Positions 1 to 38,069 of a DNA stretch of 38,069 nt are shown here, in pieces. The notes below the pieces were generated by a model. That model worked only from the letters and a program-made list of their open reading frames with translations. It did no database searches and had not been told where the DNA came from. How positions within the stretch are numbered: the first letter of the stretch is position 1; every line of letters begins with the position of its first letter. Origin of the DNA: Curtobacterium sp. B18 (lineage in GTDB: Bacteria > Actinomycetota > Actinomycetes > Actinomycetales > Microbacteriaceae); assembly GCF_000333375.1 (NCBI RefSeq), contig NZ_BACZ01000536.1, positions 1 through 38,069 of the forward strand. The letters are read 5' to 3'. Position numbers and translations under genes: made by a program.

Positions 1-1
1 C

Positions 2-400
2 CGCCGGGTCACGGTGCTCACGACCCTGTCCCCGTTCGGTGCCGTCCCGGCGGAGCTGCTCGAGCTGACCGACGTCCTGCTCGTCAACGAGCACGAGGCC
101 GCCGAACTCGGGGGGCACGGCGTCCGACGGTCGATCGTGACCCGGGGTGGTTCGGGCTGCGTCGTGCACGACGGCGACGCCGAGCCGGTGTCGATCGACG
201 CCGTGCGGGTCGAGCCGGTGGACACCACGGGCTGCGGGGACGCGTTCATGGGGGCGGTGGCGCTCCGCCTCGCCGCGGGCGACCCGCTCGTCGAGGCCGC
301 GCGGTTCGCGGTCGGTGTCGGGGCGTACGCCGCGACGAAGGCGGGCGCGCAGGCGTCGTACCCGACCACCGCGGAACTCGAGGCGTTCCTGGCGCGGTGA
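2..400 (+). CDS. PfkB-family carbohydrate kinase (3' part)
   Basis: This is the C-terminal part (about 132 residues) of a ribokinase/PfkB-family sugar kinase; the reading frame is open to the left edge, so the true start lies outside the window. The second PfkB signature is seen as DTTGCGDAFMG around nucleotides 220-252, containing the catalytic-base Asp and the anion-hole Gly-x-Gly-Asp segment. The strand upstream of it (VLLVNEHEAAELGG, then VTRGGSGCVV) is the usual ATP-binding half of the fold. The family phosphorylates a sugar or nucleoside hydroxyl with ATP in the cytoplasm. The substrate cannot be told from this fragment. It ends at TGA, 50 bp before the next gene on the same strand, which has its own promoter-like hexamer. 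Confidence 0.87.
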   Translation, partial: RRVTVLTTLSPFGAVPAELLELTDVLLVNEHEAAELGGHGVRRSIVTRGGSGCVVHDGDAEPVSIDAVRVEPVDTTGCGDAFMGAVALRLAAGDPLVEAARFAVGVGAYAATKAGAQASYPTTAELEAFLAR

Positions 401-438
401 GGCGCGCCTCCCGGGCCGTTCCAGTCGGCCCGGGCCAC

Positions 439-444
439 TAGCGT
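439..444 (+). promoter_or_regulatory. -10-like hexamer TAGCGT, leaderless start of the Ppx gene
   Basis: TAGCGT fits the actinobacterial -10 consensus TANNNT and sits exactly 6 nt before the ATG at 451. Transcription would then begin at or next to the A of the start codon, giving a leaderless mRNA. No Shine-Dalgarno sequence is visible here, which supports that reading. The same hexamer-N6-start layout recurs at 15297, 33830 and 34859. Confidence 0.55.
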
Positions 445-450
445 TGTGGC

Positions 451-1386
451 ATGCGCGTGGGAGTCCTCGACATCGGGTCCAACACCGGCCACCTGCTCGT
501 GGTGGACGCTCACGGCGGGGCGGCCCCGCTGCCGGCGTCGTCGTTCAAGCAGCCGCTGCGTCTGGCCGAGCACCTCGACGACGCCGGCGCGGTGACCCAG
601 GCGGGCGTCGACGCCCTGACGTCGTTCGTCGCCGACGCCGTCCGCGTCGCCGAGGACCGCGGGTGCGAGGACATGCTCGCCTTCGCGACCTCGGCCGTCC
701 GCGACGCCGTGAACTCCGACGCGGTGCTCGCGCACGTCGAGCGGGCGACCGGCGTCGAGCTGGCCGTGCTGTCCGGTGGCGACGAGGCGCGGTTGACCTT
801 CCTCGCCGTCCGGCGGTGGTTCGGGTGGTCCGCCGGTCGCCTGGCGGTGTTCGACATCGGCGGCGGGTCCCTCGAGATCGCCGGGGGTGCCGACGAGGCG
901 CCGGACGTCGCGTGGTCGATGCCGATCGGCGCCGCACGGCTCGCCCGCTCCTACTTCGCCACCGGCACCCCGACCGAGGACGACGTGCGCCGGATCCGCC
1001 ACGAGATCCGCGTCGAGATCGCCCGCGACGCCGGGTTGCTGCTGCGCGCCGGCCGGCCCGACCGTGCCGTCGCGACCTCGAAGACGTTCCGGTCGATCGC
1101 CCGCATCTGCGGTGCGGCGCCGTCCGCCGCCGGGTCGCTCGTGCCGCGGTCGCTCGACGGCGATGTGCTCCGCGCGAAGCTGCCCGCCCTGTTGACGATG
1201 TCGGTCGACGAGCTCGCGACGCTCCCAGGGGTGTCGCCGAGTCGGGCGCACCAGGTCGTCCCCGGTGCCCTCGTCGCCGAGGCGTGCCTCGACATCTTCG
1301 ACCTGCCGGCGCTCGAGATCTGCCCGTGGGCGCTCCGCGAGGGTGTGATCCTCGAGCGGCTCGACCAGCTGTCGGTGCTCGGCTGA
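451..1386 (+). CDS. Ppx/GppA phosphatase family protein
   Basis: A 311-residue protein of the exopolyphosphatase / pppGpp phosphohydrolase family (ASKHA ATPase fold). The N-terminal phosphate-1 loop reads [15 protein letters not shown] (residues 3-17). The second glycine-rich loop, [13 protein letters not shown], lies near residue 135. The length fits the short two-domain form (Ppx1 type) common in Actinobacteria, lacking the C-terminal HD-like domains of E. coli GppA. Known family members release phosphate from polyphosphate or from pppGpp; the sequence alone does not say which. The start is fixed by the hexamer 6 nt upstream. Its stop is only 4 bp from the stop of the convergent gene, with no room for a separate terminator. 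Confidence 0.9.
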
Positions 1387-1390
1387 GGGG

Positions 1391-1996
1391 CTAGCCCCGC
1401 TTCGGCGGCGCGAGCAGCCACGGGCGGATGAGCGTCGTCACGAACGGCAGCACCCAGAACGTCATGATCGGCGTGAGCACCAGCGTCGTGACGAGCACCC
1501 GCGGCAGCACGGGGAGCGCGCCGAACGCCGGGACGAGCCAGCCGACCAGGTACGTGAACGCCAGGTTGACCGGGAAGAAGCCGAGCCAGATGCTCACGGC
1601 CTGCTTCCACCGCGGCGGTGCACTCGACGCCGGGGCATCGGCCGGGGCGTCGAACCAGCCCTCGATCCCGGTGCGCTTCTCGACCCGGGACTCCACCACG
1701 AGGTCGCGGCCGAGGTCGAGCCACCGGAGCCGGTCGTCGGAGTTCTCCCACGTCGCCAGGGCGTCGTGGTCGGCGAACCGGTACAGCATGTGCCACTCAC
1801 GGCTCGTCGCGTGCGAGCGGACCCACCCGGAGCCGAGGAACCCCGGGTAGCGGTTCGCGAGGTTCACGCCGGACTGGACCCAGCGGGTGGCGTCCGGGAT
1901 GCGGTCGGGTTCGACGAGGCGGGTGATGGAGACGGTGACGGGCGGGCCTGCACTCACGGATGACGAGGACAGGCTCCCTGGCTCTTGTGGAGTCAT
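1391..1996 (-). CDS. ABM-domain (antibiotic biosynthesis monooxygenase-like) protein with two membrane helices
   Basis: A 201-residue protein. Residues about 20-105 form a dimeric alpha/beta-barrel ABM domain (VTVSITRLVEP, a conserved GFLGSGWVRS turn, then EWHMLYRFADHDALATW). Two hydrophobic segments follow at about 130-150 (VSIWLGFFPVNLAFTYLVGW) and 160-185 (LVTTLVLTPIMTFWVLPFVT). Proteins with this ABM-plus-membrane layout are widespread and mostly uncharacterised; the monooxygenase name comes from the fold and no catalytic activity is shown here. The hexamer CAGACT 6 nt before the ATG is a weak leaderless -10. It lies 50 bp downstream of ku on the same strand. Confidence 0.8.
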   Translation of the reverse strand: MTPQEPGSLSSSSVSAGPPVTVSITRLVEPDRIPDATRWVQSGVNLANRYPGFLGSGWVRSHATSREWHMLYRFADHDALATWENSDDRLRWLDLGRDLVVESRVEKRTGIEGWFDAPADAPASSAPPRWKQAVSIWLGFFPVNLAFTYLVGWLVPAFGALPVLPRVLVTTLVLTPIMTFWVLPFVTTLIRPWLLAPPKRG

Positions 1997-2046
1997 GCGT
2001 CCAGTCTGGCCGACGCGTGTTTCCTGCTCGTGTCGTGGGCGTCCGG

Positions 2047-3063
2047 CTAGCTGGCCTGCTTCCCGGCGGCGGGCTTCGCGGGGGCCTTCTTCGCCGGGGT
2101 CTTCTTCGCCGGGGCCTTCTTCGTGGGTGTCTTCTTCGCGGGGGCCTTCTCGGCAGGAGCCTTCTTCGAGGGCGCCTTCGTGGCCGGTGTCCGCTTCGGC
2201 GACGCGTCGGCAGTGGACTCCTGCTTCGTGGAACGGGACCCGCGCCGGGAACGCGACCCCGCGCCTCCAGACCCGGACCGCTTCTTGTCCACCGACGCCC
2301 GCAGGGCGGCCATCAGGTCGATGACGTCGCCACCCTCGTCATCGTCGTCGTCCGCGCGTTCGCCGAAGGTCTGCTCGGTGTCGATGTCGTCGCCGGACTC
2401 CAGCTTGGCGTCGATGAGCTGCTGCAGCTCCACCTGGTAGGCGTCGGTGTAGCGGTCGGGGTCGAAGTCGGTGGACATGCTGTCGACGAGTGACGACGAC
2501 ATCTTCAGCTCGTTCGCACTGACCTTCACCGCCGCGTCGAGGGCCGTGAAGTCGGCGGCACGCACCTCGTCGCCCCAGAGCAGCCCCTGCAGCAGGATGA
2601 CGTCGTCGTGCACGCGCAGGACGCCGAGCCGGGTCTTCTGCCGGAGTGTGAACTGCACGATCGCCAGCCGGTCGGTCTTCGTGAGGGTCTCGCGCAGGAG
2701 CACGTACGCCTTGGGGGAGCGGGAGTCGGGCTCGAGGTAGTAGGACTTCTCGAACATCATCGGGTCGACCTGGTCGACGGGGACGAACTCGAGGACCTCG
2801 ATCTCGTGCGACTGCTCCTCGGGGAGCTGCTTGAAGTCGTCGGCCGTCAGGACCACGGTCTTGTCACCGTCGTCGTAGGCGCGCTGGATGTCGGCGTACT
2901 CGACCTCGTGGCCGAACTCGCACACCCGCTTGTACCGGATGCGGCCCTTGTCCTCGTCGTGGACCTGGTGCAGCGAGACGTCGTGGGTCTCGGTCGCCGC
3001 GTAGACCTTGATCGGGACGTTGACGAGCCCGAACGCGATGGAACCCTTCCAGATCGACCTCAT
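2047..3063 (-). CDS. ku: Ku, DNA end-binding protein of NHEJ
   Basis: A 338-residue bacterial Ku homodimer subunit, which rings broken double-strand ends and recruits LigD. The start MRSIWKGSIAFGLVNVPIK is the canonical Ku N-terminus and fixes the ATG at 3063; longer frames upstream are not Ku-like. The beta-barrel core runs to about residue 255 (for example RYKRVCEFGHEVEY, EVLEFVPVDQVDPM, and TDAYQVELQQLIDAK near its end). The last 80 or so residues are a low-complexity Lys/Ala/Pro tail with repeated KKAPAKKTP units. Such lysine-rich tails in mycobacterial and Streptomyces Ku are known to help DNA binding and threading. It is divergent from the SDR-ligD pair, the ligase partner being 1 kb away. 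CATCAT lies 6 nt before the ATG as a weak -10. Confidence 0.96.
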   Translation of the reverse strand: MRSIWKGSIAFGLVNVPIKVYAATETHDVSLHQVHDEDKGRIRYKRVCEFGHEVEYADIQRAYDDGDKTVVLTADDFKQLPEEQSHEIEVLEFVPVDQVDPMMFEKSYYLEPDSRSPKAYVLLRETLTKTDRLAIVQFTLRQKTRLGVLRVHDDVILLQGLLWGDEVRAADFTALDAAVKVSANELKMSSSLVDSMSTDFDPDRYTDAYQVELQQLIDAKLESGDDIDTEQTFGERADDDDDEGGDVIDLMAALRASVDKKRSGSGGAGSRSRRGSRSTKQESTADASPKRTPATKAPSKKAPAEKAPAKKTPTKKAPAKKTPAKKAPAKPAAGKQAS

Positions 3064-3169
3064 GGCCACATGATGCCCGTCTCTCCACGGGAGCGCCCGC
3101 AGCGGACGGGTTCTCCACAGATCCCGCTTCGCTGAACCGCGGTGGCCGCGGCGCGAGCACCATGGGCCC

Positions 3170-4060
3170 ATGAGCCAGCTCGACAAGCAGGACCCGCGCT
3201 CGCAGTTCCCCCGTCCGCCCTTCCCCGCGCAGACGCAGCAGGGGTCCGGACTGGCGAGCGCGATGGACCCGGCACCGGACCACGGCGAGACGAGCTACCT
3301 CGGCACGGGCCGCATGCCCGGCTACCGTGTGCTCGTCACCGGGGCCGATTCGGGCATCGGGCGGGCAGCGGCGATTGCGATGGCGAAGGAGGGCGCGGAC
3401 GTCGCCCTGAACGCCCTGCCCGAGGAACGCGAGGACCTCGAAGCCGTCCGCGACGTCGTGGGCGACCTCGGGCGGAAGGCCGTGCTGCTCCCCGGCGACC
3501 TGACCGACGAGGGGTTCTGCGACACGCTCGTGCGCGACGCGGTCAGCGAGCTCGGGGGACTCGACGCCCTCGTGCTCGTCGCCGGCCACCAGCAGGTGCA
3601 CGAGGACGTCACGGCGCAGTCGACCGAGGACTTCGACCGCACGATGAAGGTCAACCTGTACTCGCTCTTCTGGCTGGTCCGGGCAGCGGTGCCCCACATG
3701 GCGCCGGGCAGCGCGATCGTCACGACGAGCTCGGTTGCCGCGTACCAACCGCAGGACCGGATGATCGACTACGCGGCGACGAAGGCCGCGATCATCACCT
3801 ACACGAACGGGCTCGCGCGACAGCTCGCCGCGAAGGGGATCCGGGCGAACACCGTCGTTCCGGGCCCGGTGTGGACGCCGCTGCAACCGATCAGCTACCC
3901 GGGCGACGAGATCGCCGCCTACGGTCAGGACACCCCGTTCGGCCGACCCGCGCAGCCCGTCGAGCTCGGCAGCGCCTACGTGTACCTGGCCGGACCGGAG
4001 TCGTCGTACACGTCGGGGACGACCCTCACGGTGGCGGGCGCGACCGGCGTGGCGCTGTGA
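3170..4060 (+). CDS. SDR-family oxidoreductase, coupled to ligD
   Basis: A 296-residue short-chain dehydrogenase with an N-terminal extension of about 45 residues (PRSQFPRPPFPAQTQQG region) like that of the bacillary general-stress SDRs. The cofactor loop TGADSGIG is at about residues 58-65, the active-site YAATK motif at about 202-206, preceded by the catalytic Ser in TTSSVAAYQ. After PGPVWTPLQP the C-terminal strand (SYTSGTTLTVAGATGVAL) is typical of a classical tetrameric SDR. The substrate is unknown. The TGA at 4058 overlaps the GTG start of ligD, so the two are probably translated together; a role in stress survival alongside repair is inference. Confidence 0.88.
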   Translation: MSQLDKQDPRSQFPRPPFPAQTQQGSGLASAMDPAPDHGETSYLGTGRMPGYRVLVTGADSGIGRAAAIAMAKEGADVALNALPEEREDLEAVRDVVGDLGRKAVLLPGDLTDEGFCDTLVRDAVSELGGLDALVLVAGHQQVHEDVTAQSTEDFDRTMKVNLYSLFWLVRAAVPHMAPGSAIVTTSSVAAYQPQDRMIDYAATKAAIITYTNGLARQLAAKGIRANTVVPGPVWTPLQPISYPGDEIAAYGQDTPFGRPAQPVELGSAYVYLAGPESSYTSGTTLTVAGATGVAL

Positions 4061-6579
4061 GCCCGGTGGCCCGCAAGACCGTCGTCCTCGTCGGCGACCG
4101 TCGACTGGCGATCACCAACACCGACAAGGTGCTCTACCCGGAGACCGGCACGACCAAGGGGCGGGTGATCGAGTACTACGAGCGTGTGGCGCCGTGGATG
4201 ATCCCGCACGTGAAGGACCGCCCCGTCACCCGGAAGCGCTGGGCGAACGGCGTCGAGGGCACGGTCTTCTTCGAGAAGAACCTGCCGGACTCCGCCCCGG
4301 ACTGGGTCCGGCACCACACCATCCACCACGCCGAGCACGACAACGAGTACCCGATCGTCGACGACCTGCCGACCCTGGTGTGGATGGCGCAGCAGGCCGC
4401 ACTGGAGCTGCACGTGCCGCAGTGGCGGTTCGGTCCCCGAGGGGGGCAGCAGAACCCGGACCGCCTCGTGCTCGACCTGGACCCCGGCGAGGGCGTCGGC
4501 CTGCCCGAGTGCGTCGAGGTCGCCGTCGCCGCGCGCGAGATCCTGCACGGCATGGGGCTCGCCCCGTACCCGGTGACGTCCGGGTCGAAGGGCATCCACC
4601 TCTACGCCGCGCTCGACGGACGCGCGACCACCGCACACGTGTCCGAGGTCGCGCACGAACTCGCGAAGGCGCTCGAACAGGACCTGCCGGACCTCGTGCT
4701 GTCGTCGATGAGCCGCAAGGAGCGGACGGGCAAGGTGTTCGTCGACTGGTCGCAGAACAACGGCAACAAGACGACGATCGCGCCGTACTCCCTGCGCGGC
4801 CGTGACCGGCCGACGGTCGCCGCTCCACGCACGTGGCAGGAACTCACCGAGCGGGGGCTCGCGCAGCTCACCCTGGACGAGGTCCTCGAACGCCTGGAGG
4901 AACGGGGCGACCACCTGCACCCGGTCGCCTCCGCCTCGTTGGCGGTCGGGCGGGACGACCACGGTCACTGGGACAGCGACCGGACCCAGCGGGCGAACGA
5001 CGCGGAGCAGCCGGCCCGCGACCGGCTCACGGCCTACCGCGCCAAGCGCGACGCCGCGAAGACCCCGGAGCCCGTCCCCGAGGACGCCCCGACGGTGCGG
5101 AAGGACGGCACCCCGACGTTCGTCATCCAGGAACACCACGCCACCCGCGACCACTACGACTTCCGGCTCGAGCACGACGGCGTCCTGGTCAGCTGGGCGC
5201 TGCCGAAGGGCGAGCCGACGGACCCGGGGAAGAACCACCTCGCGGTGCAGACCGAGGACCACCCGCTCGAGTACGGCGCGTTCGAGGGCACGATCCCGAA
5301 GGACGAGTACGGCGGGGGGACGGTCACGATCTGGGACGACGGCACGTACGAGCTCGAGAAGTGGCGCGAGGGCGAAGAGGTCATCGTCACGCTGCACGGC
5401 CGGACCGGGGGCGCTCGCCGTCTCGCGCTGCTGCACACCCGCGGGCGGGGTCGTGGGCGCGAGGGCGACGAGAAGAACTGGCTCATCCACCGCACGAAGG
5501 ACCAACCGGACCGCCTGGCGGACGGCGGGGACCCGGCGGCGGCGAGCCGCGCCTCCCGGTCCGCAGCTCCGGGGCGTGCGGCGAGCCCGCGCATCGACCG
5601 GACGGCGGCGTCGGACACGGCTCCCGCCGACCGCCGGACGATGCAGGCGACCCTCGCGAAGGGCGAGCCGTCGCTCGACGCATCCGACTGGGCATTCGAG
5701 ATGAAGTGGGACGGCATCCGCGCGCTCGCGACCGTGCGGGACGGCACGGTCACCCTCCGCAGCCGCAACGACAACGACCTGACGGCGCAGTACCCGGAGC
5801 TGCAGGAACTCGGCGACCGGGCCGGGGTCGACGGGGTGTTCGACGGCGAGATCGTCGCCCTCGACGACCGGGGGCGGCCCTCGTTCCAGCTGCTGCAGAA
5901 CCGGATGGGACTGACCCGATCGCGAGAGGTCGAGGCAGCACGGCGGCAGACGCCGGTCCGGCTGCTGCTCTTCGATGTGCTCGAGGCGGACGGCCACGAG
6001 CTCACCCGGCTCGGGTACGACGGGCGTCGGCAGGCGCTCGAGACGGTGGTCGAACCGGGCGGTGCGATCGATGTCCCGCCTGCCCACCAAGGTGACCTCG
6101 CCCGGGCGATGGCTGACTCGGCGGAGCAGGGACTCGAAGGGGTCGTCGCGAAGAAGCGCACCTCGAAGTACGCCGAGGGACGGCGATCCGAGGCCTGGCT
6201 CAAGCTGAAGCACCACGCCACGCAGGAGGTCGTGATCGGCGGGTGGAAGCCGGGGAACGGCCGACGCGCCGGCGGGATCGGCTCCCTGCTGCTCGGCGTG
6301 CCGGGGCCGGACGGGCTGGAGTACGTCGGGAAGGTCGGCACCGGGTTCCGTGACCGTGACCTCGACGAGATCGGCACGGTGCTCGGCGCGCTCGGACGAA
6401 CGACATCACCGTTCGTGGACGTTCCCCGGCCGGACGCCCGTGACGCGCACTGGGTGACGCCGAAGCGCGTGGGCGAGGTCGAGTTCGCCGAGTGGACCTC
6501 GGACGGCCGACTGCGCCAGCCGTCGTGGCGGGGGTGGCGGTCGGACAAGGACCCGTCGGAGGTCGTCCGGGAATCGTGA
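4057..6579 (+). CDS. ligD: LigD, multifunctional NHEJ ATP-dependent DNA ligase
   Basis: An 840-residue protein with the mycobacterial domain order POL-PE-LIG. The polymerase/primase domain covers about residues 10-290, with the metal-binding DLDPGEG motif (Asp140, Asp142). The 3'-phosphoesterase domain covers about 354-483 (HHATRDHYDFRLEHDG; DEYGGGTVTIWD). A low-complexity Ala/Arg/Ser linker runs to about 528. The ligase domain follows with the adenylated lysine in EMKWDGIR (Lys550), motif FDGEIV, and an OB fold to the end. It fills and seals double-strand breaks held by Ku. GTG at 4057 overlaps the previous stop by four bases; GTG at 4066 (MARKTVVLV) is the alternative. A strong hairpin lies 38 bp after the stop. 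Confidence 0.96.
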   Translation: MSPVARKTVVLVGDRRLAITNTDKVLYPETGTTKGRVIEYYERVAPWMIPHVKDRPVTRKRWANGVEGTVFFEKNLPDSAPDWVRHHTIHHAEHDNEYPIVDDLPTLVWMAQQAALELHVPQWRFGPRGGQQNPDRLVLDLDPGEGVGLPECVEVAVAAREILHGMGLAPYPVTSGSKGIHLYAALDGRATTAHVSEVAHELAKALEQDLPDLVLSSMSRKERTGKVFVDWSQNNGNKTTIAPYSLRGRDRPTVAAPRTWQELTERGLAQLTLDEVLERLEERGDHLHPVASASLAVGRDDHGHWDSDRTQRANDAEQPARDRLTAYRAKRDAAKTPEPVPEDAPTVRKDGTPTFVIQEHHATRDHYDFRLEHDGVLVSWALPKGEPTDPGKNHLAVQTEDHPLEYGAFEGTIPKDEYGGGTVTIWDDGTYELEKWREGEEVIVTLHGRTGGARRLALLHTRGRGRGREGDEKNWLIHRTKDQPDRLADGGDPAAASRASRSAAPGRAASPRIDRTAASDTAPADRRTMQATLAKGEPSLDASDWAFEMKWDGIRALATVRDGTVTLRSRNDNDLTAQYPELQELGDRAGVDGVFDGEIVALDDRGRPSFQLLQNRMGLTRSREVEAARRQTPVRLLLFDVLEADGHELTRLGYDGRRQALETVVEPGGAIDVPPAHQGDLARAMADSAEQGLEGVVAKKRTSKYAEGRRSEAWLKLKHHATQEVVIGGWKPGNGRRAGGIGSLLLGVPGPDGLEYVGKVGTGFRDRDLDEIGTVLGALGRTTSPFVDVPRPDARDAHWVTPKRVGEVEFAEWTSDGRLRQPSWRGWRSDKDPSEVVRES

Positions 6580-6616
6580 GCATGCGTCCGCATGGGGTCC
6601 GCCCCGGGCGAACAAC

Positions 6617-6647
6617 CGTCCCCCGTTCCGGCTGCGGTCGGGGGACG
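6617..6647 (+). terminator. Hairpin downstream of ligD
   Basis: Perfect 9-bp arms CGTCCCCCG (6617-6625) and CGGGGGACG (6639-6647) with a 13-nt loop. There is no T run, as is usual for GC-rich actinobacterial terminators. It separates ligD from the small gene at 6715. Confidence 0.55.
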
Positions 6648-6714
6648 ATTCGTGTGCGGGACCCCGCGCTGCCGTCGCGTGCTGTTACCTTCGCCGGGAC
6701 GAAAGGGCACGAGC

Positions 6715-6870
6715 ATGAGCGCGAGCAAGTACCTGCCCCCGTTCACCACGGAGGAACGCGTCACGATCGCGGGGGACCGGTCGGCGCACACGCCCGTGGA
6801 TCCGGGGGTCGCGGTGGCGGAGCCCGAGGTGACCTACGCGGACTTCCTCGGTGACGAGGTCGACGAGTAG
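6715..6870 (+). CDS. Small hypothetical protein (51 aa)
   Basis: A 51-residue acidic protein (MSASKYLPPFTTEERVTIAG at its start, YADFLGDEVDE at its end) of no family I recognise. It has no signal peptide or membrane segment. Support for coding: a good ribosome site GAAAGG at 6701-6706, 8 nt from the ATG; a TACCTT -10-like hexamer at 6686-6691; strong third-position GC bias; and a hairpin (6906-6947) shortly after the stop. It stands alone between ligD and the sigma-factor operon. A short family-restricted gene is likely. Confidence 0.65.
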   Translation: MSASKYLPPFTTEERVTIAGDRSAHTPVDPGVAVAEPEVTYADFLGDEVDE

Positions 6871-6905
6871 GACCGGCGCGGGGCACACCACGGGCCTGGG
6901 AAGAA

Positions 6906-6947
6906 GACGGCCCGTGCGCCGGATCAGGGGACGCACGGACCGCCGTC
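6906..6947 (+). terminator. Hairpin after the 51-aa gene
   Basis: Core arms CCGTGCG (6912-6918) and CGCACGG (6932-6938), with outer GACGG (6906-6910) pairing CCGTC (6943-6947). It lies 35 bp after the stop of the small gene and is most simply its terminator. Confidence 0.5.
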
Positions 6948-6951
6948 GAGA

Positions 6952-6989
6952 CGCCGTGGCCGTTCGTTCAGGGATGACCGGCCACGGCG
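6952..6989. promoter_or_regulatory. Perfect 11-bp inverted repeat upstream of the sigma-factor gene
   Basis: CGCCGTGGCCG (6952-6962) is exactly mirrored by CGGCCACGGCG (6979-6989) with a 16-nt spacer. It ends 50 bp before the GTG of the sigma-factor gene. It could be a second terminator, an operator, or a leader hairpin. Position relative to the start favours a regulatory role, but nothing in the sequence proves it. Confidence 0.4.
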
Positions 6990-7039
6990 CGTTCTCGACC
7001 AGGCACGCAGCACGCTCCTGGTAGGTACGTAGGGAAGAC

Positions 7040-7654
7040 GTGGCGACGACCGGAAACGTCACGCGAGAACCGGGGAAATCCCACGAGGAGTCGATCCTGA
7101 GCGACGCTGATGCCCTGGCGTCCCTGTCGGACGCCTCCCTCGTCGAGCGCAGTGCCGACGGTGACACGGTCGCGTTCGGCGTCCTGATCCGGCGGTACGG
7201 TCCGCACATGCGTGCCTACGCGGCCCGGATCCTCGGCCACGGCGACGGGGACGCCGAGGACGCCGTCCAGGAGGCAGCGCTGCAGGCGTGGCAGCGGATC
7301 GACCGGGTGGACGACCCCGAGCGGGTGCGGAACTGGCTGTTCCGCATCGCGGCGAACAAGGCGCTCGATCGTCTCCGTCGGCGTCACCCGCACCTCGACC
7401 TCGACGCGGTGGTCGACGCTTCCGACGACCGTCCCGTCGACGAGGTGGTCAGCGCGCGCCTGCAGGTCCAGGAACTCGCGCGTATCGTGCAGGAACTGCC
7501 GGACGGACCTCGCGTCGTCTGGGTGATGCGCGAGATCGGTGGGGCGTCGTACGCCGAGATCGCCGAGGCCACGGGGATGTCGCAGGCCGCGGTCCGCGGC
7601 GCGCTCGCCCGGGCACGACGCCGGGTCCTCGAGCGGATGGAGGGCTGGCGATGA
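7040..7654 (+). CDS. RNA polymerase sigma-70 family (ECF-type) sigma factor
   Basis: A 204-residue group IV sigma factor. Region 2 covers about residues 35-115: a helix starting FGVLIRRYGPHMRAYA, then the core-binding and -10-recognition segment GDAEDAVQEAALQAWQRI and RNWLFRIAANKALDRLRRR. Region 4 covers about 140-200 and ends in a helix-turn-helix (YAEIAEATGMSQAAVRGALARARRRVLERM). The GTG start follows AGGGAA closely (about 4 nt), a short spacing, so the exact start is somewhat uncertain. Its TGA overlaps the ATG of the next gene (ATGA), and that gene overlaps the third. The operon partners are Asp23-like proteins and not an obvious anti-sigma factor, which suggests envelope-stress control. 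Confidence 0.92.
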   Translation: MATTGNVTREPGKSHEESILSDADALASLSDASLVERSADGDTVAFGVLIRRYGPHMRAYAARILGHGDGDAEDAVQEAALQAWQRIDRVDDPERVRNWLFRIAANKALDRLRRRHPHLDLDAVVDASDDRPVDEVVSARLQVQELARIVQELPDGPRVVWVMREIGGASYAEIAEATGMSQAAVRGALARARRRVLERMEGWR

Positions 7655-8217
7655 CCGACGACGAACGGTTCGGCGCGTTCTCCCTCGAGGAGCTCTCCGA
7701 CTACCTGGATGCCGACCGCACCCCGGCCAGACCCGACATCGACGCCGATCCCGAGGCCTCCGTCGCGTTGGCGCGCCTCGAAGTCCTGCGGACGGCGTCA
7801 CGCGACCTGCTCGACGCGGACGTCGCCGCGACCGCTGTCGACGACGGGTGGATCGCGAGCGTGCTCGCCTCGGTGCGGACGACGGCACACGCGGGCCGGG
7901 ACATCCCGGTCCCCGACGAGGACCCTGCCTCGACGCTCGTCGTCACGGAGGGCGCACTCCGGGGACTCGTCCGTGCGCTCGGCGACGAGGTCCCCGGCGT
8001 GGTCGTCCGCCGGACGCGGTTCACCGGCGAGCTCGGGACCGCCGGAGCCCCGATCGACGTCGAGGTGTCGATCGCCGCGAGCACCGACGGGCCGGTCCAC
8101 CTCCGCGCGGAGGCCCTCCGGACGCTCGTCGCGGACACGCTCGCCGTGCACGCGCCGTTCGTGGTCCGGTCGCTCGTGGTGCACGTGGCCGACGTCATCG
8201 ACGGAGACCGATCGTGA
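7651..8217 (+). CDS. Asp23/Gls24-like protein with sigma-operon N-terminal segment
   Basis: A 188-residue protein. Residues 1-50 (FSLEELSDYLDADRTP and an acidic helix) resemble the short N-terminal helices of proteins encoded after ECF sigma genes. Residues about 90-188 look like an Asp23/Gls24 domain: LVVTEGALRGLVRALGDEVPG, a basic strand, then alternating beta strands ending VRSLVVHVADV. Asp23-family proteins are abundant envelope-stress proteins found at the membrane in Firmicutes and Actinobacteria. There is no membrane segment. ATG at 7651 overlaps the sigma stop. Whether the N-terminus holds the sigma factor is an open guess. Confidence 0.7.
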   Translation: MTDDERFGAFSLEELSDYLDADRTPARPDIDADPEASVALARLEVLRTASRDLLDADVAATAVDDGWIASVLASVRTTAHAGRDIPVPDEDPASTLVVTEGALRGLVRALGDEVPGVVVRRTRFTGELGTAGAPIDVEVSIAASTDGPVHLRAEALRTLVADTLAVHAPFVVRSLVVHVADVIDGDRS

Positions 8218-8543
8218 CCGCCGACGTCCGGACCGTCTCGCGCGGACTGACCGCGGTCGTGCTCCGCGTCCCGGGGGTCCGCTCCGTGCTCCCGCCCGGG
8301 CCGAAGCTCGCGACGCTCGTCCGAGACGTCCGCTCGGTGCTCGACCTGCCGCGGGACGGCGGTGCCGTGCTCGTGCAGGACCGACCGGACGGCGCACGCA
8401 TCCGGGTGGTCGTGACGACGGACCGGCGGATCCCGACGCTCGACCTCGTCCGGAGCGTCCGCGACGCCGTCGTCGCCGAGGCCGCTGCGCTGCTCGGACG
8501 CCGGCCCAGCGACGTCACCGTGCGGGTCGTCGAGATCGACTGA
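8214..8543 (+). CDS. Asp23/Gls24-like protein (short paralogue)
   Basis: A 109-residue protein with the same alternating strand-helix pattern as the second half of the preceding gene: GLTAVVLRVPGVRSVLPPG, then IRVVVTTDRRIPTLDLVRSV, a long helix, and DVTVRVVEID at the end. This matches a single Asp23-like domain. The GTG start overlaps the preceding TGA (GTGA), so all three genes at 7040-8543 form one coupled unit. No membrane anchor is encoded nearby, unlike AmaP-containing Asp23 operons. Confidence 0.68.
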   Translation: MTADVRTVSRGLTAVVLRVPGVRSVLPPGPKLATLVRDVRSVLDLPRDGGAVLVQDRPDGARIRVVVTTDRRIPTLDLVRSVRDAVVAEAAALLGRRPSDVTVRVVEID

Positions 8544-8550
8544 GCCCCGG

Positions 8551-8620
8551 TCCGCTGCGGCCTGATCCGGCGTGATCCGGCCTGGTCCTGCATGGTGCGG
8601 CCTGATCCGGCCGCTGCCGG
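8551..8620. repeat. 10-bp imperfect tandem repeat, about seven units
   Basis: The segment reads as consecutive decamers in perfect register: TCCGCTGCGG, CCTGATCCGG, CGTGATCCGG, CCTGGTCCTG, CATGGTGCGG, CCTGATCCGG, CCGCTGCCGG. Three units share the core TGATCCGG. It fills the gap between two convergent genes (stops at 8543 and 8623). Confidence 0.75.
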
Positions 8621-8622
8621 TC

Positions 8623-8799
8623 TCAGGGCGCGGGTGCGGGGCCGTCCGACGGAGCGGCGTCGTCGGCGACCGGCAGACCTTCGTCGACGAGGTCGTCCTC
8701 TGCCGGTTCGACCACGTCGGCCGCGGCGGCCTTCGCCTCGTCGATGGACTCCTGGGAGCGGCGGAGCAGTTCGTCGTCGTGTGCAGGCTGGTCGGTCAT
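8623..8799 (-). CDS. Small acidic hypothetical protein (58 aa)
   Basis: A 58-residue, strongly acidic protein (starts MTDQPAHDDELLRRSQESID, then Ala/Asp/Glu/Pro-rich to the end). It is probably largely helical then disordered, with no membrane segment; family not recognised. It lies 10 bp after the isomerase-like gene on the same strand. A TAGGGT hexamer (8807-8812), 7 nt before the ATG and built on the TAG stop of that gene, suggests it can also be transcribed from its own leaderless promoter. Confidence 0.6.
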   Translation of the reverse strand: MTDQPAHDDELLRRSQESIDEAKAAAADVVEPAEDDLVDEGLPVADDAAPSDGPAPAP

Positions 8800-8809
8800 G
8801 CCGGCGACC

Positions 8810-9772
8810 CTACGCCGGCGCCCCTGAGTCGGCGTCGCGGTGCCGGACGTCCGACGGCGGAGCGACCTGCGGCTCGAAGTCCACGGCCGAGGTGGGCGCC
8901 GGAGTGGTCGGCATCGCCGGGACCGCCGGCGTGCCGAACGCGTCCGCGGCGTCGAGCACGGCCCGGGTCGCCGCTGCAGCCGTCCGCAGGGCGTCCTCGA
9001 TCGGCATCGCCCGGTGGGCGGCCGTTCGGACCTCGACACCCCACGGCTCGTCGAACCCGAGGTCCCGCACGGTCCGGACGAAGCCCGGGACGTCCCAGGC
9101 GCCCGCCCCGGGGAGGTGGCGTGCCTCGCGGGCCTCCTCGGCGAGCGTCATGCCCGCGGGTGTGTGGAGCAGGCCGTCGCTGAGCTCGACCGCTGCCAGG
9201 GTGGCCGGTGCGACGCCCTCGCGGATGGAAGCCAGCGTGGAGCCGCCGCGCAGCGCGTGCATCGCGTCCACCAGGAGTCCGCCGTTCGGGTGACCGGCGG
9301 CCGTGACGAACCGGGAGGCGCGTTCGACGGTCGGCAGGTTCGACCACGGTTCGGGCTCGAGGACGAGCTGGGCACCGACCGCCGCGGCCTGGCCGGCCAG
9401 CGCGTTCCAGTCGTCGACCATGGCCGTCGGCGCGACGCCGGGCAGCGTGACGTCCGCACGCGCGACGACCTGCCAGGCGCTGAGCGTCGCCGCGGCCTCG
9501 AGCACGACGCCGCGGTCGGCGTCCTGGTCGGTGGTGTGGCTCGCGCACGTCCACCAGCGTTCGAGCGGTCCCAGCTGGACCCAGACGATCCCGGCACCGT
9601 CGAGCATGCGGCGGAGCTCGACGAACCCGATCGTCGCCCGCACCTCGTGCAGGTCGCCGAGCGACAGCGAGAGTCCTGCGAAGCCTGCGGCACCGACGGC
9701 GGCGATGCGCTCGCCGATCGGTTCGGTCCCGGCCCAGGTCCAGGACGTCGCGAGCAGATCGTGTTCCTGCAC
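8810..9772 (-). CDS. Sugar phosphate isomerase/epimerase family (TIM barrel)
   Basis: A 320-residue protein of the xylose-isomerase-like TIM-barrel superfamily (AP endonuclease 2 fold). Recognisable strands: GERIAAVGAAGFAGLSLSLGDL, QLVLEPEPWSNLPTV (a metal-ligand Glu), GGLLVDAMHALRGG (Asp/His pair), AAVELSDGL, and PWGVEVRT with a final conserved Glu. The N-terminal LATSWTWAG is also typical. The C-terminal 45 residues are Pro/Ala-rich and probably flexible. The start is the GTG at 9772, chosen because GGAGGTG lies 6-8 nt upstream. The substrate cannot be predicted; metal-dependent isomerisation or epimerisation is family knowledge. The next minus gene begins 10 bp after the stop. Confidence 0.82.
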   Translation of the reverse strand: MQEHDLLATSWTWAGTEPIGERIAAVGAAGFAGLSLSLGDLHEVRATIGFVELRRMLDGAGIVWVQLGPLERWWTCASHTTDQDADRGVVLEAAATLSAWQVVARADVTLPGVAPTAMVDDWNALAGQAAAVGAQLVLEPEPWSNLPTVERASRFVTAAGHPNGGLLVDAMHALRGGSTLASIREGVAPATLAAVELSDGLLHTPAGMTLAEEAREARHLPGAGAWDVPGFVRTVRDLGFDEPWGVEVRTAAHRAMPIEDALRTAAAATRAVLDAADAFGTPAVPAMPTTPAPTSAVDFEPQVAPPSDVRHRDADSGAPA

Positions 9773-9835
9773 GGCGGCACCTCCGTTCTCCGGACGCGCC
9801 GCCCCGCCCCGTCGCGGTCCGCGTGTCCTGTGTGG

Positions 9836-9861
9836 GACGCCGCACACCCCGCGGCGGCGTC
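9836..9861. other. Inverted repeat in the leader of the isomerase-like gene
   Basis: GACGCCGC (9836-9843) and GCGGCGTC (9854-9861) form a perfect 8-bp inverted repeat with a 10-nt spacer, 64 bp upstream of the GTG at 9772. The 158-bp gap here also holds the end of the FAH-family gene region. It could be a terminator for that gene or an operator. Confidence 0.35.
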
Positions 9862-9930
9862 GACACATTGCTACTCGGCGAGGCTGCGAGCCCTCCCAGT
9901 CCGCCGTCACACGGGGGAAACGCGACGGCG

Positions 9931-10614
9931 TCAGACGATGACGGTCCGCACCGAACCGACGCCGCCGATCGTGCCCTCGAGCAGGTCCCCGCGGTCGACG
10001 ACCCCGACCCCGTCCGGTGTCCCGGTGAACAGCAGGTCGCCCGGCGCGAGGGTCACGAAACGCGAGAGCTCGGCGACCGTCTCGGCGACCGACCAGATCT
10101 GGTCGGCGAGGTCACCGGTCTGGCGGACGTCGCCGTGCACCCGGAATTCGACGGTGCCCGAGGTCGGGTCGACGTCGGCGGCGGGGGTGATCGTGCCGAC
10201 CGGGGCCGAGGCGTCGAAGCCCTTGGCGGTGTCCCACGGGCGTCCGAGCCGCTTCGCCTCGGCCTGCAGGTCGCGTCGCGTGAGGTCGATGCCGACCGCG
10301 TATCCCCAGACGTGGTCGAGGGCCGCGTCGACGGGGATGTCCGACCCGCCCCGGCCGATCGCCACGACCAGCTCGACCTCGTGCTCGAGCTGCCGGGTGA
10401 CGGACGGGTACGGGGTGTCCGCGCCGTCCGTCACGACCGCGTCGGCCGGCTTCGTGAAGAAGAACGGCGGTTCGCGGTCCGGATCGTGTCCCATCTCCCG
10501 AGCGTGCGCGGCGTAGTTGCGACCCACGCAGAACACCCGCCGGACGGGGAAGCGCCCGCCGGTCGTGGTCGGGACGGTCGGGACGGTCGGGGCCGGGATG
10601 ACGAACTCGCTCAC
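9931..10614 (-). CDS. Fumarylacetoacetate hydrolase (FAH) family protein
   Basis: A 227-residue FAH-fold hydrolase/decarboxylase-like protein. Motifs in order: CVGRNYAAHAREMGHD near residue 25; FFFTKPADAVV; the metal-binding LEHEVELVVAIG (two Glu ligands); GYAVGIDLTRRDLQ (Asp ligand); KGFDASAPVG; and LLFTGTPDGVG near the end. This pattern fits acylpyruvase/2-keto-acid hydrolases of aromatic and homoprotocatechuate catabolism, and also oxaloacetate decarboxylases; the sequence does not decide. The GTG at 10614 is used because the FAH region begins just after a Thr/Val/Pro stretch encoded by a GGGACGGTC repeat. It is third in a minus-strand run with two small genes. Confidence 0.88.
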   Translation of the reverse strand: MSEFVIPAPTVPTVPTTTGGRFPVRRVFCVGRNYAAHAREMGHDPDREPPFFFTKPADAVVTDGADTPYPSVTRQLEHEVELVVAIGRGGSDIPVDAALDHVWGYAVGIDLTRRDLQAEAKRLGRPWDTAKGFDASAPVGTITPAADVDPTSGTVEFRVHGDVRQTGDLADQIWSVAETVAELSRFVTLAPGDLLFTGTPDGVGVVDRGDLLEGTIGGVGSVRTVIV

Positions 10615-10648
10615 CGGTCCAGCGTGCCACCGGGACCCGCACGGTGGG

Positions 10649-10864
10649 TCAGCCCTCGGTGATCGAGGCCTCCCACTGGAGTCGTCGCGCGCGTGCCCGT
10701 TCCTGCCGTTCGCGCCACTCGATCCGCATCTCCTCGAGTCGTTCGAGGTCGCCGGCTGCACGGACGAGTGGCCCGTAGTGCGGGTGCGCGAGCAGGCTGG
10801 GGGTCCGGCGTTCCATCCGGTCCAGTCGGGCCTTGAAGGACGCGTCGTCTTCATCCGAGATCAC
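10649..10864 (-). CDS. Small charged helical hypothetical protein (71 aa)
   Basis: A 71-residue protein, mostly charged helix (SFKARLDRMERRTPSLLAHP, then a run of Glu/Arg with coiled-coil character). No known domain. The GTG start at 10864 lies inside the end of the upstream gene (14-bp overlap), with GAGGAA about 12 nt before it, so translation is likely coupled. It lies 34 bp before the FAH-family start. Confidence 0.55.
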   Translation of the reverse strand: MISDEDDASFKARLDRMERRTPSLLAHPHYGPLVRAAGDLERLEEMRIEWRERQERARARRLQWEASITEG

Positions 10865-11162
10865 GGTCAGGTCGTTCCTCTCTGCCGCGGAGCCGTCGCG
10901 CGGCGGTCGTCTCGCGATCGTCGAGCGCGCGCTCGACCCACTTGTCGTCGTCGGTCACCCACGCCCGGGTCATCAGGGCATCGGTCATCAGAGCGGCCGC
11001 GTCACGGCGCCGCTCATCGGTCGACAGCACCCGCTCGACGACCCACGACCAACGCTGCCACCAGTGGTCCCGGTGGCCCAAGAACTCGGTATTCCGCCGC
11101 GCCCGCCGCCCCTCGACCACCGTGACCACCACGCTCGCGACCGCCACCATGGCGCTGAGCAC
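10851..11162 (-). CDS. Hypothetical protein with N-terminal membrane segment (103 aa)
   Basis: A 103-residue protein starting with a short hydrophobic helix (MVAVASVVVTVVEG), then a tryptophan-rich stretch (HRDHWWQRWSWVVERVLS) and a charged helical region with DERRRDAAALMTDALMTR. It may be a small single-pass membrane protein. No family recognised. The start is uncertain: GTG at 11162 or ATG at 11150, neither with a clear ribosome site. It overlaps the next gene by 14 bp, which supports an operon with it. Confidence 0.5.
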   Translation of the reverse strand: MLSAMVAVASVVVTVVEGRRARRNTEFLGHRDHWWQRWSWVVERVLSTDERRRDAAALMTDALMTRAWVTDDDKWVERALDDRETTAARRLRGREERPDRDLG

Positions 11163-11212
11163 GACACGCTCGCGCTCGTCCAGCCTGCATCCATGTCCGC
11201 CACCCTGACGCG

Positions 11213-11249
11213 ACAGGACCGGCCACGCGCCGAGCGTGACCGGTCCTGT
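11213..11249 (-). terminator. Hairpin downstream of phosphoketolase
   Basis: ACAGGACCGG (11213-11222) pairs perfectly with CCGGTCCTGT (11240-11249), and the interior CACGC/GCGTG extends the stem after a one-base mismatch. It sits 49 bp after the phosphoketolase stop and before the next minus-strand gene. The rest of the 135-bp gap shows nothing else. Confidence 0.6.
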
Positions 11250-11297
11250 GGAAGGTGACCCGCGCCTCCCGGATGTGGAGGAGTGCGCGGACGCGCG

Positions 11298-13769
11298 TCA
11301 GTTGCCGGGCGCAGCCCCCTCGGACTCGCCCTCGCCCGGGTCGCCGCCCGTGCCCTCCGACGCCGCCTCGTCCTGCGGCCAGCCCGAGAACCGCCACGCA
11401 CCGACCGTCGGGTGGTCCTCGCCACGCGAGTAGGCGTACTCGCGCGCCGCCGTCCGGGCCTCGGTCAGCCGCGTGCGCAGCGCTTCGTGCGCATCCGGGT
11501 CCACCCGGGTCAGGGCGTCGTGCGCGAGCGCGAACCGGTCCATCTCGTTGCGCATGAGCATGTCGAACGGGGTCGTCGTGGTGCCCTGCTCGAGGAACCC
11601 GTGTACGTGCAGGTCGTCGTGCCCGTTCCGACGGTAGGTGAGCTGGTGCACGAGCGACGGGTACCCGTGGAAGGCGAAGACCGTCGGGGTGCCGGGCAGG
11701 AACAGTGCGTCGTACCGCTCGTCGGGGATGGGGTGCTCGTGCTTCCGCGGGTCGCCGATGGACAGCAGGTCCACGACGTTGACCACCCGGACACCGACCC
11801 CGGGCGCGTGGCGGCGGATGATGTCCGCGGCGGCCACGGTCTCGACGGTGGGGACGTCACCGGCGCAGGCGAGCACGACGTCGACGTGCCCCTCGGTCTC
11901 CTCGGTGCCGGCCCAGTCCCACTGCCCGACGCCGGCGTCCGCGTGCGCGACGGCGTCCTCGAGGGACAGGAACACCGGTTCGGGGTGCTTGCCGGCGACG
12001 ATCACCTCGATGCGGTCGGTCGTCTCCATCGCGTGTGCCGCGACGGCGAGCAGGGTGTTCGCGTCCGCCGGCAGCTTGATCCGGACGAGGTCCTGCTGCT
12101 TCGACGCGACGACGTCGAGGAACCCCGGGTCCTGGTGCGAGAAGCCGTTGTGGTCCTGGCGCCAGACGTGCGACGACAGCAGGATCGACAGGTTCGAGAC
12201 GGGGGCGCGCCAGTCGATGTCGGTGGACGACTCGAGCCACTTCGCGTACTGCCCGACCATCGAGTCGATGATGTGCGCGAACGCCTCGTACGTGTTGAGG
12301 ATGCCGTGACGACCGCTCAGCACGTAGCCCTCGAGCATGCCCTCGAGCAGGTGCTCTGACAGCACTTCGGTGACCCGGCCGTGTGCGCCGAGGTGCTCGT
12401 CGCCGACGCCGCGCTGGGCACGCCAGACCCGGGATGTCACGTCGAAGACCGCGTCGAGCTTGTTCGACACCGTCTCGTCCGGGCCGAAGAGCCGGAAGGA
12501 CGCGGGGTTCCGCTCGATGAGGGCCGCGAGCCAGGGGCCGAGCGTGCCGGTCGCGCTCGCGTCCTCGCCGACCGGGACCCCGAACTCCTCGAGCCCGGGG
12601 CGGTCGAGCGCCGTGCGGAGCCGACCGCCGTTCGCGTGCGGCGTCGCGCTCATCCGCAGGTCGCCCGCGGGCCGGATGGTGGTGAGGATGCCGATCGGTT
12701 GCCCGGACTCGTCGAACAGCTCCTCGGGGCGGTAGGACCGCATCCACTCCTCGAGCTGGCGGCGGTGCTCGTCGTTGTCCCGCACGGCCGGCAGCGGGAC
12801 CTGGTGGGCACGGAAGGTCCCCTCGACCTGCTCGCCGTCGACCTCCTTCGGGCCGGTCCAGCCCTTCGGCGTCCGCAGGATGATCATCGGCCAGCGCGGG
12901 CGCAGGTCGGCGGCGCCGGCCGGTTGTCCGGCTGCTGCCCGCTGGGCCTGCGCACGGGCCGCGGCCTGGATGTCGTCGATCGTCGCGAGCGCACGCCGGA
13001 GCGCGCCGTCGAACAGGGCGTGCACGGCGAACGGGTCGTCGTCGACGCGGGCGGAGTCCACCACGATCGGCTCGTGCCCGAGACCACGGAAGTACGCGTG
13101 CAGGTCGTCGTGCGGGATGCGGGCGAGGATCGTCGGGTTCGCGATCTTCCACCCGTTCAGGTTGAGGATCGGCAGCACGGCGCCGTCCGACACCGGGTCG
13201 AGGAACGTGTGCGCCTGCCACGAGCCGGCGAGCGGGCCGGTCTCGGCCTCGCCGTCGCCCACGACACAGGCGACGACCAGGTCGGGGTTGTCGAGGGCCG
13301 CGCCGTACGCGTGGGCGAGGGAGTAGCCGAGTTCACCGCCCTCGTTGATCGACCCTGGTGTCTCGGGGGCCGCGTGCGACGGGATGCCACCCGGGAACGA
13401 GAACTGGCGGAAGAACTGCCGCAGTCCGTCCGGGTCCGGGGTGATGCCCGGGTAGAGCTCGCCCCACGTCCCGTCGAGCAGTGCGTTGGCGTTCATGGCG
13501 GGGCCGCCGTGCCCGGGGCCGCAGATGTACAGCAGCTGGCGGTCGGTCTCGGCGATGAGTGCGTTGCAGTGCGCGTACACGAGGTTGAGCGCCGGCGAGG
13601 TGCCCCAGTGTCCGAGCAGGCGGGGCTTGACGTCGTCGGGTGCGATCGAGCGGTCGAGCAGCGGGTTGTCGAGCAGGTAGATCTGGCCGACGGTGAGGTA
13701 GTTCGCGGCGCGCCACCAGGCGTCGATCGCGCGGATCCGGTCGGTGCTCGAAGGGGATGCGGGGGCCAT
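11298..13769 (-). CDS. xfp: Phosphoketolase (xylulose-5-P/fructose-6-P)
   Basis: An 823-residue thiamine-diphosphate enzyme that splits xylulose-5-phosphate or fructose-6-phosphate with phosphate to acetyl phosphate plus a C3 or C4 sugar phosphate. Motifs: IYLLDNPLL near residue 35; GHWGTSPALN; ICGPGHGGPAMNAN with the catalytic His; the family signature EGGELGYSLAHAYGA; and the TPP/metal site GDGEAETGPLAGSWQAH. The length (790-830 is usual) indicates a complete enzyme. The ATG at 13769 is preferred to an upstream ATG at 13847 because the extra 26 residues are not phosphoketolase-like. The C-terminal 25 residues are acidic and Gly-rich. It is monocistronic, with a hairpin 49 bp downstream. Confidence 0.96.
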   Translation of the reverse strand: MAPASPSSTDRIRAIDAWWRAANYLTVGQIYLLDNPLLDRSIAPDDVKPRLLGHWGTSPALNLVYAHCNALIAETDRQLLYICGPGHGGPAMNANALLDGTWGELYPGITPDPDGLRQFFRQFSFPGGIPSHAAPETPGSINEGGELGYSLAHAYGAALDNPDLVVACVVGDGEAETGPLAGSWQAHTFLDPVSDGAVLPILNLNGWKIANPTILARIPHDDLHAYFRGLGHEPIVVDSARVDDDPFAVHALFDGALRRALATIDDIQAAARAQAQRAAAGQPAGAADLRPRWPMIILRTPKGWTGPKEVDGEQVEGTFRAHQVPLPAVRDNDEHRRQLEEWMRSYRPEELFDESGQPIGILTTIRPAGDLRMSATPHANGGRLRTALDRPGLEEFGVPVGEDASATGTLGPWLAALIERNPASFRLFGPDETVSNKLDAVFDVTSRVWRAQRGVGDEHLGAHGRVTEVLSEHLLEGMLEGYVLSGRHGILNTYEAFAHIIDSMVGQYAKWLESSTDIDWRAPVSNLSILLSSHVWRQDHNGFSHQDPGFLDVVASKQQDLVRIKLPADANTLLAVAAHAMETTDRIEVIVAGKHPEPVFLSLEDAVAHADAGVGQWDWAGTEETEGHVDVVLACAGDVPTVETVAAADIIRRHAPGVGVRVVNVVDLLSIGDPRKHEHPIPDERYDALFLPGTPTVFAFHGYPSLVHQLTYRRNGHDDLHVHGFLEQGTTTTPFDMLMRNEMDRFALAHDALTRVDPDAHEALRTRLTEARTAAREYAYSRGEDHPTVGAWRFSGWPQDEAASEGTGGDPGEGESEGAAPGN

Positions 13770-13823
13770 GACCCCACGGTACGGAGGCGGTCGCCCGAGA
13801 AACCCAGAAAAACTTCCAAACCG

Positions 13824-13842
13824 TTCGGCAGGGGGTGCCGAA
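13824..13842. promoter_or_regulatory. Palindrome between phosphoketolase and the secreted-protein gene
   Basis: TTCGGCA and TGCCGAA flank five Gs, a perfect 7-bp inverted repeat located 54 bp upstream of the phosphoketolase ATG and 136 bp upstream of the divergent gene. Operator-like in size and position; no known motif match. The remaining 208-bp gap has a GGGC-AAAC-GCCC mini-hairpin and no gene. Confidence 0.35.
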
Positions 13843-13978
13843 TGCATGTCACAAGGGCAAACGCCCAGGGCGCTCTCCGGTCACGAACGGCCGGGCCTCA
13901 GCAAGCACACAGCACGGCACGTGCACAGGAGCACGTCGCCACCGGCCGGAGCCCCCGAGACAGCAAAGGACAGATCCC

Positions 13979-14659
13979 ATGCGCAAGTCCCTGAAGACCT
14001 CCATCACCCTCGCGACCACGGGTGCGCTCGTGCTCGGCGGTGCCGCGTTCGGCATCACCTCCGCGCAGGCCTCGACCCCGTCGGTGCACACCGTGTCCTC
14101 GTCGTCGTCGAAGATCCCCGGCCCCGTCGCCTCGGTCCCCGAGGTCCTCGGCGGCAACACCGCCGTGAAGCTCGACTCCGGCTTCACCGACGCCCTCACC
14201 GCCCTGAAGCTGACCCCGGGTGTCTCCGGTGACGCCAAGCTCGCCGACGGGTCCGTGTCGTTCCCGATCACCTCCGGGTCGGTCACGTACTGGTCCCCGG
14301 ACGGCAACTACCGCCCCTACGTGCAGGGCCTGCTCAACCACGACGACTCGGGTCTGACCCTCACCGCCGGTGAGACCACGGTCACGCTGGAGAACTTCGT
14401 CGTGAACCCCGGCTCGTCCAAGCTCTACGGCGACGTCCTGGTCAACGGCAAGGTCGCGGTCAACAACGCGTACCTGTTCTCCCTGCACGGTGGCACCCTG
14501 AAGCCGCTGCAGCTCGAGGGCGACAACGCGATCCTGACCGGCACCACCGTGCACGTCTCCGGTGACGCCGCGAAGCTGCTCAACAGCACCTTCAAGACCG
14601 ACGCCGTGAAGTCCGGCCTCCTCGTCGGCGTCGCGACCATCACCGCCCAGATCAAGTAA
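13979..14659 (+). CDS. Secreted protein of unknown family
   Basis: A 226-residue exported protein. Residues 1-31 are a Sec signal peptide: basic start (MRKSLKTS), hydrophobic core (TLATTGALVLGGAAFGI), and a signal-peptidase I site after SAQA. The mature part is beta-rich with no Cys: ...VKLDSGFTDALTALKLTPGV..., FPITSGSVTYW, SGLTLTAGETTVTLENFVV, LYGDVLVNGKVAVNNAYLF. The alternating pattern weakly recalls HtaA-type surface domains, but I would not assign it. ATG is supported by AAGGAC about 9 nt upstream. Codon use is extremely biased (almost only C/G third positions), suggesting high expression. A strong hairpin follows. Confidence 0.8.
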   Translation: MRKSLKTSITLATTGALVLGGAAFGITSAQASTPSVHTVSSSSSKIPGPVASVPEVLGGNTAVKLDSGFTDALTALKLTPGVSGDAKLADGSVSFPITSGSVTYWSPDGNYRPYVQGLLNHDDSGLTLTAGETTVTLENFVVNPGSSKLYGDVLVNGKVAVNNAYLFSLHGGTLKPLQLEGDNAILTGTTVHVSGDAAKLLNSTFKTDAVKSGLLVGVATITAQIK

Positions 14660-14672
14660 CACCCCCCACGTC

Positions 14673-14707
14673 ACACCCCCGCCCCGGCCGTCCCGGGACG
14701 GGGGTGT
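14673..14707. terminator. Bidirectional hairpin between convergent genes
   Basis: ACACCCCCG-C-CCCGG pairs with CCGGG-A-CGGGGGTGT (one mismatch, short loop). It lies 13 bp after the secreted-protein stop and 7 bp after the marR-type stop on the other strand, so it can terminate both. Confidence 0.7.
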
Positions 14708-14714
14708 CGTCGTC

Positions 14715-15191
14715 TCAGGGTGCGGTGTCCGGCTCCGTCTCGACGGGGCCGATCGCGTCGTCGACGCGAGCACTGACGGACCGCAGCGTGTCCGCATCGG
14801 TCCCCACGGGCCTCCAGAACAGCTCCTCGAGCGCACCGGTGTGCGCACGGATCCCGGCGAGCACCGCCCTGCGGCCGACCGGGGTCATCTCCACCCAGCT
14901 GCCCCGTCCGTCGGTGGGACAGTCCGCACGCTCGACCAGCCCGCGCGCGACCATGCGCGTGACCTGGTGGCTGACGCGCGACTTCTCCCAGCCGATGCCG
15001 GCCGCGATGTCCCGGACCCGGAGCCGGTGGTCCGGCTCGCGCTGCAGCCCGATGAGGATCTCGAACTCGGGGATCGAGATCCCGGCACCGTGCTGCACGG
15101 CCTGGTCGAGTGCCCGGTCGAGTCGCCGCCAGACGTCGTGGTAGGCGTCCCACGTGGCCCAGTCGTGGCCTTCGGCGCCCTCGATCGACAT
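14715..15191 (-). CDS. MarR-family transcriptional regulator
   Basis: A 158-residue winged helix-turn-helix regulator. The dimerisation helices flank a DNA-binding core: EFEILIGLQREPDHRLRVRDIA, recognition-helix region GWEKSRVSHQVTRMVARGLV, and wing ERADCPTDGRGSWVEMTPVGR. Members usually repress by binding short palindromes and release on ligand binding. The gene is divergent from putA, and a 16-bp palindrome (15232-15247) lies between them, so it probably controls itself and proline catabolism. The ATG at 15191 has TACGCT exactly 6 nt upstream (15198-15203), a leaderless arrangement. Confidence 0.92.
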   Translation of the reverse strand: MSIEGAEGHDWATWDAYHDVWRRLDRALDQAVQHGAGISIPEFEILIGLQREPDHRLRVRDIAAGIGWEKSRVSHQVTRMVARGLVERADCPTDGRGSWVEMTPVGRRAVLAGIRAHTGALEELFWRPVGTDADTLRSVSARVDDAIGPVETEPDTAP

Positions 15192-15197
15192 GGCGCC

Positions 15198-15203
15198 AGC
15201 GTA
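15198..15203 (-). promoter_or_regulatory. -10-like hexamer TACGCT of the marR-type gene
   Basis: TACGCT on the minus strand, 6 nt before the ATG at 15191. It fits TANNNT and predicts a leaderless transcript. Confidence 0.5.
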
Positions 15204-15231
15204 TCGACCTCGACACGGTTCGACGGCATGA

Positions 15232-15247
15232 TCATCCGCTCGGATGA
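15232..15247. promoter_or_regulatory. Candidate MarR operator palindrome
   Basis: TCATCCG and CGGATGA separated by CT form a 16-bp inverted repeat. It lies 40 bp upstream of the regulator start and 61 bp upstream of the putA start, just upstream of both predicted -10 hexamers' -35 zones. Size and symmetry are typical of MarR sites. Confidence 0.55.
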
Positions 15248-15296
15248 CTCGCCGCCGGCACACGGCTCGCTCCGAGGTGGGGTCGGTGGCGCAGCA

Positions 15297-15302
15297 TACG
15301 AT
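15297..15302 (+). promoter_or_regulatory. -10-like hexamer TACGAT of putA
   Basis: TACGAT lies exactly 6 nt before the putA ATG at 15309, predicting a leaderless transcript. No separate ribosome site at normal spacing is visible. Confidence 0.55.
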
Positions 15303-15308
15303 CGGAGC

Positions 15309-18300
15309 ATGCCGAGCGCCCGACTGCAGGACTGCACCGACGACGCCGTCGCCCTCGTGCGCCGCTGGCTCGCGGCGTCGGCGGGGACGAAGCCCGACGC
15401 CGGTGCCGTGCGCCTGTCCGAGGCCCTGCGGGACGGACAGGGGCTCGACTTCACCCGCGGTCTGGTCGACAAGGTCGTCCGTCCCGAGGACCCCCGCGTG
15501 GTGGCGCGCAACCTCGAGAAGGTCAGCCAGGACGTCCCCGACTTCCTCTCCTGGTCCCTGCGCGGCGCGGTGACCTTCGGCGGAGGGTTCGCCACGATGG
15601 CGCCGTGGGCGGTTGCCCCGACCGCGCGGCGGATCCTGCGGCGGATGGCCGGGCACCTCGTGGTCGACGCGCCCGACGCGAAGCTCGGCGCGGCGCTCGC
15701 GAAGGTCGGCGGCCCCGGTGTGCGCCTCGACGTGCGCCTGCTCGGCGACGCGGTCCTCGGCACCGCGGAGAGCGACCGACGGCTGCAGGGGACGATGGAC
15801 CTGCTGGCCCGTGACGAGGTCGACCAGGTGTCGATCGGCGTGCGTTCGGTCGTGCCGCAGCTGTCCCCGTGGGCCTTCGACCAGACCGTCGAACGGGTGG
15901 TGGACCGCCTGGTGCCGCTGTACCGCCTCGCCGCGGGGTCGCCGGTGGCGAAGTCCGTGACACTCGACGCCGAGGACCACCGCGACCTCGACGTCACCCT
16001 CGCCGCCTTCCGCACCCTGCTCGACCGCGACGAGTTCCTCGGGCTCGAAGCCGGGATCGTGCTGCAGGCGTACCTGCCCGACACCGCCGGCGCCCTCGAG
16101 TCCCTGACCGCCTGGGCCCAGCAGCGACGTGCCCGCGGCGGCGCACCGATCACGGTCCGGCTCGTCAAGGGGGCGTCCCTCGCCACGGAGCGGGTCGACG
16201 CGGTCCTGCACGGGTGGCCCCTCGCCACGTGGGGCTCGAAGGTCGAGACCGACACCGCGTACCTCCGGCTGCTCGATGCCGCGCTCACGCCGGAGCGTAT
16301 CGACGCGGTCCGGATCGGCGTCGCGAGCCACAACCTCTTCACGCTCGCGACGGCGTGGACCCTCGCCGGTCGCCGCGGGGTCACCGACGGCGTGCACGTC
16401 GCGGTGCTGCTCGGGATGGCCTCAGGCCACCTCGACGCCGTCCGCGCCGACGTCGGTCCGGTGCTGCTCGCCGCGCCGGTCGTGCACCCCGACCACTTCG
16501 ACTCGGCGATCCCGTACCTCGCCCGGCGGCTGCAGGAGAGCGCCAGCGGTGACGGCTTCGTCGCCGGCGCCGCCGACATCGGCCACGACGAGCGCGTCTT
16601 CGAGCGCGAACGCGGCCGGTGGCTCGCGGCGGTCACGGCCCTCGACGCAACGGATCCGGTGCCGGCCACCCACCGGACGCAGGACCGCCGCGCCCCGATC
16701 GGCGAACCCGTGCACCGGGACGCCTTCGCGAACGCGCCGGACACCGATCCGTCGACCGCGGCCAACCGTGCGTGGGCGACGGACGTGCTCCGCCGCGTAC
16801 CGCGGTCGAAGCTCGGCGCCCAGACCATCCGCGGTGCGAGGGTCGCCGACCGCTCGAAGCTCGAGCGCATCGTCGCCCGGACCGCGCAGGCCGGCGTGAA
16901 CTGGGGACGACAGGACCCGTCCGACCGCGCCGAGCTCCTCGACCTCATCGCGCACGAGCTCGAGACGCGGCGTGCGGACCTCGTCGAGGTGGCAGCGGCG
17001 GAGACGGGGCATGACCCTCGCCGAGGCCGACTCCGACGTGAGCGCCGCGATCGACTCCGCCCACCACGCCGCCGACAGCGCCCGGCGGCTGGCCGTGCTC
17101 GACGGCGACGGCGCCCGGTACGTGCCGCCCCGGCTCACCGTGGTGGTGTCGTCGTGGAGCGCCCCGGTCGCGAACCCGGCCGCGGGCGTGGTCGCCGCCC
17201 TCGCCGCCGGCAGCGGGGTCGTCCTGCAGCCCGCGCCCGAGGCCGAGCGGTCCGGCGCGGTGCTCGCCGACGTCCTCTGGGACGCCGGGGTGCCGCACTC
17301 CCTGCTCCAGCTCGTCGACCTCGACGACGACCAGCTCCGCCGTGACCTCATCGCGCACCCGACGGTCGACCGGATCGTCCTGACCGGGTCGGCGGAGACC
17401 GCTCGATCGTTCCGCTGGTGGCGGGCCGGGCTGCCGCTCACCGCCGAGACGAGCGGGCGGAACGCGATCGTCGTCACGCCGAGCGCCGACCTCGACCTCG
17501 CCGTGCAGGACGTCGTCCGGTCGGCCTTCGGACGCGCCGGACAGCAGCGCTCGGCGTGCTCGCTCGTGGTCCTCGTCGGGTCCGTCGGCGACAGCGAACG
17601 GTTCCGTCGGCAGCTCGTCGACGCAACCCGCACCCTGCGCGTCGCCTGGCCGGACGACCCGTCCGCGCAGATGGGGCCGCTCATCGCCGAACCCGAGGGC
17701 ACGGTGCGCGCCGGGTTGACCGAGCTCGCGCCGGGGGAGTCCTGGCTCGTGCAGCCCGTCCCGCTCGACGACTCCGGACGACTGTGGTCGCCGGGCATCC
17801 GCGACGGCGTGCGCCCGGGCAGCGACTTCCACCGGACCGAACACCTCGGGCCGGTGCTCGGCGTCATGCGCGCCGAGACCCTCGACCAGGCCGTCGCGAT
17901 CCAGAACGACACGGACCACGGTCTCGCCGCCGGCATCCACTCCCTCGACCCCGACGAGGTCGCGGACTGGATCGCCGGGGTCCGCGCCGGCAACCTGTTC
18001 GTCAACCGCGGCACCACCGGTGCGGTCGTCGGCCGGCAGCCGTTCGGCGGGTGGAAGCGCTCGTCCGTCGGCACCGGCACGAAGCCGGGCGGACCGATGG
18101 ACGTCGCGACGCTCGGACGGTGGGAACCGACGCCCCGCACCGTCCACAAGAGCATCCAGCTGCACGGCCTGCCGCCGCGGGTCACGGCCGTCATCGAGGC
18201 CGCCCGCAGCGGGCTGTCCTTCGAGGAGTTCGACCAGGTCCGCGCGGGTGCGCTCAGCGACGTCCGTGCCCGCGAGTCCGAGTTCGGCGTGACGCACGAC

Positions 18301-18879
18301 CCGGCGGGGCTCGTCGTCGAGCGGAACGTGCTCCGCTGGCGCCCGCAGTCCGTCATCGTCCGGCACGCAGAGGGCGCTCCCGCCGGCGACCTCGTCCGGG
18401 TGCTGGTCGCCGCGACCGCGGCCCGCGCCGACCTCCTCGTGAGCACGGCCCGGCCGCTCCCCGGACCGCTCACGCAGCTCCTCGCCTCGAGCCGTTCGCC
18501 GTTGCGCGTCGTCGACCACCTCGTCGAGTCGGACGACGAGTTCCTCCGCCGCGCGACCACGGGCGACCTGTTCCGGCCGGACTGGTCCTCGGGCGACGAC
18601 GCCCCGCAGGACGCGCTCGAGGCGGTGCTCGCCCAGGGGCAGGACCGTCCGACGCACACCGCCTTCGGCGGCCCCGGTGCGCGGATCCGGCTGATCGGCG
18701 GCGACCCGCTCGCGCTCGAGGAAGCCCTCGGCGCCGGTGTCGACGTGGCGATCCACGACGCCCCCGTGGTCGAGGCCGGCATGATCGAGATGCTGCCGTT
18801 CCTCCGCGAACAGACGGTGTCGATCACCGCGCACCGTTTCGGCGACCTCGATCCCGACTTCGCGGAGCTGCATGTCTGA
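15309..18879 (+). pseudogene. putA: PutA, bifunctional proline dehydrogenase / glutamate-semialdehyde dehydrogenase, frameshifted
   Basis: PutA oxidises proline to P5C (FAD domain) and glutamate semialdehyde to glutamate (NAD domain). The frame from ATG 15309 encodes the PRODH barrel (KSVTLDAEDHRDLDVTL, VLQAYLPDTA, VRLVKGA) and the start of the ALDH domain, then loses homology after VEVAAAETG near 17008. The ALDH sequence continues in the next frame (TLAEADSDVSAAIDSA) to the stop at 18879. Removing one G from GGGG at 17006-17009 gives a continuous 1189-residue protein. Without correction the first frame stops at 17345. The Glu loop AETSGRN is intact, but the catalytic-Cys motif reads GQQRSACS where GQKCSA is usual. 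Either a real frameshift or a base-call error. The stop overlaps the next gene. Confidence 0.85.
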
Positions 18880-19603
18880 CGTCGACCGCACCCTGCACGC
18901 CGACGGGTTGCACAACGCCCGTGACCTCGGCGGGCTCCCCCTGGCGGACGGTGGCTCGACCCCGTCCGGGCGCGTCTTCCGGTCCGAGAGCGTCGACCGA
19001 CTGACCTCCGACGGCTGGCGGGCGCTGCACGACGCCGGGGTCCGCACGGTGGTGGACCTGCGCGCACCGTGGGAGACCGAGAAGGACACCGGCGCCCGAC
19101 CGGACTGGCTGACCACCGTGGTCATCGACCACGACGGGCTCGATGCTGCGCCGGTCTTCTGGCAGGCGTACTGGGAGACCGGGCTCGTCGGCACGCCCCT
19201 GTACTACGGCCCGCACCTCGCCGAGCTGCCCGAACGCACCGGCTGGGCGCTGCGGGCGATCGCGCGCGCCGAACCCGGAGGCGTCCTGTTCCACTGCGCG
19301 GGCGGACGCGACCGCACCGGGATCGTCGCGCTCGCCCTGCTGACGATCGCGGGGGTCGAACCCGAGGCGATCGTCGCCGACCACCTCGTCACCGTCGACA
19401 ACGCCCCGGCCCTGCTCGCCTCCATCGGCGTCCCGTCGACCGAGGGGAGGATCGAGGCGCTCTGCGCAGAGCACGGCACCACGGTCGAGGGTGCGTTCCG
19501 CGCGGCGCTCGACGGGTTCGCCGTCGAGCGGTTCGTCGAGCGCTCGGGCCTCGACGCCGCCGACCTGGAGACACTGCGCACCTTCCGCGCGCGCCTCGCC
19601 TGA
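18872..19603 (+). CDS. Tyrosine-protein phosphatase (DSP/SIW14-like)
   Basis: A 243-residue phosphatase of the bacterial Y_phosphatase3 type. The N-terminal LHNARDLGGLPLADGG and VFRSESVDRLT are the family's conserved lead-in. VVDLRAPWETE follows, and the P-loop HCAGGRDRTG (Cys142, CX5R) carries the nucleophile and phosphate-binding Arg. C-terminal helices complete the fold (residues 160-243). Mycobacterial PtpB is of this general type. It starts inside the last codons of putA (8-bp overlap), so it is co-translated with it; the reason for that link is unclear. No signal peptide: cytoplasmic. Confidence 0.9.
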   Translation: MSDVDRTLHADGLHNARDLGGLPLADGGSTPSGRVFRSESVDRLTSDGWRALHDAGVRTVVDLRAPWETEKDTGARPDWLTTVVIDHDGLDAAPVFWQAYWETGLVGTPLYYGPHLAELPERTGWALRAIARAEPGGVLFHCAGGRDRTGIVALALLTIAGVEPEAIVADHLVTVDNAPALLASIGVPSTEGRIEALCAEHGTTVEGAFRAALDGFAVERFVERSGLDAADLETLRTFRARLA

Positions 19604-19627
19604 GCCGCCGGTACGGTCCGACGGCTC

Positions 19628-19663
19628 CGCCGGGCGAGCGCGACGCTGCGCGATCGCCCGGCG
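19628..19663. terminator. Bidirectional hairpin between convergent genes
   Basis: Perfect 10-bp arms CGCCGGGCGA (19628-19637) and TCGCCCGGCG (19654-19663), with an internal GCGC/GCGC. It is 24 bp after the phosphatase stop and 8 bp after the stop of the minus-strand small gene. Confidence 0.65.
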
Positions 19664-19671
19664 TGCATGCC

Positions 19672-19869
19672 TCAGTCCTCGGTGTCGCCGGCTTCCTCGT
19701 CCACGACGCCGGTCTCGTCCATCCGGTCGCGGAGGTGGTCGGCCATCGCGCCGGCACCCTCGCCCGCGTGGTCGTGGTCGACCTGCTCGATGAGGCCGCG
19801 CAGCTTCTCGTGGTTCGTGGCCTCGGTGGCGCCGTCCATGACGGGCTCGGTCTGTTCCTTGTCGCTCAT
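19672..19869 (-). CDS. Small acidic hypothetical protein (65 aa)
   Basis: A 65-residue acidic protein (starts MSDKEQTEPVMDGATEATNH; contains LRGLIEQVDHDHAGEGAGAM and ends in an Asp/Glu-rich tail). No membrane segment; no family recognised. TAGCGT (19877-19882) lies 7 nt before the ATG, a leaderless -10. It is similar in size and charge, though not in sequence, to the 58-aa product at 8623-8799. Confidence 0.6.
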   Translation of the reverse strand: MSDKEQTEPVMDGATEATNHEKLRGLIEQVDHDHAGEGAGAMADHLRDRMDETGVVDEEAGDTED

Positions 19870-19938
19870 GTCCCGGACGCTACGCCGCGCTCCGTGGGCG
19901 ACCGGCGACAGCCCGCGCATCCCGGCCGACCCGGTGCG

Positions 19939-20299
19939 CTACCGACCGCCGCGGCCCGTCCGGCGCCCGGTGCCCACCGCGGCGCACTCGGCGACGACCA
20001 GGACCAGCGCGATCCCGAGCTGGCCGAGCGCGAACCGTCGCCGATGCCCGATGATGACCAGCGGAACCATCGTCAGGCCGTGCACCGTGTCCACGACCGC
20101 GCTGATCGTGTGCGCGTCGGAGGTCCCGGCGCGCGCGACGAGTGCCGCCTGGACGACCTGCCGCAGGCGAGCACGGCGTCGAGCACGGGCTGCCCGCCCC
20201 CCGGCCCGCCCGGACGGCGTGCCCGACGCCCACGGTGGCGCGGAACGCCTCGACACCGGTGCCGCGTCGACGGCCGCGCGCCGACGCCCGCGCCGTCAT
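19939..20299 (-). pseudogene. Small membrane protein gene with apparent frameshift
   Basis: The ATG at 20299 overlaps the TGA of the upstream SDR gene (ATGA), a strong sign of a real coupled start, and begins MTARASARGRRRGTGVEAFR. That frame soon turns low-complexity, while a different frame carries a convincing C-terminus: LRQVVQAALVARAGTSDAHT, VVDTVHGLTMVPLVIIGH, and a second helix LGIALVLVVAECAAVG, ending at 19939. The span is 361 nt, one more than a multiple of three. Dropping one base from the run of six C at 20197-20202 joins the two into 119 residues with two membrane helices. A real frameshift or a homopolymer error. Function unknown. Confidence 0.5.
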
Positions 20300-21294
20300 C
20301 GTCGTCGTCCCGCTGCCAGGGCGACCGCACCGGCTGCCCCCGCCAGCACCGCACCGACGATCCCGTTCCCGAGACGTCGGTGCTCCACCCACCAGGTCTG
20401 CGGCGACCAGGCGTGCGCGGTGTCGTCGAACACCCCGTGCGCCCCGTGGTCACCCGGCACCGGCTCGTACAGGTTCACGCCGATCGCCGCGCCGTCCTTC
20501 GCCGGGGCCTGCTGCCCGGAGACCAGGGTCTTCGCGGCGTACCAGTCGGCGAACCGGCCGCTGATCCGGTTGCCGAGGATCGTGTAGACGGTCGACTCCC
20601 CGACCCACGTGCGTCGACGGGGCCGCTCGGCGACGGTGGCGATCGCCCGTGCGCCGACCTCCGGTTGGTAGATCGGCGCGACCGGCTGCGGCTGGTGCAG
20701 CAGCTTCGATTTCACCCACTGGAACTGGATGGTGTTGAGCGCCGGCATGTCGACGCGGGAGACCTGCACCCTGCTGCCCTGCTCGAGGAGCTCGGAGACG
20801 ACCGACTCGGTGAACCCGACGATCGCGTGCTTCGCGCCGCAGTACGCGGCCTGCAGCGGGATGCCGCGGAACCCCAGCGCCGAACCGACCTGGACGACCT
20901 GACCGCGGTCGCGCGGCACCATCCGGGACAGTGCGGCCCGGGTGCCGTTCACGAAGCCGAGGTAGGTGACGTGCAGTGCCCGCTCGAAGTCCTCTGGGGC
21001 GGTGTCCAGGAACCGACCGAACACGCCGACCATGACGCCGTTCACCCAGAGGTCGATCGGGCCCAGCTCCTGTTCGACCCGGTCCGCCGCTGCCTCGACG
21101 GCCTCGCGGTCGGCCACGTCCGCCACGAGCGCGAGCCCGCGTCGGCCGGCTGCCTCGACCTCGGCGACCGCGGCGTCGACCCCGTCCCGCCCCCGCGCGA
21201 GCACGGCCACGTCCCACCCCCGCGCGGCGAGCTCCCGCACCGTCGCCCGTCCGAGTCCAGCCGAACCACCGGTCACCACTGCCACACGTGTCAT
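20296..21294 (-). CDS. SDR-family oxidoreductase with C-terminal membrane helix
   Basis: A 332-residue short-chain dehydrogenase. Cofactor loop TGGSAGLG at residues 8-15; the active-site segment VVQVGSALGFRGIPLQAAYCGAKHA carries Ser, Tyr and Lys (YCGAK). The region after residue 200 (WVGESTVYTILGNRISGRFADWYAAK) is a long substrate-side extension, and the last 25 residues (GNGIVGAVLAGAAGAVALAAG) form a likely membrane anchor. Substrate unknown. Start ATG 21294 follows GGGAG very closely (2 nt), and TAGAAC lies 7 nt upstream, so the leader is short or absent. The stop overlaps the start of the frameshifted membrane gene downstream. Confidence 0.88.
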   Translation of the reverse strand: MTRVAVVTGGSAGLGRATVRELAARGWDVAVLARGRDGVDAAVAEVEAAGRRGLALVADVADREAVEAAADRVEQELGPIDLWVNGVMVGVFGRFLDTAPEDFERALHVTYLGFVNGTRAALSRMVPRDRGQVVQVGSALGFRGIPLQAAYCGAKHAIVGFTESVVSELLEQGSRVQVSRVDMPALNTIQFQWVKSKLLHQPQPVAPIYQPEVGARAIATVAERPRRRTWVGESTVYTILGNRISGRFADWYAAKTLVSGQQAPAKDGAAIGVNLYEPVPGDHGAHGVFDDTAHAWSPQTWWVEHRRLGNGIVGAVLAGAAGAVALAAGRRR

Positions 21295-21387
21295 GACTCC
21301 CGTTCTACCGACGGTGACCACCGACCCCACCCAGCCGACGTCCCCCGGACGGATGCGGGTGGCGTCGGCCACGAGCATGATGGGCTC

Positions 21388-22038
21388 GTGCAGACCCGTG
21401 ACGAGGACACCGCCGAGGAGACGCCGCCACCCGGCTGGGTCCTCAGCACCCCGACACGACGTCACGAGGTCTGGACGCTCCCGGTCCTGCTGCTGCTCCT
21501 GGCGGCGCTGTTCGTCCTCGCCGCCGCCCGCTTCGGGGAGCCACTCGGCGCGGTCGTCGCGGTGGCGAGCGCGGCCGTCGTCACCGCGGGGGCGATCGCC
21601 CTGGCCGCCGCCGGGTGGTCCGCCCACGACGAGCAGACCACGACGGCGTCCTGGCGGTTGCACGTCGTCCGGATGACGGTCGGGGTGACGACGGCAGCGA
21701 TCGTCGCGATCGGCAGCCTCGTCGTCGGTCTCCCGTTCGGCGTGCTCTTCGGCGCGGTGGGCTGGATCCCGATGACGTTCCGCTCGGCCCGGTCGGTGCC
21801 CCGTGTCGACCGACTGCTCGTGGCGTGGGCGTCGGTGGTCGTCGCCGTGGTGTGCACGGGCCTGTCCGTCGCGGGGTTCACGGTCCCCGCCGTACCGGAT
21901 CGTCTCGCGGCGGTCTGGATCGGCCCGGGATCGCTCTTCGCGGCGCTCGCCGTGGTGATGGCCGTCGTGCAGTTCGCCGTCGCCGAGCGGGCAGCGGTGG
22001 CGCCGCCGCTCAGCGCCCCCGACCGAAGCGCGTCGTGA
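21388..22038 (+). CDS. Multi-pass membrane protein, unknown
   Basis: A 216-residue integral membrane protein with five or six hydrophobic segments: LPVLLLLLAALFVLAAARFG (about 30-50), AVVAVASAAVVTAGAIALAA (55-75), TAAIVAIGSLVVGLPFGVLF (98-120), VAWASVVVAVVCTGLSVAG (145-165), and LFAALAVVMAVVQFAVAE (185-205). No charged motif or known domain stands out. GTG 21388 is chosen because CATGAT (21376-21381) ends exactly 6 nt before it, as in the window's other leaderless genes. The last 29 bp overlap the 3' end of the convergent DUF2071 gene. Confidence 0.72.
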   Translation: MQTRDEDTAEETPPPGWVLSTPTRRHEVWTLPVLLLLLAALFVLAAARFGEPLGAVVAVASAAVVTAGAIALAAAGWSAHDEQTTTASWRLHVVRMTVGVTTAAIVAIGSLVVGLPFGVLFGAVGWIPMTFRSARSVPRVDRLLVAWASVVVAVVCTGLSVAGFTVPAVPDRLAAVWIGPGSLFAALAVVMAVVQFAVAERAAVAPPLSAPDRSAS

Positions 22039-22771
22039 CCCCCGGCGAGTAGAGCACCGAGTCCGGTTCGAGCGAGGCCAGCCCGAACGGGAGCCCGGCC
22101 GCCCCGATCAGGTCGTCCCGCAGCGACACGACCGAGGCTCGGTGGAGCGGCCACGGCTCGTGCTCGTTCGGCCAGAACCGGGTCCGGCCGGCTCGGTGCA
22201 CGTGCATGCCCCACCGTGCGGTCAGGAAGGTCTCGAGGGCCGTCGGCTCCGTCACCGCTGCTCCGATCCGCACGTCGACGAGCGACCGCAGGTGCGTCCC
22301 GTGTCGCCGCATCGCGTACCCGACGCGGCCGTCGCCGCTCCGCGTCTCGGCATCGGCCCACCAGTACGGCAGACCGGTCGCGACGCGCGCGCCGATCGTC
22401 GGCAGGAGCTTGCCGGCGTCGAGCGACAGGAAGACCACGCCGTGTCGTCCCTGGTCGTCGATCGTGTAGACGCGGACGTTCACCTCGACGAAGTCCCCGA
22501 TCCTCCCCGTCGGGATCGGCGGGAACCGGGTGTCCTCGAACCGGAACCCGATGAGGCCGACCCACGTGGTCGCCCCGTCGTCGGTGCCGTCCGCCGTGAG
22601 GGTGTCCGGCCGGGTCCCGGCGGGTAGCAGCGGCGCCACCGCCGACACGTCGACGCGCCAGTGCACGAAGACGACGTCGAGCCAGTCCTGCGAGATCCAG
22701 GGGCGGCCCGTCAGTCCCGGGGCGTGGTCCGGGAGGCGCGGCGCGGCCTGGGTGGGTCGGCTGTCGGTCAC
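22010..22771 (-). CDS. DUF2071 (YqjF-like) protein
   Basis: A 253-residue member of the YqjF/DUF2071 family. Conserved elements: [19 protein letters not shown] near the start with PLLPAG, the FEVNVRVY-like strand ([20 protein letters not shown]), and [12 protein letters not shown] near residue 195, then WPLHRA. Function of the family is unknown; it is a soluble acetoacetate-decarboxylase-like fold. The GTG start overlaps the stop of the nitroreductase gene (GTGA), making it the last gene of a four-gene operon led by the Lrp regulator. Confidence 0.85.
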
Positions 22772-23601
22772 GAGGGGGTCGCCTCCGGTTCGATGTGCGG
22801 GGCGACGGGTGCGTCATCCCATCCCTGCTGCGGGGTGTCGCAGGTCCCGCGGAACACGTACTGCGACGGGCGCTTCCGCTCGCTCGACGTCCAGTCGATC
22901 GCGGGACGCCGGCGCTCGGACGGCAGGTACCCGATCCGGTAGACGGCCATCAGCTCGAGGGAGTCCGGCACGTGCAGCAGGCCCTCGATCTCCTCCCAGG
23001 CGCCCGGGGTCTCCATCGGGAACGACACGAACTGGATCCCGAGGCCGAGCTCGGTGGTGGCGAGCCAGATGTTCTCCATCGCCGCGCCCATGCTGAACAC
23101 CGAGTAGAAGCCCGAGAGCTCCTCCTTCCGGTACTCGTGCCGGTCGAGCAGCACCCCGAGCAGCAGCGGCGACCCGGCAACGAGCTTCCGGTTCTCCTCA
23201 CCGAGGGTGTGCGGCACCCGCAGGGTGTTCATGAGCAGCTGGCCGCGCTTCGTGAACACCTGCTTCGTGAAGGGCTTGAGCGGACCGGGGAGCTTGTCGA
23301 ACAGCATGCCGTCGCGCCGGGCGTCCATCTCGGCCTGCGAGAACCGGAAGTACGGCTTGTACCGCTCGAAGAAGGTGCCCTCGGCCATGGTGCGGGTCAT
23401 CGACGAGCCGCTGATCTCGGCGACGCGGTCGATCGTGTCGCGCTCCTCGACGAGGACGAACCGCCACGGCTGGCTGTTGAGCTGCGACGGGGCCCGGCCG
23501 GCCAGCTCCATGAGCAGCCGCTGGTGCTCGGGTGACACGGGATCGGGCAGGAACGGGCCGTTGGTCGTCCGCCGCCGTCTGATCGCCTCGAAGAGTTCCA
23601 C
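22768..23601 (-). CDS. Nitroreductase-family flavoprotein
   Basis: A 277-residue FMN-dependent oxidoreductase of the nitroreductase superfamily. [14 protein letters not shown] with the FMN-phosphate Arg cluster is at residues 4-17; [15 protein letters not shown] at about 37-51 is the classic flavin-binding Ser/Asn/Gln-Pro-Trp segment; [19 protein letters not shown] at about 170 packs on the isoalloxazine; [13 protein letters not shown] closes the domain. It is longer than typical (about 200) by an insertion around residues 75-125. GTG 23601 has GGAAGG 7 nt upstream and lies 3 bp after the preceding stop. Physiological substrate unknown. Confidence 0.9.
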
Positions 23602-23604
23602 GGC

Positions 23605-23988
23605 TCACCTTCCTGCTCGGCGGCCGGCGAGCAACGCCCCCAGGTAGGACGGTGCCGCGGCGACCGCGACTTGCCAGTGTGCTCCGGAGCGCGGGTCCGT
23701 GCGTGGCGCGACCGCGAGCGGGACGAGCGCGGGGAGGAGGAACAGTGCCGACCGTCCGCGGGTCCACACCGGGGTGGTCGCGGCGACGCCGGTCAGCGCG
23801 GCGGTGACGACGAACAGGCCGTGGTGGACGACCCGCAGCTTCCTCGTCCGGACGAGCCGCACGGCGACGGCCGTTCCCCACGCGCAGTTCGCGACGTACG
23901 CGACGCTCGCGGCGGCGACCAGGCGGCGGGCCGTGCGCGAACCCGTGGGGGCCGAGCCGCGCCTCCAGGCCTGCACTGTCCGTCGCAC
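23605..23988 (-). CDS. Small multi-pass membrane protein, unknown
   Basis: A 127-residue membrane protein with three or four helices: RLVAAASVAYVANCAWGTAV, HHGLFVVTAALTGVAATTPV, LFLLPALVPLAVA, and WQVAVAAAPSYLGALLAG. No known domain. GTG 23988 is preferred because TAACGT (23996-24001) lies 7 nt upstream; the TAA of that hexamer is the stop codon of the lrp-type gene. Its own stop lies 3 bp before the nitroreductase start, within that gene's ribosome-binding region, so the two are coupled. Confidence 0.68.
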   Translation of the reverse strand: MRRTVQAWRRGSAPTGSRTARRLVAAASVAYVANCAWGTAVAVRLVRTRKLRVVHHGLFVVTAALTGVAATTPVWTRGRSALFLLPALVPLAVAPRTDPRSGAHWQVAVAAAPSYLGALLAGRRAGR

Positions 23989-23995
23989 GGGCGCG

Positions 23996-24001
23996 ACGTT
24001 A
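23996..24001 (-). promoter_or_regulatory. -10-like hexamer TAACGT overlapping a stop codon
   Basis: The first three bases are the TAA stop of the upstream regulator gene; the hexamer ends 7 nt before the GTG at 23988. It could drive an internal leaderless transcript of the last three operon genes. Confidence 0.45.
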
Positions 24002-24436
24002 CGCGCTCTCCCGGCTGACCAGCTTGGAGAGCACGATGGCGGACCGCGTGTGGTCCACCTGGGGTGCGAGGCGGACCTTGTCGAGGGCTTCCTCGAGCGC
24101 GGAGAGGTCCTTCGACCGCATGTGCACGACGGCGTCGGCGCTGCCGGTGACGGTGCCGGCGTCGATGACCTCCGGAACGCTGTCGAGCAGGGTCCGGAGT
24201 TCGTCCGGCGACACCGTCCCGCGGCAGTAGAGCTCGACCCAGGCTTCGGTGCCACGGTCCTCGACCGCGGGGTCGACCTTGATCGTGAAGCCCTGGATCA
24301 CCCCGTCGCCCACCAGCCGGTCGACGCGACGCTTGACGGCGGAGGCCGAGAGCCCGACCACCGACCCGATGTCGCCGTAGCCGGCGCGGGCGTTGTCCCG
24401 GAGTTGATCCAGGATGCGGTGGTCGAGCGAATCCAT
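23999..24436 (-). CDS. Lrp/AsnC-family transcriptional regulator
   Basis: A 145-residue Lrp-type regulator: N-terminal helix-turn-helix (LDHRILDQLRDNARAGYGDI, VVGLSASAVKRRVDRLVGDG), a linker strand VIQGFTIKVDP, and a C-terminal RAM domain (WVELYCRGTV, GSADAVVHMRSKD) that binds amino acids and forms octamers. It starts MDSLDHRIL at 24436, as most family members do; TACCAT lies 7 nt upstream. An ATG at 24445 is the alternative. It is divergent from the arginine/ornithine genes at 24675-26791, and two palindromes lie between, so it probably senses an amino acid of that pathway. Confidence 0.92.
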   Translation of the reverse strand: MDSLDHRILDQLRDNARAGYGDIGSVVGLSASAVKRRVDRLVGDGVIQGFTIKVDPAVEDRGTEAWVELYCRGTVSPDELRTLLDSVPEVIDAGTVTGSADAVVHMRSKDLSALEEALDKVRLAPQVDHTRSAIVLSKLVSRESA

Positions 24437-24480
24437 TGGACCCATGGTACGCGGACTTCTTGCACGTCAGGTGGGTTCCG

Positions 24481-24510
24481 CGCACGAAACGTGCGTCACC
24501 CGAACGGGTG
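24481..24510. promoter_or_regulatory. Two adjacent palindromes, candidate Lrp operator
   Basis: CGCACG-AAA-CGTGCG (24481-24495) and CACCCG-AA-CGGGTG (24497-24510) are perfect inverted repeats one base apart. They lie 45-74 bp upstream of the regulator ATG and about 165-194 bp upstream of the divergent gene. Lrp-type octamers bind several adjacent AT-centred palindromes, which fits. The remaining 160 bp before 24675 show only a strong ribosome site (AGGAGGA). Confidence 0.5.
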
Positions 24511-24674
24511 CCACCGACCCGCACAGTGGGGGACTGCACTCCCCGGACGGTGTGTGCGAGGATCGACGCGGCGTCGACCTGGTCCGCTGCGGTGAGTGAG
24601 CCTGCATCTCACCGGAGCTCTTCTTCAGTGGTGGTTCCTGGCAGGCTCGGGCCCCGGTCCCTCCAGGAGGACTG

Positions 24675-25568
24675 ATGTCGAACACCGCACCCGCCCCCGA
24701 GTCCGTCGCCACCCCGGCCCGTGTCGCCACGAAGCGCACGATCCTCATGTGCAAGCCGACGCACTACACGGTCAGCTACCGGATCAACCCGTGGATGCAC
24801 CCCGAGGACCCGACCGACACGTCGAAGGCCGTCGAGCAGTGGCAGTCCCTCGTGGCCGTCTACGAGCAGCTCGGCTTCGACATCTCGTACATCGAACCGA
24901 TCGAGGGCCTGCCGGACATGGTCTACGCGGCCAACGGCGGCTTCGTGCTCGACGGCGTCGCGTACGGCGCGAAGTTCCAGTACCCCGAGCGCCAGCCCGA
25001 GGGCCCGGCCTACATGGACTGGTTCCGCAGCGCCGGCCTGACCGTCGCCGAGCCCGAAGAGACGAACGAGGGCGAGGGTGACTTCCTCCTCATCGGGAAC
25101 ACCATCTTCGCCGGCACCGGCTTCCGCTCGGACAGCACCTCGCACGAGGAGCTCGCGCGCATCTACGGCCGCGAGGTCGTCACCCTCAAGCTGATCAACC
25201 CGAACTTCTACCACCTCGACACCGCCATCGCCGTGCTCGACCCGGAGCCCGCCGCCGACGGCACGTCGAACATCGCCTACCTCGAGAGCGCGTTCGACGA
25301 GCCCTCCCTGGCGATCCTGCGCGAGCGCTTCCCGGACGCGATCATCGCGACCGAGGAGGACGCGGCGATCCTCGGCCTGAACTCCTACTCCGACGGGTTC
25401 AACGTCGTGATCGCCTCGCGCGCCACGACCTTCGCGGAGCAGCTCCGGGAGAAGGGCTACAACCCGATCGGCGTCGACCTGTCCGAGCTCCTGCTCGGCG
25501 GCGGTGGCGTGAAGTGCTGCACGCTCGACCTGCACCCGGTCGGCACCGGGACCTCGGTGGCACGCTGA
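24675..25568 (+). CDS. Dimethylargininase / guanidino-group hydrolase family
   Basis: A 297-residue member of the amidinotransferase (GME) superfamily, usually named dimethylargininase. Motifs: CKPTHYTVSYRINPWM near residue 26; MVYAANGGFVLDG; EGDFLLIGNTIFAGTGFRSD (acidic substrate-binding loop); NFYHLDTAIAVLD with the catalytic His; LGLNSYSDGFNVV; and GGGGVKCCTLDLHPV with the nucleophilic Cys (281 or 282). Family members hydrolyse dimethylarginine, arginine or citrulline. The overlapping downstream gene for ornithine aminotransferase suggests the product feeds ornithine, so an arginine dihydrolase- or citrulline hydrolase-type activity is worth considering. AGGAGGA precedes the ATG. Confidence 0.88.
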   Translation: MSNTAPAPESVATPARVATKRTILMCKPTHYTVSYRINPWMHPEDPTDTSKAVEQWQSLVAVYEQLGFDISYIEPIEGLPDMVYAANGGFVLDGVAYGAKFQYPERQPEGPAYMDWFRSAGLTVAEPEETNEGEGDFLLIGNTIFAGTGFRSDSTSHEELARIYGREVVTLKLINPNFYHLDTAIAVLDPEPAADGTSNIAYLESAFDEPSLAILRERFPDAIIATEEDAAILGLNSYSDGFNVVIASRATTFAEQLREKGYNPIGVDLSELLLGGGGVKCCTLDLHPVGTGTSVAR

Positions 25569-26791
25569 TGTCCACCTCCCTCGGGTCCCGCACCGCCGCG
25601 GCGCTCGCCGTCGAGGACCGTTCGCTCGCCCACAACTACAGCCCGCTGCCGGTCGTCATCGCATCGGGAGACGGCGCGTGGGTGACGGACGTCGACGGCA
25701 AGCGTTACCTCGACGGCCTCGCCGCGTACTCCGCAGTGAACTTCGGGCACGGCAACGCGCGGCTCCTCGACGCCGCCCGAGCGCAGCTCGACCGCGTCAC
25801 CCTGACGTCGCGGGCGTTCGTGAACGACCGCCTCGGACCGTTCGCGTCGGCGCTCGCCGCGCTCACGGACACCGACATGGTCCTGCCGATGAACACCGGT
25901 GCCGAGGCGGTGGAGTCCGCGATCAAGGTCTCCCGTGCCTGGGGCTACCGCGTCAAGGGCGTCCCCGCCGAGCGCGCCACGATCATCGTCGCCTCGGGGA
26001 ACTTCCACGGCCGCACCACGACGATCATCTCCTTCTCGGACGACCCGTCGGCGCACGACGACTTCGGGCCGTTCACACCAGGCTTCCGCACCGTGCCGTA
26101 CGGCGACGCGGCGGCCCTCCGCGAGGCGATGGACGAGACCGTCGTCGCCGTGCTGCTCGAGCCGATCCAGGGCGAGGGCGGGGTCGTCATCCCGCCGGCG
26201 TCGTACCTCCCCGACGTCCGCACGATCTGCGACGAGTTCGGCGCGCTGTTCGTCGCCGACGAGATCCAGTCCGGGCTCGGGCGCACGGGCCACACCCTCG
26301 CCGTGCAGCGCGTCGGGGTCACGCCGGACCTCATCACGCTCGGCAAGGCGCTCGGCGGCGGGATCGTCCCCGTGTCCGCCGTGGTCGGTCGGCGCGACGT
26401 GCTGGGTGTGCTGCGCCCGGGCGAGCACGGCTCCACCTTCGGCGGGAACCCGCTCGCGGCGGCCGTCGGGTCCGAGGTCGTGGCGATGCTCGACGAGGGC
26501 ACGTTCCAGCAGCGGGCGCTCGACGGCGAACCGCTGCTGCGCGGGCTCCTCGACGACCTCGTCGGGAACGGCGTCGTGTCCCACCGGGTCGCCGGACTCT
26601 GGGCCGGGATCGACATCGACCCCGCGCTCGGCACCGGCAAGGAGATCGCGCACGACATGGCCGACCGGGGCGTCCTCGTGAAGGACACGCACGGGTCGAC
26701 GATCCGCTTCGCGCCGCCGCTCGTCGTGACCGACGACGAGGTGCGCCTCGCGATCAGCGCCCTCGCCGAGGTCTTGGCCGCGCGAGCCTGA
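25568..26791 (+). CDS. rocD: Ornithine aminotransferase
   Basis: A 407-residue class III PLP aminotransferase converting ornithine and 2-oxoglutarate to glutamate semialdehyde and glutamate. Key points: YLDGLAAYSAVNFGHGN near the start, the phosphate-binding NTGAEAVESAIK, GNFHGRTTT, EPIQGEGGVVIPP, FVADEIQSGLGRTG (PLP-ring Asp), LGKALGGGIVPVSAV with the Schiff-base Lys260, and HGSTFGGNPLAAAV. These match RocD closely. ATG overlaps the previous stop (TGATG), so the pair is co-translated. Its product, glutamate semialdehyde, is also the substrate of the ALDH half of PutA at 15309. Confidence 0.95.
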   Translation: MSTSLGSRTAAALAVEDRSLAHNYSPLPVVIASGDGAWVTDVDGKRYLDGLAAYSAVNFGHGNARLLDAARAQLDRVTLTSRAFVNDRLGPFASALAALTDTDMVLPMNTGAEAVESAIKVSRAWGYRVKGVPAERATIIVASGNFHGRTTTIISFSDDPSAHDDFGPFTPGFRTVPYGDAAALREAMDETVVAVLLEPIQGEGGVVIPPASYLPDVRTICDEFGALFVADEIQSGLGRTGHTLAVQRVGVTPDLITLGKALGGGIVPVSAVVGRRDVLGVLRPGEHGSTFGGNPLAAAVGSEVVAMLDEGTFQQRALDGEPLLRGLLDDLVGNGVVSHRVAGLWAGIDIDPALGTGKEIAHDMADRGVLVKDTHGSTIRFAPPLVVTDDEVRLAISALAEVLAARA

Positions 26792-26803
26792 GCCCCGCGC
26801 ACG

Positions 26804-26840
26804 GCGCTCGCTTCGCGAGCCCCGCGCTCGCTTCGTGAGC
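26804..26840. repeat. 20-bp-period direct repeat of short hairpins
   Basis: Two copies of GCGCTCGCTTCG(C/T)GAGC at 26804-26820 and 26824-26840, each able to fold on itself (GCTCGC/GCGAGC in the first). The second runs into the left arm of the large palindrome at 26835. Confidence 0.6.
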
Positions 26841-26885
26841 AGAAATGGTCGGGTCGCCCCAGGGCACCCGACCATTTCTGCTCAC
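26835..26885. terminator. Perfect 20-bp inverted repeat (terminator or dispersed palindrome)
   Basis: Arms at 26835-26854 and 26866-26885 are exact reverse complements over 20 bp (left arm begins GTGAGCAGAAATGG; right ends ATTTCTGCTCAC), and the loop itself pairs GCCC/GGGC. It lies between convergent rocD and the epimerase-like gene and may terminate both. Its unusual length and AT-containing stem suggest a dispersed intergenic repeat. Confidence 0.75.
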
Positions 26886-26916
26886 CAAGCACGGCGGCGC
26901 CGCAGCGCCCCGCGAC

Positions 26917-27909
26917 TCACACCGCCCAGCGCGCCGCCAGCTCGTCCATCAGCCCGTCGAGCCGCTCGTCGACCACCTGCTCCTCCGGGTGCGCCTCGTA
27001 CCAGGCGATGACCTCGCGGACACCCTGCCGGTACGGGATCCTCGGCCGGTACCAGGGCACGAGCGACCGGACCTTGCTGTTGTCGAAGACCGACGAGTTC
27101 GCCTTGTCGCCGAGGAGCGCCGCACCCCACTCCGGGTCCACGGCGTTGATGGCATCAGCCGGCACGTGCACGATCCGCAGGTCGTCCACCCCCGCGGCCG
27201 CCGCGATCTCGTGCGCGATGGCGTTCCAGGTCGGCGCCTCGTCGCTCGTGATGGTGAACGGCTCCCCGATCGCCGAGGAGTTGTCGAGCAGCCCCGTGAA
27301 CCCGACCGCGAAGTCCCGGCTGTGCGTGAGGGTCCACAGCGACGAGCCGTCACCGGTGATGATGATCGGCTTGCCGGCACGCATCCGCGCGACGGCGGTC
27401 CACCCGCCCGTGAGGGGCAGCTTGGTCTCGTCGTAGGTGTGCGACGGTCGGATGATCGTGACCGGGAAGTCCTGCTCGCGGTAGGCGGCCATCAGCAGCT
27501 CCTCGCACGCGATCTTGTCCCGCGAGTACTGCCAGTACGGGTTCTTCAGCGGCGTCGACTCGGTGATCGGCAGGTGCGTCGCCGGGGTCTGGTACGCCGA
27601 GGCCGACGAGATGAACACGTACTGCCTGGTCCGCCCGGCGAAGAACTCGACGTCGGCCTGCACCTGGTCCGGCGTGAAGGCGATCCAGTTCACGACGACG
27701 TCCCAGTGGCGGTCGCCGACCGCGTCCGCCAGGGCGCTCCGGTCCGAGACGTCGGCCTGGAGGCGCGTCACACCCTCCGGGATCGGCCTGCCCCCGGTGG
27801 TCCCCCGGTTGAGCACGGTGACGTCGAACCCCTGCTCGGCGGCTTCGCGGACACAGGAGGCACTGATCACCCCGCTGCCGCCGATGAACAGCACGCTCGC
27901 TCCCGACAT
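26917..27909 (-). CDS. NAD-dependent epimerase/dehydratase family protein
   Basis: A 330-residue extended SDR. The Rossmann loop is FIGGSGVISASCV at residues 7-19; the NAD-side strand VTVLNRGTTGG follows; VVVNWIAFTPDQV and FISSASAYQ precede the catalytic YWQYSRDKIACEE (YxxxK). The C-terminal part (TITSDEAPTWNAIAHEIAAA, VPWYRPRIPYRQGVREVIAW) matches sugar-nucleotide epimerase and isoflavone-reductase-like relatives. Substrate unknown. ATG 27909 has AAGGAG 6-8 nt upstream. It follows the broken Abi gene by 57 bp on the same strand. Confidence 0.88.
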   Translation of the reverse strand: MSGASVLFIGGSGVISASCVREAAEQGFDVTVLNRGTTGGRPIPEGVTRLQADVSDRSALADAVGDRHWDVVVNWIAFTPDQVQADVEFFAGRTRQYVFISSASAYQTPATHLPITESTPLKNPYWQYSRDKIACEELLMAAYREQDFPVTIIRPSHTYDETKLPLTGGWTAVARMRAGKPIIITGDGSSLWTLTHSRDFAVGFTGLLDNSSAIGEPFTITSDEAPTWNAIAHEIAAAAGVDDLRIVHVPADAINAVDPEWGAALLGDKANSSVFDNSKVRSLVPWYRPRIPYRQGVREVIAWYEAHPEEQVVDERLDGLMDELAARWAV

Positions 27910-27966
27910 GGACGCTCCTTCGCTCCCGGCGGCACCGCTGCGTGCCGCACTCCCTCGATCCTGCAC

Positions 27967-28478
27967 CTACCCGTCAGGGCGGGCGCGGAGCACGGCTCGG
28001 AGCGAGGTGGTGTCCCGTGCCCAGGATTCCGCGTGCGGGCTGATCCAGCCGAGCAGTTCGAGCGCGTAGTCGTGGTCCCGCTGCAGGTCACGCGCGTGGA
28101 TCGGTTCGTGGTGCGCAGCGCGGTTCCGCACGAAGTGCAGTTGCTGCAGTCGCCGACGCACCTCCCGTTGTCGCGTCAAGGAGTCCGCGGGTCCGTGCGG
28201 GAACCCCCGGTGGAGCGCTGGTGTCCACAGCGCGGTCAAGTACCGCGACTCGACGAGGTACCGCCAGAACCCGAAGCCGAGCTCGGCGATGACGCGCCCG
28301 TGCACTTCGCCGCGACGGCCGTCGCGACTCGCCCGAGCCCGGTGAGCTCCATCACCGATGCCGCGGCTCGCATGTTCCACTCGTAGAGCCGCAACGCCGC
28401 GGTCGTGGACCGTGTTCGTTCGGCGTACGAACGGAGCCGCTCGGCCGTGATCAAGCGCTCGACTTCGCTTTCCAGCAT
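27967..28478 (-). pseudogene. Abi-family (AbiF/Abi_2-like) HEPN ribonuclease, broken by internal deletion/frameshift
   Basis: Two frames make one recognisable Abi-like protein. From ATG 28478 (GGGAAG just upstream) frame one encodes the N-terminal part: VERLITAERLRSYAERTRST, LRLYEWNMRAAASVMELTG. Near 28336-28344 homology jumps to another frame: ASRDGRRGEVHGRVIAELGF, GFWRYLVESRYLTALWTP, then HFVRNRAAHHEP and LELLGWISP to the stop at 27967. RNRAAH (28111-28128) is the HEPN RNase motif Rx4H. The span is 512 nt, not divisible by three. Intact relatives, as I recall them, have about 45-50 more residues at the junction, so a deletion is inferred. These are phage-defence or toxin proteins. A structured RNA lies just upstream. 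Confidence 0.72.
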
Positions 28479-28503
28479 CACTTCCCTGTCTGCTACCGTG
28501 GAT

Positions 28504-28556
28504 GACGAAGACCCCGGAACGATCACTGGCCCAGGCCACATCGCCGGGGTTTCGTC
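28504..28556 (-). ncRNA. Structured RNA upstream of the Abi/HEPN gene
   Basis: On the minus strand GACGAAACCCCGG (28556-28544) pairs with CCGGGGTCTTCGTC (28517-28504), one bulged base. Inside, CGAT (28543-28540) pairs ATCG (28523-28520), and TGGC pairs GCCA around a CTGG loop. The result is a nearly continuous hairpin of about 53 nt, 25 nt before the Abi start. A TACGCT -10 at 28582-28587 would start transcription about 20 nt before it. Rfam describes abiF RNAs next to Abi_2 genes; similarity here is by position and size and has not been tested. It could also be a leader hairpin. Confidence 0.6.
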
Positions 28557-28581
28557 TTTCCCCCGCCGCTCCTGAAACATC

Positions 28582-28591
28582 AGCGTACAGT
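28582..28591. promoter_or_regulatory. Overlapping divergent -10 hexamers
   Basis: AGCGTACAGT contains TACGCT on the minus strand (28587-28582, toward the RNA and Abi gene) and TACAGT on the plus strand (28586-28591, toward the aldo/keto reductase). The two share the TA pair at 28586-28587, so firing of one would block the other. No good -35 elements are obvious. Confidence 0.4.
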
Positions 28592-28673
28592 CACCGGTCC
28601 GCACGGAGGTCACGAGGACTACCGTCACGGTTCGGGCCGCACCGACGCGTCCCACGACAGGAGTGACACGCAC

Positions 28674-29684
28674 ATGGAGTACCGCTACCTCGGCAACTCG
28701 GGCCTCAAGGTCTCCGAGATCACCTACGGCAACTGGCTCACCCACGCCTCCCAGGTCGAGAACGACGCCGCGATCGCCTGCGTCCGGGCAGCGCTCGACG
28801 TCGGCATCTCGACGTTCGACACCGCCGACGTGTACGCCAACACCGGCGCCGAGACCGTCCTCGGCGAGGCGCTGAAGGGGGAGCGGCGCCAGTCCCTCGA
28901 GATCGCCACGAAGGTGTTCGGGCCGACCGGACCCAAGGGGCACAACGACACCGGCCTCAGCCGCAAGCACATCCTCGAGTCGATCAACGGCTCGCTCGAG
29001 CGACTGCAGACCGACTACGTCGACCTCTACCAGGCGCACCGCTTCGACTACGAGACGCCGCTCGAGGAGACGATGATGGCGTTCGCGGACGTCGTCCGCC
29101 AGGGCAAGGCGCTCTACATCGGCGTGAGCGAGTGGACCGCCGAGCAGCTCCGTGCGGGGCACGAGCTCGCCGACGACCTCGGCGTCCAGCTCATCTCGAA
29201 CCAGCCGCAGTACTCGGCACTCTGGCGCGTCATCGAGGGCGAGGTCGTCCCGACGTCCGAGGAGCTCGGGATCTCGCAGATCGTCTGGTCGCCGATCGCG
29301 CAGGGTGTCCTGACCGGCAAGTACCAGCCCGGCCAGCCGCTGCCGGAGGGGTCACGCGCCACCGACGACAAGGGCGGCGCGAAGATGATCGAGCGGTTCA
29401 TGCGCGACGAGGTGCTCTCGGCCGTCCAGGAGCTCGGGCCGATCGCCGACGAGCTGAACCTGTCCATGGCGCAGCTCGCGGTCGCCTGGGTGCTGCAGAA
29501 CGAGAACGTGGCGTCCGCGATCATCGGCGCCTCGCGTCCGGAGCAGGTGCACGACAACGCCGGCGCGGCCGGGGTGACGATCCCCGAGGAGCTGCTGTCG
29601 CGCATCGACGACGCCCTCGGTTCGGTCATCGAGCGTGACCCGGCGAAGACCGAGGACAGCAGCCCGAAGACCCGCGAGGCCTAG
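28674..29684 (+). CDS. Aldo/keto reductase (Kv-beta-like)
   Basis: A 336-residue NADPH-dependent aldo/keto reductase with a TIM barrel. Catalytic tetrad in view: Asp49 and Tyr54 in FDTADVYAN, Lys80 in IATKVFG, and His in YQAHRFDY. NADPH-binding elements GVSEWTAEQL, SNQPQYSALWR, WSPIAQGVLTGKY and IIGASRPEQVHDN are the pattern of the AKR6/Kv-beta-like and general-stress YhdN group. The last 15 residues are charged. ATG 28674 has AGGAG 10 nt upstream, and a -10 hexamer at 28586 predicts a leader of about 75 nt. Natural substrate unknown. A large hairpin follows immediately. Confidence 0.92.
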   Translation: MEYRYLGNSGLKVSEITYGNWLTHASQVENDAAIACVRAALDVGISTFDTADVYANTGAETVLGEALKGERRQSLEIATKVFGPTGPKGHNDTGLSRKHILESINGSLERLQTDYVDLYQAHRFDYETPLEETMMAFADVVRQGKALYIGVSEWTAEQLRAGHELADDLGVQLISNQPQYSALWRVIEGEVVPTSEELGISQIVWSPIAQGVLTGKYQPGQPLPEGSRATDDKGGAKMIERFMRDEVLSAVQELGPIADELNLSMAQLAVAWVLQNENVASAIIGASRPEQVHDNAGAAGVTIPEELLSRIDDALGSVIERDPAKTEDSSPKTREA

Positions 29685-29693
29685 CCGCCCGTC

Positions 29694-29736
29694 CCAGGAG
29701 GCGCGGTGCGGGTCCGACCCGCGCCGCGCCTCCTGG
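29694..29736 (+). terminator. Double-stem hairpin after the aldo/keto reductase gene
   Basis: Outer arms CCAGGAGGCGCGG (29694-29706) and CCGCGCCTCCTGG (29724-29736) are perfect over 13 bp; inner GCGGGT/ACCCGC add 6 bp around CCG. It starts 9 bp after the stop. Confidence 0.75.
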
Positions 29737-29775
29737 ACACGGTCGCGGTGACCGGCGTCACACCGTTCAGACAAC

Positions 29776-29807
29776 GGAAAAGGCCCCCTGCCGAAGCAGG
29801 GGGCCTT
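29776..29807 (-). terminator. Terminator of the tRNA operon
   Basis: On the minus strand AAGGCCCCCTGC and GCAGGGGGCCTT form a perfect 12-bp stem with a TTCG tetraloop, followed by TTTT (into 29778). A classic intrinsic terminator 7 bp beyond the tRNA-Phe 3' end. Confidence 0.9.
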
Positions 29808-29813
29808 CACCGG

Positions 29814-29886
29814 TGGCTGGACACGGCATCGATCCGTGGACCTTTCGATTTTCAGTCGAACGCTCTACCAACTGAGCTATCCAGCC
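29814..29886 (-). tRNA. tRNA-Phe (GAA)
   Basis: A 73-nt cloverleaf with acceptor arms GGCTGGA/TCCAGCC and discriminator A. The anticodon stem TTCGA/TCGAA encloses the loop CTGAAAA, giving anticodon GAA. The D-loop AGTTGGTAGA and T-arm GGATCGATGCC-type elements are present. The CCA end is not encoded (ACCG follows). Last of three tRNAs in one transcript. Confidence 0.97.
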
Positions 29887-29890
29887 GTGG

Positions 29891-29964
29891 CGACCCTGAC
29901 GGGACTTGAACCCGCGACCTCCGCCGTGACAGGGCGGCACGCTAACCAACTGCGCTACAGGGCC
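29891..29964 (-). tRNA. tRNA-Asp (GTC)
   Basis: A 74-nt cloverleaf with acceptor arms GGCCCTG/CAGGGTC (one G-U pair), anticodon stem CCGCC/GGCGG and loop CTGTCAC, anticodon GTC. T-arm GCGGGTTCAAGTCCCGT. The discriminator G is followed by CCA in the genome (29888-29890), 4 nt before tRNA-Phe. Confidence 0.97.
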
Positions 29965-30021
29965 ATGTTGAATTACTGTCTTGCCGGTCTCGCTCTGCTT
30001 GCTTGCTCACTCTGCGAAGAG

Positions 30022-30094
30022 TGACCCCAACGGGATTCGAACCCGTGCTGCCGCCGTGAAAGGGCGGTGTCCTAGGCCACTAAACGATAGGGCC
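30022..30094 (-). tRNA. tRNA-Glu (TTC)
   Basis: A 73-nt cloverleaf: acceptor arms GGCCCTA/TGGGGTC, anticodon stem CCGCC/GGCGG, loop CTTTCAC, anticodon TTC, T-arm CGGGTTCGAATCCCG. First of the Glu-Asp-Phe cluster; 57 bp separate it from tRNA-Asp. CCA is not encoded. Confidence 0.97.
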
Positions 30095-30124
30095 GCAAGC
30101 GGTGCTTCGCGCTACCGATGGACA

Positions 30125-30153
30125 AGCATACGGATGCCCCGCAGGTTTCACAA
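30125..30153 (-). promoter_or_regulatory. Promoter of the tRNA operon
   Basis: On the minus strand TTGTGA (30153-30148), 17 bp, then TATGCT (30130-30125). This is the best -35/-10 pair in the window and lies 30 bp upstream of tRNA-Glu, as expected for a strong stable-RNA promoter. Confidence 0.75.
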
Positions 30154-30326
30154 ATCGAGGCGCTCCGCCGCGGAATCCCCGGCGTGTCGTGGGGGCGGGC
30201 CCGGTCCGCAGGGCTTCACTCACCGTGGGGCAGCAGGCCCCGATTCGTGCTGTCGATCCTCCGGTGGGAGCATCGTCGTCGGTCCCGTACCCCTCGTGCG
30301 AGGGGGTGTGCGGGTGCGACACCTGT

Positions 30327-30382
30327 TGTTACTGTTGCGCTTGTTAACAGTGTTACGTGCGTGAGCCTTGCCGCGCTGTTAC
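30327..30382. promoter_or_regulatory. Cluster of TGTTAC elements upstream of the M23 peptidase gene
   Basis: TGTTAC at 30327-30332, 30351-30356 and 30377-30382, plus TGTTAAC at 30342-30348, in an otherwise GC-rich leader ending 14 bp before the ATG at 30396. On the opposite strand they read GTAACA, like the direct repeats bound by the actinobacterial cell-wall regulator MtrA; that match is from memory. The rest of the 301-bp gap between tRNA-Glu and this gene holds the tRNA promoter and a CCCCTCG-TG-CGAGGGG hairpin (30290-30306), and no gene. Confidence 0.4.
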
Positions 30383-30395
30383 GAAATCGAGATGT

Positions 30396-31661
30396 ATGTC
30401 GACCCCACACTCGCTGTCACCCCGTCCCCGCCGCCGCGTCATCGCCGCCGCGGTCGCCGTCGTGCTCACCGCCGGCACCCTCGCGGCCCTCGCGCCGGTG
30501 TCCTCGGCCAGCGCGGCGTCGTACCCGAGCTGGTCCGACGTCGAGAAGGCCAAGGCGTCGAAGTCGGCCCAGCAGGCGAAGGTGACCCAGATCAAGGGGC
30601 TCATCGCGGACCTCACGGCGAAGGCCTCCGCGGCACAGAAGTCGGCCGAGGCCGCCGGCACCGCCTACCAGACCGCGCAGACGAAGTACGACGACGCGAC
30701 CCTGACCCAGAAGAAGCTGCAGTCCCAGGCGGACGACGCCGAGCAGACCGCGACGGCGTCCGAGGCGCAGGCCGGTCAGCTGGCGGCACAGCTCGGGCGG
30801 GCGAGCGCGAACGACGTCACGACCGACATCCTCACGCACCCCACCAAGTCGGGTGACCTGCTCTACGAGCTCGGCGCGATGTCGAAGCTCAGCGAGCAGG
30901 CCGACGGCATCTACGCGCAGGCGTCGCAGGACCGCGGTGTGGCGCAGGGGCTCGCCGACAAGGCGGACCGCGCCAAGGAGGCCCTGGGCGACCTGGCCGA
31001 CCAGGCGCAGGAGAAGATGCGGGCGGCCCAGACCGCCGCCGACCAGGCGCAGGCCTCGGTGGACGCCCAGGCGGACAACAAGGAACGGCTCGAGGCGCAG
31101 CTCACCCTGCTGACCACGAGCGAGAAGAACGTCGAGGCGCGCTACGTCAAGGGCGTCCAGGTCGAGAAGGCCCGGCTCGCCCGGATCGCGGCGGCCGCGG
31201 CGAAGGCGGCGCAGACGCAGCAGGGCGGCACCGGCGGCGGGTCGCCGAACGCGTCCGGCTGGGTCCGGCCGACGGGTGGCTACCAGACGAGCCCCTACGG
31301 CTACCGGCTCGACCCGTACACGAAGAACTACGCGCTGCACGCCGGCGTCGACCTCGCGCCCGCCTGCTACGCCCCGATCTACGCGGCGGCGTCCGGCACG
31401 GTGACGTTCGCCGCGAACGGCGGCGGCTACGGCAACGAGGTCGTCATCGACAACGGCGGCGGCATCTCGACGGCCTACGGGCACATCGTCGACGGCGGCA
31501 CCCTCGTGTCGGTCGGTCAGCACGTCACGGCCGGGCAGCAGATCGCCAAGGTCGGCTCGACCGGCTGGTCGACGGGCTGCCACCTCCACTTCGAGACCCG
31601 GGTGAACGGTTCCGCCGTCGACCCGGTCCCCTTCATGGCAGCGCGGGGGATCTCGGTATGA
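30396..31661 (+). CDS. M23-family peptidoglycan endopeptidase with coiled-coil domain
   Basis: A 421-residue secreted cell-wall hydrolase. The signal peptide covers about residues 1-39 (RPRRRVIAAAVAVVLTAGTL, cut near SASA-AS). Residues 45-270 are a long Ala/Gln/Lys coiled coil, as in EnvC and RipA N-terminal regions. A Gly-rich linker leads to the LytM/M23 domain (about 285-421) with zinc ligands His315 and Asp319 (LHAGVD) and His398 within CHLHFE (catalytic His396). All expected catalytic residues are present, so it should be active on peptide cross-links. ATG 30396 precedes MSTPHSLSPRPRR; the ribosome site is weak. It is followed 33 bp later by a partner hydrolase of the same build. Confidence 0.92.
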   Translation: MSTPHSLSPRPRRRVIAAAVAVVLTAGTLAALAPVSSASAASYPSWSDVEKAKASKSAQQAKVTQIKGLIADLTAKASAAQKSAEAAGTAYQTAQTKYDDATLTQKKLQSQADDAEQTATASEAQAGQLAAQLGRASANDVTTDILTHPTKSGDLLYELGAMSKLSEQADGIYAQASQDRGVAQGLADKADRAKEALGDLADQAQEKMRAAQTAADQAQASVDAQADNKERLEAQLTLLTTSEKNVEARYVKGVQVEKARLARIAAAAAKAAQTQQGGTGGGSPNASGWVRPTGGYQTSPYGYRLDPYTKNYALHAGVDLAPACYAPIYAAASGTVTFAANGGGYGNEVVIDNGGGISTAYGHIVDGGTLVSVGQHVTAGQQIAKVGSTGWSTGCHLHFETRVNGSAVDPVPFMAARGISV

Positions 31662-31694
31662 ACACGTGCGCCGCCGGGAGGCGTTGACCGAAGC

Positions 31695-33179
31695 ATGAAG
31701 CAGTCCGCTCGCACCCTGTCCTCGGGGATCGCGGTGGTGGCCGTCCTCGGGATCGGTCTCTCCGTCGTGGTCGCCGGTCCCGCCCAGGCGGCGCCGTCCG
31801 CCCCGAGCTGGGACGACGTGCGAGCGGCGAAGGCGGACACCGCCGAGGCCCAGTCCACGGTCGACGAGCTGAGCACGCGGCTGCAGACGCTGCAGGACGC
31901 CGCCGACAGCGCCCAGGTCGCCGAGCTGCGAGCGGGACAGACGTACGCCCTCGCGTCGTCGCAGCAGCAGGAGGCGCAGTCGACGCTCGACGACCTCAGC
32001 GCGCAGGCGAAGCGGGCGAAGCGCACGGCGGACGCCTCCGCGCAGCAGGTCGCCGGGCTCGTCGTCGAGCTGTCCCGGACCGGCGGAGGCGACCTGTCCA
32101 CGGCGATGCTCATCGACGCGCAGGACTCGAAGGACCTGCTCTACCGGGTCGGCACGATGTCCCACCTGTCCGAGCGCTCCGCGACCGTGCTCGCCCAGGC
32201 CCGTGCGGACCAGAACACCGTCGACTCGATCGCCGCGCAGCAGTCCGCGGCGACGACGGCCCTCGCGAAGGCGACGGACGAGACGAAGTCCGCCCTCGCC
32301 GAGGCGAACGACACCGCGGCGTCGGCCCAGGACCGTGTGCAGAAGGAGCAGGCCCAGCAGGACGAGGTGCTGCAGCAGCTCGCCTACCTCAAGGGCACGA
32401 GCGTCGCCACCGAGGCCGCGTACTGGACCGCGCAGCAGGCGAAGCGGTCCGAGGCGGAGCTCGCGTCGGACACCGGGGGTTCCGGGACGACGACGGGCAC
32501 GGCCACCGGCACGGCGCCGACCGGCTCCGGGACCCAGCCGAGCACGGGCACGCAGCCGAGCACGGGCGGCAGCACGGGCACGCAGCCGAGCACGGGCACG
32601 CAGCCGAGCACCGGCGGCGGTTCCGGGACGGGCACCCAGCCGAGCACGCCCACGACCCCGTCGAAGCCGAGCACGCCGACCACCCCGTCGAAGCCGAGCA
32701 CGCCGACCACCCCGTCGAAGCCGAGCACGCCGACCACCCCGTCGAAGCCGAGCACGCCGACCACCCCGACCGCGCCGAGCACCCCCTCGAAGGCGGCGGG
32801 CGCGATCGCCTTCGCCCGGGCACAGATCGGCGACGCGTACGTCTTCGGCGGCGCGGGCCCGAACACCTGGGACTGCTCCGGGCTCGTGATGATGGCCTAC
32901 AGCTCGCAGGGCATCGCGACCGGCGGCCACAACGTCGTCTGGCAGTACAACTACTTCAAGTCGATCGGTCGGCTCGTGCCGATGTCCGAGCGGCAGCCCG
33001 GCGACATCCTCTTCTACTCGTACAACGGGACCGTCAACGAGGCGTACCACGACTCGATCTACACCGGCAACGGGATGATGGTCGAGGCGGCGAACCCGCA
33101 GCGCGGCGTGCTCGAGCGGGCGATCTGGACCCCCGGGCAGCTCCTGCCCTACGTGGCCCGACCGAGCGGCTCGCTCTAG
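31695..33179 (+). CDS. NlpC/P60-family peptidoglycan hydrolase (RipA-like)
   Basis: A 494-residue secreted hydrolase. Signal peptide about residues 1-33 (GIAVVAVLGIGLSVVVAG, cut after QAA). Residues 35-255 are a coiled coil homologous in style to that of the upstream gene (SWDDVRAAKADTAEAQSTVD; compare SWSDVEKAKASKSAQQAK). Residues about 260-370 are a Thr/Ser/Pro/Gly linker of two repeat types, TQPSTG and PSTPTTPSK. The NlpC/P60 domain (about 372-494) has the nucleophile Cys394 (WDCSGLVMMAY) and His452 (HDSIYTGNGMMVEA). It cleaves D-Glu-diaminopimelate type bonds during cell separation. The coiled coil probably keeps the enzyme inhibited until activated, as in RipA. A very strong hairpin ends the operon. 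Confidence 0.93.
   Translation: MKQSARTLSSGIAVVAVLGIGLSVVVAGPAQAAPSAPSWDDVRAAKADTAEAQSTVDELSTRLQTLQDAADSAQVAELRAGQTYALASSQQQEAQSTLDDLSAQAKRAKRTADASAQQVAGLVVELSRTGGGDLSTAMLIDAQDSKDLLYRVGTMSHLSERSATVLAQARADQNTVDSIAAQQSAATTALAKATDETKSALAEANDTAASAQDRVQKEQAQQDEVLQQLAYLKGTSVATEAAYWTAQQAKRSEAELASDTGGSGTTTGTATGTAPTGSGTQPSTGTQPSTGGSTGTQPSTGTQPSTGGGSGTGTQPSTPTTPSKPSTPTTPSKPSTPTTPSKPSTPTTPSKPSTPTTPTAPSTPSKAAGAIAFARAQIGDAYVFGGAGPNTWDCSGLVMMAYSSQGIATGGHNVVWQYNYFKSIGRLVPMSERQPGDILFYSYNGTVNEAYHDSIYTGNGMMVEAANPQRGVLERAIWTPGQLLPYVARPSGSL
32640..32774 (+). repeat. 27-bp in-frame tandem repeat in the NlpC/P60 linker
   Basis: Five consecutive 27-bp units beginning CCGAGCACGCCGACCACC encode PSTPTTPSK repeats; units at 32667-32747 are identical, the first and last diverge. 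Just upstream shorter ACGCAGCCGAGCACGGGC units encode TQPSTG. Copy number is likely to vary between strains. Confidence 0.9.
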
Positions 33180-33195
33180 GCCGACCGCACCCCCG

Positions 33196-33237
33196 AACGA
33201 ACAACGCGCCCCGTCGGAACGGGGCGCGTTGTTCGTT
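33196..33237. terminator. 19-bp perfect hairpin between convergent genes
   Basis: AACGAACAACGCGCCCCGT (33196-33214) and its exact complement (33219-33237) around CGGA. It starts 16 bp after the NlpC/P60 stop and its descending arm is TT-rich (GTTGTTCGTT), favouring termination of the plus strand. Confidence 0.85.
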
Positions 33238-33240
33238 GCG

Positions 33241-33293
33241 GGGCGCGAACGCCCGGGCGGAAGGGCGCGAACGCCCCGACGGGCGCGAACGCC
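33241..33293. repeat. Triple direct repeat GGGCGCGAACGCC
   Basis: Three exact copies of GGGCGCGAACGCC at 33241-33253, 33263-33275 and 33281-33293, between the terminator and the stop of ppa. Not coding on either strand. Confidence 0.75.
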
Positions 33294-33299
33294 AGGGCG

Positions 33300-33791
33300 T
33301 CAGTGACCGGCGGGCACGTACGCGGCCTGGCCGGCCGTGACGATCGCCTCGGCCTCGGCGGCGTCGCCCCAGCCCTCGGCCTTGACCCACTTGTTCGGCT
33401 CGAGGTCCTTGTAGCGCTCGAAGAAGTGCGCGATCTCGGCCTTCGTCTGCCCGTCGACGTCCGAGATGTCCTGGATGTGGGCCCAACGCGGGTCCTTCGC
33501 CGGGACGACGAGGACCTTCGCGTCGTTGCCCGCCTCGTCGCTCATCTTGAAGACGCCGACCGGGCGGACCTTGACGCCCACGCCGGGGAACGTCGGGTAC
33601 TCGAGGAGCAGGAGTGCGTCCACCGGGTCGCCGTCGTCCGCGAGGGTCTTCTCGAAGAAGCCGTAGTCGGTCGGGTACACGAACGAGGTGAACAGCACGC
33701 GGTCGAGGTAGACGCGACCGGTCTCGTGGTCCACCTCGTACTTGTTGCGGCTGCCCTTGGGGATCTCGACGACGACGTCGTACGCGGCCAT
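33300..33791 (-). CDS. ppa: Inorganic pyrophosphatase
   Basis: A 163-residue family I soluble pyrophosphatase, hydrolysing diphosphate to two phosphates in the cytoplasm. [18 protein letters not shown] at residues 8-25 and the metal-binding signature [12 protein letters not shown] at about 52-63 are diagnostic; KDPRW and the [16 protein letters not shown] segment complete the active site. Length is typical of actinobacterial enzymes. AGGAG lies 7 nt before the ATG. It is divergent from tilS by 50 bp. Confidence 0.97.
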
Positions 33792-33829
33792 GTGTGCTCC
33801 TGGTCTGTCGGTTGGCGGGAAAGCGCGGC

Positions 33830-33835
33830 TAACGT
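33830..33835 (+). promoter_or_regulatory. -10-like hexamer TAACGT of tilS
   Basis: TAACGT ends exactly 6 nt before the GTG start at 33842, predicting a leaderless transcript; no ribosome site is seen. Confidence 0.6.
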
Positions 33836-33841
33836 TACCGG

Positions 33842-34861
33842 GTGAACTCTCCGCGTCCCCGGCTGGATCCTGCGGTCGCCGACACCCGGCGTGCGGTCCG
33901 CGTCCTGCTCGCGCAGGCGCTCGAGACGTCCGTGGTCCGCCCCGGGGACCTCGTGCTCGTCGCGCTGAGCGGCGGTCCGGACTCGCTCGCGCTCGCCGCG
34001 GCGACCGCGTTCGAGGCGCCCAAGCAGGGACTGCGCGCCGGCGCGGTCATCGTCGACCACGCGCTCCAGGCGGGGTCCGAGGCGGTGGCGAGCCGCGCCT
34101 CCAGGCAGGCGTCGGAGCTGGGACTGGCACCGGTGACCCTCCGTCGGGTCGCCGTCGGTTCCGCTGGTGGTCCGGAGGCGGCGGCCCGGGAGGCGCGGCA
34201 CGCGTCGATCGCGCTCGTCGCGTCCGACGTCGGGTCGCCCCTGGTGCTCTTCGGCCACACCCTCGACGACCAGGCCGAGTCGGTGCTCCTCGGGCTCGCC
34301 CGCGGGAGCGGGCCGGACTCGCTGTCCGGGATGGCGCCGCTGTCGCGGCGCGGTGCGGGCCCGGCGTACGGGCGACCGCTCCTCGGCCTGCGGCGGCACA
34401 CCGCGCGGCAGGCGTGCGCCGCGGCCGGACTCGCCCCGTGGGACGACCCGCAGAACGAGGACCCGGCGTACGCGCGCGTCCGGGTCCGGAACGTGCTCCT
34501 GCCCGCGCTCGAACGGGAGCTCGGCGCCGGTGTACCCGAGGCACTCGCCCGCACCGCCGACCAGCTCCGCGAGGACTCGGCCGCGCTCGACCACTTCGCC
34601 GAGGAGATGGCGGAGGACCTCGCCGAGCACTCCGAGGCCGGCATCTCGCTGTCGGTGCGGGAGCTCCGGGCCAACCCGCCGGCGCTCCGGCAGCGACTCG
34701 TGCGGCTCGCGGTGGAGAGCGAGTTCGGCGTGACGCTGTCCCGCGTGCAGACGCTCGAGGTGTGCCGGCTCGTCACCGACTGGAGCGGGCAGGGCCCGAT
34801 CGACCTGCCGGGCGTGCAGGCGTCGCGATCAGGCGACCGGCTGGCCTTCACCGCCGGTTAG
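33842..34861 (+). CDS. tilS: tRNA(Ile)-lysidine synthase
   Basis: A 339-residue N-type ATP pyrophosphatase that converts the wobble C34 of tRNA-Ile(CAU) to lysidine. The PP-loop [11 protein letters not shown] lies at about residues 41-51; [19 protein letters not shown] (about 136-154) is the TilS-specific motif; [13 protein letters not shown] and [13 protein letters not shown] follow. The length fits the short actinobacterial form without the large C-terminal domain of E. coli TilS. GTG start is set by the hexamer 6 nt upstream. The tilS-hpt-ftsH order is conserved widely in bacteria. Confidence 0.96.
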
Positions 34862-34864
34862 GCT
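34859..34864 (+). promoter_or_regulatory. -10-like hexamer TAGGCT overlapping the tilS stop
   Basis: The TAG stop of tilS forms the first three bases of TAGGCT, which ends 6 nt before GTG 34871. This spacing favours 34871 over the adjacent GTG at 34868 as the hpt start. Confidence 0.5.
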
Positions 34865-34870
34865 GGGGTG

Positions 34871-35422
34871 GTGGAACTCTCCGACGTCCAGGCAGACCTG
34901 TCCGAAGTCCTCTTCACCCCCGAGCAGATCGACGACAAGCTCGCCGAGCTCGCCGCGGTGGTCGACGCCGACTACCAGGGGCGCGACCCGCTGCTCGTCG
35001 GTGTCCTCAAGGGTGCCGTCATGGTCATGGCGGACTTCTCGCGCCACCTCAAGATGCAGGCCCGCATGGACTGGATGGCGGTGTCGTCGTACGGCTCCGG
35101 CACGAAGTCGTCCGGTGTCGTCCGCATCCTCAAGGACCTCGACACGGACCTGCACGGGCGCGACGTCCTCATCGTCGAGGACATCATCGACTCCGGTCTG
35201 ACGCTGTCGTGGCTCAAGCAGAACCTCGAGTCCCGCGGGGCCGCGAGCGTCGAGATCGTCGCACTGCTGCGCAAGCCCGAGGCCGCCAAGGTCGAGGTCG
35301 ACGTGAAGTACGTGGGCTTCGACATCCCGGACGCCTTCGTGGTCGGGTACGGGCTGGACTACGACGAGCGCTACCGCAACCTGCGCGGTGTCGGCGTGCT
35401 CGCGCCGCACGTCTACAGCTGA
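34871..35422 (+). CDS. hpt: Hypoxanthine phosphoribosyltransferase
   Basis: A 183-residue purine-salvage enzyme making IMP/GMP from hypoxanthine/guanine and PRPP. LLVGVLKGAVMVMADFSRHL near residue 40, SSYGSGTKSSG (flexible catalytic loop), the PRPP-binding VLIVEDIIDSGLT at about 97-109, and YVGFDIPDAFVVGYGLDYDE (purine-binding) are all intact. GTG 34871 (MELSDVQ) is preferred; GTG 34868 adds one residue. It lies 9 bp after tilS and 121 bp before ftsH. Confidence 0.96.
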   Translation: MELSDVQADLSEVLFTPEQIDDKLAELAAVVDADYQGRDPLLVGVLKGAVMVMADFSRHLKMQARMDWMAVSSYGSGTKSSGVVRILKDLDTDLHGRDVLIVEDIIDSGLTLSWLKQNLESRGAASVEIVALLRKPEAAKVEVDVKYVGFDIPDAFVVGYGLDYDERYRNLRGVGVLAPHVYS

Positions 35423-35484
35423 TCCTGGTGGCGGGTGGAGTTCGCCCGCAGAGGACACCCATTCTCGCCACAGAATCGCAGCCG

Positions 35485-35490
35485 TATGCT
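35485..35490 (+). promoter_or_regulatory. -10-like hexamer TATGCT upstream of ftsH
   Basis: TATGCT lies 53 bp before the ftsH ATG, with TTCTCG 17 bp upstream as a poor -35. GAGAAAGG at 35512-35519 lies further from the ATG than a normal ribosome site. Confidence 0.4.
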
Positions 35491-35543
35491 GACCAGCACG
35501 CAACTTCGGCAGAGAAAGGTGTCGGGCGACCTGCCCGGATCAC

Positions 35544-37529
35544 ATGGACTTCAAGCGCATCCTTCGCGGGCCGTACATCTACGTGCTCATCGCGATCGTG
35601 GGGATCTGGATCGGCTGGGCGGTCATCAGCCAGTCCGGCACGCAGCAGATCGACACGCAGAAGGGCCTCCAGCAGCTCTCCGACGGCAAGGTCTCGTCCG
35701 TGGTGGTGAACTCCACCGAGCAGCGGGTCGACCTGACGCTCAAGGACGGCAACGCGCACGAGCAGTTCTACTACTCGACGCCCCGCGGTGAAGAGGTCAT
35801 CCAGGCCGTCAACGACGCGAACCTGCCCAAGGGCTACAACGACACCGTCCAGCAGTCGAACTGGTTCCTCTCGCTGCTCGGCATCCTGCTGCCGTTCCTC
35901 ATCATCGGCGCCCTGTTCTGGTTCCTCCTCGCCAACGCCCAGGGCGGTGGCTCGAAGGTCATGCAGTTCGGCAAGTCCCGGGCGAAGATGAACAACAAGG
36001 AGAACCCGCAGGTCAGCTTCGCCGACGTGGCGGGCTCCGACGAGGCGATCGAGGAGCTCCAGGAGATCAAGGAGTTCCTCAAGGAGCCCGCGAAGTTCCA
36101 GGCCGTCGGCGCGAAGATCCCGAAGGGCGTGCTGCTCTACGGCCCTCCCGGCACCGGCAAGACGCTGCTCGCCCGAGCCGTCGCCGGCGAGGCGGGCGTG
36201 CCGTTCTACTCGATCTCCGGTTCGGACTTCGTCGAGATGTTCGTCGGTGTCGGCGCGAGCCGCGTCCGTGACCTGTTCGAGCAGGCGAAGCAGAACTCGC
36301 CCGCCATCGTCTTCATCGACGAGATCGACGCGGTGGGTCGTCACCGCGGCGCCGGCATCGGCGGCGGCAACGACGAGCGCGAGCAGACGCTGAACCAGCT
36401 CCTCGTCGAGATGGACGGCTTCGACGGCAAGACGAACGTCATCCTCATCGCGGCGACGAACCGCCCCGACGTCCTCGACCCCGCGCTCCTGCGCCCCGGC
36501 CGCTTCGACCGCCAGATCGGCGTCGACGCGCCGAGCCTCGCCGGCCGCAAGCAGATCCTCGAGGTGCACGCGAAGGGCAAGCCGCTCGCCGCGAGCGTCG
36601 ACCTCGAACTGCTGGCCCGCAAGACGCCGGGCTTCACGGGTGCCGACCTGGCGAACGTCCTGAACGAGGCCGCGCTCCTGACGGCCCGCTCGAACGCGCA
36701 GCTCATCGACAACCGTGCGCTGGACGAGGCCGTCGACCGCGTCATGGCCGGACCGCAGCGCCGCACGCGCATCATGTCCGACCAGGAGCGCCTCATCACG
36801 GCCTACCACGAGGGTGGTCACGCCCTCGCCGCGGCCGCGATGCGCCACACCGACCCGGTGACGAAGATCACGATCCTGCCGCGCGGCCGTGCCCTCGGCT
36901 ACACGATGGTGCTCCCGCTCGAGGACAAGTACTCCGTCACCCGCAACGAACTGCTCGACCAGCTCACGTACGCCATGGGCGGGCGCGTCGCCGAGGAGAT
37001 CGTCTTCCACGACCCGACCACGGGTGCGTCGAACGACATCGAGAAGGCCACCGGCACCGCCCGCAAGATGGTCACCGAGTACGGCATGAGCCGTGCCGTC
37101 GGGTCCGTCAAGCTCGGCTCCGGGTCGAGCGAGCCGTTCGTCGGCCGCGACATGAGCGGCGGGACCAGCCGCGACTACTCGGAGAACATCGCCGAGACGG
37201 TCGACGCCGAGACCCGTGCCCTGCTCGAGGCCGCGCACGACGAGGCGTACCAGGTGCTCAACGACAACCGCGACATCCTCGACCGGCTGGCCGGCGAGCT
37301 GCTCGAGAAGGAGACCCTCGACGCCCCCGAGCTCGTCGAGATCTTCAAGGACGTGCGCAAGCTGCCGGAGCGCCCGCAGTGGCTCTCCAGCGACAAGCGT
37401 CCGGTGAGCAACCTGCCCGCCATCGAGGTGCCGGGCAAGGCCGCGCAGACCGCGTCCGAGCAGTCCGACCACGAGTCGTCGAAGCCCCGTCGCCGTCCCT
37501 TCGGCAACCCGGGTATCGCCCCCGCGTAG
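35544..37529 (+). CDS. ftsH: ATP-dependent zinc metalloprotease FtsH
   Basis: A 661-residue membrane-anchored AAA+ protease degrading damaged and regulatory membrane and cytosolic proteins. Two membrane helices at about residues 9-27 and 109-130 flank the extracytoplasmic region. AAA domain: Walker A GPPGTGKT (200-207), Walker [12 protein letters not shown], pore loop [15 protein letters not shown], and the second region of homology with [20 protein letters not shown]. The zinc site is HEGGH (His422, Glu423, His426), and the third ligand lies in the downstream helix near DIEKAT. The C-terminal tail is charged and flexible. folP starts 6 bp after the stop. Confidence 0.97.
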
Positions 37530-37535
37530 GCCGGC

Positions 37536-38069
37536 ATGACGGACCTGCCGACGAGGCGCTCGCGTCGGCTCGCCGAGGTGAGCCAGGCGCGGGCCGCCGC
37601 GGCCGAACCGCCGACGGTCGCGATCGACCTCCGTGCACCCGCCCCGGTGCCGGAGATCGTGACCGGCCCGCGGCGGGACCGTGACCGCGGCGCACCGACC
37701 GACGACCGGACCCGGGTGATGGGGATCCTCAACGTCACGCCGGACTCCTTCAGCGACGGGGGCCTGCACCAGGCCTACGACGCCGCCGTGCAGCACGCCC
37801 GTGCGCTCGTCGCCGCCGGGGCCGACATCGTCGACGTCGGCGGGGAGTCGACCCGGCCGGGGTCCGAGCGCGTGCCGGTGGAGGTCGAGCAGCGTCGGGT
37901 CCTCCCGGTCGTGCAGCAGCTCGTCGCCGAGGGCATCACGGTGAGCGTCGACACGATGAACGCCGCGACCGCCGAACGGTCGGTGGACCTCGGTGCCGCC
38001 ATCGTCAACGACGTCTCCGGCAGACTTGCCGACGACGACATGGCGCGGGTCGTCCGTGACACCGGTGCC
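37536..38069 (+). CDS. folP: Dihydropteroate synthase (5' part)
   Basis: The first 178 residues of folate-pathway dihydropteroate synthase, cut by the window edge. After an unusual N-terminal extension of about 60 residues (Arg/Ala/Pro-rich, TDLPTRRSRRLAEVSQAR at its start) the DHPS core begins: VMGILNVTPDSFSDGG, then the pterin/pABA-site loop GADIVDVGGESTRPGSE, VSVDTMNAATAE, and IVNDVSG. It couples pABA to dihydropterin diphosphate and is the sulfonamide target. ATG at 37536 is 6 bp after ftsH. In many Actinobacteria folE lies between ftsH and folP; here it does not. Confidence 0.93.
   Translation, partial: MTDLPTRRSRRLAEVSQARAAAAEPPTVAIDLRAPAPVPEIVTGPRRDRDRGAPTDDRTRVMGILNVTPDSFSDGGLHQAYDAAVQHARALVAAGADIVDVGGESTRPGSERVPVEVEQRRVLPVVQQLVAEGITVSVDTMNAATAERSVDLGAAIVNDVSGRLADDDMARVVRDTGA

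Follow-up and report, generated by a model that had tools for sequence, protein, structure and literature searches.

The hairpin at positions 28504-28556 of the window, i.e., the whole 38,069-nucleotide stretch of Curtobacterium sp. B18 DNA analyzed here, is probably an antitoxin-like RNA, belonging to a toxin module of the HEPN-RNase kind with AbiF and PD-T4-5 as relatives, and it stands solitary in this stretch, where the toxin gene is broken. Comparison of homologous sequences demonstrates a conserved RNA of predicted structure, which carries a conserved promoter-like box and is tied to a HEPN RNase-like gene. The relevant features of the window are the following.

28504-28556, plus strand (minus strand in a preliminary description of the window): the hairpin, from its sequence and predicted fold
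28507-28563, plus strand: predicted small RNA of about 57 nt, with putative ends, the start being placed from the -10 box
28512-28549, plus strand: conserved core CCCCGG AA CGAU CAC UGGC..GCCA C AUCG CCGGGG, from covariation
28550-28559, plus strand: conserved U-rich 3' flank UUUCGUCUUU, from the alignment; no call in a strict terminator scan
28494-28499, plus strand: TACCGT, putative -10 box of the RNA, 18 nt before CCCC; no clear -35 box in the window copy
28582-28587, minus strand: TACGCT, -10-like box for the HEPN mRNA, the leader of which would cross the hairpin
28326-28478, minus strand: 5' fragment of the HEPN gene, corresponding to residues 1-51 of an intact relative
27970-28365, minus strand: 3' fragment of the HEPN gene, corresponding to residues 82-214 in another frame, with RNRAAH (Rx4H)
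28674-29684, plus strand: aldo/keto reductase gene, a flank conserved in the genus
26917-27966, minus strand: NAD-dependent epimerase-like gene, the other flank conserved in the genus

Fold, conservation and coding strand of the RNA

The minus-strand sequence that the preliminary description gave for the hairpin is confirmed, and folding reproduces the structure proposed there, with 13 pairs and one bulge, followed by CGAU/AUCG and then by UGGC/GCCA with a tetraloop. The folding energy is -34.4 kcal/mol on the plus strand (z -4.34; 0 of 200 shuffles equally good) and -35.1 kcal/mol on the minus strand (z -2.55; 4 of 200 shuffles). The exceptional strength of the stem had been put forward as an argument for a stable RNA; we reject this argument, since 532 of 12,670 60-nt segments on the plus strand, and 938 on the minus strand, fold at least as well as the best segment containing the hairpin. 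The raw stability of the hairpin is ordinary for such a GC-rich window, and conservation is what goes beyond chance. By raw energy, the most stable hairpins in the window lie at 29686, 33187 and 26830, with about -46 to -54 kcal/mol.

The window and 43 homologous actinobacterial loci supplied 45 hairpins for an almost gapless alignment (A1). In A1, 8 of 16 pairs are doubly changed, with 25 such cells, where shuffles give 6.4 and slid controls no more than 4. The core CCCCGG..CCGGGG, the CGAT/ATCG pairing and the apical stem are kept across copies, and the outermost GACGAA/TTCGTC stem is found in the window copy and only a few others of A1. Fourteen Bacteroidota hairpins (alignment A2) share the same architecture, written in other letters. 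Their covariation is weaker than that of A1, with 3 of 12 pairs doubly changed and 5 cells versus 1.1 in shuffles, and the count of further pair types is not above shuffles. A covariance model, R1, built from 43 actinobacterial sequences only, recovers 13 of the 14 Bacteroidota hairpins in the right place and on the right strand, with E-values from 6e-5 (best) to 0.28 (weakest).

In the genome collection, 112 stretches encode a HEPN relative, and the best 80 of these 112 were kept; they are mostly actinomycetotal, with 14 from Bacteroidota and three from Rhodobacterales or relatives. At E<=1, R1 matches upstream of the gene and on the opposite strand in 69 of the 80 loci, 41 of which supplied the model and 28 of which did not, some of the latter being close relatives. 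Ten loci are without an R1 match at this threshold (L059, L070, L072, L073, L080, L082, L087, L093, L097 and L101); in three of them (L080, L082 and L101) a hairpin is visible by eye despite the missing match. In one further locus, L083, the match is present but not upstream of the gene. Similar hairpins also occur in Rhodobacterales. As judged from these comparisons, it is the same RNA, on the same side of the gene, that accompanies the HEPN family in Actinomycetota and Bacteroidota.

A search of 394 genomes of the class with the RNA gave matches at E<=0.01 in 74, many of them weak. Among the matches of at least 37.7 bits, 18 of 19 adjoin a HEPN gene, one of the 18 being the window itself with its broken gene, and a single one (L294) does not. 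Among the fetched loci below 37.7 bits, 4 of 14 have a HEPN gene, and several resemble ordinary terminators. Wherever an examined class match is accompanied by a HEPN gene, the RNA lies on the opposite strand (22 of 22). Independent copies across Actinobacteria, which the preliminary description had suggested looking for, are found by both RNA and homologue searches, and the picture that it named as contrary to its reading, a generic terminator downstream of unrelated genes, is not what the matches of at least 37.7 bits present, nearly all of them adjoining the same gene family. Two cellular genomes have the RNA with no HEPN gene nearby, namely L294 (43.8 bits) and L139/L179:3052-3116; a T-rich tail lies 3' of the L179 copy.

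Rfam searches of the window at E<=5 yield no abiF match (RF03085, membership score 37 bits), and in 20 homologous loci no Rfam family matches the RNA at its gathering score. RF03085 is likewise without a match in the homologous locus L103 at E<=5 and in the window's own genome at E<=1. A weak match of the window to the fluoride riboswitch (12.8 bits, cut-off 34) was rejected. Two other genomes of the genus carry true Rfam abiF RNAs (L112 and L113; 47-48 bits), which are unlike the window RNA in structure, and in L113 an ATG reading frame follows the abiF RNA on the same strand. As predicted from these comparisons, the hairpin belongs to a conserved RNA gene tied to a HEPN module, which is new to Rfam as a family and has a divergent arrangement new in the literature searched.

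The RNA is predicted to be encoded on the plus strand, just upstream of the minus-strand HEPN gene and divergent from it. When the stem mismatches are read on the gene strand, the 813 core cells contain 15 A-C/C-A cells and no G-U (L088 and L094, the MAFFT alignment of which is one column off, are left out); since A-C cells of the gene strand become G-U wobbles on the other strand, the count argues for an RNA on the plus strand. R1 matches the window at 28501-28564 of the plus strand with 85.1 bits versus 21.8 bits on the minus strand, the window row itself being part of the model and the model being built on the plus strand. After removal of near-duplicates, which reduced 69 copies to 48, a plus-strand TAnnnT -10 box is found 17-19 nt before the hairpin CCCC in 43 of the 48 copies. 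Thirty-six of 44 counts fall at exactly -18, and the best three-position bin in 1000 letter shuffles reaches at most 9. TTGACA is often present upstream of this box. For the window copy, a promoter scan of the plus strand called no 9/12 promoter. The Bacteroidota hairpins have, on the same side as the plus-strand signal, a TAnnTTTG motif (G in 13 of 14), which we take to be the Bacteroidota -7 box, together with a T-rich tail of consensus TTTCGTTTTTT. In L183 and L296, which form a paralogue group, RNA and gene share one strand, and L183 keeps the same -10 spacing, arguing that the strand of the RNA is set by the RNA and not by the gene.

A minus-strand RNA is rejected by the wobble, promoter and T-tail evidence. 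The proposal of a stable RNA rather than a terminator stands as regards a conserved RNA element, and is to be corrected as regards the strand. Similarly, the remark that the hairpin lacks a T tract is correct for the minus strand, whereas directly 3' of the hairpin on the plus strand lies TTTCGTCTTT, where a strict terminator scan makes no call. The TACGCT hexamer reported 26-31 nt upstream on the minus strand is indeed there, although it more likely serves the HEPN mRNA than the hairpin RNA. In 13 of 48 copies (at most 6 in shuffles), a gene-strand TAnnnT precedes the hairpin by 36-38 nt, and TACGCT is most likely part of this weaker signal, i.e., a putative toxin promoter driving the HEPN mRNA in the other direction. 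As the two facing -10 boxes flank the hairpin, the RNA and the HEPN transcripts would overlap across it.

The HEPN gene and its co-occurrence with the RNA

The two fragments of the window HEPN gene encode residues 1-51 and 82-214 in different frames, so that about 30 codons are missing and the gene is broken. The C-terminal fragment carries RNRAAHHEP with the Rx4H motif; RNRxAH, the HEPN Rx4-6H motif, is invariant in all 20 aligned proteins. The broken window protein itself matches only HEPN_Swt1, below the cut-off. Of 59 genomes searched, 26, the window's own among them, have homologues. Eight of eight homologues match PADLOC PD-T4-5, which is the top match in seven (AbiD comes first for L021), and three of the eight (L103, L082 and L021) match Abi_2 (PF07751) above its cut-off of 25.6 bits, the other five more weakly. 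An AlphaFold model of the closest intact relative has a pLDDT of 94.1, and its best PDB match in Foldseek is 8vz6, "PbAbiF dimer bound to ncRNA" (probability 1.00, TMq 0.61), a likeness that consists of one structural match at E 0.022. A PDB sequence search gives marginal matches only (8vz6, E 0.087). By its motif and its relatives, the window gene is a putative HEPN RNase of the Abi_2/PD-T4-5-like kind, broken here.

Across the genus, the RNA (at least 60 bits) is present in 40 of 66 genomes, and an intact gene, defined as a nearly full-length match of at least 250 bits, in 19 of 66, one of these 19 having one TGA inside. All 19 genomes with an intact gene have the RNA. Conversely, none of the 26 genomes lacking the RNA has an intact gene, and none of them has a match above 74 bits. 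Among the 40 genomes with the RNA, 21 are without an intact gene: 12 of these have remnants, some very short, and nine have no detectable trace of the gene beside the RNA. In these 66 genomes of the genus, the RNA is often found without the gene and the intact gene never without the RNA, which is the pattern predicted by an antitoxin.

Thirty loci were read in detail, of which 17 have intact and 13 broken or absent genes. The mean pairwise identity of the hairpin is 0.936 in the 13 loci with broken or absent genes versus 0.934 in those with intact genes, the copies having been found by the RNA model and a hairpin pattern, with a bias towards conserved ones. In the 13 loci, identity is 0.68 over the 10 nt before the hairpin, 0.85 over the 11 nt after it and 0.28-0.54 in the outer flanks. 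Besides the window, 36 genus loci were examined: the reductase flanks the RNA in every one, and the epimerase, or a part of it, lies on its other side in all except L173. Where the RNA is retained without the gene, recent loss of the gene may be part of the reason.

Several loci hold additional elements. The genus contains a second HEPN paralogue (L020, L022, L030 and L031) with its own upstream hairpin, GCCCCAGGA..TCCTGGGGC. A small actinobacterial genome has three HEPN genes, two of them in tandem (L178:1828-2622 and 15156-16785), with doubled hairpins before two of the three. In nine loci (L044, L047, L048, L067, L068, L069, L071, L076 and L077), a second hairpin, very stable and about 60 nt long, closely precedes the RNA region and lies about 200 nt ahead of the N-terminal motif of the gene; its long stem varies, and it has small inner hairpins like GCGCCCGAAGGGC.

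Related hairpins on plasmids and copies in viruses

The protein family is widespread on plasmids, with tblastn matches of two homologues in 470 and 882 plasmid records. Five of eight plasmid regions read (L184, L185, L186, L190 and L191, from gammaproteobacteria and Zymomonas) have, on the strand opposite the PD-T4-5-like gene, a common hairpin of other sequence with the motif TCCCCC(C/T)G(A/T)(G/A)GACA, preceded by -10-like boxes and followed by a terminator-like hairpin. R1 has no match at the hairpin place of these five regions, and in L185 the fold is not above shuffles (z -0.55). The alignment of this gammaproteobacterial type has six rows, too few for a covariation claim. Two other plasmid regions, L188 and L189, carry the Rhodobacterales and Bacteroidota hairpin types, and the eighth, L187, shows no clear type.

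A 17-base pattern of the RNA 5' arm has matches in 57 virus contigs, in 15 of which R1 scores at least 33 bits. The Bacteroidota pattern adds one virus contig, L249 (19.2 bits). A viral R1 match in L291 is chance-like (27.8 bits) and was rejected. The following virus contigs have the RNA and no HEPN match.

L192:504-614, minus strand
L199, L200, L208, L232 and L240, one phage group (5 of the 16 contigs)
L202
L204
L211
L212
L216
L218
L233
L245
L247
L249

In these 16 records fetched by RNA pattern, which are fragments of 4-81 kb, no HEPN match was found at E<=0.1; in the L202 record, the side on which the gene would be expected extends over 92 nt only. The gene lies beside none of the 14 viral copies of at least 38 bits, all in RNA-fetched fragments, versus 18 of the 19 cellular class matches of at least 37.7 bits. 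A less simple picture comes from a protein search, which showed HEPN relatives to be encoded in 40 virus contigs; of these, 22 were searched with R1, and 5 of the 22 have the RNA upstream on the opposite strand. The RNA is present in all 17 virus records searched whole, i.e., the 16 and L250, which was fetched by protein and has a HEPN match with one stop inside. No match was found by blastn of the window RNA in named phages or plasmids, nor by blastn of a gammaproteobacterial RNA and of a viral copy in phages.

Comparison of ten proteins, taken from 7 of the 16 contigs, with PHROGs gave phage-type genes in all seven: L200 has an endolysin and a RecE-like exonuclease close to the RNA, L202, L212 and L233 have a terminase, L204 has a major head protein, L216 an exonuclease and L247 a weak sigma-factor match. 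Neighboring gene-like frames mostly run in the direction of the RNA (L199, L200, L208, L232, L240 and L245), though not all do in L216, and a tRNA gene directly precedes the RNA in L202 and L233. Eight viral copies, four of them nearly identical, and the cellular L126 keep 144 of 144 pair cells; in the same nine rows 5 of 16 pairs are doubly changed, where shuffles give 1.5 and slid controls no more than 2, the structure being drawn from those same rows. In L192, a gammaproteobacterial-type hairpin lies directly before the actinobacterial-type RNA, with two tRNA genes on the same strand. This first hairpin was recognized by sequence (a 17-base motif present in 2 virus contigs), and its fold is not above shuffles (z 0.23).

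A region of the lactococcal phage sk1 reportedly protects from AbiF. We see an even chance that actinobacterial phages carry stand-alone, structurally maintained, toxin-free copies of the RNA, within gene runs or beside tRNA genes, as counter-defense. The two hairpin types that stand in tandem near tRNA genes in L192 would then form a small array of decoys, directed at several HEPN toxins.

Alternative explanations and known systems

In the mechanism that we favor, the RNA would be transcribed from its own plus-strand promoter, starting at the foot of the hairpin and ending in a U-rich 3' end. On the model of AbiF, it would use the bulged hairpin or internal loop to bind the HEPN dimer and keep the RNase inactive, and phage infection, by stopping the supply of the RNA, would release the RNase. 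Transcription of the HEPN mRNA would come from the opposite side and cross the same hairpin, so that the RNA might also damp toxin synthesis as an antisense transcript.

Such an antisense effect may add to protein binding, but accounts neither for the same-strand paralogues nor for retention without the gene. It is improbable that the RNA acts only in this way, regulating the HEPN mRNA in a type I-like manner, by cis-antisense action or transcription interference, and never binding the protein. The two facing -10 boxes and the overlapping transcripts that they would produce fit this explanation; however, structure and sequence are conserved far beyond the needs of antisense pairing, the RNA persists where the gene is gone, and in the paralogue group with the RNA on the gene's strand it cannot be antisense. 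Slightly less probable again is a role in directing or activating the HEPN RNase, as a guide or cofactor resembling a pre-CRISPR Cas13 RNA. Such a role would be in line with the relationship to AbiF, which two papers (PMC12737573, PMC12373285) present as the ancestor of Cas13, yet the near flanks on both sides of the hairpin are short and conserved, with no evident variable segment of the guide kind, and the genus distribution, in which no intact gene is seen without the RNA, is that expected of an antitoxin. A leader attenuator or intrinsic terminator of the HEPN mRNA or of a neighboring gene, suggested by the GC-rich hairpin with its plus-strand T-rich stretch and by weak R1 matches that resemble ordinary terminators (L142-L144), is very unlikely given the promoter-like box at a fixed distance before the hairpin, the conservation of stem and internal-loop sequence across phyla and the absence of a call at the hairpin in the strict terminator scan.

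With an antitoxin-like RNA as the preferred reading, a large and little-noticed HEPN protein group, with matches in hundreds of plasmid records, gains a likely RNA partner that is absent from Rfam and arranged unlike that of AbiF, which bears on how PD-T4-5-like proteins are kept silent. If the phage copies are decoys, natural RNA antitoxins would form a class of counter-defense beyond the ToxIN case, and would help in predicting which phages beat which Abi systems.

Among known systems, the module resembles AbiF with AbiFr/RCd22 (RF03085) in that a putative Abi_2-like HEPN RNase, with a fold match to PbAbiF, adjoins a small bulged hairpin RNA. In C. difficile, RCd22 neutralizes AbiF through direct RNA-protein contact, according to the accessible part of PMC12373285, and bulge nucleotides of AbiFr inhibit PbAbiF, as summarized in the available section of a review (PMC12737573). 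Unlike the AbiF RNA, the window RNA does not match RF03085 and has another stem and loop sequence. RCd22 is co-transcribed with abiF, whereas the window-type RNA is usually on the opposite strand, with a putative promoter of its own. PD-T4-5, the PADLOC top match of seven of eight intact homologues, is in the excerpt consulted a plasmid-borne distant relative of AbiF/D acting in abortive defense (PMC9519451); that excerpt mentions no RNA partner, in contrast to the conserved RNA here.

As in type III toxin-antitoxin systems such as ToxIN, a candidate RNA antitoxin would oppose an RNase. In contrast to ToxIN, the toxin here is of the HEPN kind, the hairpins are single or doubled instead of forming repeat arrays, and the arrangement is usually divergent. 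The type III layout, with tandem repeats and a terminator before a co-transcribed toxin, is not that of the window, which has a single divergent hairpin, and doubled hairpins occur only in some loci (L178 and L075). Phage PhiTE escapes ToxIN by antitoxin-like RNA repeats, termed pseudo-ToxI, as far as the available text of PMC3475682 describes it, and on that description pseudo-ToxI is the closest precedent for the phage-borne RNA copies.
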